Shown: positions 1 to 64,000 of the stretch, in pieces
How positions within the stretch are numbered: the stretch's first letter is position 1
Layout: each line of letters opens with the position of its first letter
Source: Vulcanimicrobiota bacterium
Lineage (GTDB): Bacteria; Vulcanimicrobiota; Vulcanimicrobiia; Vulcanimicrobiales; Vulcanimicrobiaceae
DNA length: 64,000 nucleotides
Reading direction: 5' to 3'
Assembly: GCA_013036105.1 (NCBI GenBank)
Contig: JAAXCX010000011.1
Location: 1-64,000, forward strand
Notes under the pieces: model-generated
The model's input: the letters and a program-made list of their open reading frames with translations, nothing else
Told to the model about the DNA's origin: nothing
Database searches by the model: none
Translations under genes and position numbers: made by a program

Positions 1-30
1 GGGGCGCTGCCTACTTTTGGGGGGGGTTGG

Positions 31-105
31 GGTGACTGACGGGCTACGATCCCGCGACCTTCGGCTTCACAGGCCGACGCTCTAACCAGCTGAGCTACAG
101 TCACC
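31..105 (-). tRNA. tRNA-His (GTG anticodon)
   Basis: The reverse strand folds as a cloverleaf. The 7-bp acceptor stem GTGACTG/CAGTCAC has the extra G-1 opposite C73 that marks tRNA-His. The anticodon loop reads TGTGAAG within a CGGCC/GCCG-type stem, giving anticodon GTG. No CCA is encoded. It is the last of three minus-strand tRNAs at this edge. Confidence 0.95.
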
Positions 106-108
106 ATG

Positions 109-181
<73 letters not shown>

Positions 182-247
182 CTACTCGAGCCTGAGATAG
201 AATACCACGGCCCGCAAGGTTGCTTCCAAGCGGGCCGCTGATTTTGG

Positions 248-321
248 TCGGGGCGACATGATTCGAACATGCGGCTTCTTCGTCCCAAACGAAGCGCTCT
301 ACCTGGCTGAGCTACGCCCCG
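248..321 (-). tRNA. tRNA-Pro (TGG anticodon)
   Basis: The acceptor stem CGGGGCG/CGCCCCG starts with C1, as usual for bacterial tRNA-Pro. The anticodon loop TTTGGGA lies within CTTCG/CGAAG and gives anticodon TGG. Its 5' end overlaps the last 10 nt of the HNH reading frame on the same strand. Confidence 0.95.
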
Positions 322-752
322 AGGCCTGCTCTGAACCATTTTAGTTGATGTGCGGTTCGGCGTCGATGGCAATTCGCGCACCGCACGTCGCACTTCGCCA
401 ATTCGGCCAAAACCCGCTTCCAGGGGTGTCCGTTAGAGACCATTTCGCTTAGGTTGCCGACTTTTTCTCCACACACATGGTCGAACTCCAACACGACAGC
501 GTCGGCAATTCCGCAGTCTACGCAAGCCTTACCGATAAGATACTCGCCTAGCCGCTCACGATTCCGCTGCCGGTATCGTTTTTGATTTACGTAGCGCCTC
601 TCGTTATGCTTCGGCCGATGTTGCCGGTAATGGCTTCGAGAGTATTCGCGTTGACAGGGTTTGCAGTACGCAGATGGCTTCAAGGTTTGGTAAGAGCGGA
701 TCGGAAATTCTGAAACGGGTAGCACGTTCTTGCATAAGTTACAATGTTTCAC
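312..752 (-). CDS. HNH-type endonuclease-like protein
   Basis: A 146-residue protein with a GTG start and a GAGGTG ribosome-binding site about 6 nt upstream. The N-terminal third has two CxxC pairs (CNLC near the start, CKPC around residue 30) followed by a very basic Arg/Lys/His-rich stretch. The C-terminal half has the HNH core: CVDCG, then LEFDHV, then RCANCHRRRT. This is a zinc-stabilised beta-beta-alpha nuclease fold of the kind found in stand-alone HNH and homing endonucleases. Its stop codon lies inside tRNA-Pro, and its base composition looks AT-richer than its neighbours. Together these suggest acquired DNA beside a tRNA array. Target and function are unknown. Confidence 0.75.
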   Translation of the reverse strand: MKHCNLCKNVLPVSEFPIRSYQTLKPSAYCKPCQREYSRSHYRQHRPKHNERRYVNQKRYRQRNRERLGEYLIGKACVDCGIADAVVLEFDHVCGEKVGNLSEMVSNGHPWKRVLAELAKCDVRCANCHRRRTAHQLKWFRAGLGA

Positions 753-803
753 AACAACACCTCGCTTTGTATCTATTATACTAAAAGCGAGTGTTTAAGT
801 TGT
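753..803 (-). promoter_or_regulatory. Inverted repeat enclosing a TATAAT box upstream of the HNH gene
   Basis: Arms CTCGCTTT (761-768) and AAAGCGAG (784-791) are exact complements. Outer AACAAC/GTTGTT arms (753-758, 798-803) extend the symmetry. On the minus strand a perfect TATAAT (775-780) sits in the loop, so the repeat straddles the probable HNH promoter. It could be an operator or a transcript hairpin. There is no U-run for a classical terminator, and no convincing -35. Confidence 0.45.
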
Positions 804-805
804 TG

Positions 806-1666
806 CTAAAACATTAACGAACCGCCTCCGATGTAACGAGTTAGATCAGAAATGGTATTGTCACTTGCAAATACTTTCGTTCCCGTAATTCGCAATCGCG
901 CCTTCATCGCTGCGCGCAGTATCTTCACATTAACTCCCGGCACCAGCAGCGTACACCACTCCGCATTGTAGCTCGCCCGCAATGCCGCCAGCGCATACGC
1001 GAGCATTTGCACGGAGTAATTATGCGACACCGACGCCATCGGTCCAATCCGCCCGCTCGGCCAAACATACGCATAGCCCGCAATCTCGGCTTCGCGCGTG
1101 AAGACAAACCCCTTAGCGTTATCAGCAAAGTACAAGTGGTCCGCCGGCCGCGCGGTGCCACGGACCTCGCGATCGAGTTGATTGAGCGCCGTCGCGTGCG
1201 ACATCGGATCGATCGGGACGGCGCCGAACCGGTGCTCACCGGCCGCCATCTTCTCCAGCTCACTGGCCCTCGGCACTTCGCCGGCGATCTCGAGCAGCGG
1301 CATTTGCATCGGCACAGCGACACGTGAATAAAACGCGAGTCCCTCCAAGTGCGCCGGATCCAAAACGCCACTTCGCGTAACCGCTCCGGCTCCGTCTGCC
1401 GCTGCCTTCAGAAGTGACAACCCTAGCCCGCGACCGCGAAACGACGGCTCGACGTACAAATCGCTGAGAAACCACTCGTCCTCGAGCGCGTGCGGCATGG
1501 CAATCCCAATCGCCGTTCCCTCGTCCCGTGCCACAAACACGCCGTTCGGCGCTACGTGCGCGAGGTCGACGTAAAGCCGCGCGTCGTGCTCATTCGCCGT
1601 GCGCCGGCGCGAAAAGTACGCAACTTCATCGGCGGTCCCAGGCCCGATGGCCTGCTCGTCAGCCAC
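806..1666 (-). CDS. GNAT-family N-acetyltransferase
   Basis: 286 residues. The N-terminal half is a GNAT domain whose acetyl-CoA loop reads VEPSFRGRGLGLSLL (about residues 71-85), matching the R/Q-x-x-G-x-G/A motif. The C-terminal half looks like a second, more divergent GNAT-like lobe. The likely role is acyl transfer from acyl-CoA to an unknown amine. The GTG start at 1666 overlaps the rdgB stop by 8 nt in another frame, so it is probably translationally coupled at the end of the M23-yggT-lepA-rdgB operon. The substrate cannot be predicted. Confidence 0.8.
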   Translation of the reverse strand: MADEQAIGPGTADEVAYFSRRRTANEHDARLYVDLAHVAPNGVFVARDEGTAIGIAMPHALEDEWFLSDLYVEPSFRGRGLGLSLLKAAADGAGAVTRSGVLDPAHLEGLAFYSRVAVPMQMPLLEIAGEVPRASELEKMAAGEHRFGAVPIDPMSHATALNQLDREVRGTARPADHLYFADNAKGFVFTREAEIAGYAYVWPSGRIGPMASVSHNYSVQMLAYALAALRASYNAEWCTLLVPGVNVKILRAAMKARLRITGTKVFASDNTISDLTRYIGGGSLMF

Positions 1667-2255
1667 GAACTCGCAACGCGCTCAAAAGCGCGCTCGCGGC
1701 GCGCCCGCGATGGCTGACGCGATTTTTGGCGTCATCGTCGAATTCGGCAAACGTCTTGCCGGCGGGCGGATAAAAGAAAACCGGATCGTATCCGAAGCCG
1801 AATTTCCCGTGCTCTTCACCGGCGATCGCGCCGCGAACCTCGCCGTACCCCTTTACTTCGCTGCCATCATCGAGAATGAGAAGCATCGCGCAACAAAATT
1901 TTGCCGCGCGTTTATCCGCGGGAATATCCCGCAGCTCTTCCAGCAACGCTTCGCGCCGCGCGGGCCAAGTCGCATCCGGCCCTTGGTAACGCGAGGAAAG
2001 AACGCCGGGGCGTCCGCCCAGCGCGGTTACCTCGAGCCCGGAATCATCGGACAGCACCGCGCCCTCCACGCCCGCCTGCTGAAGTTGCTCGCGCAACGCG
2101 TGCGCTTTGATGGCGGCGTTTTCGACGTAGCTCGTCTCACCCTCAGCGGGCTCAGCGTACAACGGATATGTATCGAGGTCGAGCTCCGTCCCGGCGAATA
2201 TCGCGCGCAGCTCGCCAAGCTTGCCGAGATTCTTCGTCGCGACGAACGTCTTCAC
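1659..2255 (-). CDS. rdgB: RdgB/HAM1-family non-canonical purine NTP pyrophosphatase
   Basis: 198 residues, the normal size for Ham1. The family hydrolyses ITP, dITP and XTP to monophosphates and so cleans the nucleotide pool. Diagnostic features are the N-terminal FVATKNLGKLGEL (substrate-binding T/S-x-N-x-x-K), LSDDSGLEV with its catalytic acids, FGFGYDPVF in the second half, and the C-terminal SHRG. The GTG start lies 5 nt after the lepA stop, inside the operon. A short Thr/Glu-rich N-terminus after the first strand is unremarkable. Confidence 0.93.
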   Translation of the reverse strand: MKTFVATKNLGKLGELRAIFAGTELDLDTYPLYAEPAEGETSYVENAAIKAHALREQLQQAGVEGAVLSDDSGLEVTALGGRPGVLSSRYQGPDATWPARREALLEELRDIPADKRAAKFCCAMLLILDDGSEVKGYGEVRGAIAGEEHGKFGFGYDPVFFYPPAGKTFAEFDDDAKNRVSHRGRAASALLSALRVRG

Positions 2256-2260
2256 GCGAG

Positions 2261-4078
2261 CTAGTCGGAACCCAAACGCAGCACCGCCATAAACGCCTCC
2301 TGCGGCAGATCGACTTTGCCGACGCGCTTCATGCGCTCTTTGCCGATCTTCTGCTTCTCCAAGAGCTTGCGTTTACGCGTGATGTCGCCACCGTAGCACT
2401 TGGCCAGCACGTTCTTGCGCATCGCGCTCACCGTTTCGCGCGCGACGATCTTCCCGCCAATCGCCGCTTGAATCGGCACCTCGAACATCTGCCGCGGGAT
2501 CAGTTCTTTGAGCTTCTCCGCCAGCGCGCGCCCGCGAGCGGCGGCCCGTTCGCGCGAAATAATGAACGAGAGCGCGTCCACCACGTCGCCGCCCAGCAAA
2601 ATCTCCAGCTTGACAAGGTCGCCTTCACGGTAGCCTATGATGTCGTAATCCAGCGAAGCGTAGCCTTTCGTGCGTGACTTCAGCTGATCGAAGTAGTCGA
2701 TGATCACCTCGATCAGCGGCATCTCATACGTCATTATGACGCGGCCGTCGTGGAGATATTCCATGTTGCCGAGCTCCCCGCGCCGCGCTTGCGTGATCTC
2801 CATAATCGCGCCGACGTACTCCGGCGGCGTAATGATCGTCGCCTTGACGTACGGCTCTTCGATGGTCGAAATCAGGGTCGTGGCCGGAAGTTTGCTCGGA
2901 TTGTCGATCATCTCCACCGTGCCGTCCGTCCGCGTAACGCGGAAGACGACCGAAGGCGACGTGGCAATCAAGTCGAGCGCGTAATCCCGCTCCAGGCGCT
3001 CTTGCACGATCTCCATGTGCAGCAAGCCCAGGAAACCGCAACGGAAGCCAAATCCCAGCGCAACCGACGTTTCCGGCTCGTACGTGAATGCGGCGTCGTT
3101 GAGTTTGAGTTTCTCGAGCGCGTCGCGCAGCGCGCCATACTCGGCTCCTTCGTTCGGATACAGCCCGCAGTAAACCATTGGCACCGCTTTGCGGTATCCG
3201 GTCAAAGGAACGTGCGCGGGATCGCTCGCCCCGGTGATCGTATCGCCGACGTCGATCTCTCCCAGCGATTTGATATTGCCGATCACGTAACCCACGCCGC
3301 CCATGTCGAGCTTCGCGGTCGGCTGCATCTGCGGAGCGAAGATGCCGACCTCGGTGCACTCGAAAACGCGCTGGTGCGCCATCGACATGAACTTCGTGCC
3401 TGCGTGCAGCTCGCCGTCGGCGACGCGCACATACGCAACGACGCCACGATAGGAATCGAACTGTGCGTTAAATACTAAACCGCGCAAATGGTCGCGGTGG
3501 CCCTTCGGGGGCGGAATCCGGTGCACGATCGCTTCAAGAATCTCGTCGATGCCTACGCCATTTTTTGCGCTGGCCAAGATGCATTCGCTGCGTTCCATGA
3601 TCAGAAGTTCTTCGACTTCGCCCATCACGCGCTCTGGGTCGGCAGCGGGCAGATCGATCTTATTGATGACCGGGATGATCGTCAGATCGTGTTCGAGCGC
3701 CAGGTGATAGTTCGCAAGCGTCTGCGCTTCAATGCCTTGGGCCGCGTCGATGATGAGAATCGCGCCTTCGCACGCGGCGAGCGATCGCGAGACCTCATAC
3801 GAGAAGTCAACATGGCCGGGCGTGTCGATCAGATTCAGTTGATATGTCTTGCCGTCGCGCGCCGGATAGTTCAGCGTAACGGGATGCATCCTGATGGTGA
3901 TCCCGCGTTCGCGCTCCAAGTCCATCGCGTCGAGCGCCTGATCTTCCATGTTTCGCAGCTCGATCGTACGCGTCATTTCGAGCAGCCGGTCGGAGAGCGT
4001 CGTTTTCCCGTGGTCGATGTGGGCGATGATGCAAAAGTTGCGGACGCCCTCCGCAATCTCGCTACGGTGAGCGGTCAA
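2261..4078 (-). CDS. lepA: Elongation factor 4 (LepA), ribosome-associated GTPase
   Basis: 605 residues, full length for EF-4, which acts on stalled or mis-translocated ribosomes. The G1 motif is AHIDHGKTT (about residues 19-27), G3 is DTPGHVDF and G4 is NKID. The C-terminal domain typical of LepA, with its basic tail, is present. The start is a TTG whose TTGA overlaps the yggT stop by 4 nt. No ATG or GTG lies before the conserved [10 protein letters not shown] segment, so TTG is the credible start. It is the third gene of the M23-yggT-lepA-rdgB-GNAT operon. Confidence 0.97.
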
Positions 4079-4350
4079 TAGCAGGCAAACGCGTTAGGCC
4101 GGATCAAAAGATTGTCCAGCAGCCACAACAGGAAGATGACGATCATGAACGACCAGTCGATGCCCGCAGTCGGCGGGACTAGACGCCGAACGGGAGCCAG
4201 CACTGGTTCGACGAGCATATCGACCCAGCGGCTCCAAGCACCGCGAAGGTCCGGCACGAACGAAAGCACGGCGTAGACGAGCATGACGATCGTATAGAGC
4301 CAGATCACTTTGTCCAGCACAAAAAAGACCTGGCAAGATAGTGCGCTCAT
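4075..4350 (-). CDS. YggT-family small membrane protein
   Basis: 91 residues with two hydrophobic segments (about 12-32 and 68-85) flanking the conserved [14 protein letters not shown] element of the YggT family. The family is found near cell-division and SRP genes and is linked to membrane-protein or division functions, without a defined biochemical activity. The stop overlaps the TTG start of lepA, and the gene lies 12 nt after the M23 peptidase gene. Confidence 0.88.
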
Positions 4351-4362
4351 GAAGGGGCGGTT

Positions 4363-5286
4363 CTAGGGAAGAGAGGCTAAAACTTTTGGCGGGACTCCGC
4401 TCAGGTAAGGCGCCGGATCCACCGCGGTGCCGTTGAGCATCACCTGATAGTGCAGATGCGGGCCGGTCGAAAAGCCGGTGTCGCCCACGAGGCCGATCAG
4501 CTCGCCCTTGTGGACGTACTGCCCGGCGGAAACGTCGAAGTGCGAGAGATGCGCGTACCACGTGTGGTAGCCGTTGCCGTGATCGATATCGATCTTCATC
4601 CCGTAGCCGCCGTCCCAACCCGCGCTGGCGATGGTCCCGGCGGCCGCAGCGTGGATGGCGTCCCCATAATTCGCGCCGAGGTCGATGCCCGGGTGAAATT
4701 CAACGTCGGGAGCCGAGCGATAACAGAAGCACCCCACGACCGGCGCGCCTTCCACCGGATCGATCGATGGAATGGCGGCGAGCAGCCGCGCGCGGGCCAA
4801 TTCCGCGAGATGATGCATGTTCAGGACGTGCAGCGTCAGCCGGCGCAAATCGTCGGCCTGGCGGAACGTTTCATTTGAAGCTTGCGCGAGCTGGTCGACG
4901 TGGCGTGCTAACTGCACGACGCCGGGCTTGGCCGCGGACGGCACCCACGATGTCTTCTGTACGGCGCTGCCGTGCGGCCGCGGTTTCGATCCGACGCCAA
5001 TCAGTTGCTGAATCTCTTGATTCTGGCGCTGAACTTGCTGGAGCTGCGAGCGGATGGCGCTGGCCTTTTTGTCCAGGCTCTGCAACTGTTCGTGCTGGGA
5101 CTGGAGCGCCGCCTGTTGAGCGTGTACGCGGAAGACCTGGAATCCCGCCGCCGCCAATACCAACAGCAAGGCTGCCGCTAGTGCAGCGGAGCCCGAAACG
5201 ATGTGTTTGCGCGTCACTTCAAAGCGATGAACGACATCGCCCCGTTGCGGCACGATCTTAATGAAGTAGCGTTCTTTTATGCTCAA
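4363..5286 (-). CDS. M23-family peptidase with coiled coil (LytM-like)
   Basis: 307 residues. A cytoplasmic N-terminus (about 1-30) is followed by one transmembrane helix (about 31-53), a Gln-rich coiled coil (about 54-100), a linker, and a C-terminal M23 domain. Zinc-site motifs HPGIDLG and HLHYQ are both present, so the domain looks catalytically competent. Such proteins cleave peptidoglycan cross-bridges or act as division and elongation activators. The start is TTG at 5286. The SRP RNA gene lies 85 nt upstream on the same strand and could share its transcript. Confidence 0.88.
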   Translation of the reverse strand: MSIKERYFIKIVPQRGDVVHRFEVTRKHIVSGSAALAAALLLVLAAAGFQVFRVHAQQAALQSQHEQLQSLDKKASAIRSQLQQVQRQNQEIQQLIGVGSKPRPHGSAVQKTSWVPSAAKPGVVQLARHVDQLAQASNETFRQADDLRRLTLHVLNMHHLAELARARLLAAIPSIDPVEGAPVVGCFCYRSAPDVEFHPGIDLGANYGDAIHAAAAGTIASAGWDGGYGMKIDIDHGNGYHTWYAHLSHFDVSAGQYVHKGELIGLVGDTGFSTGPHLHYQVMLNGTAVDPAPYLSGVPPKVLASLP

Positions 5287-5371
5287 AAAAAGCTCATCCG
5301 GCGTACGGTTAGCCGGGACGAGGCAGGTTCGCGCCTGGGCTATCCCGCCCTCCCCGGATACGAGTTCTTAA

Positions 5372-5487
5372 CCACAACGGGAGTCAGGTGGCTCGCGGCA
5401 CCCGTAAGGGCTCGCTTACCGTTGCTCCCTTCCGGTCCTGGCGGGGTTCACGAGGTTACGCTGCGCGAGGCCCGGCCCCCGTTATGG
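5372..5487 (-). ncRNA. ffs: Bacterial small SRP RNA (4.5S-type)
   Basis: The reverse strand contains the SRP domain IV signature, with CAGGACCGGAAGGGAGCA carrying the GGAA tetraloop and the asymmetric A-rich internal loop. The flanks pair as a long hairpin. CCATAACGGG at the 5' end pairs with CCCGTTGTGG at the 3' end with one G-U, and CTCGCG pairs with CGCGAG further in. This gives about 116 nt. It is the RNA partner of Ffh, encoded at 47933-49270. A nested GC-rich stem downstream (about 5310-5345) lacks a U-run. Confidence 0.93.
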
Positions 5488-5495
5488 CGACAAGC

Positions 5496-5522
5496 ATCAT
5501 AGCACAAAGGGGCGATTTCCAA
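5496..5522 (-). promoter_or_regulatory. Probable ffs promoter
   Basis: On the minus strand an extended -10, TGCTATGAT (hexamer at 5496-5501), follows TTGGAA (5517-5522) with a short 15-bp spacer. A start site 7-9 nt downstream would coincide with the 5' end of the SRP RNA stem. The TGn extension compensates for the poor spacing. Confidence 0.55.
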
Positions 5523-5557
5523 CGTTTCCAAAAACGACATCTCTCCGGAGGTACACC

Positions 5558-7606
5558 TTGAAGCGCATTGCCCTCTACGCCGTCCTGTTGCTCGCTTGCC
5601 CGCTCCCAGCCGCCGCCGCCGACGGCGCGACAGTCCCCGTCGCCTGGAATCTGACCAAAGATCAAATCGCCTCGTCTTGTAAGACGGCAATCGCCCAAGC
5701 CCAAGAGCAGCTAAAATCTATCTTGGCGCAGCGCGGCACGCGAACGTTCGCCAACACCGTTCTGCGTTTGGAAAACCTGTCGTCGGATCTGAACGACTCA
5801 ACGATCGCCGACCAATTCCTTTTCAACGTGACCACCGACCCGGCGGTGCAGCAGGCCTCGCTGAACTGCAACAACGACGAATCGTCCTTCTTCACCGACT
5901 TAACCGCGAGCCCGCAACTCTACGCGGCTCTCGCCGCGGCCGTGCGCGGGAACACTGCAAAAGACGTCTATCAGCGCAAGCTCGCGTCGAGCTGGCTCGA
6001 CACGCTCAAGCGCAGCGGTGCGGGTTTATCTTCGGCGCGCCGTTTGGAATTCGTCCGGCTCAGCAAAGAACTGACGGACTTGCAAAACACATTCGCGCAA
6101 AATCTCGGGAACGACGCAACATCGATTACCATAACGGCGGCTCAAGCGGCAGTGCTGCCGGCGAGTTTAACCGCGGGCCTCAAGGCTGCGCCGGGCGGGG
6201 GCTACATCGTCCCGGTGAACGAAAGCACCGTTACGCCCTTCATGCAGGATCAATCCGACGAATCGGCGCGCCAAGCATATTATCTCGCATACAATAATCG
6301 CGAAGCCGCCGCCAACACGCCGTTGCTCGAACGCGCCATCGCGGTTCGCGATCGTCTCGCTCACTTGCTCGGATACGAAACCTGGGCCGCCTATCAAGTC
6401 TCCAACCGCACCGCAAAAACACCCCAGCGGATCGAAACGTTCTTGGGCGGCTTGGATAAAACGCTGCTGCCCAAGGCGCGCGCCGAAGTCGCAGCTTTGG
6501 CGTCACTCAAGGCTTCCGATACGCACGATCCGGCCGCGGTGCTGCACCCGTGGGACTTTACCTACTACGACAACATGCTGCACAAGACGCAATATGCAGT
6601 CGATTCAAACGAGATAAAGCAGTACTTCCCCGTCCAGCACACGATCGACGCGGTGCTCGACATCTACCACCGGCTGCTGGGTGTGAATTTCAAACAAATC
6701 ACGCCGACCGACGCGTGGAATCCGGACGTGCTCGAGTATGCGGTCAACGACTCGGCTACCGGACGCTTCATCGGAACGACGTATTTCGATCTCTATCCGC
6801 GGCCGCACAAATACGGCCACTTTGCGAACTTTCCGATCTTGCCGGTGCGCAGGCTCTCCAACGGAACGTACCGCCCGCCGTTTGCGGCGGTCGTTGGAAA
6901 CTGGCCGCGGCCCGCTCCGGGACAACCGGCGCTTCTCAGCCACGACGACGTCGTCACTTTCTTTCACGAGTTCGGTCATAACATGGCTGCGCTGCTCGCC
7001 ACCGCGCCGTACGAATCACTCTCCACCGGTTTCGTCTGGGACTTCGTCGAGGCGCCTTCACAGATGCTCGAAAACTTCGTCTGGCAGCCTTCGGTCGTCA
7101 AGCAGATCAGTTCGAACTGGCAGACGGGGCAGCCGATGCCCGACGATCTGATTAGCAGTTTGATCAAGACGCGGTACGTTGACTATGCCTACGCGACGAC
7201 ACGCCAGATTATGTACGCGCAGATCGACATGGCCTATCACACCAGCGGCCCGCACGTCGATACGACGGCGGTATGGGATCACCTCGCAGCGGAGCTCACG
7301 CCGATGCCCGCGGCGCCCGATACGCACCCGCAAGCATCGTTCGGCCATTTAATGGGCGGATATGACGCCGGATACTACGGCTACCTGTGGTCTAAAGTCT
7401 ACGCCCAAGATATGTTCACGGCGTTCCTGAACGGGGGCCTCGAAAGTCCGGCCGTCGGCATGCGCTACCGGCGCGACATCTTGCAACCTGCGCGCACATA
7501 CGATCCGGACGTTGAAGTGAAGAACTTCCTCGGACGCCCGATGAACCCGAACGCCTTTTACGCCGAGTTCAACAATCCGCAGCCGCCCGGGGTCACGAAA
7601 CCATGA
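5558..7606 (+). CDS. Exported M3-family metallopeptidase (oligopeptidase-like)
   Basis: 682 residues. The signal peptide spans residues 1-22 with an AAAA-type cleavage region. The zinc motif HEFGH in FFHEFGHNMAALL (about residue 470) and the downstream catalytic helix identify peptidase family M3 (thimet oligopeptidase/Dcp). Family members cut short peptides. Here the location is outside the cytoplasm, unlike PrlC or PepF. The TTG start at 5558 follows a clear CCGGAGGT ribosome-binding site with 5-6 nt spacing. The stop overlaps the next gene by 4 nt (ATGA). Confidence 0.92.
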   Translation: MKRIALYAVLLLACPLPAAAADGATVPVAWNLTKDQIASSCKTAIAQAQEQLKSILAQRGTRTFANTVLRLENLSSDLNDSTIADQFLFNVTTDPAVQQASLNCNNDESSFFTDLTASPQLYAALAAAVRGNTAKDVYQRKLASSWLDTLKRSGAGLSSARRLEFVRLSKELTDLQNTFAQNLGNDATSITITAAQAAVLPASLTAGLKAAPGGGYIVPVNESTVTPFMQDQSDESARQAYYLAYNNREAAANTPLLERAIAVRDRLAHLLGYETWAAYQVSNRTAKTPQRIETFLGGLDKTLLPKARAEVAALASLKASDTHDPAAVLHPWDFTYYDNMLHKTQYAVDSNEIKQYFPVQHTIDAVLDIYHRLLGVNFKQITPTDAWNPDVLEYAVNDSATGRFIGTTYFDLYPRPHKYGHFANFPILPVRRLSNGTYRPPFAAVVGNWPRPAPGQPALLSHDDVVTFFHEFGHNMAALLATAPYESLSTGFVWDFVEAPSQMLENFVWQPSVVKQISSNWQTGQPMPDDLISSLIKTRYVDYAYATTRQIMYAQIDMAYHTSGPHVDTTAVWDHLAAELTPMPAAPDTHPQASFGHLMGGYDAGYYGYLWSKVYAQDMFTAFLNGGLESPAVGMRYRRDILQPARTYDPDVEVKNFLGRPMNPNAFYAEFNNPQPPGVTKP

Positions 7607-8070
7607 TGCTTGCGGCTGCGGCATTCGCGCTAGCGTCGTATACCTTCAAGCCGAATACCTCACTTCCGTTCACCGCGGTTTACGACAAGTGCGGCGGCGG
7701 CAACGTCTCGCCGGAGCTGCATTGGTCAAACGCGCCGCGCGGAACGCGCAGTTTCGCGCTGATTCTCTACGATCCGGATGCGACAGGCGGCTGGTACCAT
7801 TGGGTTGCCTATAACATCCCCGGGTCGATCAGCGAGCTCCGCGCCGGCATCAGCTTACAGCTCGCCGAGGTAGGCGCAACATCGTTCGGTCAATTGCGCT
7901 ATGGCGGCCCATGCCCGCCACCGGGCAAAGTCCATCACTATATCTTCACGCTGTATGCGCTGGATGCAAAGCGAATCGGTCCGACGGGAATGACCGGGCC
8001 GCGCGCGGAGGCCGCGATGCGCAATCATGTGCTCGGGCGCGCAACCATAACGGGTCTGTACAAGCGCTGA
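7603..8070 (+). CDS. Exported PEBP / YbhB-YbcL family protein
   Basis: 155 residues with a short hydrophobic N-terminus (a possible signal peptide) followed by a phosphatidylethanolamine-binding-protein fold. Signatures are NVSPELHWSNAP, the DPDA ligand-pocket motif, HWVAYNIP and the conserved GPCPPPGKVHHY segment. Bacterial family members have no settled function. Translational coupling is likely on both sides: ATGA overlap with the M3 peptidase and TGATG overlap with hmgA. Confidence 0.9.
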   Translation: MMLAAAAFALASYTFKPNTSLPFTAVYDKCGGGNVSPELHWSNAPRGTRSFALILYDPDATGGWYHWVAYNIPGSISELRAGISLQLAEVGATSFGQLRYGGPCPPPGKVHHYIFTLYALDAKRIGPTGMTGPRAEAAMRNHVLGRATITGLYKR

Positions 8071-9227
8071 TGCCCTCTTACTTACGCGCGGGCGAACTTC
8101 CGCCGAAGCGCCACATCCAATTCCGGCGTCCCGATGGCCAGCTTTACGCCGAAGAGCTTTTTTCGACGAAGGGGTTTGAGAGCGCGTACTCGCTGCTCTA
8201 TCATCTCCGGCCGCCGACCGCCACGCTCGAAGTGCGGCCCTGGAAGCGCGCCGGCGTCGAGCTGCTGCCGAACGAGCCGTTGCGCAACCGCCATTTTAGA
8301 ACGAACGAGATTCCCGCAGGCAAAGACGCGATCGAAGCGCGCACGCCGGTTTTAGGAAACTCCGACGTACTGGTCGGTGTTTCGGAGACCTCGGAGCCGA
8401 TGGACTACTTTTACCGCAACGTCGGCGGCGACGAGTTGCTGTTCGTTCACCGCGGACAGGGTACGATCCAAACGCCGTTTGGGAATCTCGATTATCACGC
8501 AAGGGATTACCTGCTGATCCCGACCGGTACCACATATAAGGTTTTGCCGGAATCGCCGACCCGCATGCTCGTTTATGAAAGCAGCGGCATGATCACGATT
8601 CCGCGCAAATTTCGCAACGATTTCGGACAACTCGAGGAACACGCGCCTTACTACGAACGCGACTTTCGCGGTCCGGAGCTCCGCGCTCCGATCGAGGAAA
8701 CCGGCGAATTCGAAGTGCGCGTCACCAATGCGGGGCGAAACGCGGTCTACACCGTACAAAACCATCCGTGCGACGTCGTCGGATGGGACGGCTACTGCTA
8801 TCCGTACGCTTTCAATCTCGATGAATATGCGCCGGTTACCGGAAAGCTCCATCAGCCGCCGCCGTCACACGCGACGTTCGAAGCGCCGGGCGCCGCGTTT
8901 TGCGCATTCGTTCCGCGCATGTTCGATTATCATCCGCTCGCGATCCCGATTCCGTACAACCACTCGAGCGTGGATTGCGACGAAGTGCTCTACTACGTCA
9001 GCGGAAATTTCATGAGCCGCCGCGGCGTCGAGGAGGGCTCGATCACGCTGCACGCCGCCGGCGCTCCGCACGGACCACAACCGGGAGCGGTTGAAGCGAG
9101 CCTCGGAAAAACATCGACCGACGAGATCGCGGTCATGGTCGACACCTTCGCGCCGCTCCAGATCGCGAAGCCGGCACTCAAAGTCGAGGACGATGGATAC
9201 TATCGTTCGTGGGTGAGTACGCCGTAA
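8070..9227 (+). CDS. hmgA: Homogentisate 1,2-dioxygenase
   Basis: 385 residues. This cupin-fold Fe(II) enzyme opens the ring of homogentisate to 4-maleylacetoacetate in tyrosine and phenylalanine breakdown. Visible iron-site elements are YNHSSVDCDEVLYYV (His and Glu) and GAPHGPQPG (second His) near the C-terminus. I chose ATG 8070, which overlaps the preceding stop by one base. The frame is open further upstream, but the earlier codons read through the PEBP gene. It converges on fahA with 3 nt between the stops. Confidence 0.95.
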   Translation: MPSYLRAGELPPKRHIQFRRPDGQLYAEELFSTKGFESAYSLLYHLRPPTATLEVRPWKRAGVELLPNEPLRNRHFRTNEIPAGKDAIEARTPVLGNSDVLVGVSETSEPMDYFYRNVGGDELLFVHRGQGTIQTPFGNLDYHARDYLLIPTGTTYKVLPESPTRMLVYESSGMITIPRKFRNDFGQLEEHAPYYERDFRGPELRAPIEETGEFEVRVTNAGRNAVYTVQNHPCDVVGWDGYCYPYAFNLDEYAPVTGKLHQPPPSHATFEAPGAAFCAFVPRMFDYHPLAIPIPYNHSSVDCDEVLYYVSGNFMSRRGVEEGSITLHAAGAPHGPQPGAVEASLGKTSTDEIAVMVDTFAPLQIAKPALKVEDDGYYRSWVSTP

Positions 9228-9230
9228 AAT

Positions 9231-10487
9231 CTAGCGCGGCGGCAAAATCTTTCCGCTGACGCTGCCAAAGCCGATTCTGGGTTTCCCGGGCGCTTCGCAG
9301 TATCCGGTCATTGTTACCTCGTCGCCATCTTCCAGAAAGGCGCGCTCTTCGCCCGAGGCAAGCTTCAACGGCTTGGTACCGCGCCACGTGAGCTCGATCA
9401 AACTTCCGTAAGATGCAGGTTCGGGACCCGAGATCGTTCCCGACGCAAATAAATCGCCCGGCGATATCGTCGCGCCGTTGGATGTCGCGTGCGCGAGCTG
9501 CTGCGCCATGCTCCAGTAGAGATATCTGAAGTTCGAGCGCGCTACGATCTCGGCTGAAGCACGTTGGCCGCGCATCTTCTCCGTTTGCAGCGCGACTTCT
9601 AACGCAATATCGTAGGTCCAGTCCCGCGCGGCGCGCAGATGTGGCAGCGGCGCCGGATCTTGTGTGGGAGGCGCCGTGCGGTAGGGCTCGAGCGCGTCGA
9701 GCGTCACAACCCATGGGGAAACGGACGTCGCAAACGATTTTCCCAGAAACGGGCCGAGCGGCTGATATTCCCAAGCTTGGATATCGCGCGCGCTCCAATC
9801 ATTTACCAGCACCATACCGAAAATGTGTTCTCGCGACCGCTCGATTGGAATCGGGTCACCGAGTGCGTTACCGCTACCCGTGACGAATCCGGCTTCGAGC
9901 TCTATATCCAGCATTTTCGTTGGCGCAAACTCCGGCTCACCGCCCTCCTGTTTGATCTGGCCGCGCGGCCTGACGATCGGCGTTCCGTCGATAACCACCG
10001 TGCCCGCGCGCCCATGATATCCCACGGGCAGCCGCCGCCAATTCGGCAGCAGCGGCTCGGTGCCGGGCCGCATGATCTTCCCCAGGTTGGTCGCGTGTTC
10101 GAGCGACGAATAGAAATCGACGTAGTCGCGCACTTCAAAAGGCATGATCATACGCGCCGAAGCGCGGGAAACGACGAAGTTCGCGCGATCCTGGGATGCG
10201 ATCGGAGACGAGATCGCAAGCAGCTCCTGCACGCGTCTGCGCAAAGAGGTCCACGCCTCGCGTCCGAGTGCAAGCAACCCGTTCAACGAACCGGTGCGCA
10301 GTGCAGTGCTTAAGGAAGGATCGCTGAACAGGCCCGCGCGCGCCGCACCGTCGAGGTCAAAGATCGCGTCGCCGATCGCCACGCCGACGTGCGGTCGATC
10401 AGAACCCTCAAAAACTCCGTAAGGCAAATTCTCGAGCGGAAATCCCGAGCCCGGCGGAACGGGCACCCAAGATTCAGCCACCGGCAA
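9231..10487 (-). CDS. fahA: Fumarylacetoacetase
   Basis: 418 residues. It hydrolyses fumarylacetoacetate to fumarate and acetoacetate, the last step of the homogentisate pathway. The N-terminal FAH domain motif GFPLENLPYGVF is followed by the C-terminal catalytic domain. Conserved stretches there are VDFYSSLEHATNLG (catalytic His region), DIELEAGFV (metal acid ligands) and ARDIQAWEYQPLGPFLGKSF. The start is TTG 10487 with AGGA just upstream; GTG 10481 is possible. The 5' end overlaps the upstream unknown gene by 14 nt, so the two are one transcript. Confidence 0.95.
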   Translation of the reverse strand: MPVAESWVPVPPGSGFPLENLPYGVFEGSDRPHVGVAIGDAIFDLDGAARAGLFSDPSLSTALRTGSLNGLLALGREAWTSLRRRVQELLAISSPIASQDRANFVVSRASARMIMPFEVRDYVDFYSSLEHATNLGKIMRPGTEPLLPNWRRLPVGYHGRAGTVVIDGTPIVRPRGQIKQEGGEPEFAPTKMLDIELEAGFVTGSGNALGDPIPIERSREHIFGMVLVNDWSARDIQAWEYQPLGPFLGKSFATSVSPWVVTLDALEPYRTAPPTQDPAPLPHLRAARDWTYDIALEVALQTEKMRGQRASAEIVARSNFRYLYWSMAQQLAHATSNGATISPGDLFASGTISGPEPASYGSLIELTWRGTKPLKLASGEERAFLEDGDEVTMTGYCEAPGKPRIGFGSVSGKILPPR

Positions 10488-11412
10488 TCAATCCTAACGC
10501 GGTGAGATCGTCAACGGGTTCGCTGAAACTGCAGCTTCCGTAGGAATGAAAGCTGTTTGTGCGCGTATCACGCAATGTATCCGTGCCGATCAAAGTACCC
10601 CGCCAGCGTAGGCCCTCCTGATCCACGGCGAAGTGATCGGCGTCTTCATCTTCGAGCGAAGCAATAACGCTATCTTCTTCCGCTCCCTGGCGCACGAGCG
10701 CAGCTGCGGTTAGCACGTTGAGGAATCCGTGCATGATGAAGCCGCTCTCTTCATTGTAACCGCGCACGGGGTGATGCAGCCCCGCCGTTGCTTTGAACGC
10801 AACCTCTTCTTCAGCCGCAGCTCGCAGAAACGTTGCGATATCATACACCGGCGGTGTCGACGCTGCGGTCACCCCACCGCACCGGAGCTTGGCGCGAAGA
10901 CGGTGCCGCTTCATGGACGCCAAAGCGAAGGGCAGCAAGGCGCTTCGCCGTTCGTCCTGCGGCAATTCTATATATGAAGGAAGATCGCTCAAGCCCGTTT
11001 GCGCGGCGGCGGCCGAATATTGTCCGATCGCGGCGTCATACGTTTCGCGCTGCGAAAGCGGACGCGGCAGCACCATCTCCAACGCTTCGATCGTTAGGCC
11101 CGAAGCTCTTTGCGCCGCAATCCGCTGCAGTGAAGCCTGTACCGCGCCAAACCACGCCCGTGAATCGTGCGCCGTACCGACGATAACGCTCAGCGAAACC
11201 CGCTCCGGCGCGCACTGCAAAAGTTCATCGATGCGCGCTTCCGGTACGATGAATCGCGCCAGCATCCACGCGTGCGGTCCGCGACGAGCGCCTGCGTACT
11301 CGGCGAGCGCCGCCTCCATTTCGAGCTGCGCGGGCGGGAAGAGCCCTGCGTAGTCGATCAGCCCGGCGAACGCCGTGCGGACTGCAGCCGAAGACGTCGC
11401 AGAGGTCGCCAT
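10474..11412 (-). CDS. Unknown conserved-looking protein coupled to fumarylacetoacetase
   Basis: 312 residues from ATG 11412; the frame stays open further upstream but would run into the HPPD gene. I do not recognise the family with certainty. Visible elements are IDYAGLFPPA near the N-terminus, HAWMLARFIVP, KLRCGGVTA, the FKATAGLHHPVRGYN segment, and a Cys/Ser/Phe-rich SYGSCSFSEPVDDL tail. Alternating strand and helix segments with conserved Lys and Gly would suit a TIM-barrel-like enzyme, but this is a guess. It overlaps fahA by 14 nt and diverges from HPPD with a 42-bp gap, so a role in aromatic amino-acid breakdown is likely. There is no signal peptide and no glutathione-transferase motif. 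Confidence 0.75.
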   Translation of the reverse strand: MATSATSSAAVRTAFAGLIDYAGLFPPAQLEMEAALAEYAGARRGPHAWMLARFIVPEARIDELLQCAPERVSLSVIVGTAHDSRAWFGAVQASLQRIAAQRASGLTIEALEMVLPRPLSQRETYDAAIGQYSAAAAQTGLSDLPSYIELPQDERRSALLPFALASMKRHRLRAKLRCGGVTAASTPPVYDIATFLRAAAEEEVAFKATAGLHHPVRGYNEESGFIMHGFLNVLTAAALVRQGAEEDSVIASLEDEDADHFAVDQEGLRWRGTLIGTDTLRDTRTNSFHSYGSCSFSEPVDDLTALGLIAGG

Positions 11413-11454
11413 ATACAGGGCCGCTTCGGTCGGCTCGCTAAGTGCCCTTCTGCG

Positions 11455-12570
11455 ATGTCCGCGCTCACATCCCCGAAAACGCATCCGCTCGCGAAGATCG
11501 ACTGGGATTATGTCGAGTTGTATACCGGCAATGCCAAACAGTCGGCGCATTATTATTGCTCCGCGTTCGGATTCGAGCAAATTGCATACGCCGGCCCCGA
11601 AACCGGCGTTCGCGGTCGCGCGTCATACTTGCTCGCGCAGAACAACCTCCGGTTCGTGCTGACTTCGAGCTTGCTGCCGGACGACGAAATCACTCGTCAC
11701 GTTGCGCTGCACGGCGACGGCGTCAAAGACATCGCGATTCTCGTTGAAGACTGCCGCGCCGCCTTCGATGCGGCCCTAGCCGGCGGCGCCCGCGTCGTTT
11801 CCGAACCCGCCGAGCTTTCTGATAAAGACGGCCGGGTCGTGAAAGCGACGATCGCTACCTACGGCGACACGGTGCACAGTTTCATCGAGCGCAAAAACTA
11901 CCGCGGCATATTCATGCCGGGCTTCGTTCCCTTGGCGAAGTCGCTGCCGCATGCCGGCAAACCGGGTTTGCTGGCCATCGATCACTGTGTCGGCAACGTC
12001 GGCTGGGGCGAGATGGATACGTGGGGCGAGTTTTATGCGCGCGTCTTCGGATTCTCGCAGCTGGTCTCGTTCGACGACAAAGATATTTCGACCGAGTACA
12101 CGGCGCTGCGATCCAAAGTGATGACCGATGCCGAACACCGCGTCAAGTTTCCTATTAACGAACCGGCGCAGGGAAAGAAGAAATCGCAGATCGAGGAATA
12201 CCTCGAATTCTACCGAGGGGCCGGCGTTCAGCACATCGCGATCCGCACCGACGACATCATCGCAACGATCCGCGCGCTCAAGGAAAACGGCGTCGAATTC
12301 CTGGATACACCGGACACCTATTATGACGACCTAGAGGCGCGCGTCGGAAGGATCGACGAAGCGACGCAAATCTTAAGAGATCTGCGCATTCTGGTCGATC
12401 GCGACGACCGTGGATACATGCTGCAGATCTTCACCAAGCCACTGCAAGATAGGCCGACGGTTTTCTTCGAAATCATTCAGCGCAAAGGCAGCCTGAGCTT
12501 CGGCAAAGGAAACTTCAAAGCGCTTTTCGTTTCGATCGAAAAAGAGCAGGAACGCCGGGGAACGCTGTGA
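11455..12570 (+). CDS. hppD: 4-hydroxyphenylpyruvate dioxygenase
   Basis: 371 residues. This Fe(II) enzyme of the vicinal-oxygen-chelate fold converts 4-hydroxyphenylpyruvate to homogentisate. The 2-His-1-Glu triad is visible as IDHCVGNV, VQHIAIRTDD and FFEIIQRKG. The C-terminal FGKGNFKALFVSIEKEQ is typical of HPPD. ATG 11455 is chosen because the open frame upstream reads through the divergent unknown gene. It begins the plus-strand run to icd; the GTGA overlap couples it to deoC. Confidence 0.95.
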   Translation: MSALTSPKTHPLAKIDWDYVELYTGNAKQSAHYYCSAFGFEQIAYAGPETGVRGRASYLLAQNNLRFVLTSSLLPDDEITRHVALHGDGVKDIAILVEDCRAAFDAALAGGARVVSEPAELSDKDGRVVKATIATYGDTVHSFIERKNYRGIFMPGFVPLAKSLPHAGKPGLLAIDHCVGNVGWGEMDTWGEFYARVFGFSQLVSFDDKDISTEYTALRSKVMTDAEHRVKFPINEPAQGKKKSQIEEYLEFYRGAGVQHIAIRTDDIIATIRALKENGVEFLDTPDTYYDDLEARVGRIDEATQILRDLRILVDRDDRGYMLQIFTKPLQDRPTVFFEIIQRKGSLSFGKGNFKALFVSIEKEQERRGTL

Positions 12571-13445
12571 GCGTCACCGTTGACGCTGTCATGCTCGAAG
12601 CGCGCGCGGGTTCGCTGGCGAAGCGCTCGATCAAAACGACCGCCAAGGTGGCCGGAATTCGCTTGGCGATTGGGTGCATGGATCTCACGACGCTCGAAGG
12701 CAAAGACTCCGAAGGCCGCATCCGCTCGCTCTGCGCCAAAGCACTTCACCCCGCGCCGCATTTGCCGGACGTTCCCAGCGTGGCCGCCGTGTGCGTCTAT
12801 CCGAATCTCGTGCTGGCCGCTAAGGAAGCGCTGCGCGGAACCAGCGTCAAGGTCGCGTCGGTCGCGACGGCTTTTCCGAGCGGTCAATCCTCTATGGAGG
12901 TGAAGCTCGCGGACACGGCGGCCGCGATAGCCGCCGGCGCGGATGAAATAGATATGGTGATCGATCGAGGCGCCTTCCTCGCCGGTCACTATCGCGCGGT
13001 CTACGACGAGATTGTGGCCATAAAGGCCGCCTGCGGCTCTGTGCACCTGAAAGTCATCCTCGAAACCGGCGAGCTTGGGAGTTACGACGCGGTGCGCCGC
13101 GCGAGCGATCTTGCGCTCGAAGCCGGCGCCGATTTCATCAAGACGTCGACCGGCAAGGTGGGGACGAACGCCACCTTCCCTGTCGCAGTGACGATGTGCG
13201 AGGCGATTCGCGATTACGCCCGGCGTACGGGCCGGCGCGCCGGCTTGAAAGTCGCCGGTGGCGTGCGCAACACGAAACAGGCGATGACGTATCTTGTCAT
13301 CATAAAGGAGACGCTTGGCGAATCGTGGCTGACGCCGGATCTCTTCCGGATCGGCGCAAGCTCGCTGCTCGACGATCTCCTCATGCAGTACGAAAAGCAG
13401 TTGACCGGCCACTATGCCGGGCGCGACTACTTTCCGATGGATTAA
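12567..13445 (+). CDS. deoC: Deoxyribose-phosphate aldolase
   Basis: 292 residues. This class I aldolase splits deoxyribose 5-phosphate into glyceraldehyde 3-phosphate and acetaldehyde. The Schiff-base lysine lies in ADFIKTSTGK, the proton-relay lysine in GLKVAGGVR. The protein is longer than E. coli DeoC and ends in an extra tail (YEKQLTGHYAG). GTG 12567 overlaps the HPPD stop. An aldehyde dehydrogenase follows at once and could oxidise the acetaldehyde made here. Confidence 0.95.
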   Translation: MSVTVDAVMLEARAGSLAKRSIKTTAKVAGIRLAIGCMDLTTLEGKDSEGRIRSLCAKALHPAPHLPDVPSVAAVCVYPNLVLAAKEALRGTSVKVASVATAFPSGQSSMEVKLADTAAAIAAGADEIDMVIDRGAFLAGHYRAVYDEIVAIKAACGSVHLKVILETGELGSYDAVRRASDLALEAGADFIKTSTGKVGTNATFPVAVTMCEAIRDYARRTGRRAGLKVAGGVRNTKQAMTYLVIIKETLGESWLTPDLFRIGASSLLDDLLMQYEKQLTGHYAGRDYFPMD

Positions 13446-13448
13446 TCG

Positions 13449-14885
13449 ATGGCAATCTTTGAATACGCGCCCGCACCCGAAACCGTCAAGGCTCCGATCC
13501 GCGAGCAGTACGGTCTCTTTATCGACGGCAAGTGGATCGCGCCGCGCGACGGGCGTTACTTCGACACCGTCAACCCCGCCACCGAAGAAACGCTCGCGCG
13601 GGTAGCTTACGCGGGCGACGAAGACGTCGACCGTGCGGTCCGCGCCGCGCGCAAAGCCTACGACAAATATTGGCGCAGGATGCGCCCCGCCGACCGGGCC
13701 AAGTACGTCTACCGGATCGCGCGCGCGATTACGGAACGGTCGCGCGAACTCGCGGTGCTCGAAACGATCGACGGCGGCAAGCCGATCAAAGAGTCGCGCG
13801 ATTTCGACATCCCGCTCTCGGCCGCGCACTTCTTCTATTATGCGGGCTGGGCGGACAAACTCGAGTGGGCCATGCGCGCGGGCGAAGAGCCCAACCCCAT
13901 CGGCGTCGCCGGACAGATCGTGCCGTGGAATTTCCCGCTCCTCATGGCGGCATGGAAAGTGGCGCCGGCGTTGGCCTGCGGCAATACGATTGTACTAAAG
14001 CCCGCCGAAACGACGCCGCTCACCGCGCTCGCGCTCGCGCAGATAGCTGCCGAAGCCGATCTTCCGCCGGGTGTTCTGAACGTTATTACCGGCGACGGGG
14101 CGACCGGAGCGGCGCTCGTAGGGCACCCGGACGTCGACAAGATTGCGTTCACCGGATCGACCGAGGTCGGCAAGGCCATCCAGCGATCGACCGCCGGTAG
14201 CGGGAAACGGCTCACGCTCGAGCTCGGCGGAAAAGCCGCCCACATCGTCTTCGCCGACGCGCCGATGGATCAAGCCATCGAAGGCATCGTCAATGGCATC
14301 TACTTCAATCAAGGTCACGTCTGTTGCGCCGGTTCGCGCCTCTTGGTGGAGGAAAGCGTCCACGAACAGATCGTCGTGCGGCTCACCGATCGCATTCAAA
14401 CGCTTCGTCTAGGAGATCCGCTGGACAAGAACACCGACGTCGGCGCGATCAACTCCAAGATGCAACTCGATAAAATCAAAGAACTGGTCGGCAGCGGCAT
14501 CGACGAAGGCGCGATCCTCGTGCAACAGTCGTGCGCGTTGCCGGAAAGGGGGTATTTCTTTCCCGCCTCCTTCTTCACGAACGTCCAGCAATCGCACCGG
14601 ATCGCCCGTGAAGAAATTTTCGGCCCCGTTCTCTCCATTCTCACTTTTAGAACACCCGAAGAAGCCGTCGAGAAGGCGAACAACACGCCGTACGGCCTTT
14701 CCGCGGGCATCTGGACCGACAAAGGAAGCAAGAACATGTACATCGCGCAGTATTTGCGCGCAGGCGTCGTGTGGTGCAACACGTTCAACCAATTCGATCC
14801 GAGCTCGCCGTTCGGCGGGTTCCGCGAGTCCGGATTTGGGCGCGAGGGTGGCGTCCACGGCTTACGTGAGTACCTGGCCCACTGA
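13449..14885 (+). CDS. NAD(P)-dependent aldehyde dehydrogenase
   Basis: 478 residues, full-length ALDH. Rossmann motif FTGSTEVGK, catalytic Glu in ELGGKAAHIVF, and catalytic Cys at about residue 292 in NQGHVCCAGSR. The usual Gln before the Cys motif is replaced by His. EEIFGPVLSIL and the C-terminal PFGGFRESGFGREGG are also present. It starts 3 nt after deoC, so acetaldehyde from deoxyribose is a plausible substrate. The truncated homologue at 23611-24489 may be its partner subunit. Confidence 0.93.
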   Translation: MAIFEYAPAPETVKAPIREQYGLFIDGKWIAPRDGRYFDTVNPATEETLARVAYAGDEDVDRAVRAARKAYDKYWRRMRPADRAKYVYRIARAITERSRELAVLETIDGGKPIKESRDFDIPLSAAHFFYYAGWADKLEWAMRAGEEPNPIGVAGQIVPWNFPLLMAAWKVAPALACGNTIVLKPAETTPLTALALAQIAAEADLPPGVLNVITGDGATGAALVGHPDVDKIAFTGSTEVGKAIQRSTAGSGKRLTLELGGKAAHIVFADAPMDQAIEGIVNGIYFNQGHVCCAGSRLLVEESVHEQIVVRLTDRIQTLRLGDPLDKNTDVGAINSKMQLDKIKELVGSGIDEGAILVQQSCALPERGYFFPASFFTNVQQSHRIAREEIFGPVLSILTFRTPEEAVEKANNTPYGLSAGIWTDKGSKNMYIAQYLRAGVVWCNTFNQFDPSSPFGGFRESGFGREGGVHGLREYLAH

Positions 14886-16545
14886 TCCCCGCGCCTTCGA
14901 ATCACTCTTCGAGGCCACGCCAAGCGCGATCTTCGCGCTGGATCGCGCGGGGCGCATCGTGGGAGCAAATGCGGCCGCCTCGCAGCTGACCGGCTATTCC
15001 CGCGACGAGCTCATCGAGCTCGACATCTCGCAGCTCGCGCAAGATTCCATTCAATTCGTCAGCGACGCGCTGACCGCGGCTGAAAAGCGCGAGGCCAGCG
15101 CGGTTGAAATGGATTTTCGGCGCAAAGACGCTTCGCTGGTGCCGGTGCAAGTGACGACCATCCCGATCCTCGACGGGAAACATGCCGGCGGCGTTTTCTT
15201 TCGGGTCGAGGAGGCGCATTATCTCACCGAGATGAGGCGCACGCGCGCGCACATGCGCACACTCGCGTACTACGATTCGCTAACCGGTCTACCGAACCGG
15301 ATCTTTTTCCAAGAGCGCCTGCGCGACGCTTTGGAGCACGCTCCGGGACAACTGCCGTGCGTGGCTCTGCTCTTTCTCGACGTCGACCGATTCAAAGACA
15401 TCAACGACACGCTCGGACACGCGCTCGGCGACCGTTTCTTGCAATTGGTTGGAGAGCGGCTCGTCCTGCTCGTCAAGAATCGCGGCATCGTTGCGCGTTT
15501 GGGCGGCGACGAATTTGTCGTGCTCGCTCCCTGCCGCGGGGATGCCGACGTGCGCGAGCTGGCCGAAGAGCTGCTGGCAACCGCCGATCAGCCGTACCGC
15601 ATCGAAGGATACGAGCAATTTATCACGACCAGCATCGGTATTTCGGTCTATCCCGACCACGGCCGCAACGATCAAGCGCTGATCAAGAATGCCGATATCG
15701 CAATGTATCATGCAAAAGAACAAGGACGGAATGCCTACTTCTTTTACGACGAATCGCTCGAAGCGCCCATCCGCAGCCGGCTAGCGCAAGAAAAACAGCT
15801 GCGCCGGGCGCTCAAACATGACGAGTTCAGACTGCAGTATCAGCCGATTATGCGGATCGCCGACGGCAACCCGCTCGTCGCCGTCGAGGCCCTCGTCCGC
15901 TGGAACCACCCGTCGGAAGGCATGCTCGGGCCGGACGCGTTCATTCCGGCGGCCGAAGCGAGCGGCCTCATCGTCCCGCTCGGAGAGTGGGTTCAAAAAA
16001 CCGGTGCGGCGCAGATGCGCCAATGGCAGGAACGGTTCGGATTTCTCGTGCTGGCCATTAACATCTCGGCGCGCCAATTTCACCAGCGTGATCTCTGCGA
16101 GCGTTTGGTCGAAATCGTGACCGGCGCCGGCTTGCTTCCCCAAGCCATCGAAGTAGAGATTACCGAGAGCATGGCGCTTTTCGACGCGGAGCATGCGGTC
16201 GAAACGATTCGCGGGCTGAAACGGATCGGAGCGCAGATCGCGATCGACGATTTCGGCACAGGCCATTCGTCGCTTAATTACCTCCGCAGATTCGACGCCG
16301 ACCACATCAAGATCGATCGCTCGTTCGTGGCCGGGTTGGGCGGACCAGGCAGTGACGATACGATCGTGAAGGCGATCATCGCGATGGGCCACAGTCTAGG
16401 ATTGAAGATCATCGCCGAAGGCGTGGAGACGCCCGAGCAATACGAGTTCCTGCGCGCACAGGGGTGCGATCTGGTCCAGGGGAACCTCTTTGCTCCGCCC
16501 ATGGATCCCTCACAACTCGAGAAACTGCTGGCCGCAAGAGTGTGA
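14866..16545 (+). CDS. PAS-GGDEF-EAL c-di-GMP signalling protein
   Basis: 559 residues. An N-terminal PAS sensor (about 8-115, with IVGANAAASQLTGYSRDEL) is followed by a diguanylate cyclase domain with intact RLGGDEFVVL (about 210) and a C-terminal phosphodiesterase domain. That domain begins at VEALVRWN (EAL about 340) and keeps the downstream DDFGTGHSSL and IAEGVE motifs. Both catalytic domains look intact, so net activity cannot be read from sequence. There are no membrane segments, so it is cytoplasmic. The GTG at 14866 overlaps the ALDH 3' end by 20 nt. The frame is open further upstream but would be antiphase within ALDH. Confidence 0.9.
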   Translation: MSTWPTDPRAFESLFEATPSAIFALDRAGRIVGANAAASQLTGYSRDELIELDISQLAQDSIQFVSDALTAAEKREASAVEMDFRRKDASLVPVQVTTIPILDGKHAGGVFFRVEEAHYLTEMRRTRAHMRTLAYYDSLTGLPNRIFFQERLRDALEHAPGQLPCVALLFLDVDRFKDINDTLGHALGDRFLQLVGERLVLLVKNRGIVARLGGDEFVVLAPCRGDADVRELAEELLATADQPYRIEGYEQFITTSIGISVYPDHGRNDQALIKNADIAMYHAKEQGRNAYFFYDESLEAPIRSRLAQEKQLRRALKHDEFRLQYQPIMRIADGNPLVAVEALVRWNHPSEGMLGPDAFIPAAEASGLIVPLGEWVQKTGAAQMRQWQERFGFLVLAINISARQFHQRDLCERLVEIVTGAGLLPQAIEVEITESMALFDAEHAVETIRGLKRIGAQIAIDDFGTGHSSLNYLRRFDADHIKIDRSFVAGLGGPGSDDTIVKAIIAMGHSLGLKIIAEGVETPEQYEFLRAQGCDLVQGNLFAPPMDPSQLEKLLAARV

Positions 16546-16549
16546 TCTC

Positions 16550-17818
16550 GTGCTGACACAAACCGCGCAAGTGAACCGCCCGGCGTTGGCCGATTGGTAC
16601 CGGCGCAACCGGCAGCGCTCGGCCCAGCTATTCGCGTTGATTTTACCGGAGGCATACTATGATCGCCCCATTCCGTTGCGCCACCCGTTCGCGTTCTATG
16701 AGGGACATTTGCCGGCATTCAGTTTCCTCGTTCTCAACGAGCGCGCTTTGGGAGAACAGCCGGTCGACGCGCGCCTTGAGAAGCTTTTCGAACGCGGAAT
16801 AGATCCCGCAACGGCGCGCGATGCGGACGCGCGCGCGCGTTCAGATTGGCCTTCCAAGACTGAGATCGAGGCGTTCGGGCGAGCGTGCGATGAGCGCGTC
16901 TTGGCAGCGATCGCGCAGGCCAAACTCGACGATCCGGCCGTTCCAAGGCTCGTTCGTGCGCAGTCGGTATATACAATTTTGGAACACGAGCCTATGCATC
17001 ACGAAACGCTCGTCTATCTTCTTCACCAACTCTCCGACGATAAGAAACGGCCGGTCAAACAGACGCACCGCGATACGTCACCGCCAAAGAATGATTTTGT
17101 CGAGATCGCGGCCGGAACTGCGGCGCTCGGCGCGCGCCCCGATGCCGTGCCCTTCGGCTGGGACAACGAGTTCGACGAACATACGGTGGCCGTCGTCGCA
17201 TTTGCGATACAGCGCTTTCCGGTAACCAATGCGGATTACCGCGAGTTCGTGAAAGCGGGCGGACCCGTACCGCCGTTCTGGATCGAACGCGACGGCGAGT
17301 TCCGTCTGCGCGGCGTTTTCGAGGAGCTGCCGCTTCCGCTCTCATGGCCCGTATACGCGCGGCACGATGACGCACAAGCTTACGCCGATTGGAAAGGCGC
17401 ACGGCTTCCGACCGAACCGGAGTACCACCGCGCGGCGTTTGGCACGCCGGCCGGCGGTGAACAACCTTACCCGTGGGGCGCGCGGCCGCCGAGTAGCAAG
17501 TTCGGAAATTTCGGTTTCGCGCGTTACGATCCCGAACCGGTCGATGCGCATCCGGCAGGCGTCAGTGCATGGGGTGTTCAGGATTTGATCGGAAACGGCT
17601 GGGAGTGGACGAGCACCGTCTTCGCGCCGTTTCCCGGCTTCGAACCGATGGCTAGCTATCCGCAGTACAGTGCGGATTTCTTCGACGCGAAGCACTATGT
17701 GATGAAAGGGGCCTCGCCCGTGACTGGAATCGAGCTCATCCGGCGGAGTTTTCGGAACTGGTTCTACGGAGACTATCCTTATATGTACGCGAAGTTCAGG
17801 CTCGTAGGCGGCCGGTGA
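16550..17818 (+). CDS. EgtB/SenA-like non-heme iron enzyme (DinB + FGE-sulfatase domains)
   Basis: 422 residues. The N-terminal DinB-like four-helix domain carries the likely 3-His iron site: YEGHLPAF (about residue 55) and EHEPMHHET (about 145-153). A C-terminal formylglycine-generating-enzyme-like C-lectin domain follows, with VTNADYREF, ARLPTEPEYHRA and GNGWEWTSTVFAPF. This architecture matches sulfoxide synthases for ergothioneine (EgtB), ovothiol (OvoA) and selenoneine (SenA). No EgtD methyltransferase or SenB partner is in the window, so the product is uncertain. GTG 16550 lies 4 nt after the EAL gene. Confidence 0.8.
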   Translation: MLTQTAQVNRPALADWYRRNRQRSAQLFALILPEAYYDRPIPLRHPFAFYEGHLPAFSFLVLNERALGEQPVDARLEKLFERGIDPATARDADARARSDWPSKTEIEAFGRACDERVLAAIAQAKLDDPAVPRLVRAQSVYTILEHEPMHHETLVYLLHQLSDDKKRPVKQTHRDTSPPKNDFVEIAAGTAALGARPDAVPFGWDNEFDEHTVAVVAFAIQRFPVTNADYREFVKAGGPVPPFWIERDGEFRLRGVFEELPLPLSWPVYARHDDAQAYADWKGARLPTEPEYHRAAFGTPAGGEQPYPWGARPPSSKFGNFGFARYDPEPVDAHPAGVSAWGVQDLIGNGWEWTSTVFAPFPGFEPMASYPQYSADFFDAKHYVMKGASPVTGIELIRRSFRNWFYGDYPYMYAKFRLVGGR

Positions 17819-19425
17819 GGCGCTTCATTGTTCTGGCGCTTGCCGTTACCGTCGCCGCAAGCGGCTGCGCGAAGCAAGGTGCCGGCCCGTCTTCAAGCGG
17901 CGGTATTCTTCGTGCCGCGATTTTCGCGGAGCCCTCCTCGCTCAATCCGCTGCTCGGCACGAACACTGCGGAAAACTTTCTCTCGAGTTTGGCCTTCGAT
18001 TTGCTGGTCACGCGCGACGATCGCGGTAACGACATCCCCGATCTCGCAGCGGCGGTGCCGACGCTTGAAAACGGCGGCATTAGCCGCGACGGCCGAACGA
18101 TCGCCTACAAGCTGCGCCATGGTGTCAAGTGGCAAGACGGAAAGCCGTTCACCAGCGCGGACGTGAAGTTCAGCTGGCAAGCGGTGATGAATCCGAACAA
18201 CAACGTCGTCGAGCGAGTCGGTTACGATAAGGTTGCCTCGGTAGAGACGCCCGATCCGTATACGGTTATCTTCCACCTGGAAGAGCCGTTTGCGCCGTTC
18301 GTCGATACGGTCTTCGGCGAAAGCGACCAGCCGTTCCGCGTCATTCCAAAGCACTTGCTCGGGGGGTATGCCAATATCAACCGCGTCGGGTTCAATCAGC
18401 AGCCGATCGGAACGGGTCCATTCCGTGTCGTGCGCTGGTACCACGGCGACCACGTCGAGTTAGCCGCGAATCCGGCCTATTTCCGCGGGGCGCCGAAACT
18501 GCGAAAGGTCCTCGTCTACACCGTGCCCGATGGAAACACTTCGGCTGCCGAGCTGCGGTCGCACGGAGTGGATCTCGTCTTGGCCGTGACCGCATCGAAC
18601 TTTCATAATCTGCAAGCAGAGCCGGGCGTACGGACGATGCTCGTCAAGCAGCCGTCTTACGCGGCCGCTGTCTTTAACACGACACATCCCCCGCTCGACG
18701 ACGTCCGCGTACGCCAAGCCATCGCGTACGCTATCAACGAAAAGCGTATTGTCGACAATCTCACCTACGGCAGCGCGACGATTGCCGCCGCAGATCTCTC
18801 GGATTATTACTGGACGTACGATCCCAAACTGACCGGATATCCGTACGATGTCGCGGCGGCGGCCAGATTACTCGACCAGGCCGGCTGGCGGCGCGCCGCA
18901 TCCGGTGTGCGAGTGAAGAACGGCAAGCGGCTTGCGCTGCAGCTTACGATTGGCGCCGGAAGTCAAACCGCCAGCCAGATCGCGGTCGAATTGCAGTCGG
19001 ATCTGCGGCAAGTTGGAATCGATCTGGCAATCAAGACTTACGCGTACTCGCTGTTGTATGCAACCGCAGCCATGGGCGGAATCCAGCAGACTGGCAAGTT
19101 CGATCTCGCACTGCAAGTTTGGGTTTCCGGGGCCGACCCCGACGATTCTTCGCAGTGGACCTGTAAGGCCGCTCCGCCCGGCGGCAACAATATTTCCCGT
19201 TTCTGCAATGTTGCGTTCGACAACGCCGAGACCGCGGCCCTAACGCACTTCGACCGCGCCACGCGCAAGCGCGCTTATGCGCTGACGCAGCGAATGCTGG
19301 TGAAGGATGCGCCCGCAGCTTTCGAATATTACCCGCGGGCCCGTTATGCCATGACTCCCGGCCTGCAAAACTTTTCACCCAACGGCATCAGCGAAGGATG
19401 GAACGCTTACCTGTGGTCACTCTGA
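17815..19425 (+). CDS. Peptide/solute-binding lipoprotein of an ABC importer (SBP_bac_5)
   Basis: 536 residues. The signal peptide has a lipobox ending ASGC, so it is a lipid-anchored binding protein. Family-5 features include RAAIFAEPSSLNPLL near the N-terminus, LRHGVKWQDGKPFTSADVKFS, IGTGPFRVVRW, and DDVRVRQAIAYAINEKRIV. These proteins deliver oligopeptides or other solutes to a DppBCDF-type transporter. No permease or ATPase gene is nearby, so it must dock to components encoded elsewhere. GTGA overlap with the EgtB-like gene. Confidence 0.9.
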   Translation: MRRFIVLALAVTVAASGCAKQGAGPSSSGGILRAAIFAEPSSLNPLLGTNTAENFLSSLAFDLLVTRDDRGNDIPDLAAAVPTLENGGISRDGRTIAYKLRHGVKWQDGKPFTSADVKFSWQAVMNPNNNVVERVGYDKVASVETPDPYTVIFHLEEPFAPFVDTVFGESDQPFRVIPKHLLGGYANINRVGFNQQPIGTGPFRVVRWYHGDHVELAANPAYFRGAPKLRKVLVYTVPDGNTSAAELRSHGVDLVLAVTASNFHNLQAEPGVRTMLVKQPSYAAAVFNTTHPPLDDVRVRQAIAYAINEKRIVDNLTYGSATIAAADLSDYYWTYDPKLTGYPYDVAAAARLLDQAGWRRAASGVRVKNGKRLALQLTIGAGSQTASQIAVELQSDLRQVGIDLAIKTYAYSLLYATAAMGGIQQTGKFDLALQVWVSGADPDDSSQWTCKAAPPGGNNISRFCNVAFDNAETAALTHFDRATRKRAYALTQRMLVKDAPAAFEYYPRARYAMTPGLQNFSPNGISEGWNAYLWSL

Positions 19426-20867
19426 CAGCCAAGAAAACGCCCATTACCGTCGCCTACGGCGACGGCATCGGTCCGGAGATCATGGATGCAACGTTGCGCA
19501 TCATCACCGAGGCCGGCGCCCAGCTCGACATGGAGCGGATCGAGATCGGCGAGAGCATCTACTCTCGCGGAATTACCAACGGGATCGAGGAGAGCTCCTG
19601 GGATTCGCTGCGCCGCACCAAGGTGTTCCTGAAGGCGCCGATTACGACCCCGCAAGGCGGCGGTTTCAAATCGCTCAATGTCACGGTGAGAAAAACACTC
19701 GGCATGTACGCCAACGTGCGGCCATGCGCTTCTCTTCATCCCTACGTTTCGACCAAGCATCCGAAGATGAACCTGGTGATCGTGCGTGAAAACGAAGAGG
19801 ACGTCTACGGCGGCATCGAGCATCGCCAGACGCAGCAGGTCACGCAATGCCTGAAACTGATTTCGCGCCCGGGCAGCGAGCGCATCGTGCGCTACGCATT
19901 CGAATATGCGCGCGCGAACAAGCGCAAGAAAGTCACCTGCTTCACCAAAGACAACATCATGAAGCTGACCGACGGACTCTTCCATAAAGTCTTCGATGAG
20001 ATCGCCCAAGAGTACCCCGGCATTGAAAACGAGCATTGGATCGTCGACATCGGCGCGGCCAAGATGGCCGACACACCGGAATCTTTTGATGTGCTCGTGA
20101 TGCCGAATCTGTACGGCGATGTGCTCTCCGATGTGGCCGCCCAAATCACGGGCTCCGTCGGCCTGGCGGGCTCGGCGAACATCGGCGATCACTGCTCGAT
20201 GTTCGAAGCGATTCACGGATCCGCGCCAAGGCGCGCCGGACAAAATCTCGCCAACCCCTCCGGCCTCTTCCACGGCGCACTCCTCATGCTCTCGCATATC
20301 GGTCAGGGTGAGGTCGCGGAGCGCGCGCACAACGCGTGGCTGCGCACGATCGAAGACGGCATTCACACCTACGATATTTATAAGGAAGGCGTCAGCAAGG
20401 AAAAGGTCGGCACGAAAGAATTCGCGTCGGCCGTCGCCGAGCGGCTCGGACAAGTGCCGCAACATCTCACGCCGGTGGAATACGCAAAGGACGCGCAGAT
20501 GAACGTCACCGCTCGCGCCGCTGGACCGTCAGCCGAAAAGAAACACGTCGGCGTCGACGTCTTCATCGATCTTCCCAATGGCGATCCGGATGCTATCGCT
20601 AAGCGCATCAGTGCGCTCCCGCTCGAAGGCGCCAGCCTCACCGTCATCAGCAACCGCGGGACGAAAGTCTGGCCCAAAGGCAATCCGGATACGTTCTGGA
20701 GCGATCACTGGTCATGCCGCCTGGAAGCGAAAAACGGCGACTTCTCCGGAAAGACTGTCGTGCAGATTCTGGCCGCATTTTGCATGGGCGGTTTCGACGT
20801 CGTGAAAACTGAAGGGCTGTATACGTTTGACGGCGCGCGCGCGTATTCGCTCGCGCAGGGTGAGTAG
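19398..20867 (+). CDS. icd: NADP-type isocitrate dehydrogenase, Thermus-like long form
   Basis: 489 residues. It oxidatively decarboxylates isocitrate to 2-oxoglutarate. Motifs are YGDGIGPEIM at the N-terminus, the phosphate-binding SLNVTVRKTLG with the expected Ser, and the conserved metal-site VMPNLYGDVLSDVAAQI. About 140 extra C-terminal residues follow the catalytic core, as in Thermus-type IDH. ATG 19398 overlaps the upstream gene by 28 nt; GTG 19413 is an alternative start. It is the last gene of the plus-strand run and converges on aarF with adjacent stops. Confidence 0.9.
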   Translation: MERLPVVTLTAKKTPITVAYGDGIGPEIMDATLRIITEAGAQLDMERIEIGESIYSRGITNGIEESSWDSLRRTKVFLKAPITTPQGGGFKSLNVTVRKTLGMYANVRPCASLHPYVSTKHPKMNLVIVRENEEDVYGGIEHRQTQQVTQCLKLISRPGSERIVRYAFEYARANKRKKVTCFTKDNIMKLTDGLFHKVFDEIAQEYPGIENEHWIVDIGAAKMADTPESFDVLVMPNLYGDVLSDVAAQITGSVGLAGSANIGDHCSMFEAIHGSAPRRAGQNLANPSGLFHGALLMLSHIGQGEVAERAHNAWLRTIEDGIHTYDIYKEGVSKEKVGTKEFASAVAERLGQVPQHLTPVEYAKDAQMNVTARAAGPSAEKKHVGVDVFIDLPNGDPDAIAKRISALPLEGASLTVISNRGTKVWPKGNPDTFWSDHWSCRLEAKNGDFSGKTVVQILAAFCMGGFDVVKTEGLYTFDGARAYSLAQGE

Positions 20868-22484
20868 CTAGCGCACCTTTCGTTTCTTGAAAGCGACCCA
20901 CACGGTACGCAAACTGAAGAGGAACACGATCGCGACGACCGTCCAAAACGCGTAGCCAATCCACCGTCCCCAGCCCGTGGGATGGTACATGAGCATGACA
21001 ATCGCCAGACCGACGATGCTGGCCGACGCGAGGAGCGTCGAATTTGTGGTTTCGACGGTGCGCTCGAATCGCGCCATAACGCGTTCGAGATCCTCGACGC
21101 GCGTCCAGACACGCAGATTGCCTCGCTCGATCTCCGACAGCACACGATCCGCCCGTCTGGGCAGATCGATGCTCAGTTCCGCGGCGTCCAAGGCCGCATT
21201 CCGAATGTTGCCGGGCAGATCTTGACCGGCGATGCGCTGATAGAGAATCTTTTCCGAAAGCGACGAGATGAACTCGTTCAGGTTTGATTCGGGACTGATC
21301 TGTTCGATGAGGCCTTCGCACATGACCAACGCTTTGAAGAGCAGCGCGATCGGCCCCGGAAGCCGCAGCTTGTAACGGCGGATCGTGTCCAGCATGTCGG
21401 TCAGCGCGAGACCGAACTGGACGCCCTTGAGATCCGGCGCGAGATGGCGCTCCATGAGGCGCGATATTTCTCCACCGAGCAAGGCGCGATCGATCGGATG
21501 TTTCGGCGCCGCAATCTGCATGAGGCGATCGGTGACGCGTTCCGGATCGCGGCGGTCGAACGCCATGAAGATATCGGCGACGCGCCTGCGCGCCTGAGGC
21601 GCCAGCCTGCCGGTCATTCCGAAATCGAGAACGCCCACTGCGCCGCCCGCTTGCACGATAAAATTGCCGTCGTGCGGGTCCGCATAAAAGAGACCTTCGC
21701 CGAAGGCCGGTTCTAGGACGAATCGCGCGATGCGCTCGGCCGTCTTTTCCCGTTTGCGCTTCGCGCGATCGGTCAGGTCGGACGGCTTCTGCCCGTCTAT
21801 CCGTTCGAGCGTAATCACGTGCTTTGTCGACCGCTCGTAAATCACGACGGGAATCTTGATCCCGCGTTCCTCTTCAAAGAACTCGCGGAAAAACTCGACA
21901 TTGCCAGCTTCCCGCGTGTAGTCAAGCTCGGCGCGCAGCGTGTCACCGAACTCTTCGACCAGGTCGACTGCACCGTACTCGTCCAGGATGGGCCAGCGAT
22001 CCGAAGCCTGCTGCGCGAGCTCTTCCATGATCTGCAGATCGATCTCGACGAGATCTTCGACACCCGGCTTGACGATTTTTACGACGACTTCCCGCCCATC
22101 GTGCAGTTTGGCCGCGTGCACTTGGCCGATCGATGCCGAACCCAGCGGCCTACGATCGAAACTCGCGAAGAGTGTGTCGGGCGACGCTCCCAACTCGTCG
22201 CGGATGATGCTCGCGATCGCCTCGTACGGGACGGCCGGGACGTCGTCGGTCAGCTTCCGCAATTCCACCCGGTACGATTCGGGCAGCACGTCGGCACGCG
22301 TCGACAAGGTCTGCCCGAGCTTGATGAACGTCGTGCCGAGCTCCTCACACGCCAATCGTAGCTGCTCGGCGGCCGGATGGCCGGTGGCCGCGCTTAAACC
22401 ATGCTTGGCTAACGTGGCGATGATCTCTCGGGAGCGCTCCCCCTTCGAGGGAACGTGGGTGGGGACGGTTGCCTGCTGCGCCAT
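20868..22484 (-). CDS. AarF/UbiB (ABC1) family atypical kinase
   Basis: 538 residues. The UbiB-type KxGQ motif appears as FIKLGQTLSTRADVLP. The Ala-rich nucleotide loop is PLGSASIGQVHAA, and the catalytic-loop acids lie in YADPHDGNF and VLDFGM. Two C-terminal transmembrane helices (about 480-525) tether it to the membrane. The family supports biosynthesis of quinones and other lipids. ATG 22484 is chosen; GTG 22502 is also in frame. Confidence 0.9.
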   Translation of the reverse strand: MAQQATVPTHVPSKGERSREIIATLAKHGLSAATGHPAAEQLRLACEELGTTFIKLGQTLSTRADVLPESYRVELRKLTDDVPAVPYEAIASIIRDELGASPDTLFASFDRRPLGSASIGQVHAAKLHDGREVVVKIVKPGVEDLVEIDLQIMEELAQQASDRWPILDEYGAVDLVEEFGDTLRAELDYTREAGNVEFFREFFEEERGIKIPVVIYERSTKHVITLERIDGQKPSDLTDRAKRKREKTAERIARFVLEPAFGEGLFYADPHDGNFIVQAGGAVGVLDFGMTGRLAPQARRRVADIFMAFDRRDPERVTDRLMQIAAPKHPIDRALLGGEISRLMERHLAPDLKGVQFGLALTDMLDTIRRYKLRLPGPIALLFKALVMCEGLIEQISPESNLNEFISSLSEKILYQRIAGQDLPGNIRNAALDAAELSIDLPRRADRVLSEIERGNLRVWTRVEDLERVMARFERTVETTNSTLLASASIVGLAIVMLMYHPTGWGRWIGYAFWTVVAIVFLFSLRTVWVAFKKRKVR

Positions 22485-22532
22485 CGCGCAGGTTATTCCC
22501 ACAAGGCGATGGATTTCTCAGCAGGAGGCAGC

Positions 22533-23012
22533 ATGATCGTACCGTTGCTCTTGGCCGTGGACTTTATGAACTTCACATACGCGACCAATCCGTGTTACAA
22601 GAACGTCCCCGTCCCCGCCGTGATGGTCAAAGGCTCGTTCTCTTACTTTGACAAGAACATGGGAGCGGGTTTCGACCTGCGCGTCGATTCGGTCAAGAAA
22701 GGAAGTCTTGCCCCCGGTACACGGCAAGCCGTCGTCGTACTCGTTTGCGATTTTCCGGTCGGCGGGACGGCTGAAGCCTATGTCTTTAGCGATGGCGGAA
22801 ACTCCGCCGCAATGCTGGGTGATGTCGCTAGCGCAAACTGGGGCGTCGACTGGGGAGCCGGACCAGACTCGATCCACGTCACTTTCCGGAACCGGTATCT
22901 TTACGTCGACGCATACAAAGAAAACGACAGCACGATGAAGCTGGTAACCACTTATGCCTTACGCGGCGGCAAGCTTGTGAAAGTCTACCAGCAGACGCAC
23001 AAAGCGCGATAA
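22533..23012 (+). CDS. Unknown small protein, possibly exported
   Basis: 159 residues from ATG 22533, which has a strong AGGAGG ribosome-binding site 5-6 nt upstream. The N-terminus is hydrophobic but short. A doubtful signal peptide is followed by a beta-rich sequence with Gly/Val-rich strands (KGSFSYFDKNMGAGFDLRV, DSIHVTFRNRYLYVDAY). I see no known motif. It diverges from aarF with 48 bp between starts, and its stop abuts the ferritin-like gene on the other strand. Confidence 0.75.
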   Translation: MIVPLLLAVDFMNFTYATNPCYKNVPVPAVMVKGSFSYFDKNMGAGFDLRVDSVKKGSLAPGTRQAVVVLVCDFPVGGTAEAYVFSDGGNSAAMLGDVASANWGVDWGAGPDSIHVTFRNRYLYVDAYKENDSTMKLVTTYALRGGKLVKVYQQTHKAR

Positions 23013-23564
23013 CTAGTTCTTGCCGTGTTGCTCGAGTAAGTCCACCATGTCGTTCGCGTGCTCTTCTTCAACGGCCAGGATCTCTTCGAGCATGCGGCGT
23101 GTCGTGGGATCGTTCTCGCCAAAAAAGCGAACCATTTCGCGGTAAGACTCGATGGCGACCCGTTCGGCGACGAGATTTTCCTTGATCATGTCGACGAGGT
23201 CGCTGCCTTCTTTATACTCCGAATGGCTGCGGGTCGCCAAACCTTCCGGATTAAAATCGGGATCGCCGCCGAGCTGCGTGATGCGTTCGGCGATCATGTC
23301 GGCGTGCTGCTGCTCTTCGTTGGCGTGCTGCAAGAACTCGCCGGCGACGGAATCTTTTGCAATACCCTTCGCCGTATAGTAATGCCGCTTGTAACGCAGG
23401 ATGCAAACGATCTCGGTGGCGAGCGCCGCGTTCAATACGTCCACGGCTTGGCCGATGTCGCCCTTGTAGTCGCTGGTGACCGAGCCTCGCATCATGTTCT
23501 CGCGGGCCCGGCGGCGCAGCTCTTTTATATCCGACAAAAATGGTTTCGCACTGCTCATCTCCAT
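23013..23564 (-). CDS. Ferritin-like diiron protein (bacterioferritin/Dps-like)
   Basis: 183 residues, predicted as a four-helix bundle. Carboxylate and His ligands appear in the expected order: ALATEIVCILRY, FLQHANEEQQHAD (ExxH), NLVAERVAIESYREM and ILAVEEEHANDM (ExxH). This fits a bacterioferritin-like iron store or detoxifying ferroxidase. ATG 23564 is preceded by GAGG at 6-7 nt, better than the longer in-frame starts. It diverges from the short ALDH gene with about 46 bp between starts. Confidence 0.85.
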   Translation of the reverse strand: MEMSSAKPFLSDIKELRRRARENMMRGSVTSDYKGDIGQAVDVLNAALATEIVCILRYKRHYYTAKGIAKDSVAGEFLQHANEEQQHADMIAERITQLGGDPDFNPEGLATRSHSEYKEGSDLVDMIKENLVAERVAIESYREMVRFFGENDPTTRRMLEEILAVEEEHANDMVDLLEQHGKN

Positions 23565-23610
23565 GCCGTACCTCATAGGGTCCCGGCTCCCCTGCGTCGT
23601 AGCTCGCCCT

Positions 23611-24489
23611 ATGGCCAAATACGATCAGCCGCGGCTCGCCGTTCGAAAAATGTACAAACTGTTTATCAACGGTGCGTTCGTGCGTTCCGAATCGGGCCGC
23701 AGCGACCCGTTGTGGGACGGTTCTGAGTTCGGCGCCAACATCGCGCGCGGATCGCGTAAAGACGTCCGCGACGCGGTCGTCGCTGCTCGCGCAGCGCAGC
23801 CGAAATGGCTAGCTACGAGTCCGGGCACGCGCGGTTTGATCCTGTACCGTTTAGCGGAGATGATGGAAGCTCGTCATGAGGAATTGGTCGACCGCGTACG
23901 CGAGGCCAGCGACCTTTCCGGGGCCGCAGCGGAAGCGGAGGTCGTCGCCGCGATCGATCGCGTCATTTGGTACGTCGGCTGGTGCGACAAATATAACGCG
24001 CTGCTCTCGACTCGTAACCCGGTCGCAGGTCCGCATTTCAACTTTTCCACGGCGGAGCCGACCGGCGTCGTCGGTATTCTCGCTCCCGACGAACCGGCGC
24101 TGCTCGGTTTGGTTTCCGTCCTTATGCCGGCGCTCGTTTCGGCAAACGCAGTGGTGCTGGTCGCATCCGAAAAAGATCCGCGCACCGCGATTGTTTTCGC
24201 TGAAGCGCTGGCGACGAGCGATCTTCCGGCGGGCGTCGCCAATATCTTAACAGGTTTCCGCGCCGAACTGGGGCCCGTCCTTGCAAAACACATGGACGTC
24301 AACGCCATCGCTTTCCCCGACGGCCCGCTCACCGAAGAGCTGCAGCGTCACGCCGCGGAAAACGTCAAGCGCACACATCCGTATAAGCGCAAGGGCCGCG
24401 ACGAGTGGTTTGAGCCGGCCGCGCAGAGCCTTGACGCCGTCGCCGCTTACAGCGAGATCAAAACGATCTGGCACCCGGCGGGAATATAA
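23611..24489 (+). CDS. Short aldehyde dehydrogenase homologue lacking the catalytic cysteine domain
   Basis: 292 residues. The N-terminal ALDH fold is recognisable: LFINGAFVRSESG, the RxxVxAARAAQPKW region, and a degraded version of the NFP region reading GILAPDEPALLGLVS. The protein ends where a normal ALDH would enter its catalytic domain. No GQxCxA cysteine motif is present, and no ELGG glutamate motif. It is not an obvious frameshift, because no ALDH C-terminal half follows. A non-catalytic subunit pairing with the ALDH at 13449-14885 is an attractive idea. Confidence 0.8.
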   Translation: MAKYDQPRLAVRKMYKLFINGAFVRSESGRSDPLWDGSEFGANIARGSRKDVRDAVVAARAAQPKWLATSPGTRGLILYRLAEMMEARHEELVDRVREASDLSGAAAEAEVVAAIDRVIWYVGWCDKYNALLSTRNPVAGPHFNFSTAEPTGVVGILAPDEPALLGLVSVLMPALVSANAVVLVASEKDPRTAIVFAEALATSDLPAGVANILTGFRAELGPVLAKHMDVNAIAFPDGPLTEELQRHAAENVKRTHPYKRKGRDEWFEPAAQSLDAVAAYSEIKTIWHPAGI

Positions 24490-24529
24490 CGCGTAGTAAG
24501 CAATTGCAAACGGGCCGAAGGCCGGGTCC

Positions 24530-24550
24530 CGTAAGACCTACGGTCTTACG
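24530..24550. repeat. Perfect 9-bp palindrome abutting tRNA-Ser
   Basis: Arms CGTAAGACC and GGTCTTACG are separated by TAC. The last base is also the first base of tRNA-Ser. There is no poly-T on either side, so it is not a standard terminator. It could end the short ALDH transcript or shape the tRNA leader. Confidence 0.5.
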
Positions 24551-24636
24551 GAGAGGTGGCAGAGTGGTCGAATGCACTCGCTTGGAAAGCGAGCAGACGT
24601 GAAAGCGTCTCGGGAGTTCGAATCTCCCCCTCTCCG
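24550..24636 (+). tRNA. tRNA-Ser (GGA anticodon)
   Basis: 87-nt class II tRNA. The acceptor stem GGAGAGG pairs with CCTCTCC with discriminator G. The anticodon loop TTGGAAA lies within CTCGC/GCGAG (anticodon GGA), and a long variable arm AGACGTGAAAGCGTCT is typical of serine tRNAs. No CCA is encoded. Confidence 0.96.
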
Positions 24637-24643
24637 TTCCGTC

Positions 24644-25384
24644 TTATAAAATATCTTCGGCCTGCTCTTGTGCGTGTGCGAGCCAAAAGTCGAATGATGC
24701 GCGCGCCTGCGCTTCGAGCATAAGATCACCCGTCACGACTTCGCGCAAGAGCAACCGCCCGATGTTCGATCGCGCTCCGTAGTTGCAATCCATGACGACG
24801 TCGGCTTTTCGCACGTGCTCGAGGACGTGTTTCGGAAGCTCCGTACTCGGCGGCAGCGCCGCGATGACGATTTCCGGCGGACTCTCGGGCCATTGCTGCG
24901 CCTCAAAGCGATCGCAGAGTGCCAGCACCTTGTCGTGATCGCGTCCCCAGACATATGTATACGCATCCGTTTCATGTAGCTGCGCCAAAATCGCTCGGGC
25001 AGTTGCGCCCGTCCCTAAAACGCCGATGCGTTCAAGCGCGACGGGTTGCCCCAATATACTCTCCAGCGCCGTCCGCGCACCGACGCCATCGGTGTTACTT
25101 GCCATCACCTTTGCGCCGAAGAACATCGTATTCACCGCTTCGGACATGCGCGCGTCTTCATCGAGCCACTCGCAGGCCGCGAACACTTCTTCTTTTAGTG
25201 GCGACGTAACGTTGAGTCCGGTGTAGCCCTCTTCGCGCAGGCGCCGCACGGCGTCGAGGCCACCGCCTTTGGCCACGCGGATCGCGGTGTACGTCCCTTC
25301 GATACCGGCCTCTTCCAAAAACTGCGCGTGCAGCTCGGGACTGCGGCTGTGCGCGACGGGGTCGCCGATCAGCGCGAGTTTCAC
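24644..25384 (-). CDS. aroE: Shikimate dehydrogenase
   Basis: 246 residues. It reduces 3-dehydroshikimate to shikimate in aromatic amino-acid synthesis. Motifs are GDPVAHSRSPELHA (Ser-x-Ser substrate clamp), GLNVTSPLKE with the catalytic Lys, SNTDGVGA with the catalytic Asp, and the nucleotide loop VLGTGATARAIL. The GTG start at 25384 overlaps the yqeG stop (GTGA). Longer in-frame starts would overlap most of the yqeG 3' end. Confidence 0.94.
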   Translation of the reverse strand: MKLALIGDPVAHSRSPELHAQFLEEAGIEGTYTAIRVAKGGGLDAVRRLREEGYTGLNVTSPLKEEVFAACEWLDEDARMSEAVNTMFFGAKVMASNTDGVGARTALESILGQPVALERIGVLGTGATARAILAQLHETDAYTYVWGRDHDKVLALCDRFEAQQWPESPPEIVIAALPPSTELPKHVLEHVRKADVVMDCNYGARSNIGRLLLREVVTGDLMLEAQARASFDFWLAHAQEQAEDIL

Positions 25385-25866
25385 CGGCGCCGGCCCGGAA
25401 GAACGATGCGCTCGAGAAACCGGAACATGCGCGTGATGGCAAAGTCGTGGGTTTCGATCGGTTCGGTCAGAATCGTGTAGAGGTTCCCGCAAAGCTTCGC
25501 GCCCAGCACGTCGGTAAAGAGTTGATCGCCGACGACGGCCACCTGGCTGCGGGGCAATCCCAAATGTTTGAGGGCGCGCATAAACCCGAACGGCAAAGGC
25601 TTGAGCGCGTTTGGAACGCAGCCGATCTTCAGCCGGGCGGCGATCGTCCGCGCGCGCGGCTCGAAATTATTGGAAACTAAGCACATCAAAAAGCCGCGGT
25701 CGTGCGCCTCGGCGATCCAAGCGAGATGCTCGGCGGCCAGCTCGGTTTCCCGGAAGCCCAGAAGCGTGTTGTCGAGGTCAATAATGAGGCCCCGAATTCC
25801 GGCCTCGGAGAGCTCGGCCAATGAAACGTCGTGCAGCCTCGGGGCGAACCGGTTGGGACCGAGCAT
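25381..25866 (-). CDS. YqeG-family HAD-type phosphatase
   Basis: 161 residues from ATG 25866. The HAD nucleophile motif is LIIDLDNTLLG (about residues 31-41). Motif II is CLVSNN, and the late acidic motif is VGDQLFTDVLGA. This is the YqeG subgroup, which is often adjacent to aroE in Firmicutes and related phyla, as here. Its substrate is not established. It is translationally coupled to aroE. Confidence 0.88.
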   Translation of the reverse strand: MLGPNRFAPRLHDVSLAELSEAGIRGLIIDLDNTLLGFRETELAAEHLAWIAEAHDRGFLMCLVSNNFEPRARTIAARLKIGCVPNALKPLPFGFMRALKHLGLPRSQVAVVGDQLFTDVLGAKLCGNLYTILTEPIETHDFAITRMFRFLERIVLPGRRR

Positions 25867-26010
25867 TCGCGAGCGCTTTGGGCCATTTGTCCTCGCTATC
25901 CTCGGAAGTTTCCACAGCCCCCCCACCGACCCGGTACGTTGTCCACCAGTTCAGCCGGGCAACTACACAGATTTTTGACGTTCTGGACAGCTTGCGCACA
26001 AGGACCCTAA

Positions 26011-26058
26011 GCACAATATCTTGTATCCGGGTTGTCTCGGTAGTACAATTTATGGGCA
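26011..26058 (+). promoter_or_regulatory. Tandem NrdR-box-like sites over the nrdJ promoter
   Basis: Site 1, GCACAATATCTTGTAT (26011-26026), closely matches the NrdR box type acaCaATATcTtGtgt. Site 2 (from about 26043) starts with the same ACAAT core but has a weaker right half. The two cores are 32 bp apart, about three helical turns, as known for paired NrdR boxes. Site 1 overlaps a possible -35 (TTGTAT, 26021-26026) and site 2 a possible -10 (TACAAT, 26044-26049) with 17-bp spacing. Repression by NrdR is therefore likely. No obvious B12 riboswitch core is visible in the 285-bp leader. Confidence 0.65.
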
Positions 26059-26125
26059 CGCCTGTGCGGTTCTGTCCGTTGTGACCGAACAGGTGTTCGA
26101 TTTAGAAACACAGTATTGAACGGGT

Positions 26126-26146
26126 CCTCCCCTTGGGAGGAAGGAG
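26126..26146 (+). promoter_or_regulatory. Leader hairpin next to the nrdJ ribosome-binding site
   Basis: CCTCCC (26126-26131) and GGGAGG (26135-26140) can form a tight stem directly before the AAGGAG ribosome-binding site (26141-26146). ATG follows 5 nt later at 26152. The pyrimidine arm could also pair with the ribosome-binding site, so it may modulate translation. Confidence 0.4.
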
Positions 26147-26151
26147 CCTCG

Positions 26152-29100
26152 ATGAAGTTCCGCCGCGTCTATTCGGCCCCCGGCGACCCCTACGCCGGCC
26201 TCACATTCGAACCCAGAACTTCGCGCATCGTCAATCCCGACGGCTCGGTGATTTTCGAGGCGAAAGACGTCATGGTGCCGACCGGCTGGAGCCAGGTCGC
26301 GACCGACGTGCTTTCCCAGAAGTATTGCCGTAAGGCGGGGGTTCCCAAAGCGCTCAAGCGCATCCCCGAGGAGGGTGTGCCGGAATGGCTGTGGCGCTCG
26401 GAGCCGGCCGACAACTCGGATTTCGGATCGGAGCGGGACTCGCGCGAGGTCTTCAATAGACTGGCAGGCTGCTGGACGTACTGGGGTTTCAAGCACGGCT
26501 ACTTCAACACTGAGGACGACGCGCAGATCTACTACGACGAGATGTGCGCCATGCTCGCGCGGCAGATTGGCGCCCCTAATTCGCCGCAGTGGTTTAATAC
26601 CGGATTGCACTGGGCGTACGGCATCTCGGGACCGTCGCAAGGCCATTACTTTGTCGATCCCATCGACCAGCAAGTAAAGCGCTCGACGAGCACGTACGAG
26701 CATCCGCAGGTCTCGGCGTGCTACATTCTTTCGATCGAGGACGACCTCGTAAACGAAGGCGGCATCTTCGACGGCGTCGTGCGCGAAGCGCGCATCTTTA
26801 AGGGCGGCAGCGGTTCGGGCGCTAACTTTTCCAAGCTCCGCGCTGCCGGTGAGAAACTGACGGGCGGCGGAACGAGCTCGGGTTTAATGTCCTTCCTGAA
26901 AGTTTTCGATCGCGCGGCCGGCGCGATTAAATCGGGCGGCACCACCCGCCGCGCAGCCAAGATGGTCGTGCTGAACGCCGACCATCCCGATATCGAACAA
27001 TTCGTGAATTGGAAAGTCCGGGAAGAGCAGAAAGTCTCCGATCTCGTCGCCGGTTCGATCGCGTGCGAGAAACACCTCAACGCGATCATGAAAGCTGCCC
27101 ACGACGAAACGCTGCCCGATAATGCGCGCCTCGATCCGGCGCTCAATCCTACGCTCAAGCTCGCCATGAAATCGGCGCTGGCCGCGGGCATTCCGCAAGC
27201 CAACATCCAGTACGCCTTGGACTTTGCCAAGCAAGGTTACAAGTATCTCGACGTCGCGACCTACGACACGGGCTGGGATTCGGAAGCCTACAATACCGTC
27301 TCCGGACAGAATTCGAATAACTCCGTTCGACTGACGAACGCATTTTTCGAGACGCTCGATCGCGACGAGGATTGGCATCTGACCGCACGCACGACCGGCG
27401 CGGTGCTCAAAACTATTAAAGCTTCGTCGCTCTGGGAACAGATCGCACTTGCCGCTTGGCAGTGCGCCGATCCCGGCATTCAATACGACGATACACTCCA
27501 AGAATGGCACACCTGCGCGAACGACGATCGGATCAATGCCACTAATCCCTGCAGTGAGTACTGTTTTATCGACGACACGGCGTGCAATCTTGCCAGCTTG
27601 AATCTGGTCAAGTTCTTAAAAGACGACGGCACTTTCGATGCACCGATCTTTGCCGAAGCGTCGCGCACGTGGACGACGACGCTTGAGATCTCGGTGACGA
27701 TGGGCCAGATGCCCTCAAAGGCGATCGCCGAAAAGAATCATGGCTACCGCACACTGGGGCTCGGATACGCCAACCTCGGCACGCTGCTCATGCGCATGGG
27801 CCTGCCCTATGATTCCGAAGAGGCCTTCGGCTGGTGCGCTGCGATTAGCGCGCTGATGACCGGCAGCGCGTACCGCGCATCAGCTGAGATGGCGCGCGAA
27901 TTAGGGCCGTTCGCCCGATTCGAAGCCAACGCCGAATCGATGCTGCGCGTGATCCGCAACCACCGTCGCGCTGCGTACGACGAACCCGATGCAGCCTACG
28001 AAGCGCTCACCGTGAAGCCCGTCACGCACTCGCCCACACTCTTCACCCAAGAGACGTGGGTCCTCGCGCGCAAAATGTGGGACGACGCGCTCACGATGGG
28101 CGAGGTCACCGGCTTCCGCAACGCGCAGACGGTCGTGATCGCTCCTACAGGTACTATAGCTTTAGAAATGGATTGCGACACGACCGGCATCGAGCCCGAC
28201 TTCGCGCTTGTGAAGTTCAAGAAGCTCGCGGGCGGCGGCTACTTCAAGATCGTCAACCAGTCGGTTGAGGCCGCGCTTCGCAAGCTTGGCTACAGCGAAC
28301 AGCAGATTCACGAGATCGAACTCTTCGCCAAGGGCACGGGATCGCTCGAGGGTACGCCGCATATTAACGCTGCGACCCTGCACGCGAAGGGCTTCGACGA
28401 TGCCATGATCGCGCGCATCGAAGCGGCACTGCCGTCAGCCTTCGAGCTGGAGTTTGCATTCAACAAATTCGTCCTTGGCGAAGAGTTCTGCACGCAAGCC
28501 TTGGGACTGCCGGCCGAGAAACTCGATCTGTGGAACTATTCCATCTTGCGCGACGGGCTTGGATTCACGCAACGGCAAATCGACGAAGCGTCCGATGTTA
28601 TCTGCGGCCGCATGACCCTCGAAGGTGCGCCACATTTAAAGGATGAGCACCTGTTTGTTTTCGATTGTGCCAACCCGTGCGGCAAACACGGCCAGCGCTT
28701 CATTCGTCCGCTCGCGCACATCGACATGATGGCCGCGGCGCAGCCGTTCGTCAGCGGCGCTATTAGCAAGTGTGTCATCGGCGACACGCTGCTAACGACT
28801 GCGGAAGGTCTCATACGCATCAAGTCTCTTCATCATGCCGAAACGCCGGATACATTCCGCTCGCACGAAATGAACGTTGCGTCACTGGCTGGAAATCAAA
28901 AGACTGACGCGTTCTATTACGGCGGGAAGAGGTCGGTCCGAGAGCTGCGATTGCGCAGTGGCCATCGCGTCGTAGGTACGCCCAATCATCGCGTGCTCAT
29001 CTGCAATGACGCCGGCCTTCAATGGCGCTACCTCGCCGATATCCGTCCTGGCGAGTATGTGGCAACTCAATATGGCGACGACATGTGGGCTTCGGCGCCT

Positions 29101-31068
29101 GCGCCTTTTGCCGATTTCGCGCCCACTCCGGCGTATGGCTGTCAAAAACGAGTAAAGATACCCGCCGAAATGACCGAAGATCTCGCGTTTTTTCTTGGCT
29201 CCTACGCCGCGGAAGGGCACACGACACGCGCGAACTACACGGTTTGGCTAACCAATTCAGATGAGGCAGTACTCACAAGACTGCAAGGGAATGTCGCCGA
29301 GACCTTCGGCCTCGCCGGTCGCATCGTTCGACAAGACGGAAAATGCCCACAACTAGCGGTTAGTTCCAAGACGCTCGTCGAGTTCATGGACTATCTGGGT
29401 TGCGGGTCAAGGGCGTCAAACAAACGTATCCCGGACGCGGTTCTCCGATGCCCGAAATCCATGGTTCTGCAATTCCTCAGTGGGCTGTCATTGGACGCTT
29501 ATACGACTAGCAACCAAATGATGAAATGGGCGATCTGCCTTGATTCGCCCGGCCTTTTGGACGATCTCCAGGCCGTTCTGACGAACCTCGGCATCGTTCA
29601 TAGCCGAATTGAAAAATTCAATCCTCAGTACGGTAAAAGTTATGGCGAGGTTTACGCATGCGGCCGCTACGCGCAGAAACTCGTCGAACTTGTACCCTTC
29701 CCCGAATCTCACAAGCAAGCCCGGGCGGCCATTCTTGGAACAATCACTACGGCTCAAAGCACGGCAGACATTATCCCCGGGCTCTCGGGACGAGAGCTGT
29801 ATGAGTTGGTGCCGGTGGGCCGCTCGGGTCGTAACGGACGGGGCACAAGTCTACGTCCGACGTACAGACATCTGGTCGATCCACGCACGAAGAACGTCTC
29901 GTGGGAGACCGTTGCGCGCTTGTCCGACGAGACGAACGTCGAGCTGCCCGAGTGGCTCGAGACAATTGTATCCAAGAAACTACATTTCAGCCCTGTTGAC
30001 TTGGTCGAAGATGCGGGCGAACGCGAAGTCTACGACATCTCCGTGCCGGCTACGCAAGCTTTCATCGGAAATGGGATCGTTAACCACAACACAATCAACT
30101 TTCCGCAAACGGCGACGGTCGGCGATGTTAAGGAAGCGTACCGCTACGCTTGGGAGCGCATGATTAAAGCGGTCGCGCTCTATCGCGACGGTTCTAAGCT
30201 TTCGCAGCCATTGGCTTCCACGTCCGATCTCGGCGGCGAGATAACCGAGGAAGTCCAACCGCCCGTCGCATTTCAACATCCCTTACAGATCGCCGAGCGC
30301 ATCGTTTACCGGTACATCGCAAAACGCCGCCGCATGCCGGAGCGGCGCAGCGGCTACACGCAAAAAGCAATCGTCGGAGGGCACAAAGTCTACCTGCGCA
30401 CGGGCGAATATGAAGGCGGCCAACTCGGCGAGATCTTCATCGACATGCACAAAGAAGGCGCTGCTTTCCGTTCGCTGATGAATAATTTCGCGATTGCGGT
30501 CTCGCTGGGCTTACAGCACGGCGTGCCGCTCGAGGAGTTCGTCGATGCGTTCACATTCACGCGCTTCGAGCCTAACGGACCGGTTGTCGGCCACGATCAC
30601 ATCAAGATGGCGACGTCCATTCTCGACTACATCTTCCGCGAGCTGGCGGTAAGCTATCTCGGCCGCTACGAACTCGCACACGTGCAGCCCGATATGGAGA
30701 TGGACTCGATGGGACCGGTTCGCGAGGAAGATTACTTCGGCGAAGAGGCCGGCGAAGTGCAGTACGTCACCGCGGGCGTCAGCGAGAAAATGCATCCGAC
30801 CAGCTCGCATCTTCGGATGAATGGATCGGCGCCGCACGCCCAAACCCTCGACGTCGTCGATCGCGTGATCGAAAGCGCCGGCAACGCTCCGGCGATGGCG
30901 ACGGCGGGTACGGCGACCGCCGTAGCCGTTAAGACGGCGCAAATCTCGGCGGCTAAGGCCAAGGGCTACACTGGAAACGCGTGTTCGGACTGCGGGCAAC
31001 TGACGATGGTCCGTAACGGCTCGTGCGAAAAGTGCGACTCTTGTGGAGCGACGAGCGGCTGTAGCTAG
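26152..31068 (+). CDS. nrdJ: Vitamin B12-dependent (class II) ribonucleotide reductase, intein-containing
   Basis: 1638 residues as translated; about 1198 after intein removal. The enzyme makes deoxyribonucleotides using adenosylcobalamin. Extein landmarks are the first active-site Cys in VSACYILS (about 190), the NPCSEY loop (about 466), CNLASLNL, and the C-terminal Zn-ribbon with repeated CxxC pairs ending CGATSGCS, which carries the redox cysteines. The intein (residues 874-1313) splits the conserved SGAISK/TINFP substrate-site segment. ATG 26152 has AAGGAG 5 nt upstream. NrdR-like boxes lie in the leader, and a decayed TPR gene follows the stop directly. Confidence 0.95.
28771..30090 (+). 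mobile_element. Intein with LAGLIDADG-type homing endonuclease in nrdJ
   Basis: 440 residues starting with Cys1 ([13 protein letters not shown], block A) and ending VNHN, with extein Thr as +1 nucleophile. Block B is [14 protein letters not shown], with the TxxH motif. The endonuclease region has one good motif, [10 protein letters not shown] (about nrdJ residue 1011), and a second, [11 protein letters not shown] (about 1105). In the second the residue aligned with the usual catalytic Asp is Ala. Block F is [16 protein letters not shown]. Splicing residues look intact; homing activity may be lost. Confidence 0.93.
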
Positions 31069-31306
31069 AATACCTCGAACGCGCAATTCAGGACTTCAAG
31101 CAAGTCATCAAAGTCGCGCCAGATTATGCAATGCCGCGCTCTCTGATTCCCAGGCAGCGCTGAAGATTCAGCCAAAGTGCGCCCCCTGCCTATACGGGCG
31201 CGGTATCGCAAAAGACATACTGGGCGACAGCGCCGGCATCGCTAAGGCTAAGGCAATGAGCCGGACCGCGAAAATGTTCCGAGAAGATGGAGTATCCACG
31301 CCGTAG
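31069..31306 (+). pseudogene. Remnant of a TPR-repeat protein
   Basis: Directly after the nrdJ stop, one frame reads a TPR-like helix (LERAIQDFKQVIKVAPDYA). A different frame continues it as ALSDSQAALKIQPKCA, LYGRGIAKDILGD and a tail ending in GV. This combination resembles the last two repeats of a TPR protein broken by a frameshift and missing its N-terminal part. No start or ribosome-binding site is convincing. Confidence 0.6.
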
Positions 31307-31334
31307 CCGGTTGCGCTACGCGCAGGCGGTGGCT

Positions 31335-31733
31335 CTATCGCTTCTTTTTTGCTGTTGAGTTCAGCTTTACCGCCGCGCGAATGAGATTCTTAAAAGCTGA
31401 TTCATCGATTTTATCGCCTTCATGAATATCGATGGCGCGTCTGACATTTCCGTCTAGACTAGCGTTGAAGAGGCGCCCGGCAGCCGTTAACGAGGCGCCT
31501 TTGTAAAATGTCAGCTTGACATGATTCTTGTATGATTCGCCGGTGCAGATACCGCCGTTATGAGACCAAACCGGAACCCCTCGCCATTTCCATTCCTCGA
31601 CGACTTCCGGATCCGCCTCGCGAATGAGCTTGCGCATAGGAGCAAGTGTTTTCCCGCGCCAGTCGCCGAGTTCTGCGATTCTCCCACTGATGAGCTGAGA
31701 CGGCGTTTTTGCCGGCTTCTTTTCTGACTTCAT
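31335..31733 (-). CDS. DUF1801 / YdhG-like protein
   Basis: 132 residues from ATG 31733; an in-frame extension upstream looks non-coding. It contains RKLIREADPEVVEEWKW, the VPVWSHNGGICTGESYK segment and a YKGASL/LF motif of the YdhG/DUF1801 fold, then a lysine-rich C-terminus (STAKKKR). The family is small, cytoplasmic and of unknown biochemical role. It lies downstream of the amidohydrolase gene on the same strand. Confidence 0.82.
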   Translation of the reverse strand: MKSEKKPAKTPSQLISGRIAELGDWRGKTLAPMRKLIREADPEVVEEWKWRGVPVWSHNGGICTGESYKNHVKLTFYKGASLTAAGRLFNASLDGNVRRAIDIHEGDKIDESAFKNLIRAAVKLNSTAKKKR

Positions 31734-31771
31734 CTCTATCGCTTCGAGTTGCTCATCTCCAAATCCGGCGC

Positions 31772-32938
31772 TTATAAATAGCTTCGGCGGCCGCCGCGCA
31801 ACGTGAGCCGCACGTCCGCGAGCGCGCCGATGTTCGCCGCGGGGTCGCCGCGCAACACGGTGAGGTCCGCTTCGTACCCCGGCGCTATCCGCCCGAGGCG
31901 ATCGGCGTCTCCAAAGAACTGCGCCGGCGTCCGCGTCACCGAAGCCAATATCTGCGCGAAACTCATTCCGGCAGCTTCCATGAGCGCATACTCGTCGGAC
32001 GGGTCGGGATCTATCGCGCCGAGATCCGTTCCGAAAAGCACGGTGCCACCGGCAGCGATCCAAGCGCGCAGTTGCCCTAAAGCCGCGTTTGTTATCTGGT
32101 CCTGCTCGGATACCCGATCGTGGCGCGCAAAATACTTCCACAGCGTCAACGTCGGAGTCAACGCGACGTTTCGCTCGCGCGCGGCTTCAAAGATCGCCTC
32201 GCTCCAAGGTCCGGAGTGCGGAGTCGTGTGCGCGATCACGTCCACTCCACCGCGAAGGGCCGCCAGTACGTCGTCACCCGTTGCCGGGTGCGCGAACACG
32301 GGCTTTCCGGCACGATGTGCTTCTTCCACAACCGCGGAGATGATCTCCACGGAAAACGCGGACGCCTCCGAAGCCGCGCGCTGCACGAACAATTTGATGG
32401 CGTCAACGCCAGCCCCCAAAAGCGCTTTTGTCGCTTCAGCCGCTTGCGCAGCATCTGCCACTTCGGGCATGGTCGTCGGCATAACGCTCATCATCCGCAT
32501 CACGGTCTCTGAAGGCAGCGCGCCCGGCGATACCAGGCCCGCTCCGGTGGACCGGATTCTGGGACCGGCGACCTCGCCCGATTCGATTCGCCGCCGGAGA
32601 GCGCGCGTATTCTCCCATGGCGACGAGAGGTCGAAAACGCTCGTAAAACCGTAGCGCGAAAACGTGTCTTGTAACTGGCGTGTAAGTTCCGGCGCAGGGA
32701 TCTCAGTTGCAGCCGACCATTTTCGTTCAAAGAAATGCACGTGGCTGTTCGAAAGGCCGGGAAGGACGGTACATCCTGAACAGTCGAGGATTTCACAACC
32801 GTGAGGCACGGCGACGCTGCGCGGCCCCGCCGCCACGATCTTTCCATCTTTCAGCAGAACGACGCCGTCACGAAGCGGCGCGTCGTGCGCACTCATGTAG
32901 ACGGTTCCGCCGACGAGCGCGAGCGGCGAGGCGCGCAT
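31772..32938 (-). CDS. Amidohydrolase-superfamily enzyme (imidazolonepropionase-like)
   Basis: 388 residues. A metal-dependent TIM-barrel hydrolase. Metal-site elements are SNSHVHFF (HxH), AIKLFV (Lys at strand 4), VFAHPATGDD, VIAHTTPHSG and the terminal Asp in VLFGTDLGAIDP. It ends with the RIAPGYEADLTVL signature of the small beta domain. There is no signal peptide. The substrate is unknown; relatives act on cyclic amides, prolidase-type dipeptides or imidazolonepropionate. ATG 32938 lies 4 nt after the small gene upstream, so they form an operon. Confidence 0.88.
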   Translation of the reverse strand: MRASPLALVGGTVYMSAHDAPLRDGVVLLKDGKIVAAGPRSVAVPHGCEILDCSGCTVLPGLSNSHVHFFERKWSAATEIPAPELTRQLQDTFSRYGFTSVFDLSSPWENTRALRRRIESGEVAGPRIRSTGAGLVSPGALPSETVMRMMSVMPTTMPEVADAAQAAEATKALLGAGVDAIKLFVQRAASEASAFSVEIISAVVEEAHRAGKPVFAHPATGDDVLAALRGGVDVIAHTTPHSGPWSEAIFEAARERNVALTPTLTLWKYFARHDRVSEQDQITNAALGQLRAWIAAGGTVLFGTDLGAIDPDPSDEYALMEAAGMSFAQILASVTRTPAQFFGDADRLGRIAPGYEADLTVLRGDPAANIGALADVRLTLRGGRRSYL

Positions 32939-32942
32939 CGTA

Positions 32943-33245
32943 CTATTCCGATTCCGTTTCAGGCTCGGGTTCCGGGTCGGGAATGTCCCGAATGCTGAGT
33001 CCCAACGAACGGTGAAATTCGATGCTCTCGGTAAGCGCAGCGGCAATATCGTCGCGTTCGCCGTGATCTTCGCGGAGTTTGCGAAGGCGCTCGCGGCTCT
33101 CGCGGAGTTTTCGAGCGTAGCCTTCCAGTACGGCGCCCGGAACCTCAAGTGCGTCGGGCGGTGCACTGACCCAGGCTTCCATCGCGTCGAATGCCTCGCG
33201 GCCTTGGCGCCGCGCGGCAGCTAGTTCATCGCTATAGATTGCCAT
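32943..33245 (-). CDS. Small hypothetical coiled-coil protein with acidic tail
   Basis: 100 residues from ATG 33245. It is Ala-rich at the N-terminus, has an amphipathic Arg/Glu-rich helix in the middle (RKLRESRERLRKLRED) and ends in a repetitive PEPEPETESE acidic tail. I recognise no domain. It lies 3 nt after the HD-domain gene and 4 nt before the amidohydrolase gene, so it is co-transcribed. Confidence 0.65.
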   Translation of the reverse strand: MAIYSDELAAARRQGREAFDAMEAWVSAPPDALEVPGAVLEGYARKLRESRERLRKLREDHGERDDIAAALTESIEFHRSLGLSIRDIPDPEPEPETESE

Positions 33246-33248
33246 GCG

Positions 33249-33944
33249 CTACATCGCCGTGCCGTTAAACGACTCGCGATCGAGCGCGTCGAGAAACTGA
33301 CGCAGCTCCGTAACTCTCACCGCTCCCATCGCGCGCGCGGTGCGCGTCACAAGCTTCGGTGGAATGTCGTTCAAGAACGATCGCAGCGATTTCACGGCCC
33401 CGGCGAAATCCGGCTTCGCGCTTCCCGTCAGCGAGAGCATGCGAGCAGCTCCAATGGCCCCCAGGAAATCGAGCGAGTCGGCATCGTGCAGCACGATCGC
33501 TTCGGGCTGCGTTCCGGGATCGCGGTAGTACATGTGACCGCGCTCCGCAGCTGCGACCGCGGCGTACTTCTGCATAGGAAATCCCGCCGATCGCAGGATC
33601 GCTGCGCTCGAAAGCGCTGCGCAGTCACCGTGCTCCATCTTCGGATCGGCGCACGGCTGGAAGGCACCCAGATCATGCAAAAACGCAGCCGCGAACAACA
33701 CATCGTCGTCTAACTTGAGGCCGTCGCCTTGCGCCAGCGCAAGCGCGACACGGTAGTTCCGTTCCGAATGCTGCCACCCCCAGGCCGGGTGTTTAAATGT
33801 CGAGCGGGCCAGTTGATAAACGGCTACCTTCCATGGCGCGTTCAACGCAATTCCGGTCGCGGTCGCGCTCGCAGCTCCCGAACTCTGGCCGCCGATTGTC
33901 CCGGTCAATGCTATGAGGAGCGCCGTCGTCGTGTAAAATCTCAT
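33249..33944 (-). CDS. Exported HD-domain protein
   Basis: 231 residues with a signal peptide (about 1-24). The HD metal-site residues are in order: HSERNYRVALALA, FLHDLGAF (HD pair), a middle His region and LHDADSLDFLG. This fits a metal-dependent phosphohydrolase, unusual outside the cytoplasm. It diverges from the msrA gene with 53 bp between starts and leads a small minus-strand operon. Confidence 0.82.
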   Translation of the reverse strand: MRFYTTTALLIALTGTIGGQSSGAASATATGIALNAPWKVAVYQLARSTFKHPAWGWQHSERNYRVALALAQGDGLKLDDDVLFAAAFLHDLGAFQPCADPKMEHGDCAALSSAAILRSAGFPMQKYAAVAAAERGHMYYRDPGTQPEAIVLHDADSLDFLGAIGAARMLSLTGSAKPDFAGAVKSLRSFLNDIPPKLVTRTARAMGAVRVTELRQFLDALDRESFNGTAM

Positions 33945-33997
33945 GCGGGCGGCTTGATTGCCGCATCCAAGACAACCTGCCGCGCGTTATATCGAAT

Positions 33998-34600
33998 ATG
34001 AAACGTGCGCTCGCCCTGATTTTCGGCCTCTCCTTGCTGCTGCCGGCAACGGTCTCCGCCGCGCCGTTACAACATGTCGTTCTCGCGGGCGGATGTTTTT
34101 GGGGCATGCAGGCTGTCTTTGAACCTCTCAAGGGCGTCGCCAAAGTTGTCGCCGGCTACTCGGGCGGGAACGCTCTTACGGCGCATTACGACATCGTCAG
34201 CACCGGGCTGACCGGGCACGCGGAATCGGTTGAAGTCACTTACGACCCGACGCGCATCTCGTTCAAGCAATTGCTCGACGTCTATTTCTTGGTCGCACAC
34301 GATCCGACCGAACTCAACCGCCAAGGTCCCGACGACGGAACGCAGTACCGCTCCGAGATCTTTTACGCGACGCCGGCCCAACGCGACGAAGCGCAAACCT
34401 ACATCAGGCATCTGACCAGCGCCAAAGTCTACGCCGGTCCTATCGTCACCAAAATCGAGCCGTTACGCGCGTTCTATCCCGCCGAAGCCTACCATCAGGA
34501 CTTCATGGCGCATAATCCGGATAATCCATATATCGTTTATAACGACAAGCCGAAACTCGCGGCTTTACGCCATCGCTTTCCGCACCTGATCCGTAACTAA
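33998..34600 (+). CDS. msrA: Exported peptide-methionine (S)-S-oxide reductase
   Basis: 200 residues. The signal peptide (1-22) is followed by the MsrA core with the active-site motif AGGCFWGMQAVF. FDVY-type core sequence ISFKQLLDVYFL and TQYRSEIFY follow, and the C-terminus is AYHQDF. It repairs methionine sulfoxide outside the cytoplasm. Downstream resolving Cys residues, present in many MsrA, are not evident. No msrB is adjacent. Confidence 0.93.
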   Translation: MKRALALIFGLSLLLPATVSAAPLQHVVLAGGCFWGMQAVFEPLKGVAKVVAGYSGGNALTAHYDIVSTGLTGHAESVEVTYDPTRISFKQLLDVYFLVAHDPTELNRQGPDDGTQYRSEIFYATPAQRDEAQTYIRHLTSAKVYAGPIVTKIEPLRAFYPAEAYHQDFMAHNPDNPYIVYNDKPKLAALRHRFPHLIRN

Positions 34601-34637
34601 ACAGGCGCACAAATAACGCGCGCGGAAAGCGCGCCTC

Positions 34638-35738
34638 GTGACGACTTTCGTCAGAGCACCCGTGGCGCCCGGAGCGCGCACGCTCGCCGCCGAGTGGTAT
34701 CTCTCCGCCGAGATTCGCGCACGCGAAGACGACCGTATCTTCTCCCGCTCGTGGATCTATGCGGCGCGCGAGGAGGATCTCGCGCAAGCCGGATCCTTCG
34801 TCACCTGTGAGATAGCGGGCGAAAGCCTCATCGTCACGCGCGATCGAGCCGGCACGCTGCGCGCATTTTACAACGTCTGCCGTCACCGCGGCACGCGGCT
34901 GTGCACGAAGGAGCGCGGCACGTTCAAGGGTACAATTCAATGTCCGTATCACGCGTGGACGTACGGCCTCGACGGAAAACTCCGCGCCGCGCGTAACATG
35001 GACGGCATTGAAGGCTTCGATCCGGCGGAGTATCCGCTGCGCGAAGCGCGGGTCGCGTCGTTCGAAGGCTTCGTCTTCGCGGCGGTCGATCCGCGGAAAT
35101 CACTCGACGACGCATTTTCACCGCTTGCCGGCCGCTTTTCCGCGTGGCGCCTGCCGGAGCTGCGGCGTGCTGCCTCGATCGCCTACGACGCCGCGTGTAA
35201 TTGGAAGCTCGTCTTTCAGAATTACTCCGAATGCTACCATTGCCCGGTCATCCATCCTCAGTTGGAGCGCCTTTCGTCATCCGACAGCGGGCACAACGAT
35301 CTGCTTGAAGGGCCGTTCTTAGGCGGGTATTCCGAATTGCGCGATTCCGCGACAACGCTCAGTGCGAACGGGAAAACGCGCCGCCCGCTTCTGGCCGGCG
35401 AAGAGAACCGATCGCGTGTCTATTATTACACGATCTTTCCGTCGATGCTGCTGAGCCTGCACCCGGATTATGTCATGGTCCACTCGGTCCAGCCGCTGGA
35501 CGCCGGACACACGCGCATTACTTGCGATTGGCTCTTCGATCCGCAGACCATGCGAATGCCTGACTTTGACTGTTCGGACGCCGTCGAATTTTGGGATCTC
35601 ACCAACCGGCAAGACTGGGCCGTCAACGAACTCACGCAGCGCGGCGTCGCTTCGCGCGCGTACGCGCCCGGCCCGTACTCGCAGCAAGAGGGCTTGCTCG
35701 ACGCGTTCGACCGCCACTACAAACAGGTCATGCAGTAA
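34638..35738 (+). CDS. Rieske-type aromatic-ring-hydroxylating dioxygenase alpha subunit
   Basis: 366 residues. The Rieske [2Fe-2S] motif is CRHRGTRLC then QCPYHAW (CxH...CxxH, about residues 82-106). The catalytic Fe(II) site is NYSECYHCPVIHP plus a later Asp in NRQDW. The family includes choline/betaine monooxygenases and aromatic-ring dioxygenases. No ferredoxin, reductase or beta subunit is nearby, so the substrate is open. GTG 34638 with GGAAAG upstream. The APC permease begins at the next base after its stop. Confidence 0.9.
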   Translation: MTTFVRAPVAPGARTLAAEWYLSAEIRAREDDRIFSRSWIYAAREEDLAQAGSFVTCEIAGESLIVTRDRAGTLRAFYNVCRHRGTRLCTKERGTFKGTIQCPYHAWTYGLDGKLRAARNMDGIEGFDPAEYPLREARVASFEGFVFAAVDPRKSLDDAFSPLAGRFSAWRLPELRRAASIAYDAACNWKLVFQNYSECYHCPVIHPQLERLSSSDSGHNDLLEGPFLGGYSELRDSATTLSANGKTRRPLLAGEENRSRVYYYTIFPSMLLSLHPDYVMVHSVQPLDAGHTRITCDWLFDPQTMRMPDFDCSDAVEFWDLTNRQDWAVNELTQRGVASRAYAPGPYSQQEGLLDAFDRHYKQVMQ

Positions 35739-37067
35739 GTGCCGGCCGGCGGCGTCAAACTCGCTCGAAAGCTCACCACGTTCGACGCGACGCTCATCGT
35801 TATGGGCGGGATGGTCGGGTCCGGAATTTTCCTGACGCCGCCGCTCATCGCACAGCTCGCAAGAACCGCGCCCCTCATCGTAACTGCTTGGGTTTTTGGC
35901 GGAATCATTGCCCTTGCCGGTGCGTTCATTTTCGCCGAGCTTGCATGGCGGCGCCCGGCCGTCGCCGGCGTCTACGGCTATTTGCGCGACGGATTGCATC
36001 CGGCGATCGCTTTCACGGCCGGATGGACGGCACTCTTGATTAGTTACACGGGCGCAATGGCAGCTTCTGCCGTCGCGTTTGCGGCCTACTTTCAGCCCGC
36101 GCTCGGACTGCGAACTCCGCTTTGGATGGTGGCTGCCGCCGTTCTCTTGCTTTTGACGTTCGTCAATTGTCTGGGAGTTCGCTCGGGCAGTCTCACGCAG
36201 AACGTGCTCATGATTTTGAAAATCGGAGCCATCGCAGCAATCATCGTTGCGGGTTTCTTCGGCCCGGTGCGCGCAACCGCGCCACTGCTCCAACTGCCCG
36301 CCAATGGAAATTGGCTCTGGCTGGTCGGAGCGGCGATGGTCCCCGTGCTCTTTGCGTACGACGGATGGCAAACCGCCCCATTCATCGATGAAGAGATGCG
36401 CGACGCGCGACGCGGAATGCCGCGCGCGCTCTTATGGGGCGTGCTCGCCGTCATGGTTCTCTACATCGCGATTACACTGGCTGCGCTGCGCATGCTGGGG
36501 CCGGCCGGCTTGGCGCAGTCAACGGCACCGGCCGCCGACATGATGCGCAACGTCTTAGGGTCAGCGGGCGCTCGCGCGGTCGCGGCTGCAGTCGCGCTTT
36601 CCACGCTCGGATATTTGAGCAACGCGATTCTGGTCTCGCCTCGGTTTTACTATGCGATGGCCGCGGACGGTCTATTTTTCAACCAGCTGGCTTGGGTTCA
36701 CCCGAAAACGCAAGCGCCCGTGGTAGCGATTGCCGTGCAAGGTATGATTGCCGCACTCATTACCATCTTTAACGGATTCCCGCAGATCCTCGCGTACGTC
36801 GTATCGATAGATTTCATCTATTTTGCGCTCGTCGCATATACGCTCTTCGTCTTCCGGCGCAGGGATGGGCTAGGAAGTCGCGGAGGTTTCCTCGTGCCGG
36901 GCCATCCATTCACTACGCTCTTCTTCATTGCCGCAAGCGTTGCGGTCGTCGTGCGGACGTTCATCAGTCAGCCGCTCCAAACATCGATCGGCGTCGGCAT
37001 ACTGCTCGCCGGCATCGCGATGTATTTTATCTGGCAAGCCCTAACTAGGAAAGAGGCGCCGGCTTAA
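35739..37067 (+). CDS. APC-family amino-acid/polyamine permease
   Basis: 442 residues with about 12 predicted transmembrane segments. The N-terminal motif VMGGMVGSGIFLTP is the APC substrate-site GSGIF. The GTG start follows the Rieske stop with no gap, so the transporter probably imports the compound that the Rieske enzyme oxidises. The 3' end overlaps the MFS-acyltransferase gene on the other strand by 23 nt. Confidence 0.9.
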   Translation: MPAGGVKLARKLTTFDATLIVMGGMVGSGIFLTPPLIAQLARTAPLIVTAWVFGGIIALAGAFIFAELAWRRPAVAGVYGYLRDGLHPAIAFTAGWTALLISYTGAMAASAVAFAAYFQPALGLRTPLWMVAAAVLLLLTFVNCLGVRSGSLTQNVLMILKIGAIAAIIVAGFFGPVRATAPLLQLPANGNWLWLVGAAMVPVLFAYDGWQTAPFIDEEMRDARRGMPRALLWGVLAVMVLYIAITLAALRMLGPAGLAQSTAPAADMMRNVLGSAGARAVAAAVALSTLGYLSNAILVSPRFYYAMAADGLFFNQLAWVHPKTQAPVVAIAVQGMIAALITIFNGFPQILAYVVSIDFIYFALVAYTLFVFRRRDGLGSRGGFLVPGHPFTTLFFIAASVAVVVRTFISQPLQTSIGVGILLAGIAMYFIWQALTRKEAPA

Positions 37068-39405
37068 CCTGCAGGCTCTCCGCGGCTGCCAGCGTCTCGG
37101 TAATGAACGTTGCTTGGAACGCTACGATGTCTTCAACCATCGGGTAGTTCGGATGCTTTCGCTTCGCGCTAAGCACGTAACGGCCGTCCACTTGCATCGC
37201 AATTTCTGAGCGCCCTAAGGCTGCCAGCGCCCGTTTCGTCACGTCCTCCGGCGAGCGCGCCAGCTCGGGATCGACAAACACGTTTCGCGGCAAGCGCTGC
37301 AGACTCTCGGCCACGGCGCGCACTGCTTCGGATTCCGTAAAGGGGCCGCCTAGCCCCAGCATCCAAGCCGACAGCAAGGCGCTGACGGTCACCGGGCGTG
37401 CCGCACACAATTCCGCAGGTGCATCTTCGCGACGCTCGAGCGGCAGCACTCGATACAATTGGGAGAACTTGGGCGCGAACGGATCGTAACTGATAGCAGC
37501 GATATAGATGTCTTGCGCGAGCGGTTCAAGCCGCTCCCAAATGCCGCGAAACGGCAGCGCCGCTCCTGTAACCGTATATCCTCCCTCCGGCGTAACATAC
37601 AGCGTCGCACCCCGCCGCACAGCTTCCTCAAAACCGTCCAGATCTTGCGCCACACCGCGCCGCATGAGATCGATCTGCTCTTTGCCCAGGGCCGGCTGGA
37701 GTTCGGTAATCCGGACGTACGCTTCTTGCGCAGTTTGAAAGTACTTCGGCCGGAACAGATCGCTCGTCTCGAGTCCGCGAAGCGCATACCGCTCCACCAC
37801 CGGCTCCTTAAACATCTGCTCGAGCGGAATCCGTCCGTGGATCCGCTCCACGCTCCAGGCCCAGCGCGCGATCGATCGCGATTGCAGCTCGTTTTCTATA
37901 GGCAGCAAGCCGATCGCCAGAAAAAAACGGTTCATGTTGAGCGCGCGCAGCACGCGCCAAAACCGCGGAAAACGCACGCCCATAAAGCCAGGCTCAAAGA
38001 GGAGTTTCGCGGTGGCCGCCATGAGCGGTGAACTTGGGCCTGTCGTCAGAAACCCCAAGGCCGTGAACGGCATCAGGTCGAGTTCGTTCTGATGATTGGA
38101 GATGACGAGTGCCGATCCGGCGCGCCGCGGCAACCGCCCCCACATGCGAACGCGATAAACCAAATGCGCGTGAATCCACACCGATAGACCTATCACAAAC
38201 CGAAGCGGATATCCCCACCATGGCAGCAGGGGACGCCGCCCGACGGCTAGGGCCGACATGGAACCGATGGCGAAAGTTCCCGCCGCCGTAAGAAAGAGCA
38301 AACGATAACCGGGGAGCGGCGTGCTGTAAAGCGAGAGCAACCACCAGCCGAACAACGGCGCGATGACTGCCGGAAGGTTCTGCGCGATTCCCCACACGCC
38401 CAAGTCGCGTGCGACGTCGCGCATTTTCGGAATGCTGTCGATGGCAAGAGCCCAGCCGGTGGAGAGCACGCCGCCGAAACCGATCCCGAACAGTACCGCA
38501 AACGCATACATCCAGCGTTCTTGCGGCAGCAGCGCAAACCCGGCCGCCGCAAGGGTCATCGGTATTCCGCACGCGGCCACGACCAGTTTTCGCGGAACGC
38601 GATCCGATAGCCACCCCAAATAGATCGCCGATGCTATCGACCCCACGAGCGATGCCGCCGCGACGAGCGCCGTCCCCACCTTCGGGTCGCCCGAATGTAA
38701 AACGTCGCGGAAAAAATAGAGAATGAACGTCATGAGTAGCGAGAGTCCGAACGCAAGAAATAGGCGCGCGGCAAAGACGACGCCGAAATCGTGCCAATCG
38801 CTAACGTGCGCGGGGTTTTCCCGCTCGGCGGACGCATCACGTTCGGGTACCGCAAAGAGCGTGAGCGCGCCCAGCCCGATCGCGATCGCGATTCCAACGA
38901 ACGTCGTCTGAGGGTACGTTCCGGCGGCAAGAGCGATGCCGCCCACGACACCGATCACCATCGCGACGCCGCGTACACCCGAGACTGTTCCCCACAGTGT
39001 TTTCGGGACCACGTCGGGCAGCAGCGCTTGATACGCCGCCAATGCTACGTTTGCGCCGAACGTTGCCAGCAGCAGAAAGACTGCGAAAAGGCCGAGGCTC
39101 CCAACCTCGGCCATCATCACCAGGCAAACGACGTCAACCGCCGCGCCGCCCAAGATAAAGGCGCGTCTTGGTACGCCTTGCCGCCGGAGGCGATCGGAAA
39201 ATGCGCCGGCCAACGGCGGAATGACCATCGAAACGAGCGAGACAAGTGCGGCGAGCACCGCGAAGACTTTGACATGTTCTTGCGGCGCAAATCGAACGAT
39301 CGCTGCCGGAACAGAAATCGCTATCAACGCCGTGTCTTGGAAATGTAGCGGAATCCAGAAGGCGTTGAGCAGCGCGGATTTGCGGATGCCGTACGCTGCA
39401 GTCAG
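37045..39405 (-). CDS. MFS transporter fused to PlsC-like acyltransferase (Aas/LplT-like arrangement)
   Basis: 786 residues from a CTG start at 39405. Residues 1 to about 410 form a major-facilitator domain of about 12 helices. A PlsC-type domain follows, with SNHQNELDL (H438, D443) and YVTPEGGYT (about 604). MFS-acyltransferase fusions are known from lysophospholipid flippase/acylase systems, so moving and re-acylating a lipid is plausible. The conventional TTG at 39327 would remove the first helix. CTG restores it, overlaps the upstream stop (CTGA) and has GGAG 8 nt upstream. Confidence 0.82.
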   Translation of the reverse strand: MTAAYGIRKSALLNAFWIPLHFQDTALIAISVPAAIVRFAPQEHVKVFAVLAALVSLVSMVIPPLAGAFSDRLRRQGVPRRAFILGGAAVDVVCLVMMAEVGSLGLFAVFLLLATFGANVALAAYQALLPDVVPKTLWGTVSGVRGVAMVIGVVGGIALAAGTYPQTTFVGIAIAIGLGALTLFAVPERDASAERENPAHVSDWHDFGVVFAARLFLAFGLSLLMTFILYFFRDVLHSGDPKVGTALVAAASLVGSIASAIYLGWLSDRVPRKLVVAACGIPMTLAAAGFALLPQERWMYAFAVLFGIGFGGVLSTGWALAIDSIPKMRDVARDLGVWGIAQNLPAVIAPLFGWWLLSLYSTPLPGYRLLFLTAAGTFAIGSMSALAVGRRPLLPWWGYPLRFVIGLSVWIHAHLVYRVRMWGRLPRRAGSALVISNHQNELDLMPFTALGFLTTGPSSPLMAATAKLLFEPGFMGVRFPRFWRVLRALNMNRFFLAIGLLPIENELQSRSIARWAWSVERIHGRIPLEQMFKEPVVERYALRGLETSDLFRPKYFQTAQEAYVRITELQPALGKEQIDLMRRGVAQDLDGFEEAVRRGATLYVTPEGGYTVTGAALPFRGIWERLEPLAQDIYIAAISYDPFAPKFSQLYRVLPLERREDAPAELCAARPVTVSALLSAWMLGLGGPFTESEAVRAVAESLQRLPRNVFVDPELARSPEDVTKRALAALGRSEIAMQVDGRYVLSAKRKHPNYPMVEDIVAFQATFITETLAAAESLQVKPAPLS

Positions 39406-42400
39406 CGGTGCAGCTCCGGTAAACGGGCGGCGCGGAGGAGCTCGTTCAGCGCGGCGAGCTTTTCACCGAAGAGCCTCGCCAACTCCGTCTGGACGCCCGC
39501 GATCTCGGTGGCGTACCGCGCGGCCAAAGCTTGTTGCGGCACGGTCGGCGGTCCGTCGTACTGCTCGATCGTGTAGCGAAGATAGGCTAACTGCTCGCTC
39601 AGTCGAGCCGGCCGCCGGTATCCGCTGGACTCGGGATTACGCAGCCGTTCTTGCTCCCCCATCAGGCTCGCGTCATACGCGTCCAGTTCGCGCGCCGGTG
39701 CTCCGGGATGAACGCGCAGCGAAGTGATCTGGCGGCGCAAGCTGTCCAACTGTGATAACGCGACCTCGACGCGCTCCTGCGTCACGGCGAGACCCTGCAG
39801 CGCATCGTACTGCCGCTGCAGATCGAGCGCGCTGACCGGATGATGCGGATCCATTCCCACGCTGAGCGGTGCGGCCAAGGACTTTCCGTTTACCTCGATG
39901 CGCAACGCGTACATGCCGGGCAAGACCTGCGGTCCGCGAATCTTCATCGGGAAGAACACGTAATACGATCGCATATCCTGCAGCGTGCCGGTTCCCGACG
40001 GAGGCAGAACGTGGAGATCCCAGGTGAACCGGTTCAAGCCCGCGTGCACGGGCACGGAGAATTGGTCGATCGCGCGTTTTTCGGCGTCGAGCACTTGCAC
40101 GGTGACCGACGGCTTTTGCTTCGCAAGGGCGGGCGGCGCCTTCGCGAGATAGAGCGAAATCAGGGCGCCGTAGGGCTTGTTCGCTGAAACGTAGGCCCCT
40201 CGCCCGTGCTGCCGATATGCCGAGCTTGAGTAGCGCAACGCCGGCATCGGCTCGAATAGATACGCATCCGATCCGGTAGCGCGCGCCCAGTTTTGCAACG
40301 GGGTGAGGTCGTCGAGAACGTAAAAGCCCCGCCCGTGGGATCCAAGTATGAGGTCATTGTCGCGCGGATGGACCTGAAGATCGAAGATCGGCACGCGCGG
40401 AATCCCCAAACGCAGATCGCTCCAGTGGCTGCCGTTGTCAAACGAAACAAAGGCGCCCGCTTCCGTGCCAGCATAGAGCACCGACCGGTTGCGAGGATCC
40501 TCGCGAACCACGTGCACGTAACCCGTGAGCCCTCGCGCGATCGGCGACCACGTCGCGCCGTAGTCGGTCGTCACGAACGCATATGGGGCGTAATCATTCC
40601 ATTGGTGCCGGTCGAAGGTCGCGTATGCAACGCCGCCCACGGACGGCGACGGCGCTATCGCGCTAACGCGCGCCGGGAGCTCCAATCCCCGGACGTTAGC
40701 GAGCGTGTCGTGCCAAGTCTTGCCGCCGTCGCGAGTAATCTCGAGATGCCCGTTGTCCGTTCCGTACCAGATCGTTTTCGGACTTTTCGCGTCTTCCCCA
40801 ATTGAATACAGCGTGCAGTACGTCTCGGCATTGGTGTCGTCGAACGTGATCGGACCGCCGCTGGCCGCGAGCTGCGCCGGTTCGCACCGCGTCAGATCGG
40901 GGCTCAGCTCCGCCCATGAGTTTCCGCGATCCGCCGAACGGAACAGCACGTTTCCACCGAAGTAGATGACGTCCGGATCGAAGCGCGAGATGAGCAGAGG
41001 AGCGCTCCAGTTGAAACGATACTTGTACGTCGCCGCCCCGGTTCCGAACCCGATAATGGGCTGCGGCGAGATGTAGCGGCGCTCCCCGGTCTTAAGATCT
41101 ATGCGGGCCAAGTCGCCAAAGTGCGTATCTTCGTAGACGACGTCCGGATCGCGCGGGTCTGCCATTGCGTATTGCCCGTCGCCCCAGTCCGAAATGTTGA
41201 GCCAATCCGCGCCCGACACGCCATCGCTGCGGCTGGGCAATTCGTTTGGGCCGCGCCAGACTTCGTGGTCCTGCAGTCCGCCCATGACGTGGTACGGCAC
41301 GTCCATGTCGTAGCCGACGCGATAGATCTGATCGAACGGAACGACGTTGTCGAAGCTCCACGTTTTCCCGCCGTCCACTGAATATTCAAATCCAAGGTCG
41401 CTGGCGTTGAGCAGCCGGCGCGGATTCTTTGGATCGATCCAAAGATCGTGGTTATCGCCCCCGCCGCCGGCATTACGGAACGTCTTTCCGCCGTCGATCG
41501 AAACGCGCAAACCGCCCGCAACGGCAAAGACCTTTTGCGGATTGGCCGGGTCGCAACGCACCTGCGAAAAATAGAACGGCCGGAAGTTGATCTCTTGACT
41601 GGCGTTGCGCAATTGCCAGTGCGCGCCGCCGTCGGTACTGCGATAGAGCATGCCGTTCTTGACCGGGACGAACGCGTAAATAACGCGCGGGTCGCTGTAA
41701 CATACGCTGACGCCGACGCGATTGATGGGACCTGGCGGTAAGCCGTTTTGTAGTTCCGGATCGGTCAGCCTCTTCCACGTTTTGCCGGCGTCGGCCGACC
41801 GGTAGAGCCCGCTTCCCATTCCGCCGCTGCGCATCGTCCATGGGCGACGCAAATATTCGAACGTGCCCGCGAAGACGATGTTGCCGTTCTTTGGATCGAA
41901 AGCGACGTCGCTTCCCCCAGTCAGGCCGTTGACGTACAACACGCGCTGCCAATGCAGCCCCCCGTCGTTGCTGCGATAAATCCCACGATCGCCGCCCGGA
42001 GCAAACTCGCGGCCCATCGCCGCCGCCAACACGATGTTGCTGTTCTGCGGATCGATCGCGATCTTTGCAATGCTTCCGCTTTGAGTCAGTCCCGCGTTGC
42101 GCCAATGGCGCGCGCCGTCGGTTGAAAGCCAGATGCCGTCACCGTAGACCGCTGTGTTGCGCGGAAAGCCTTCACCCGTGCCGATCAGCACGCGGCGAGG
42201 ATCGCGCGGGTCAATCGCGACGGCGCCTACCGCCGCGGTTTGTCCCGCTTCGAAAGCCGATGCGAACGAAAGTCCGCCGTTCTGCGACTTCCACAAACCA
42301 CCGGACGAATGCGCGAGATAAACGATCGCCGGATCGCCGGGAACGCCCGCGACGGCATCCAGGCGGCCGCCCATGACGGCGGGGCCGAGCCAACGGTAGG

Positions 42401-42485
42401 TGAGGTCCCCGAACTGCGGCTCTCCGGCCCACGACGTGACGCCGGCGCATGCAAAGAACAGCGCTGCTAAAAGTCCGGCTTTCAC
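39402..42485 (-). CDS. Large exported beta-propeller protein with BNR/Asp-box repeats
   Basis: 1027 residues with a signal peptide (about 1-20). At least eight Asp-box motifs of the S-x-D-G-G-x-T-W type recur (for example YRSNDGGLHW, YRSADAGKTW, YSVDGGKTW, TRDGGKTWHD), as in sialidase and VPS10/sortilin propellers. A C-terminal region (about 800-1027) is non-repetitive and helical. Such proteins are often labelled glycosyl hydrolases without proof. The GTG start is 4 nt after HxlR, and the stop overlaps the CTG start of the downstream fusion. Confidence 0.85.
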   Translation of the reverse strand: MKAGLLAALFFACAGVTSWAGEPQFGDLTYRWLGPAVMGGRLDAVAGVPGDPAIVYLAHSSGGLWKSQNGGLSFASAFEAGQTAAVGAVAIDPRDPRRVLIGTGEGFPRNTAVYGDGIWLSTDGARHWRNAGLTQSGSIAKIAIDPQNSNIVLAAAMGREFAPGGDRGIYRSNDGGLHWQRVLYVNGLTGGSDVAFDPKNGNIVFAGTFEYLRRPWTMRSGGMGSGLYRSADAGKTWKRLTDPELQNGLPPGPINRVGVSVCYSDPRVIYAFVPVKNGMLYRSTDGGAHWQLRNASQEINFRPFYFSQVRCDPANPQKVFAVAGGLRVSIDGGKTFRNAGGGGDNHDLWIDPKNPRRLLNASDLGFEYSVDGGKTWSFDNVVPFDQIYRVGYDMDVPYHVMGGLQDHEVWRGPNELPSRSDGVSGADWLNISDWGDGQYAMADPRDPDVVYEDTHFGDLARIDLKTGERRYISPQPIIGFGTGAATYKYRFNWSAPLLISRFDPDVIYFGGNVLFRSADRGNSWAELSPDLTRCEPAQLAASGGPITFDDTNAETYCTLYSIGEDAKSPKTIWYGTDNGHLEITRDGGKTWHDTLANVRGLELPARVSAIAPSPSVGGVAYATFDRHQWNDYAPYAFVTTDYGATWSPIARGLTGYVHVVREDPRNRSVLYAGTEAGAFVSFDNGSHWSDLRLGIPRVPIFDLQVHPRDNDLILGSHGRGFYVLDDLTPLQNWARATGSDAYLFEPMPALRYSSSAYRQHGRGAYVSANKPYGALISLYLAKAPPALAKQKPSVTVQVLDAEKRAIDQFSVPVHAGLNRFTWDLHVLPPSGTGTLQDMRSYYVFFPMKIRGPQVLPGMYALRIEVNGKSLAAPLSVGMDPHHPVSALDLQRQYDALQGLAVTQERVEVALSQLDSLRRQITSLRVHPGAPARELDAYDASLMGEQERLRNPESSGYRRPARLSEQLAYLRYTIEQYDGPPTVPQQALAARYATEIAGVQTELARLFGEKLAALNELLRAARLPELHR

Positions 42486-42490
42486 GCTCT

Positions 42491-42826
42491 CTAACGCGCC
42501 GGCGGGACGTCGATCCAGCGTTCGGCCCAGCGGGCAATCTCATCGAGCGCGGGGCCGAGATCCCGGCCCCGGTCCGTTAATTCGTAGACCACGCGCACCG
42601 GCGCTTCGGGCTTTACCTCGCGGCGAACGACCTTCTCGGCCTCCAACTCTCGCAGCCGTTCCGTGAGCAACCGGTCGGAGATGCCTGGAATCGAGGTCAG
42701 GAGCTCGTTGAACCGCCGCGGGCCCCCCATCAGGGTCCGAACCACGGCACCCGTCCAGCGCTTACCGACGAGCTCGACCGCCCGGTGGTAACGTGGACAT
42801 AAGCTATGCTCTGAGGCTATTGACAT
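42491..42826 (-). CDS. HxlR-family winged-helix transcriptional regulator
   Basis: 111 residues with the HxlR winged-helix core: CPRYHRAVELVGKRWTG (with the N-terminal Cys used for thiol sensing in HypR/YodB relatives), FNELLTSIPGISDRLLTERLREL and a wing ending VYELTDRG. It diverges from doxX and faces a perfect inverted repeat at 42841-42874, its likely operator. It leads the propeller/MFS-acyltransferase operon. Confidence 0.92.
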   Translation of the reverse strand: MSIASEHSLCPRYHRAVELVGKRWTGAVVRTLMGGPRRFNELLTSIPGISDRLLTERLRELEAEKVVRREVKPEAPVRVVYELTDRGRDLGPALDEIARWAERWIDVPPAR

Positions 42827-42840
42827 CTTTCAGCGACTCC

Positions 42841-42880
42841 CTTACTATTTTAGCACATGGCTATAAATAGTAAGTATACT
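42841..42880. promoter_or_regulatory. Probable HxlR operator between hxlR and doxX
   Basis: CTTACTATTT (42841-42850) and AAATAGTAAG (42865-42874) form a perfect 10-bp inverted repeat with a 14-nt spacer. A -10-like TAAAAT for hxlR (minus strand, 42847-42852) overlaps the left arm. A -10-like TATACT for doxX (42875-42880) adjoins the right arm. A dimer bound here could shut off both promoters. Confidence 0.65.
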
Positions 42881-42900
42881 GAGGATAGGTAGGTTAAAAT

Positions 42901-43416
42901 ATGAGTATCGCTCTTCTGATCGCGCGTTTGATTTTCGGCCTGGGATTGGCTGCGCACGGTGCCCAGAAGCTTTTCGGCTCCTTCGGCGGCCCTGGCCCCA
43001 AAGGTATGGAAGGCTTTATGGCCAGCATGAACATGCGCCCGCCCATGCTGATGGGGCTGGCGGCGGGCCTGGGCGAGTTCGGCGGGGGCTTACTAATCGC
43101 GCTGGGCTTCCTCGGAGGCGTCGGCCCCGGGTTGCTGGCCGTGGTGATGCTGACTGCCATCTTTACAGTGCACTGGGGCAAAGGCTTCTTCGTTACGGGA
43201 AACGGCTGGGAGTTGCCCGGGACGTACATTGCAGGAGCGCTCGCCATCGACTTTGCCGGATTTGGCGTCTACTCGATCGACAAAGCGCTGGGGTGGAGCA
43301 TATTGGGCTCGGATACCGATCGCTGGATCATCCTCGGAATTGCGGTCGTAATCGCGATCATCAATTCGAGCCTGCGGTTTCTCCCGCGTTCAGCTAGTGC
43401 GAGCGTAGCCAAGTAA
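42901..43416 (+). CDS. DoxX-family membrane protein
   Basis: 171 residues with four predicted membrane helices. The N-terminus LIARLIFGLGLAAHGAQKLFG and the central GLGEFGGGLLIALGFL are DoxX hallmarks. Family members are linked to redox stress and quinone or thiosulfate metabolism. Pairing with a divergent HxlR regulator is common and suggests induction by electrophiles or oxidants. The 3' end overlaps the convergent hydrolase gene by 23 nt. Confidence 0.9.
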   Translation: MSIALLIARLIFGLGLAAHGAQKLFGSFGGPGPKGMEGFMASMNMRPPMLMGLAAGLGEFGGGLLIALGFLGGVGPGLLAVVMLTAIFTVHWGKGFFVTGNGWELPGTYIAGALAIDFAGFGVYSIDKALGWSILGSDTDRWIILGIAVVIAIINSSLRFLPRSASASVAK

Positions 43417-44233
43417 CGATTCCACCGGCAGCGGCCGGATCTAACTCGTGCCGCTGCTGGTAGTGCGGCGTCCCTCGAAGTTCTTCATCCGAGAGTTGCA
43501 GCAAGAAATGATCGTCGCCGGGAAAACGCCTCACCGTGACATCGCGATGTGCGGTCTCCGCTGCATGCACTAAACCATCAAAATCCAGCGCCGGAGTCTG
43601 CGTGTCGGAGAACCCGCGCACGAGCAGCAACGGCTGCCGCACAAGTGCGATCTCTTTGCGCGGATCCACGTTGGCGTAACTTTGAAAGTACGGCATCGCC
43701 AGCAAGAGCGCGTCGCGCTGCTTGACCAGCGGCGAAGCGGTAGCATCTTGTTCGCTCATAGCCTGCGCGTACGGTACGCTGAGCGGCCCGACTAACACTA
43801 AACCGCGCACGCGGGCGCCTTGCAACGCCGCAGCAATTGCCGTTTCGCCTCCCTCACTCAGCCCGAGAAAGTAGATCCGCGACGGATCGATCGCCGGATC
43901 GTTTGCCGCCGCGCGCACGGCAGCTACGGCATCGTCGATGAAATTCTGTCGCCGCACGCGTTCGGGCTGGGTTTTGGTCGTACTCTGCCCGACTCCGCGG
44001 TTGTCGTAACGCAGCACTGCGAAACCCGCTGCATTAAGCGCACCCGCATACAGATCAAAAACGGGAGTTGCTCCTACCGCTTGGGTTCGATCCGACGGAC
44101 CGTTGCTTCCCACCAGAACGATTGCCGGCGCTTTTGCTTTCGGTGTTTGCGGATACGAGACGGTACCGGCGATCGAACTGCCGTCGCCGGAGACAAACGT
44201 CAAGCCGAGCAGCAACGCTAGCGCGTACAGCAT
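43394..44233 (-). CDS. Exported alpha/beta hydrolase
   Basis: 279 residues with a short N-terminal signal sequence. Nucleophile elbow FLGLSEGGE (G-x-S-x-G) at about residue 120, oxyanion region LVGSNGPSD, acid Asp and catalytic His in RRFPGDDHFLL near the C-terminus. An esterase or peptidase-like role is plausible; the substrate is unknown. Its start overlaps the upstream gene by 16 nt, so the two are co-transcribed. Confidence 0.85.
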   Translation of the reverse strand: MLYALALLLGLTFVSGDGSSIAGTVSYPQTPKAKAPAIVLVGSNGPSDRTQAVGATPVFDLYAGALNAAGFAVLRYDNRGVGQSTTKTQPERVRRQNFIDDAVAAVRAAANDPAIDPSRIYFLGLSEGGETAIAAALQGARVRGLVLVGPLSVPYAQAMSEQDATASPLVKQRDALLLAMPYFQSYANVDPRKEIALVRQPLLLVRGFSDTQTPALDFDGLVHAAETAHRDVTVRRFPGDDHFLLQLSDEELRGTPHYQQRHELDPAAAGGIVTWLRSH

Positions 44234-44703
44234 TGAACCGGAAGCGGCGTGCGCCGCGGTGCGGGCTTACCAATGACTTGCGGTTTGGGCGTAGACATTG
44301 GCGACGGCGTAAATACCATCGAAGCGGGCGCCGCAGGTACGGCCGGGTTGAATGGCGTCGGCGCAACGAGGACGGCGCCGGCCGTATCGATCTCGACGCG
44401 CCGTAATTGCGGATCGTAAGCAACGCGAACCCCCAAACTTCGCATAAGGGGCGCGATCTCGACATAGGTTTGCGCCCATTGCGCGGGCGCAATATTGGGC
44501 GCTACCGTCAGCTGCGCAAAACGATCTCCGCGCGTCACGATCAGCTGCGAACCGGTGTATCCGATGCTGGCGGCGACCGCCGTCACGTAAGGTTCGAGCG
44601 GCGCGACCACGTGCCCGCGCACCACGTAGGCCGGTGAGTACGAGTGCATGATCGTCCCGTTGAGTACGACGACCAGTACGGGCGCGATAAGTGGGAATAT
44701 CAT
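44218..44703 (-). CDS. Exported protein with copper-amine-oxidase-N-like domain
   Basis: 161 residues with a hydrophobic N-terminus. The region AYVVRGHVVAPLEPYVTAVAA followed by short beta strands and the RSLGVRVAYDPQLRRVEI motif resembles the CuAO N1 (stalk) domain, used as an extracellular or wall-binding module. A Pro/Thr-rich C-terminal tail follows. No catalytic domain is attached. It diverges from yihY with 30 bp between starts. Confidence 0.7.
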   Translation of the reverse strand: MIFPLIAPVLVVVLNGTIMHSYSPAYVVRGHVVAPLEPYVTAVAASIGYTGSQLIVTRGDRFAQLTVAPNIAPAQWAQTYVEIAPLMRSLGVRVAYDPQLRRVEIDTAGAVLVAPTPFNPAVPAAPASMVFTPSPMSTPKPQVIGKPAPRRTPLPVQCCTR

Positions 44704-44733
44704 CGATCGACCGCGATATTATCGCAGGACGCT

Positions 44734-45606
44734 ATGCGACTCATTTTGGCATTCCGCGAGGCCGGTATGCGGTTCTCCCGCGACGGCTGCGCTTTCTTGT
44801 CACAAGCCATTGCGTTCAATGCGCTCTTCGCGATCTTCCCGCTTTTCGTCCTGATTTTGACGGGAGCGTCGCTGATTTACCCCAACGCGAACCAGCAGAT
44901 CCTGGCTTTTGTCGACGAATTCGCCCCCGCGCTCCATCAGACGGTGGCGAACAATCTCCAGACCTATGTCTACGGCCGGCAGCTTTCGAGCCTCATCGCC
45001 TTCGCCGTGGTCATCTGGGCCGGGAAAAATCTCTTTATGGGACTTGCGTACGCGCTCAACCGCGCGCTCGCCGTTCCCAAGAGCCGGCCGCTCATTCACG
45101 ACATCGCGCTTTCGCTCATCATGCTGCCGCTGATCGGCATCGTCATGGTCGTCGCCATGGGGTTGCCGATTCTCGTATCGATTTTCGTGGTGTACGCGCA
45201 TTTCTCCAATCCGCAAAACGTTTCCGAAGTGTTAGCATACGCGCTCTCGATGCTGCTGATCTTCGTCGTTGTCGTGATCCTGTATACGTTCTTGCCCAAT
45301 CGCCCGGTGCGATGGTATTTCGGCATACCGGGCGCGATTTTCGTCGCACTGATGTGGCCCGCGGCGCAATACGCTTTCGCATTTTATACCGTGCACGTCG
45401 ACTTCACGCATATTTATGGCGCTCTCTCCGCGCCGCTCGTGCTCCTCTTGTGGTTTTATCTGCTGGGCGCCATTTTTTTCTACGGCGCCGAGCTCAGTGC
45501 TGCTTGGGCGCACGAAAAGGGAAGCGAGACCGTGGCGCCCCTGGTCGACCCCGTCCGCCCCGCCGAGCAGGACGTGGTGGAAACGGAATGCGAGGGCGCT
45601 ACGTGA
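44734..45606 (+). CDS. YihY/BrkB-family inner-membrane protein
   Basis: 290 residues with about six membrane helices. The N-terminal SQAIAFNALFAIFPLFVLIL and C-terminal YGALSAPLVLLLWFYLLGAIFFYGAEL are diagnostic for the family (once mis-named RNase BN). A charged C-terminal tail follows. ATG 44734 has AGGA at 6 nt. Function is unsettled; a transport or efflux role has been proposed for relatives. Confidence 0.9.
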   Translation: MRLILAFREAGMRFSRDGCAFLSQAIAFNALFAIFPLFVLILTGASLIYPNANQQILAFVDEFAPALHQTVANNLQTYVYGRQLSSLIAFAVVIWAGKNLFMGLAYALNRALAVPKSRPLIHDIALSLIMLPLIGIVMVVAMGLPILVSIFVVYAHFSNPQNVSEVLAYALSMLLIFVVVVILYTFLPNRPVRWYFGIPGAIFVALMWPAAQYAFAFYTVHVDFTHIYGALSAPLVLLLWFYLLGAIFFYGAELSAAWAHEKGSETVAPLVDPVRPAEQDVVETECEGAT

Positions 45607-45624
45607 CCGGTGAGGAAACGAATG

Positions 45625-45660
45625 ACGCAGCCCCGCCGTTTCTAGCGGGGTTGCTGCATC
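45625..45660 (+). terminator. Stem-loop after yihY
   Basis: GCAGCCCCGC (45627-45636) pairs with GCGGGG-TT-GCTGC (45645-45657) around a CGTTTCTA loop. It sits between the yihY stop and the next gene and probably ends transcription, though a long U-run is missing. Confidence 0.45.
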
Positions 45661-45682
45661 AGTTCTCCCCGGAAAGGGTTTC

Positions 45683-46690
45683 GTGCGACGAGTTTTCACT
45701 GCTCTGCTTCTTGCATCGTCGTTCGCGTTGATCGCCGCGGCGCGGCCGCCGGCGCCGAAAGCAACTGCGACGCCGCTGCCGGCTGCTCTACCCTCAGCGC
45801 GGCCCAAGCTCCCGCTCGTCGTTGTCTATCCATTCGATTTCAGCACCGACATGCGTTCCGATACAGGCACGAGGACCGCGCAACTCTACATCAGCCAAAT
45901 GAACGCCGCGGGCGGTGTGGATGCGCTGCAGGGACCGGCCACCGTCAAGCGCGCAAATTATTTGGATTACGCGAAGTCACTAACCGCAGCGTACTACGTC
46001 GCCGGCTATATGACGCCGCTGGGTGGCGGAGTTTCGCTCGTCGAGCAAGTCGTGGACACTTCGACGGGAACGATCATCTTAGCAGCCACCGCGCAGATAC
46101 AGTCGTTTGAAGATGCGACTTCACAGGCGATCACTATCCGCGACGGCATCGTCGCGCGCGAACAGAGCAAAGCGCAAGCTTTTGCCGAAGCTTCCGCGCA
46201 GGCTACGCCGGCGCCGCTCGCAAGCAATGAAGCCAACATCGGCGGAGGGATTGCTGGTCTGTTCAAACATCGTGGACGGCAAACGCCCGATCCGCAAGCC
46301 ACCGCGATTGTCAAGCCGGCCAAGGGTATCTTCGTCGTCCGCGTTGGCGGCAGCTCAAGTTCGGTGCTCTTGAACGACGCGACGAGCGCGCTGTACGCCG
46401 CGCTCAATCAGCATTACGCCGCGCGCAAGACCCATTCGGGCGGCGACGCCGCGAAGTTGGCCAACACGATCTGCGGCGCCGATCGCAACAATACCGTAGC
46501 CACCGGCACGCTATCGTCCAAATCGGTGCGCCGTGGATTCTTCAGCCGCACGCAGTACGGTTTTGTCCTCGACGTCTACACGTGCTTCGGAGCGAGACTC
46601 GCCGAGACGTCGGGTGACGGAGATTCCGTGCAGAGTGCCGTTTCCGCGGCGGTCGCCGCATACGTGGCGGACCACCCGCAAAACGGCTAG
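45683..46690 (+). CDS. Exported protein of unknown function
   Basis: 335 residues from GTG 45683, with GGAAAGGG just upstream. It has a signal peptide (about 1-20) and a Pro/Ala-rich linker. A domain beginning LPLVVVYPFDFSTD resembles TolB-N/CsgG-like folds in layout (strand, Ser/Thr-rich turn, helix, then a strand-rich VAGYMTPLGGGVSLVEQVVD stretch). The homology is unproven. The C-terminal half has Ala-rich helices and two Cys that could form a disulfide (CGADRN, YTCFG). Nothing in the context defines its role. Confidence 0.7.
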   Translation: MRRVFTALLLASSFALIAAARPPAPKATATPLPAALPSARPKLPLVVVYPFDFSTDMRSDTGTRTAQLYISQMNAAGGVDALQGPATVKRANYLDYAKSLTAAYYVAGYMTPLGGGVSLVEQVVDTSTGTIILAATAQIQSFEDATSQAITIRDGIVAREQSKAQAFAEASAQATPAPLASNEANIGGGIAGLFKHRGRQTPDPQATAIVKPAKGIFVVRVGGSSSSVLLNDATSALYAALNQHYAARKTHSGGDAAKLANTICGADRNNTVATGTLSSKSVRRGFFSRTQYGFVLDVYTCFGARLAETSGDGDSVQSAVSAAVAAYVADHPQNG

Positions 46691-46692
46691 CG

Positions 46693-47184
46693 CTACTCTA
46701 GTAATCCTTCGGGAAGGTCCGCATCGATGCGTTTGTTCGCGACGTCGATCTTTTTCACGAACTCTTCGATCAGCGGAATCATCCTTCCGTGCACCACGAG
46801 CATGTCCGACGCGGGATAGTGCTCGACGCGCTCGACCGTTCCGATGAGGCTGCTCCGGTCGTAGAGTTCGCACCCGGTCAGATCGGCGTCGAGAAACTCA
46901 CCGGGCTGCATCGCGATCCGGTCACGCGGGGCGAAAAGCGTGGCGCCCTTGAGCGTTTCGGCTTCGCCGATCGAATCAAAATGATCGAATCGCACGAGCA
47001 GCCGTCCCTGATGTACTCTGACCGATTGCAGGGACAGGGTTTGGCTGTCGCCATCCGCCAAGGCGGCGCGCAGCGTTTCGCCCGGTGAAAAAAGCATGCG
47101 ACCCGCGTTGGTCGGGTCGCATTTGAGTTCGCCTCGAACGCCGAAGACGCCCGCGATGCGGCCTACCGGAAGCTCTTCATTCAT
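46693..47184 (-). CDS. rimM: 16S rRNA processing protein RimM
   Basis: 163 residues. Two-domain 30S assembly factor: N-terminal beta-barrel with VGRIAGVFGVRGELK and C-terminal PRC-barrel with MLVVHGRMIPLIEEFVKKID. It binds S19 and helps mature the 30S head. Its start overlaps khpA by 8 nt. The usual next gene, trmD, is absent and the neighbour is convergent. Confidence 0.95.
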   Translation of the reverse strand: MNEELPVGRIAGVFGVRGELKCDPTNAGRMLFSPGETLRAALADGDSQTLSLQSVRVHQGRLLVRFDHFDSIGEAETLKGATLFAPRDRIAMQPGEFLDADLTGCELYDRSSLIGTVERVEHYPASDMLVVHGRMIPLIEEFVKKIDVANKRIDADLPEGLLE

Positions 47185-47680
47185 CCTCGGGCGTATCGTC
47201 GTAGAATTCGTCCGTATCCAGAATTTCGACTTGGATGCGCCCTTCCGCGGTCGCCCGCACGATCGTGCGAAGAGCTTGTGCGACGCGCCCGCCTCGTCCG
47301 ATGACTTTGCCTATATCTTCGGGATCGACGGCCAGCTCGATCAGCGCCTGCTCGCCGTTTTCCGCCGGATAGCTTTCGATCTTTACCACATCAGTTTTTT
47401 CGACCAGCTTCTTGGCGAGGAATTCCAATAACTCGCCCGCACGCTTCTGCGCCGCCGCCGGATCCTCGGGAGCTCCGCGACGTGGGGGAGGACGCCGGAA
47501 CGTTCGCGCACCGGTGCCCGTGCCGGCAGACGATCGGCGCCGCGGCGGACCTTCGTCTTCAGGCTCGACGTCGTCGATGATCGTTTCGTTTGAAGCGATG
47601 CGGCGGCCGCCCAGTGTAGAACGCCGTTCCGCCTCTTGTTCGTCGCTGAATAAACCGAATTCGTCGTCGAATGCGCTCAT
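47177..47680 (-). CDS. khpA: KH-domain RNA-binding protein KhpA, N-terminally extended
   Basis: 167 residues. The C-terminal about 85 residues are a KhpA/YlqC KH domain with the [16 protein letters not shown] loop (GxxG). The N-terminal about 80 residues are unusual: acidic, then Arg/Pro-rich (a low-complexity RNA-binding-like tail). Normal KhpA is about 80 residues. KhpA with KhpB controls sRNA and cell-elongation transcripts in Firmicutes. Overlaps rpsP by 4 nt (ATGA) and rimM by 8 nt. Confidence 0.92.
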
Positions 47681-47940
47681 CGGCCTTCGCTGATAGCCTT
47701 TTCGATGATGCCCTTTTCAGTGAAGAGGCGCCGCACCGTATCCGAGGGCTGGGCGCCCTTGGCAAGCCACGCCTTCGCCTTCTCTTCGTTGACGACGATC
47801 GTGCGCGGTTCGGTTCGCGGATTGTAGTGTCCGAGAATCTCGATGAACCGGCCGTCTCGCGGCGCGCGCTGATCCGCCACAACGAAGCGGTACGTCGGTT
47901 GTTTTTTGGCGCCCATGCGCCTCAGTCGAATCTTAACCAC
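47677..47940 (-). CDS. rpsP: 30S ribosomal protein S16
   Basis: 87 residues of standard S16, starting [18 protein letters not shown] with GHYNPRTEP in the middle. It stabilises the 5' domain of 16S rRNA. The start overlaps the ffh stop by 8 nt. Confidence 0.97.
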
Positions 47941-49270
47941 TAAAGTTACTCCGTAGCTTCTTAAGTTTGTTCCCGAAACCCATCTGCTTCATCATTTTCC
48001 GCGATTCGTCAAAGCGCTTGACCAAGCGGTTAACGTCGGCGACCTGCGTCCCGCTGCCAGCTGCGATTCGCTTGCGGCGCGAACCGTTGAGCAGCGCGGG
48101 GTCCCGCCGCTCGCGCGTGGTCATCGAACAGATTATCGCCTCGATTTGCTTGAGGTCCCGTTCGGGGATCTCGAAATCTTTCGGAAGCGCGCGCGACAGA
48201 CCGGGAATCATTTTGAGGATCTCCCCCATCGATCCCATCCGGCGGATCTGCCGCATCTGTTCGAGGAAATCGTCGAGCGTGAACTGCTGCTTGAACAGCT
48301 TCTGCTCGATCGCCTTGGCCTGATCTTCGCTGTAGACGCTCTGCGTCCGCTCGATGAGCGTGAGCACGTCGCCCATGCCGAGAATCCGCGATGCGAGCCG
48401 GTCCGGGTGGAAGGGCTCAAGGGCCGAGAGTTTCTCGCCGATTCCGGCAAACTTGATCGGCGCGCCCGTAACATTATACATCGAAAGTGCGGCGCCGCCG
48501 CGAGCGTCGCCATCCAGTTTCGTAAGAATGACGCCCGTAATGCCGAGGCGTTCGTGAAAGCCCTTGGCTACGTTGGTCGCTTCCTGGCCGGTCATCGCGT
48601 CGGCGACCAGCAAGATCTCAGTGGGAGCGGTCGCGGATTTTATGGCGGCCAACTCGTCCATCAGGCTTTCGTCGATTTGCAGCCGTCCAGCCGTGTCCAG
48701 AATGACGGTCGAGAGTCCGAGCCGCCGCGCCTCCGCAACGGATTCGCGCGCGATGTCGACCGGATTCGCCGTGCCCTTTTCGAAAACGGGCAGATCGATC
48801 TGCTTGCCGATTATTTGCAGCTGCGCAATGGCAGCCGGGCGGTAGACATCGGCGGCCACGAGCAGCGAACGGCGTCCCTGATCTTTCAAACGCAGCGCAA
48901 GTTTACCGGCCTGCGTCGTCTTGCCCGAGCCTTGTAACCCGACGAGCATGATGACCGATGGCGGTGCGTCTGAGAAACGCAATCGCGCTTCTGCTGAACC
49001 CGCCGGCGGTCCGAGCAACTCGATCAGTTCGGCGTGCACGATCTTGACGATGGTTTGCGCCGGCGAGAGAGACGCGAGCACGTCGGCGCCGACGGCTTTC
49101 TCTTTTACGCGTGTGACGAATGATTTGGCGACGGCAAGCGAAACGTCGGCCTCAAGCAAAGCGATGCGCACTTCGCGCATCACTTCGTTCACGTCGGCTT
49201 CGCCGAGCCGGCCTCGGCCGCTCAGCTTGGAAAAAATCGCGCCTAGGCGATCGGAGAGGGTCTCAAACAA
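47933..49270 (-). CDS. ffh: Signal recognition particle protein Ffh (SRP54)
   Basis: 445 residues. N domain, then G domain with P-loop [24 protein letters not shown] and the [10 protein letters not shown] motif. The Met-rich M domain at the C-terminus binds the 4.5S RNA (encoded at 5372-5487). It targets inner-membrane proteins to FtsY and SecYEG. The neighbours that usually precede it, rnc and ftsY, are absent; acpP is 3 nt upstream. Confidence 0.97.
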
Positions 49271-49273
49271 GGG

Positions 49274-49513
49274 TCACTCTTTGGTGCTGGTCTCCTCGAT
49301 GCGTTTGACGGCGTCACCGACGGTTTTGATCTTTTCAGCTTCTTCGTCGGGAATGTCGATGTTGAACTCCGTCTCGAAGGCCATCACCAGTTCAACTTGA
49401 TCGAGTGAATCCGCACCGAGGTCGTCGGTGATCGAAGCTTCGGGCGTTACTTCCGATTCGTCAACGCCGAGCTGCTCGACGATGATCTTCTTGACTTTAT
49501 CGAACGTGGACAT
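49274..49513 (-). CDS. acpP: Acyl carrier protein
   Basis: 79 residues, acidic. The phosphopantetheine attachment Ser lies in [16 protein letters not shown]. It carries growing acyl chains for FabH, FabD and FabG encoded next to it. Confidence 0.97.
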
Positions 49514-49520
49514 ATGTCTC

Positions 49521-50267
49521 CTACATTACAACTCCGCCGTCGACCACGAGCGTCTGGCCCGTTACGTAGGCGGCGGCATCCGAGCAAAGAAAGCGCACTA
49601 CTCCGCTGACATCTTCCGGTCGTCCGGCGCGCCCGAGCGCCGTTTGTTTGAGCAAATATTCCCTAGCGGCGTCCGGCATTTTTTCGGTCATCGCCGTTTC
49701 GATGAGGCCGGGCGCGACGGCGTTGACTCTTATGTTCCTCGAACCCAATTCCTTTGCTAGGGACTTGGTGAGCCCGAGCAAACCCGCCTTCGAGGCGGCG
49801 TAGACGGCTTGGCCCGGGTTGCCCGTCAATCCGACGATGCTTGAAACGAGGACGATCGAGCCCGCGTGCTGCTTCATCATCGGCTTTGCTGCCGCCGCGC
49901 ACAAGAAGAATGCCGACTTCAGGTTGACGGAAAGCAGCTGATCGAGGACGTCGTTCTTGAGCCGCAAGATCAGTCCGTCCTGGGACTGACCCGCGTTGCC
50001 GATCGCGAAATCGAGCCGGCCGAACTTTTCAACGGTCTGCGCGACAAATGAATCGACGGCCGCGCGATCCGCGACGTCGCCCGTCATGACGATGCTCTCC
50101 TGACCGGCCCGGACCTCGCGGCATGCCGCGGCGGTTGCCTCCAGGGCCGAATGATCTCTGCCTGCGAGCGCGACCGACGCGCCATTTTTGGCGAGGTCGA
50201 CGGCTATCGCGCGGCCGATGCCGCGGCTCGCGCCGGTGATCAGCGCCGACTTTCCTTCGAACATCAT
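49521..50267 (-). CDS. fabG: 3-oxoacyl-ACP reductase
   Basis: 248 residues. Short-chain dehydrogenase with nucleotide loop [11 protein letters not shown], the NAG motif, catalytic Ser (VSSIVG) and YAASK (Tyr and Lys). It reduces beta-ketoacyl-ACP with NADPH. It has two adjacent ATG codons; the first overlaps the fabD stop as ATGA. Confidence 0.96.
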
Positions 50268-51205
50268 GCGTGCACGCTCAATTTTTCCCGGAACTTTTCG
50301 ACGCCTGCGAAATCGGTGACGTTCAGTCCTTCGGCTGCGTTGGGCAGCCGCCGCATCAACGGTCCCAAAACAGGCGACGCGCCGAACTCTGCGACAAGGT
50401 CGAGCCCGTACGTCAGCAGCGCTTCCGCTGTTTCGTGCCAGCGCACTTCTTCGGTCACCGAGCGTATCAAATTGTCCTTGATCGTTTGCACGTCGCGATA
50501 AGGTTTTGCGTCGACGTTCGACACGACGTCGAACGCGGGCAGCGTGAATTGCGCGGCATTGACGGCTGTGGCAAATCTTTGCGCGGCCGGTTCCATGAGG
50601 CGGCTATGCCAAGCGCCGGAGACGTTGAGAGGAACGACCCGTTTCGCACCTTTCTGCATCATAGCGTCCGCGGCGGTCTGCACGGCGGCCGCGTCGCCGC
50701 TGATCACGATTTGCGAAGGCGAATTGAAGTTGGCGAGTTGCACGCGTCCGCCCGTCACGGCTTCAACGCGCGACGCAACTTCGCGAATCTGCGCGGCGTC
50801 TAACCCCAACACGGCGGTCATCCCGCCCGGAGCGAGCTCGGCAGCATGCTGCATCGCTTTTCCGCGCTCGTCGACGAGACGCAGCGCTTCTTCGAACTCG
50901 AGCGACCCGGATATCGTTAGGCTGCAAAATTCGCCGAACGAGTGGCCGGCGCTCACCGCGGGTGCGACCGTTTCGCCGGCGGCGTAATAGAGCGCAAGGT
51001 TCGTCACAAAGATCGCGGGCTGGCTGAACTGCGTTTCCCGCAATCTCGTTTCGGGGCCATGCATCTGCAGTTCGAGCAAGTCGTAACCGAGCGTCGCGGC
51101 GGCGCGGTCGAAAAGATCGCGTGCGGCCGCAGATTTTGCGGCAACGTCGGCACCCATGCCGACGACCTGCGAACCCTGACCGGGAAAGACCACTCCGAAC
51201 TTCAC
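50264..51205 (-). CDS. fabD: Malonyl-CoA:ACP transacylase
   Basis: 313 residues. Nucleophile motif AGHSFGEF, oxyanion GQGSQ at the N-terminus and catalytic His in GAWHSRLM. It loads malonate from CoA to ACP. GTG 51205 is preferred over the in-frame ATG 51211: GGAG lies 6 nt before the GTG but abuts the ATG, and the GTG overlaps the fabH stop as GTGA. Confidence 0.95.
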   Translation of the reverse strand: MKFGVVFPGQGSQVVGMGADVAAKSAAARDLFDRAAATLGYDLLELQMHGPETRLRETQFSQPAIFVTNLALYYAAGETVAPAVSAGHSFGEFCSLTISGSLEFEEALRLVDERGKAMQHAAELAPGGMTAVLGLDAAQIREVASRVEAVTGGRVQLANFNSPSQIVISGDAAAVQTAADAMMQKGAKRVVPLNVSGAWHSRLMEPAAQRFATAVNAAQFTLPAFDVVSNVDAKPYRDVQTIKDNLIRSVTEEVRWHETAEALLTYGLDLVAEFGASPVLGPLMRRLPNAAEGLNVTDFAGVEKFREKLSVHA

Positions 51206-52182
51206 GCCCATCTCCAGGTCACGGCTCCCCATGACAAGCCGCCGCCAAAACCGACGAAGACGATGATATCTCCCGTTTTGATTCTTCCCGCATTGAGCGC
51301 CTCGGAAAGCGCTATGGGAATCGAGGCGGCGGATGTGTTGCCGTACTCTTCAATGTTTACGATCACTTTGTCTTCGGGCATCTCCAAGTATTTTGCGGCG
51401 GCGTCGATGATGCGCCTATTCGCTTGATGGGGAATCAGCCAGTTCACGTCGCTCTTTTGCAAGTCCGCATTTCGCAGCGCGATGCCGGTCGACTCGATCA
51501 TCTTGGTCACCGCAAACTTGAAAATCTCGCGGCCTTCCATACGAAGGTATTGCTCGCCGGCTTCCAAGGATGCCGCGGTGAACGGCCGGCGCGAACCGCC
51601 GCCGAGCAAACAGAGCATCTCAGGGCGCCGCCCGTCCGCCCCCAATTCGCTAGAAAGAAACGAGTTCTCGGCGGCCGCCTCCAGCACGACTGCGCCCGCG
51701 CCGTCGCCGAAAAGGATCGCCGTGCTGCGGTCGGTGCGGTCGACGATCTTGCTCAGTGTTTCGGCGCCGATCAGCATGACCCGCGAGTAGACACCCGCCC
51801 GAATCAACCCCGACGCCATCGTCAATCCGTAGATAAAACCGCTGCACGCGATCTCCATATCGAACGCCGGTTTACCCGTCGCTCCGAGCTCTGCCGCCAC
51901 AATGCATGCCGTCGCCGGAAATGCGTAGTCGGGAGTCGACGTGGCGACGATGAAACAATCGATACCGGTGGGTGCGATCTTTCCTTTGCGCAATGCGTCG
52001 CGCGCGGCGGCGATGCAGAGGTCGCTGGTGGCTTCATCCGGCGCGGCGATGTGCCGGCGTTTCATGCCCGTACGTGTGGTGATCCACTCGTCGGACGTGT
52101 CCAGCGTCTTTTCGAGGTCTTCGTTCGTCAGAATAGCGGCAGGCGCGTAATGACCGACCGCGCTGATCTTGACGCCGTTCAA
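51202..52182 (-). CDS. fabH: 3-oxoacyl-ACP synthase III
   Basis: 326 residues. Catalytic Cys in IACSGF, His in WLIPHQANRRI and Asn in EEYGNTSAAS. It condenses acetyl-CoA (or branched acyl-CoA) with malonyl-ACP to begin fatty acid synthesis. The start is TTG 52182, 9 nt after rpmF. The plsX gene usually found between rpmF and fabH is missing. Confidence 0.95.
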   Translation of the reverse strand: MNGVKISAVGHYAPAAILTNEDLEKTLDTSDEWITTRTGMKRRHIAAPDEATSDLCIAAARDALRKGKIAPTGIDCFIVATSTPDYAFPATACIVAAELGATGKPAFDMEIACSGFIYGLTMASGLIRAGVYSRVMLIGAETLSKIVDRTDRSTAILFGDGAGAVVLEAAAENSFLSSELGADGRRPEMLCLLGGGSRRPFTAASLEAGEQYLRMEGREIFKFAVTKMIESTGIALRNADLQKSDVNWLIPHQANRRIIDAAAKYLEMPEDKVIVNIEEYGNTSAASIPIALSEALNAGRIKTGDIIVFVGFGGGLSWGAVTWRWA

Positions 52183-52191
52183 TGCTAGCGC

Positions 52192-52395
52192 CTAGGTCTG
52201 CTTCTGCCGGCGATCATCCTTTATCTCGACCACTTGACGCCCCGCGTACGTGCCGCACTTTTCGCAAACGAAGTGGGGGCGCTTGGGGGCATGGCACTGC
52301 GGACACTCTTCGGTTGTGACCCGGTTGAGCTTCCAATTTGCGGCGCGACGGCTGCGCGTCTTGCTGCGGGGAGTCTTCCATTTTAAGTTAGCCAC
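52192..52395 (-). CDS. rpmF: 50S ribosomal protein L32
   Basis: 67 residues from GTG 52395, preceded by GGAGAG. Starts MANLKWKTPRSKTRSRRA and carries two CxxC pairs (CPQC, CEKC) that can bind zinc. It overlaps the yceD stop by 8 nt, the classic yceD-rpmF pairing. Confidence 0.95.
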   Translation of the reverse strand: MANLKWKTPRSKTRSRRAANWKLNRVTTEECPQCHAPKRPHFVCEKCGTYAGRQVVEIKDDRRQKQT

Positions 52396-52858
52396 TTGTC
52401 TCTCCGTTACACTCGCACTCTTTACTGTTTCTGTTCTCTCCGCAACGCGGACAGATGCCTTTGCAATCCTCTTTGCACAGTAGCCCAATCGGTATCGCGC
52501 TGCAAATCAGTTGCGCGGCGAGATCGGCGACGTCGAGGCGGCCTCCCGTCAGAACGTTGCTTTCCTCGAACGGACCGTCTTGCAGGCTAGCTCCGGCTTC
52601 GACCTGCTCGTCGACCTTCACGTGCATGCTATCGGCCACCGTGCCCAAGCACCGGGCGCACTCCGTAAGGAGCCGCACGTCGATGGTGCCGTTGATGTCA
52701 AGCAGCTCGCCGGATGCTTGAAGTTCGAGATGGACGGCGGCGGCCTCCGGAAATCGTACCCCCTCGAACGGGGCTACCGGAACCCGGTCGTCCACCACGA
52801 GACCGCGGAGGTTGGCCGCCAGCAATCCAGTGACATCGATTTTGTGCGCAGAACCCAT
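52388..52858 (-). CDS. YceD / DUF177-family protein
   Basis: 156 residues from ATG 52858. The C-terminus has the Cys cluster CKEDCKGICPRCG and CECNG typical of YceD proteins; the central TECARCLG motif is also present. The family is involved in 23S rRNA accumulation or processing in plants and bacteria. It is the first gene of the fab/rps operon. A GC-rich inverted repeat (52869-52886) lies in its leader. Confidence 0.88.
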   Translation of the reverse strand: MGSAHKIDVTGLLAANLRGLVVDDRVPVAPFEGVRFPEAAAVHLELQASGELLDINGTIDVRLLTECARCLGTVADSMHVKVDEQVEAGASLQDGPFEESNVLTGGRLDVADLAAQLICSAIPIGLLCKEDCKGICPRCGENRNSKECECNGETSG

Positions 52859-52900
52859 AACATAGAGGAAGGCCCCGCCGGGGGCCTCCAAACTCGACCC

Positions 52901-52951
52901 ATTGTAGACCCGCCTCAAGGCCTTGTCAAACGCGTTGGTCGGCGGTATAGA
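52901..52951. promoter_or_regulatory. Two divergent promoters sharing one -35 region
   Basis: Minus strand: TTGACA (52924-52929), 17-bp spacer, TACAAT (52901-52906), near-perfect sigma70-type, for the yceD-rimM operon. Plus strand: TTGTCA (52923-52928), 17-bp spacer, TATAGA (52946-52951), for the transglycosylase gene at 52960. The two -35 boxes overlap almost completely, so both cannot be occupied at once. Confidence 0.75.
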
Positions 52952-52959
52952 CCTTCGCA

Positions 52960-53613
52960 ATGATCGAATCGAGCAACCCCGCCATTCGCGACCTGACCAG
53001 GCATGGCGTGGCGTACGCGCCCCAAATCGTCCGGGCGGCTGAAAAGCATGGCGTCAGCGCCCAGCTGCTAGCGGCTGTCGCCGCTCAAGAGACGGGCGGT
53101 CCCGGCTCGAATGCCGGCAGCAACATCGTCGGCGACGGTGGTCACGGCCGCGGCCTCTTTCAGATCGACGATCGCTGGCACGCCTTCGCGCGCGACCCTG
53201 CCGCAATGGATCCGCAGGCCAACGCCGACTACGCTGCCGGCATGATCGCCGGGCTGCTTCAGCGTTACGGCGGCAACGTTCGCAAAGCGCTTTCCGCATA
53301 CAATGCGGGCGATCCGAATGCGACCGGAACGGTTACGCCATGGCAAGACGGCCGGAGGCTCGGGTACGCAGATTCGGTTCTTCGCCACTACGCGCAAATC
53401 GCCGGAGCGCCGCCAGAGCTCGCCGCGGAAAGCACGTCCGAGCAGCAAAATGTGAACCAGCTGGCGACGTTCGCATCGTTGATGCCGCCACCGGCGCTAC
53501 CCTCCGGAAACGCACACTCATACCGGCAGCTCGGCGGCGGCGACAATGCCCATCCGGAATCCATCGTCGACGACGGCGATGACGATTCATCTAGAAACGA
53601 AGGTGTATTATGA
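52960..53613 (+). CDS. Lytic transglycosylase (SLT-like) without signal peptide
   Basis: 217 residues. SLT fold: catalytic Glu in AAVAAQETGG (about 45), GRGLFQIDDRW, and SAYNAGDPNA (about 112-121). The C-terminal about 80 residues are disordered and acidic. There is no signal peptide or membrane helix, so it needs a dedicated export route or cell lysis. ATG 52960 lies only 8-9 nt after the -10 box and has no ribosome-binding site, so the mRNA is probably leaderless. Its stop overlaps the next gene (ATGA). Confidence 0.85.
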   Translation: MIESSNPAIRDLTRHGVAYAPQIVRAAEKHGVSAQLLAAVAAQETGGPGSNAGSNIVGDGGHGRGLFQIDDRWHAFARDPAAMDPQANADYAAGMIAGLLQRYGGNVRKALSAYNAGDPNATGTVTPWQDGRRLGYADSVLRHYAQIAGAPPELAAESTSEQQNVNQLATFASLMPPPALPSGNAHSYRQLGGGDNAHPESIVDDGDDDSSRNEGVL

Positions 53614-53990
53614 GCTTCAATGTCATCGGCGGACTGCTCAACGCTGGCCTTGGCCTGCTGGAAAGCGGCGGTAATCCGCTCGCCGCGATCGGCATGGGAT
53701 TGGCCGGCGCAACCACCGGAGGCACGACGGCCGGGAACATTGCGGGCGCCGCCGGAAACGCCGGTCTGGGCGCGCTCAATGCGCAAGACGAAGCGTTTCA
53801 GCTCGCCATGTACGGCGAACAGATTCGCCATCAAGAGCAGATGCAAACGCAGTCCCAAGCGTTCGACGAAATCATGGACGAAAAATCAGAACAGATGCGC
53901 GAAGTGAATACGCTGCGCGACGTGCAGATGACGCAACGTAAAGCGGATAACCAAATCACCAAGAAATTTATCGAGTCGATTACCGAGTGA
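53610..53990 (+). CDS. Small Gly-rich protein with C-terminal coiled coil
   Basis: 126 residues. Residues 5-57 are Gly/Ala/Leu-rich with GxxxG spacing (glycine-zipper-like, possibly membrane-inserting). Residues 60-124 are polar and predicted helical. Residues 84-121 align ungapped with residues 37-74 of the next protein (18 of 38 identical). GAAGG-type ribosome-binding site at 7 nt. It could be a secreted translocator or filament component, or a holin-like partner; neither is shown. Overlaps its neighbours by 4 nt on both sides. Confidence 0.75.
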   Translation: MSFNVIGGLLNAGLGLLESGGNPLAAIGMGLAGATTGGTTAGNIAGAAGNAGLGALNAQDEAFQLAMYGEQIRHQEQMQTQSQAFDEIMDEKSEQMREVNTLRDVQMTQRKADNQITKKFIESITE

Positions 53991-54220
53991 CCGAACCGGT
54001 TCGCCAACAAGCGCCTCGACACGTTATAGCCCGCGGCTCTGCCAAGGCGGCCGCGGGACCGCAATCCGATGAGGCCGTCGATGCCGAACGCGAGGCGTTC
54101 GATTTTCGCTTGGCCGAGCGCGCCGAATTGCTGCGTGAATCCAATGCACTGCGCGACATGATGCTCGCCCAACTCAAAGCCGATGACGAGGCATTGAAAA
54201 AGTACATCGCGATGATATAA
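53987..54220 (+). CDS. Small helical protein paralogous to its upstream neighbour
   Basis: 77 residues from GTG 53987 (GTGA overlap). N-terminus is Arg/Ala-rich; residues 37-74 match the upstream protein (AFD, RExN, LRD, KAD, KK and I positions conserved), but it lacks the Gly-rich part. It may be a chaperone-like or regulatory partner that binds the shared coil. Its 3' end carries the tRNA-Ile promoter. Confidence 0.72.
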   Translation: MTEPVRQQAPRHVIARGSAKAAAGPQSDEAVDAEREAFDFRLAERAELLRESNALRDMMLAQLKADDEALKKYIAMI

Positions 54221-54221
54221 T
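54194..54221 (+). promoter_or_regulatory. tRNA-Ile promoter inside the upstream gene's 3' end
   Basis: TTGAAA (54194-54199), 16-bp spacer, perfect TATAAT (54216-54221). Expected start is about 6 nt before tRNA-Ile. The TAA stop of the 77-residue gene is part of the -10 box. Confidence 0.7.
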
Positions 54222-54233
54222 GGCCCGTGCCCC

Positions 54234-54310
54234 GGGCCATTAGCTCAGTTGGTTAGAGCGCATGCTTGATAAGCATGAGGTCCCTGGTTCGAGACCAGGA
54301 TGGCCCACCA
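54234..54310 (+). tRNA. tRNA-Ile (GAT anticodon)
   Basis: Acceptor stem GGGCCAT/ATGGCCC, discriminator A and encoded CCA. The anticodon loop TTGATAA lies in CATGC/GCATG (anticodon GAT), with a GGTTCGAGACC T-loop region. It is not in an rRNA operon here. Confidence 0.97.
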
Positions 54311-54316
54311 ACGCCT

Positions 54317-54664
54317 CTATGTCGGTTCCGTGTCCTTTGCGCTTTCCGGCGCAGAGCTCGGCCGACCAGGCGCCGACACGATCGTGAGCACGCGCGACAA
54401 GCCGGCGATTTCAAAGATGCGCCGCAGCGACGGCTCGACGACAACCACGATGTTTACCGGATCGCCGCCGGCCGACGCAAAGCTCCGGCGGTAACGCATC
54501 AGCATCGTGAGAATAGTGGAATCGATCGACGTGGCGGCGGAGCAATCGATGATCACACGGTCGACGCTTCCCGGTTCGGGCAACTGACCGTAGAGCTCGT
54601 CGCGCCGGTAGATATCGAGATCGCCTTCCAAGCGCAGAGTCGCCGTTCGTTCGTCTTCGCGCAC
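54317..54664 (-). CDS. STAS-domain anti-sigma-factor antagonist-like protein
   Basis: 115 residues with a STAS core: ATLRLEGDLDIYRRDEL, DRVIIDCSAATSIDSTILTML (Ser in the DST helix cap is the usual phosphorylation site) and a C-terminal FEIAGLSRVL. Relatives bind anti-sigma kinases in partner-switching. No RsbW-like kinase is adjacent. The start is uncertain: GTG 54664 lacks a good ribosome-binding site, while GGAGAGAAG lies about 25 nt upstream. Confidence 0.78.
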   Translation of the reverse strand: MREDERTATLRLEGDLDIYRRDELYGQLPEPGSVDRVIIDCSAATSIDSTILTMLMRYRRSFASAGGDPVNIVVVVEPSLRRIFEIAGLSRVLTIVSAPGRPSSAPESAKDTEPT

Positions 54665-54718
54665 CCGAAAGCGTAGCGCGAGCGCGCTCTTCTCTCCTCT
54701 TGCCTGGTTGCTTTCGGT

Positions 54719-55450
54719 TTAGCGCCCTGCGCCGGCTCCGAAATAGCTGGCTGGCAGTTTGTTCGGGAACGTAAAGTCCGACAGGGTGTACTCGCCGAAA
54801 TAATTCGCGTACTGCGAATATTCGCGCCGCCGCAACTGCCACACGACATGATTGACAACCAGAAATGGACCGGCGTATCCAAGTTCCACTTGGAAATCCG
54901 CAAGTGGCGGCGACTGGTTCGAATCGACGAACATCACATAGCCGCTGACGATCAATTTCCATACGTCTTGCGAAGCCGCGTCAATCCAGATCGCCTTAAT
55001 CGCGGGCTTGTTTTGCGCAAAGTTGCCGAAGACCAGATGATAACTCCGGTGCCCCTTATATTCCTCGATACCCTCGACGCCGCACGTCACGTTGCCCAAG
55101 ACGTGGACGCTCGAGATGATCGGGAGATCGCGGGCGCCTTCCAGCGGAAGCCATTCGGAACGAGCTTTCCCGTATGGTCCAAGCTCCGGCGGCCCGGGCT
55201 CGGCGTGGTTGGTATAGATCGGAAGATAGTTGAACCGCTCGTCGAGTACCCGCGCCGTGCCGTCGTCGCGGTAGTCGACATGCGCCAGACTCTCCAGAAT
55301 CGGGAGATCGTCGCCGATGACCGAAATCCGCTCGTCGTAGCTGATGTATGCGGGGTGCGCCCCCAGCGCATTATGCCGCAGGGCGCCGTCAAAGATATCC
55401 CAGCACTGTTGGCTAGAAAATGCGGCTGCGAGCATGATTGCCGGAAACAT
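54719..55450 (-). CDS. Exported protein of unknown function
   Basis: 243 residues from ATG 55450 with TAGGAG upstream. Short signal-like N-terminus ending near SSQQCWD. The remainder is beta-rich with aromatic residues: NYLPIYTNHAEPG, HRSYHLVFGNFAQNKPAIKAIWIDA and a DFQVELGYAGPFLVVNH segment. The general layout recalls LolA/LolB-like lipoprotein-binding half-barrels, but I cannot confirm it. It lies upstream of the STAS gene on the same strand. Confidence 0.68.
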   Translation of the reverse strand: MFPAIMLAAAFSSQQCWDIFDGALRHNALGAHPAYISYDERISVIGDDLPILESLAHVDYRDDGTARVLDERFNYLPIYTNHAEPGPPELGPYGKARSEWLPLEGARDLPIISSVHVLGNVTCGVEGIEEYKGHRSYHLVFGNFAQNKPAIKAIWIDAASQDVWKLIVSGYVMFVDSNQSPPLADFQVELGYAGPFLVVNHVVWQLRRREYSQYANYFGEYTLSDFTFPNKLPASYFGAGAGR

Positions 55451-55526
55451 CGATTAAGACTCCTACGTTTGATTATCGCACCGCGGGCAAGACCTGTTAA
55501 GGGCCGGGCCGAAATTCGCGCCGCCT

Positions 55527-55599
55527 GGGGATGTAGCTCAGCTGGTAGAGCGCCTGCTTTGCAAGCAGGATGTCAGGGGTTCGAGTCCCCTCATCTCCA
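55527..55599 (+). tRNA. tRNA-Ala (TGC anticodon)
   Basis: Acceptor GGGGATG/CATCTCC, anticodon loop TTTGCAA in CCTGC/GCAGG, and GGTTCGAGTCC T-loop. No CCA is encoded. Confidence 0.97.
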
Positions 55600-55612
55600 A
55601 AGTTTCGGGTCT

Positions 55613-55688
55613 GGGGGCATAGCTCAGTTGGTAGAGCACTTGCATGGCATGCAAGGGGTCAGGAGTTCAAGTCTCCTTGCCTCCACCA
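55613..55688 (+). tRNA. tRNA-Ala (GGC anticodon)
   Basis: Acceptor GGGGGCA/TGCCTCC, anticodon loop ATGGCAT in CTTGC/GCAAG (anticodon GGC), and encoded CCA. It lies 13 nt after the other tRNA-Ala. Confidence 0.96.
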
Positions 55689-55775
55689 GATTTTAGGCAC
55701 TTTTCGGCGCGCTCCACTCTCTCGCAAGACGTTTAGCGCTTTGACGGGCCAGTGAACCGCAATCCTAACTTGAGT

Positions 55776-56522
55776 TTAGCTCGCCCAGCCGGCAAACGGA
55801 TCGCGGTTAAACCAAACTACATCCTCTAGAGAATTAACGTAGGCATATGTTCCCAGGCGAATTCCGTAGCCAACGATAATCTGACTTTTGGGTTCCCGCG
55901 TAACAATGCATGGCCACTGGTATCCGAAATCGTGAGGGCCCTCATTGAACCAACGCTGCGGATGTACCGTAACACCGTTTCGTTGTGGCTCAATTTGAAG
56001 CAGAATACTATCGCCTCCCGAGCGACGTGGCCCTAGCGCCGTCGACCGGCTATAAGTCAATAGCTCCGGCACAACCTTAAATGCCTCGTCCATCAGAATG
56101 CAGTGACCCCCTGCTGCAAGGTCGCACGGTACGTCGAATGATGCAAGTGGCTCGCCGTCGATCGCAATCCTTTCTTTGCGGACCCGCATCTGGGTTGCGA
56201 CTTGTAGCGGGTTTTTTATTGCCGCAATTTGCGTCGGATCGAACATACTCACACGTAGAGTGTTCGGCATATCCTCGGAGCCGGTTCGATACCAGATAAG
56301 CCAACGTTCATCAGAGAAAGCCTGAAGATAGCACTGAAAATCGCATACCGCGAACGTTTTGCCGCCATCTTCGAGCATCGCAATGCCGGCTAGAGCATCC
56401 TTGTTAAAGTGGCGCCATTGTAGCGTCTCGGTTCCTCGTGGGACCGGATGAGTGAACCATGGGGTTGGCCCAGGGGCCGATTCGATCGCCGTTTTGGCGT
56501 CAGCTAGCAAGACTCGCGTCAA
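55776..56522 (-). CDS. Unknown protein coupled to a DUF5995 protein
   Basis: 248 residues from a TTG that overlaps the upstream stop (TTGA). No domain recognised. It is Trp-rich, with a long acidic-aromatic middle (FQCYLQAFSDERWLIWYR) and a C-terminal motif YGIRLGTYAYVNSLEDVVWF. There is no signal peptide or membrane helix. Codon usage looks a little less GC-biased than the flanking genes. Confidence 0.65.
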   Translation of the reverse strand: MTRVLLADAKTAIESAPGPTPWFTHPVPRGTETLQWRHFNKDALAGIAMLEDGGKTFAVCDFQCYLQAFSDERWLIWYRTGSEDMPNTLRVSMFDPTQIAAIKNPLQVATQMRVRKERIAIDGEPLASFDVPCDLAAGGHCILMDEAFKVVPELLTYSRSTALGPRRSGGDSILLQIEPQRNGVTVHPQRWFNEGPHDFGYQWPCIVTREPKSQIIVGYGIRLGTYAYVNSLEDVVWFNRDPFAGWAS

Positions 56523-57256
56523 CTATGCTTCCTTCCGCCAAATTTGCGGAGTCCAAGGATTTTCTCGCCTTCACTCGCGGCTCGGCCGGCGATGATCCGG
56601 TCCGCCCACTCGCGTTCCGGGGCTGACCGGGCACGAGCGAGCAACTGCGCCATCGCCCACGCATTTCGTCGCGCGCGCCTGAAACCGAATGCCATTCGCG
56701 CCTCAGCAATTCGGCCTAGCCAACCTCGGCTCAGAGGAAGCTCGGCGCCATACGTACCGGCGATGCGCTGCCGCACTACGGGAATGTTCAGCTGCAAGAC
56801 GTCGTCGATTCGAGCATAGTCTTTATAACAGCCACCACAATGTACGTCGATCCCCGACTCAATCACCGCGTAGGGCAAGTCGTGATTGATATGCGCGTTG
56901 ATGCCGAGCATCAGGAGTTGGTACACGCTGCCGCGGCGCGAATCGCACGTCGTGAACGATTGCTGCCAGGCGATCGGCACGCGGAAGTGATCCCCGGCTT
57001 CGAAGTGCGAAAGAGCCCGCCGGTAAGCGTTCCCGAACGCGACGACGTATCGAGCCATGGCCTGGTTATCCAAAAAGGCGCCGCGCGTAATCCATTGCGC
57101 GATCGTGCCCGTCGTCGCAACGTAAGCCATCGCGAAAAATCCGCGCGGATCCCGCGCGGTCTGGAACTGACTGTCGAGGCCCGCAAGCCCGTGGATAACG
57201 TCGTCAACCGTACGGAAGGGCGGCGGGAGCGCGAGGCGCGGCTGGAGCGCGATCAT
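56519..57256 (-). CDS. DUF5995-family protein
   Basis: 245 residues. The central LLMLGINAHINHDLPYAV motif and the N-terminal FRTVDDVIHGLAGLD region match the DUF5995 family as I know it. The two His of the motif could form a metal site, but this is inference. It is mostly helical and has no signal peptide. It leads a two-gene operon divergent from the BTAD regulator (142-bp gap). Confidence 0.7.
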   Translation of the reverse strand: MIALQPRLALPPPFRTVDDVIHGLAGLDSQFQTARDPRGFFAMAYVATTGTIAQWITRGAFLDNQAMARYVVAFGNAYRRALSHFEAGDHFRVPIAWQQSFTTCDSRRGSVYQLLMLGINAHINHDLPYAVIESGIDVHCGGCYKDYARIDDVLQLNIPVVRQRIAGTYGAELPLSRGWLGRIAEARMAFGFRRARRNAWAMAQLLARARSAPEREWADRIIAGRAASEGEKILGLRKFGGRKHS

Positions 57257-57398
57257 TTCAGTCCGCGCCCGGAAATGAAAAAATCAGCCGCAGTATGACG
57301 GATCATTTCCAGCGCCATCTTTTGAGAATCGCGGCCCTCAACCCTCCGGGGAGCGGCGCGACAAGGGGTAGCTCCGACAGTCTTGCTAACACCCTGGA

Positions 57399-59429
57399 AT
57401 GTCCGATGCCCTACTTAAGACGCTCGGCGGCTTTTCTATAGACCTGAACGGCCGGAGCATTCCCGTGCCACCGACCAAGAAGGCACGTGGGCTTCTTTGC
57501 TACTTGGCCATGCACCCTGACGCGGAGATCGCGCGCGACGCTCTGCTCGAAGCATTTTGGCCTGATGCGGATCCGGAACGCGCCCGTGAAAGTCTTCGCA
57601 CCGCGTTACATTCCATTCGCCGGATATTTCGAGATGCCGAACTCGATCCGTCGCACTTCCTTTTCACCAACCGTTCGGTCGTGAAGTTGACCAGCGCCAT
57701 CGATTGTGACGCGCGGCATTTTGCCGAGCTTGCGCGGACTCAAGATGGCGAAGACCAGGAAAAAGCGTTGAGCCTTTACCGGGGTGATTTCCTGGAAGGC
57801 GACTACGACAATTGGGCAAGCTTTGAGCGCGAGCGCCTTTCGCACATCTATGAAACCTTGCTCGATCGTTTGTTAAACGAGTCGCCGTCGGCCGCGACCG
57901 CGCAGCGATTATTAGAACGCAATCCCTATCACGAACATGCCTACGCCGTCTTGATCGACTCGGATCTCGCAGCAGGCCGGTTCGAGAGCGCGGCAAAATT
58001 GCTCGAACGCTTTCGCGCCGCCCTGGCGGAAATTGGGCGAGTCGTACCGCCGGCGCTCGCCGAGAAATGGGTCGCCCTTCGGTTTTCGCCGGAACTCGCT
58101 CCCACCGATGTGGATGCCCTTCTGCGGCGCGGCAGCGATCTCGCGGGGGCCGGCGAGGCGGTCGCGGCAGCCGAGGTTTTCGATCGCGCGGTCGCCGAGG
58201 CCATTCGGCTGAACCAATCCGGCAAAGCACTTGCGCATCTCGAGAGCGCTATCGCCACACTTGAATCTACCGCTCCGGTGCAATCGCGCGAACCCGTTCT
58301 CGCCAGCCTTAAGAAACTCGCTGCCGAGCTGTTGCGAATCACCGGCGACTTCCCGGCCGCAATCGCGCTTTGCACGGAAGCGCTTGCGAGGGCGCAAAGC
58401 TTCGGCCGTCCGAAGTTCGTCGCGGAAGTGCTTCTTCTTCGCGCAAGACTCTACGGTGACGCTTCATCCTTTGAGCGCCAGCGCTACGACGCACTAAGTA
58501 TTCTCGAGCTTGAACAATCCCGCGACGACAAAACGATCGTGAGGGCGCGCCTCGAGCTCGTTTCCGCCTATGCGAACCTCGGCTCGGTTTCGGACGCCGT
58601 AGCGCAGGCGGTCCTAGCCGAAAGTCTGGCCCAGCGAACCGGCGATCCCGAGGCGACCGCTAATGCTGCGTTGGAACTCGCCCAGGCACACGCATCCCTT
58701 TGGCATTTTTCCGCATCCGCCGAAAGCCTAAAGCGGGCTGCCGGCACCCGTCCCGCGGGACCTGGCGGACGCGCGCGAATGCTGCTCGCCTACGCACAGC
58801 TTCATTCTTTCACGGGGCGCGTCGAAGACGCGGAGGCTGCTGCACGAGACGCTGTGCATGTGCTAGAGCCTGCGCAGCTTGGTGGACCGACGAGCCGCAC
58901 ATGGTCGTCGGTCACTTATCTGCGTTGCGTTCTTGCAGCAGAGAGAGGCGCGTGGAACGATGTGCTGGCGTCAGCCGATCTCTTAGCGGCCGCACCTGCA
59001 TGTTTGAATTCGCCCTTGGCGCGATCCGCCGTGCTATTGCTTCGCATCGACGCGCTGCTCGGAAGGTCCCTGCCTCGCGATGCAGCGATGGCGTCGGAGC
59101 TTCAATCGGAGCTCGACCGCCTGCCCGGCTTTGCCCCGGCACCCTATGGTCGAGGTGACTGTCCGGCCTTGTCTCGCGCCCGTTTGGCCGTCAGCGCGCA
59201 AAGTGGCAACGCTCATCGCTTATTACTCGACGCGCTAGACACGCTCGAAGAACGCGCGCGCCAAGTCCCCCTAGACGCCGATAGGCTATTCGCAAAGCTC
59301 GCCTCGACCGCGAAGATAGCAGGGGCGTTCTCGATTGCGGACCGCTCGGAGGCGCGCCGCGCGCATTATTATGCGAGGCGTGTCGGGGCGGCGGACGCCG
59401 CAGCTTCGTTCTTTTCGAGCAATTCGTAA
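57399..59429 (+). CDS. BTAD/SARP-like transcriptional regulator with TPR-type C-terminus
   Basis: 676 residues. N-terminal OmpR-like winged helix (FSIDLNGRSIPVPPTKKARGLLCYLA, about 10-90). Bacterial transcriptional activator domain (about 95-225) with YRGDFLEGDYDNWASFERERL, and a long alpha-helical, TPR-like C-terminus (about 240-660). The NB-ARC/AAA ATPase module of large SARPs is absent. It likely binds the 142-bp divergent region or its own promoter. Its 3' end overlaps the convergent membrane-sensor gene by 61 nt. Confidence 0.85.
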   Translation: MSDALLKTLGGFSIDLNGRSIPVPPTKKARGLLCYLAMHPDAEIARDALLEAFWPDADPERARESLRTALHSIRRIFRDAELDPSHFLFTNRSVVKLTSAIDCDARHFAELARTQDGEDQEKALSLYRGDFLEGDYDNWASFERERLSHIYETLLDRLLNESPSAATAQRLLERNPYHEHAYAVLIDSDLAAGRFESAAKLLERFRAALAEIGRVVPPALAEKWVALRFSPELAPTDVDALLRRGSDLAGAGEAVAAAEVFDRAVAEAIRLNQSGKALAHLESAIATLESTAPVQSREPVLASLKKLAAELLRITGDFPAAIALCTEALARAQSFGRPKFVAEVLLLRARLYGDASSFERQRYDALSILELEQSRDDKTIVRARLELVSAYANLGSVSDAVAQAVLAESLAQRTGDPEATANAALELAQAHASLWHFSASAESLKRAAGTRPAGPGGRARMLLAYAQLHSFTGRVEDAEAAARDAVHVLEPAQLGGPTSRTWSSVTYLRCVLAAERGAWNDVLASADLLAAAPACLNSPLARSAVLLLRIDALLGRSLPRDAAMASELQSELDRLPGFAPAPYGRGDCPALSRARLAVSAQSGNAHRLLLDALDTLEERARQVPLDADRLFAKLASTAKIAGAFSIADRSEARRAHYYARRVGAADAAASFFSSNS

Positions 59430-61066
59430 GCGAACGCGGCTTCCGAAACGATGTCGCGCAGATCGCGCAATTCGTCCGGGTCAATTGCTGTGCCCGGCGA
59501 ATGATCGCCGTAAAGCACGACAGCCAAGCGCGTGCGCCCGCGAATCATCGGCACGGCCACCACGGGGCCGGCCCCGCTTCGCCAAGGAAAGTCACGCATG
59601 CGGATTCCATCGGAGCCGCACCCTTGAATCGCCGGATGCTCCGGCAACAAGTGCCACGCCTCACCGGGAGGCCACCCAAAACTGAGTTCGCGCTGATAAC
59701 CGCCGTCGGCGCAGCGCGCGAAGAACGCGGCGGACGTCAAACGCAGGTTCTGCGGCACGTCGACAACCAGGAGCTGGCGCAGCTCGGCTGCAGATTTCGC
59801 TTCATAGATTTTTTCGCGGATCGCCGCTGTTGCGTTATGGATCTCGTGGCGGCGGCGGAAAAGAAGCGCGTCGATCCAGTAGATCGTTTTCTGCCGGACC
59901 GAACTCAACCAAAACCCGATAAGCAGAGCAACGGCTAAGACAAAGGTGATTTGCGGGCCCGTATTCGCTAGCACCCTCGTAAACAACCAGTCAACGCCGG
60001 CCAGCAACAACCCCAGAGCCAAGAGCAGCACGGCATAGACGGTGGTGCGGTTGAGCACAAACCGGACATCGATCACTCGATGTCTGAGGATCGCGTACGT
60101 CACGCATAGCGGCGTTGCAATATTTAGGGTTATGGCGGCGTCGCTGATCAATTGCGCGTTCGATTCAACGACGAATTGACTCAAGATAGCGTTCAACAGC
60201 AGAGCACCGGCGCCGATCGCAAATCCAAGCATCACCCATTCGATGCGCTTACGGTCGGCGCTTGTCGTTCGCCGGTACGTCATAACAAATGCCGCTAGTC
60301 CGGCGATATAGATGGCCCCAAAGATAATCTGGCCCAGCGAATCGGCCCAGCCCGTATGATACCCCAAAAAGTTTCCCAGGGCGCTCCAGAACGCGTCGGC
60401 CACGAGCAGACCAAAAATAAGAGGCGCGAACTTCTCTACAGTTTTTGAAATGCCGTGCGCTTGATCGCGCGGAAAACGCAGCGCGAAAAACAAAAAGCAG
60501 GCCCATCCGACCGCCGCCGACGTTGCCGCTACGGCTGCAACCGCGATGTCGGCTTGAAGCGGCAGCAGCTGCTGAAGCCTGCCCCAGCTGACATTTGGGC
60601 CGACACTATAGAGATAAAACGCCCAAGTCATAATCGAAGGCCGTAGCAATACCAGGCCGGTGCCGACGAGAATAAAAAGCACTTGCGAAAACATCCGGAT
60701 AGCATTGGCGCCGAGTTCGGCTGCAGTAAAAGGCCGTGCGTGCGACCGCAGGTTTACCATGTGAATTTTGCCGGCGTGCTCGACCGCAATCGTCATCGGC
60801 GTTCCGGGCTCGCGAATGGCCGGATCGAGCGCGATGTAGCGCCGGAACTCCCAAGGCGTTTTTTGGAAGTCGATCCGATCGCCGGGAACAACTCCCGCCG
60901 CAGATGCTCTGCGGCCAACGCCATAGATTTGGCCATTATCGTCGGCCACCAGGCCTGGGACGGAGATCGGATGATGCAGGGGCACGAACCAGGCCAGCGC
61001 TCCAGCCAGCGCCCACAATGTAATCGTTCCCACGAGAAACAGCTGCAGCGACCTGTTGATGCTCAC
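59369..61066 (-). CDS. Membrane sensor-like protein: PDZ-like, multi-TM, GAF-like, no kinase
   Basis: 565 residues. TM1 (about 8-27), an extracytoplasmic PDZ-like domain (about 35-110; GVGRRASAAGVVPGDRI), about seven more helices (120-390), then a cytoplasmic GAF-like domain (about 400-550). The layout recalls ComP-type quorum sensor kinases, but no HisKA or HATPase module follows. Output must be through another partner, perhaps the convergent BTAD regulator. Its 3' end overlaps the BTAD gene by 61 nt. Confidence 0.75.
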   Translation of the reverse strand: MSINRSLQLFLVGTITLWALAGALAWFVPLHHPISVPGLVADDNGQIYGVGRRASAAGVVPGDRIDFQKTPWEFRRYIALDPAIREPGTPMTIAVEHAGKIHMVNLRSHARPFTAAELGANAIRMFSQVLFILVGTGLVLLRPSIMTWAFYLYSVGPNVSWGRLQQLLPLQADIAVAAVAATSAAVGWACFLFFALRFPRDQAHGISKTVEKFAPLIFGLLVADAFWSALGNFLGYHTGWADSLGQIIFGAIYIAGLAAFVMTYRRTTSADRKRIEWVMLGFAIGAGALLLNAILSQFVVESNAQLISDAAITLNIATPLCVTYAILRHRVIDVRFVLNRTTVYAVLLLALGLLLAGVDWLFTRVLANTGPQITFVLAVALLIGFWLSSVRQKTIYWIDALLFRRRHEIHNATAAIREKIYEAKSAAELRQLLVVDVPQNLRLTSAAFFARCADGGYQRELSFGWPPGEAWHLLPEHPAIQGCGSDGIRMRDFPWRSGAGPVVAVPMIRGRTRLAVVLYGDHSPGTAIDPDELRDLRDIVSEAAFAYELLEKNEAAASAAPTRLA

Positions 61067-61190
61067 GCCTCCATTAACGCTCCCGTTCGTGAACGGAGCA
61101 TAAAAACGTGCCTCCGGGACAGGCTCTTCACGGTCGGTTCACGGTGAACTGGGATTCTGTTCTTGCACACCCTCCATAAGGACTTGCAAG

Positions 61191-61901
61191 ATGAGACTTT
61201 TCCGAACCATGACGACCGCGGCACTCTGCCTCTTGTTCGCTGCGTGCGGCAGCAGCACGCCGTCCACGACAACAGGCACGACCGTAGCCGACATCACTCA
61301 GGCGTTGAGCGCAACTGTTACGACATTGTCAACCGGAAGTATTACCGCGGCGCAGCGAACATACTGCGCGGGCATTGCCAGTATCCCGTTCAGTCCGGGC
61401 CAAACGGTCACACATGCGCACGCCGGCGGATTTTTGTACGCGACAGCCGGCGTAGCAACGACACAGGTCGGAGCGGCTGTTGCGACATCAGGGCCTGGCC
61501 AGGCGAATTTCATTCCCGAACAAGTCACGCATACGGAGACGAATTTTGGGTCGGTCCCGTTCTCGATTGATTTTTTCAGACTGGGAGCGGCTGGAAAGTG
61601 CACCGTCCCGCCGGCGTTCGCCGGAGCCGCCGTCATTTTCGCCGGTCCCGATCAGCCGTCCACGCTGCCTTCGTACACCGAGACCCTCTCACAAGTTACT
61701 CTCGGTAACGGCGGCAGGACGGCTCGCCATACTGGCAGCATGCAGATGTACCTGGTATTAAGCGGCTCGATCGTCTTCTTGACCAACGCGACGCTAACGA
61801 CAGTCGGCCCGAATCAGGGTTACTTCATCGCTTCGACCGACACGAGCCAGGAATACGACGCCTCCGGCGGCAGCAGCTTTCTCGCGTTCGTCGTCCAGTA
61901 G
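61191..61901 (+). CDS. Lipoprotein with cupin-like domain
   Basis: 236 residues. Signal peptide with lipobox FAAC (Cys19), then a Thr/Ser-rich linker. The C-terminal half resembles a cupin barrel: GRTARHTGSMQMYLVLSGSIVFL with a trailing GPNQGYFIASTDTSQEY. The metal-binding His set is incomplete. Function unknown. The stop lies close to the rnpB promoter. Confidence 0.75.
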   Translation: MRLFRTMTTAALCLLFAACGSSTPSTTTGTTVADITQALSATVTTLSTGSITAAQRTYCAGIASIPFSPGQTVTHAHAGGFLYATAGVATTQVGAAVATSGPGQANFIPEQVTHTETNFGSVPFSIDFFRLGAAGKCTVPPAFAGAAVIFAGPDQPSTLPSYTETLSQVTLGNGGRTARHTGSMQMYLVLSGSIVFLTNATLTTVGPNQGYFIASTDTSQEYDASGGSSFLAFVVQ

Positions 61902-61911
61902 CCGCCTGTTC

Positions 61912-61939
61912 TTGCCGGGAGCGGCAACTCTGCTATACT
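61912..61939 (+). promoter_or_regulatory. Probable rnpB promoter
   Basis: TTGCCG (61912-61917), 16-bp spacer, TATACT (61934-61939). The predicted start is about 61946, matching the first base of the P1 stem of RNase P RNA. Confidence 0.65.
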
Positions 61940-61947
61940 GATGCATC

Positions 61948-62386
61948 GCGGAGTACGCTGGATGGTCGCTCCCTTACGGGAGAGGAAAGTCCGGGCTTCA
62001 CTAGGGCAAGGTGCAGGATAACGTCCTGTCGGGGCAACTCGAAGGAAAGTGCCACAGAAACACACCGCCCTAAAATGTTTTGGCTATGGGGGACCCCATA
62101 CGGTTTCCGTATGGGGGCGCGCAGGTGCGAAGCACCGGAGTGCTTTTCAACTGATTGGGTCCCCAAAATGCTATGCATTTTGGGGTAAGGTTGAAATCGT
62201 GAGGTAAGAGCTCACGGAGCTGCGCGGAGACGCGCACTCGGGTAAACCCCACCTGAAGCAAGACGCTCATCCCCGGTGACGGGGCGGATGCCCTCCGATG
62301 AGCACGAGTCGCACGAGGCGCGCGGTAACGCGCGTCCCAGAGAGATGGCCGTCATCTACAGAATCCGGCTTATAGGCGTGCTCCGC
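61948..62386 (+). ncRNA. rnpB: RNase P RNA, with an enlarged internal domain
   Basis: P1 stem pairs GCGGAGTACGC with GCGTGCTCCGC at the ends. The conserved P4 halves are visible: GAGGAAAGTCCGGGC (from 61983) and ACAGAATCCGGCTTAT (about 62358). The CACAGAAACA/ACCGCC core and GGTAAGAGC element are typical of type A. About 115 nt between the ACCGCC core and GGTTGAAA, where E. coli has a P8/P9 loop of about 25 nt, holds three extra hairpins. Total length is about 439 nt. Confidence 0.95.
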
Positions 62387-62440
62387 GCACCTTATCCCGT
62401 GCAACTAAACGGGGCTTCGGAGGCGTTGTAGAAAAAGAAT

Positions 62441-62848
62441 ATGGCAATGACTCAACAACAATTTACTCCGGAAATGACCGTTGACGACGCCTTCAAGATG
62501 CACGCCGGCGCGCGCCGCGTCTTTGCGAAGTTCCATTTAGGCGGCTGCTCGAATTGCGCGATCAGCGAAACGCACACGATCGGCGCGATCAGCGAAGACT
62601 ACGGCATTCCGCTGCCGATGCTGCTGGAGAGCCTGAACGCGCTCTGGGATCAGAGCGGCCTCTCGGTCGGCGACAAGGTTCGCATTCCCGGCGAAATTCG
62701 CTCGAAAATCCCACAGCTTGCCGACGTTCCCGAGATTGGTGAAATCAAGAGCGTCGAGAGCGGCGCTTACACTGCCGAGTTCGGCGAAGTCCGCCTCCAA
62801 GGTCTGGCCGAAGATTTTCTGCCCGTAACCGCCGCAGCGACGGCATAA
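62441..62848 (+). CDS. DUF1858-domain protein with CxxC motif
   Basis: 135 residues. A helical DUF1858 domain (about 13-68) with FHLGGCSNCAIS (CxxC) and the DYGIPLPMLLESLN helix. The family is linked to hybrid-cluster protein and redox-disulfide roles. The C-terminal half is Glu/Val-rich and may be a short beta domain. It follows rnpB by 54 nt. Confidence 0.82.
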   Translation: MAMTQQQFTPEMTVDDAFKMHAGARRVFAKFHLGGCSNCAISETHTIGAISEDYGIPLPMLLESLNALWDQSGLSVGDKVRIPGEIRSKIPQLADVPEIGEIKSVESGAYTAEFGEVRLQGLAEDFLPVTAAATA

Positions 62849-62858
62849 CCGGCGGCTC

Positions 62859-63257
62859 TTAACTCAGCGGCCGCCGCGACGAGTAGCCCTCGTCCATCGG
62901 GTGCCAATAGCCGATCTCCCGTTCGCCTGCCTTCCAGCACAGATAGACCGCCCGCCCCTCGCGCATAGACGGGAAGTCGAGCAATCCCAGATCCACGTCT
63001 TTAAGCAGACAGCCGTACGCCTCGATGCGGTTGATGATGCGCACTATCTCGGCCTTCTGTTCGCTGAAGCGGCTCGGCACGAAAGGTGAGCGGGGAATCG
63101 CCATCCGGATTGGCGGAGAAGGCTCGACGCCGTGAAGCGCCGTTTCCGACTCCAGCAATTTGATCGCCAGGTCGCGCCGCTTCTGCCATAACTCTTCTAC
63201 CAAAGGGGCGACCTTAGGGATGAGGGCGTTGGCCCTTTCGGGCGAAAACAGTTTCAT
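62859..63257 (-). CDS. DUF2203-family protein
   Basis: 132 residues from ATG 63257; longer in-frame starts exist. MKLFSPERANALIPKVAPLV and the C-terminal DFPSMREGRAVYLCWKAGE, GYWHPMDEG motif are diagnostic for DUF2203, a small family of unknown function common in soil bacteria. Its start faces the RapZ-like gene with 51 bp between. Confidence 0.85.
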   Translation of the reverse strand: MKLFSPERANALIPKVAPLVEELWQKRRDLAIKLLESETALHGVEPSPPIRMAIPRSPFVPSRFSEQKAEIVRIINRIEAYGCLLKDVDLGLLDFPSMREGRAVYLCWKAGEREIGYWHPMDEGYSSRRPLS

Positions 63258-63308
63258 GCAGATCAAACGCTCCGGAGAATCCGTATGGTTCTTCCCCAGG
63301 AAAGTGGC

Positions 63309-63698
63309 GTGAGCATCCTCGAGCGGCCGCTGGCAATAGAGATAATCGCGTTTGGTTTCAAGCACGGCGTCCCCGGCGGCCTCGAGCTACTCTTTGACGT
63401 ACGGTTCTTGCGCAATCCCAACTATGAGCCCCACCTAGAAGCCCTCACCGGCTTCGATCCGGCGGTGGCCGCTCACATTGAGGCAGACCCGTCCACCGCG
63501 CCGTTCCTGGAGCGCCTCTTCGCGTTGCTAGACTTTTTGGTGCCGCGGTATGCGCAAGAGCGCGCCGGCCTAAAAATCGGCGTCGGGTGCACGGGCGGAA
63601 AGCACCGCTCCGTCTATGTCGCGCGACGGCTCTGCGCGCACCTGGAATCCGCCGATAACGCGCGCGTCCGGCTGGTCACGCGGGACATCGCGAAATGA
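63309..63698 (+). CDS. RapZ/YvcJ C-terminal-domain-only protein
   Basis: 129 residues from GTG 63309 with AGGAAAG upstream; the upstream in-frame ATG 63285 lacks a ribosome-binding site. It corresponds to the C-terminal domain of RapZ: FGFKHGVPGGLELLFDVRFL, NYEPHLEALTGFD and GVGCTGGKHRSVYVA (ligand-binding C/GG/H/R loop). The N-terminal P-loop kinase-like domain is missing. RapZ C-domains bind GlmZ-type sRNA or GlcN6P in other bacteria. Overlaps yvcK by 4 nt. Confidence 0.85.
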   Translation: MSILERPLAIEIIAFGFKHGVPGGLELLFDVRFLRNPNYEPHLEALTGFDPAVAAHIEADPSTAPFLERLFALLDFLVPRYAQERAGLKIGVGCTGGKHRSVYVARRLCAHLESADNARVRLVTRDIAK

Positions 63699-64000
63699 AA
63701 TCACGCCGCCTGCAGTCCCTTCCGCCGGTCCTTCGCTGGGCTTATCCGGGCTTAGGTGTGAAGCGCTGGCTTGTCGTCGTGGTCGTCGGAATTCTCTTGC
63801 TCGTAAACGGCGTGGACCGGTACTTGGTGGCCGAGGGCGCCGGTGTGAACGCCAATGAGTGGGTCGACAGTTTCGTTTCGGATTATTTTTCGCCGTCGAA
63901 CTTGGCATGGATCTTCGCTTTGCTGGGGATCGCACTCATCTTCTTTGGCATCCGGCAGTGGCTTATTGCCATTCTGCGCGCGAGCACGACCGGCGGCGGT
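63695..64000 (+). CDS. yvcK: Start of YvcK/CofD-family gluconeogenesis factor (cut by window end)
   Basis: The 102 codons from ATG 63695 to the window edge show no stop. The stretch has two predicted membrane helices (about 23-41 and 70-90) and little else. Long YvcK proteins in some phyla start with such helices before the 2-phospho-L-lactate transferase-like domain, and rapZ-yvcK is a standard pair. The call rests mainly on this context, since the catalytic part lies outside the window. Confidence 0.6.
   Translation, partial: MKSRRLQSLPPVLRWAYPGLGVKRWLVVVVVGILLLVNGVDRYLVAEGAGVNANEWVDSFVSDYFSPSNLAWIFALLGIALIFFGIRQWLIAILRASTTGGG

Follow-up and report, generated by a model that had tools for sequence, protein, structure and literature searches.

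The integrity of three overlapping genes in a bacterium of the Vulcanimicrobiaceae, which encode a peptidoglycan-cleaving enzyme (LTG) and two small proteins (S1 and S2), depends across related genomes on the integrity of a flagellar-type T3SS that lacks flagellin and is encoded on another contig. The trio is real, constrained and, as far as the tools used show, previously unrecognised, and it is likely to be a Sec-independent, T3SS-associated module. The more specific proposal, to which a probability of roughly 55% is assigned, is that the trio serves a class-specific, flagellin-less, flagellar-type T3SS as a component encoded apart from its locus, with S1 and S2 as exported subunits and LTG as a co-exported cutting enzyme. 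The class that keeps this T3SS consists of soil bacteria that are abundant and for the most part uncultured, and the co-decay described below names three genes as its candidate part or cargo.

Gene architecture and protein products

The window, which is the whole stretch of 64,000 nucleotides analysed, carries the trio on its forward strand. LTG (52960..53613, +) encodes an SLT/goose-lysozyme-type (GH23-like) enzyme of 217 aa with a Pro-rich C-terminal tail; S1 (53610..53990, +), the core component, encodes 126 aa with a Gly-rich N-terminus followed by one long helix; and S2 (53987..54220, +), which has a GTG start, encodes a 77-aa paralogue of the C-terminal helix of S1. The original prediction of three open reading frames joined by overlaps of the translational-coupling type is borne out at these positions, the overlaps being ATGA at 53610 (LTG/S1) and GTGA at 53987 (S1/S2). 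Directly downstream, outside the module, is the neighbouring gene of tRNA-Ile(GAT) (54234..54310, +), shortly after which two adjacent tRNA-Ala genes (TGC and GGC) occupy positions 55526-55688. On the other side, a DUF177-like protein (52388..52960, -; coordinates of the listed ORF, the true start probably being further downstream in the gene) is the divergent neighbour of rpmF-fabH-fabD-fabG-acpP and serves as a marker of the locus, whose position is conserved; these neighbours were named by eye.

Profile, motifs and predicted fold together assign LTG to the SLT-type (GH23-like) peptidoglycan-cleaving enzymes. It scores 39.3 bits against PF01464 (SLT) in Pfam, where the cut-off is 21.3; 21 orthologues show no variation at the catalytic-type Glu44 or in the FQID and YN-G motifs, in agreement with the intact SLT active site noticed originally; and in fold comparison its AlphaFold model resembles goose-type lysozymes and Slt. 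The absence of an export signal, also noticed originally, was confirmed: the stop-to-stop frame is 220 codons long and only three codons precede the ATG, so no hidden signal peptide is possible without a frameshift, and a signal peptide was found in 0 of 44 orthologue loci. LTG reaches 22.4 bits with the IagB model, far under its cut-off of 208, and its best PHROG is phrog_342, an internal virion protein with an endolysin domain (E 2e-11).

The paralogy of the small proteins had been proposed from a 38-residue segment with 18 identities, and the ungapped alignment of S1 with S2 is now extended to 49 residues with 20 identities (E 6e-12). The Smith-Waterman score of the pair is 101, compared to 26.6 +/- 5.3 for shuffles (n = 2000, maximum 67), and profile-profile comparison gives a probability of 98.95%; by these alignments S1 and S2 are true paralogues. 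The shared helical segment occupies residues 76-124 of S1 (53835..53981, +), where conservation runs almost to the C-terminus, and residues 29-77 of S2 (54071..54217, +), where it ends at the C-terminus. Invariant residues are F85, E94, R97 and D113 in the S1 alignment and F38, E47, R50 and K64 in the S2 alignment. The AlphaFold model of S1 (pLDDT 60) is a single long helix, residues 41-125, of low confidence. The Gly-zipper-like N-terminus that had been ascribed to one of the small proteins is visible in S1, and two S1 relatives weakly match PF13488. The highest KD19 values are 1.08 for S1 and 0.23 for S2, by which no segment of either protein resembles a holin-like membrane span, and the trio has no match to a holin or spanin family.

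Homology of S1 and S2 to needle, translocon or FliE proteins of T3SS was sought with Pfam, hmmsearch of PDB sequences and hhalign, and nothing significant was found. Neither protein matches the T3SS needle family PF09392 in Pfam; the translocon family PF05802 (SctB2) reaches 14 bits compared to a cut-off of 26.5, the best member having E 0.018; and comparison of FliE with the C-terminal helix of S1/S2 gives hhalign probabilities of 0.09-2.3%. A likeness of the S1 C-terminus to needle proteins, seen by eye, is unsupported by the profile searches and stays a lead. PF24072 (T7_gp14) weakly matches five of 39 S1 members (best E 0.0031), the S1 of the window itself giving no match; phrog_4415 matches nine S1 members (best E 1.9e-5); and tblastn of S1 against 50,697 phage records returned nothing. 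The searches made here thus place S1 and S2 in no known family, as the original prediction had supposed, and the profile searches proposed with it gave no clear homology to phage or housekeeping proteins.

Distribution, inheritance and interruption of the genes

A search of genome contigs found the relatives of S1 mostly in MAGs of Candidatus Eremiobacterota. Of the 148 genomes of the phylum, 96 have S1, and every one of these belongs to one of three families (f1, f2 and f3) of a single class, and profile search found no convincing copy outside this class. The locus adjoins DUF177-rpmF-fabH-fabD-fabG-acpP in f1 and f2, and in f3 S1 stands alone, near the prfA and hemK genes. The original prediction had named, as an outcome that would count against it, a trio that never co-occurs in related genomes; the neighbourhood survey found that it does co-occur, and the order LTG-S1-S2 is retained through most of f1. 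LTG is absent from the trio locus in G061, G067, G089, G142, G040 and G034 and throughout f2 and f3, and because it is missing in several lineages that have S1, S1 is the core and LTG an accessory of f1. The lineages without LTG at the locus have generic SLT matches only, some of them near the T3SS locus. Genus g4 has an additional ORF, placed between LTG and S1 (L084 8573-8956, L085 6392-6775, L087 9527-9835), whose product is like the Pro-rich C-terminal tail of LTG on its own; this stand-alone form suggests that the tail is a functional module, serving as a docking or export signal. In G055, S2 is followed after ~1.4 kb by another S2-like copy (L061 9340-9582 and 10766-11221).

Pairwise dN/dS is ~0.1 for the trio and 0.02-0.08 for S1, values that indicate purifying selection on all three genes. 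Taken with the conserved DUF177-rpmF-fabH neighbourhood, the dN/dS of ~0.1 indicates that the trio is vertically inherited in place across the family. A single uninterrupted ORF holds both LTG and S1 in G062, G070 and G124 of genus g17 and in G117 of g31, and these fusions point to physical cooperation of the two proteins. Most absences of S1 from T3SS-bearing genomes are assembly gaps, with DUF177 also missing or located at a contig edge; simple profiling of presence and absence is therefore misleading, and the integrity of the genes is informative.

The S1 gene has been entered repeatedly by mobile elements at its K-x-D-D codons or nearby. The homologous point in the window is codons K111-N114 (53940..53951, +), where the host copy is empty. 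In G107, S1 is cut after QRKA by ~6.8 kb with a serine recombinase at the right end and a tyrosine-recombinase-like ORF at the left; in G082, S1 is split by an element with a serine recombinase fused to a stretch of S1; and in G084 and G147, S1 is cut at the same junction codons. In both G107 and G082, the ORF of a large serine recombinase ends in S1 sequence. The integration-site loci are L082 (9072-15883), L087-L089, L084, L085 and L098. A single viral contig of IMG/VR has at its end a copy of S1 whose C-terminus is altered, with the junction nearby, and this copy looks like a host attachment site.

Decay of the trio with a flagellin-less T3SS

The T3SS of the host is encoded on contig C1 at 105.7-119.5 kb, upstream of secD, and the trio on contig C11. 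The original statement that no neighbour explains export holds for the window but is incomplete, the genome having a T3SS on another contig. The cluster comprises FlgC, FliE, FliF, FliH, FliI, an SLT gene, an FlgG-like gene, two FliM/N, FliP, FliQ, FliR, FlhB and FlhA (the FlgC and FlgG labels denote weak or by-eye similarity), with a FliG_M segment carried by FliF, and it also embeds an aspartyl-protease-like gene and metF (G000 C1; L011 17700-20000, L010 1-11488). The host genome has a single FlhA gene and no flagellin match, and none of the phylum's genomes reaches the cut-off for the needle family PF09392. In the FlhA tree, the copies of f1, f2 and f3 form one clade (100/100) apart from the true flagellar and other types; outside the class, only other FlhA types were found and S1 is absent. 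At class level, the range of S1 coincides with that of the class-specific T3SS, which by itself is weak evidence of association. Several phylum genomes outside the class have 5-9 FlhA-family matches each (G003, G009, G013, G017, G018, G027, G029, G033, G039, G045, G049 and G051), an unusually large number of export systems, some of which may be fragments. In G008, a genome of one contig, the trio and the T3SS are both present and there is no flagellin match, and the cultured Vulcanimicrobium alpinus WC8-2 (3.50 Mbp) is described as having no flagellin gene, no flagella having been seen in it. The open-access literature, covered incompletely and mostly at the level of titles and abstracts, yielded no account of a T3SS from this phylum. 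In the relatives examined, the trio is never located near the T3SS locus.

The T3SS is cleanly gone, with its flanks joined, in G026, G076, G080 and G107, and the deletion scars of G026, G076 and G080 differ from one another. It is shrunken to pseudogenes in G046; it has lost FlgC to FliP, with FlhB and FlhA broken, in G084; it has frameshifts in FliF, FlgG, FliM and FlhB in G066; and in G148 it lacks FliH together with the N-terminal part of FliI. An apparent loss in G144 was rejected, the contig end still carrying the FlhA terminus. The trio is broken in six of the seven T3SS-damaged relatives, G080 being left out of the count with its trio region unassembled: LTG has a stop at residue W73 (TGG to TAG) in G076, S1 is split by the inserted element in G107, remnants only are left in G046, S1 is truncated and S2 was not found in G084, LTG is truncated and S1 gone in G066, and a deletion lies inside S1 in G148. 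Defects of a single base may be errors of the MAGs, and contamination of the G148 bin is 8%. The seventh, G026, has all three genes open, with S1 bearing L101P (Leu to Pro) at a near-invariant helix column. Among 21 relatives with an intact T3SS the trio is broken in one, G082, by the recombinase element, the T3SS of G082 being intact as far as the contig reaches; the trio is intact in all 20 genomes in which the T3SS genes were read and found intact, except that LTG is missing in G034.

For the verified set (7 damaged and 21 intact T3SS), Fisher's test gives p 1.2e-4, in which two case pairs come from a shared genus, where losses are only in part independent, and in which the T3SS of G066, G084 and G148 was inspected because the trio was broken, the trio-intact controls being inspected in the same way. 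For a wider set of 75 genomes, an approximate count in which FlhA only was checked in the other trio-intact genomes, p is 5.4e-5 with six doubtful genomes counted against the claim; these six (G077, G094, G110, G130, G143 and G145) are incomplete, are without this FlhA type and have S1 open. The DUF177 neighbour is open in G107, G084, G066 and G046 despite their broken trios. Raised pairwise dN/dS after loss of the T3SS is not visible in G026 or G076.

Proposed role and comparison with known systems

In the proposed role as a T3SS component, S1 and S2 would be small, mainly helical proteins exported through the T3SS without a Sec signal, and may form needle, tip or translocon-like subunits located at the rod or past it, a placement suggested because the T3SS locus itself has no recognisable needle or filament protein. 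LTG would be exported with S1, either alongside it or physically attached as seen in the natural fusions, and would open the peptidoglycan at points where the assembly encounters or passes through a cell wall; given an enzyme that has no Sec signal and small helical partners, the T3SS is the most economical export route. The original reading of the trio as an exported filament or translocator set of a secretion machine is supported by the co-decay with a flagellin-less T3SS, though the trio is unlinked to its locus; export itself, the polymerisation of S1 and S2 and the site of action of LTG are what we infer. A bolder version can be put forward only tentatively: that a class of Eremiobacterota has inherited from its ancestor an undescribed T3SS without flagellin, whose missing outer part (needle, filament or translocon) is made of S1 and S2, and that these two bring a wall hydrolase along, such that one exported assembly both crosses and cuts peptidoglycan. 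Against the T3SS-component reading are the separation of the trio from the T3SS locus wherever both were seen, the presence of an SLT gene in that locus, the absence of LTG from several T3SS-bearing genomes, so that LTG is not required, the three open genes of G026 without a T3SS, the retained T3SS of G082 with S1 interrupted, the open S1 of the six incomplete FlhA-less genomes, and the lack of homology of S1 and S2 to FliE or PF09392.

The rival explanations, in falling order, are shared lifestyle loss, an effector with its carrier, origin from a phage ejectosome and a lysis cassette. If the trio has an envelope function that does not involve the T3SS, and the same lifestyle change made both dispensable, then the two loci need no physical linkage, and the trio genes of G026, still open after T3SS loss, and the pairwise dN/dS of G026 and G076, not visibly raised, are accommodated; but this explanation is unlikely, as the trio is broken in six of seven T3SS-damaged genomes while DUF177 is open where checked, the genome of G107 is large (4.0 Mb), so that general genome reduction is no explanation, and an enzyme without a Sec signal needs some export route. 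The same co-decay evidence applies if LTG is an effector delivered by the T3SS against the wall of a neighbour or prey, with S1 and S2 as carrier or chaperones and not as structural proteins. LTG is accessory and absent in several T3SS-bearing lineages, as effectors would be, and S1 can be fused to it, but the occurrence of S1 without LTG in f2, f3 and parts of f1 implies a role of S1 beyond carrying LTG, and no immunity-like gene was recognised beside the trio; we consider a delivered effector doubtful as well.

A domesticated phage ejection apparatus, in which S1 would correspond to T7 gp14 and LTG to the SLT domain of gp16 as a pore and wall cutter, is very improbable. The phrog_342 match of LTG, the weak matches of S1 members to PF24072 and phrog_4415 and the S1 copy on one viral contig are what it would explain, but the SLT match is a generic one, the matches of S1 lie close to noise for helices rich in Gly, Ala and Gln, the tblastn search of phage records was empty, and the viral-contig copy, at the contig end with its altered C-terminus, resembles an attachment site. 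Least credible of all is the cellular holin-endolysin-like lysis cassette that had originally been offered as the other candidate. A muralytic enzyme without a signal peptide does adjoin a small protein with a Gly-rich N-terminus, but the small proteins have no membrane-span-like segment (maximum KD19 1.08) and no holin or spanin match, the enzyme gene comes first in order, LTG is dispensable, being missing where S1 and S2 are kept, and can be fused to S1, and purifying selection and vertical inheritance extend family-wide.

Since the needle, translocon, FliE and IagB families all lie beyond the matches obtained, the claim for the trio as a T3SS component is that it works like known systems, not that it is a member of one. 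The T7-type gp14/gp16 proteins and the trio both combine a Gly-rich helical protein with an SLT domain, with weak profile similarity, but the trio is bacterial, vertically inherited and under selection, and is tied to the presence of the T3SS. SctF and SctI are small paired helical proteins with a conserved helix near the extreme C-terminus, and 77 and 126 aa are within their size range. S1 and S2 are likewise small, paired and helical with a conserved helix near the C-terminus, but unlike SctF and SctI they have no PF09392 match and no FliE homology, and one long low-confidence AlphaFold helix is predicted instead of a hairpin. FlgJ, which is both the flagellar rod cap and a muramidase, is a second functional parallel and travels through the flagellar T3SS itself. 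FlgJ and the LTG-S1 pair are alike in joining a wall-cutting domain to a helical partner without a Sec signal; unlike in FlgJ, the partner is a different protein located C-terminal to the enzyme, the gene is unlinked to rod genes, and Pfam gives no rod-cap family match in the trio. The T3SS-dedicated lytic transglycosylases EtgA, IagB and IpgF are Sec-exported. Like LTG, each is an SLT enzyme of small size associated with a T3SS, whereas LTG has no Sec signal, is encoded outside the T3SS locus and scores below the IagB cut-off. Binding of EtgA to the inner-rod protein EscI, and dependence of its activity on EscI, have been reported (PMC9250224). This pairing of EtgA with EscI is comparable to the location of LTG next to S1 or its fusion with S1, and is the closest functional parallel to the trio.
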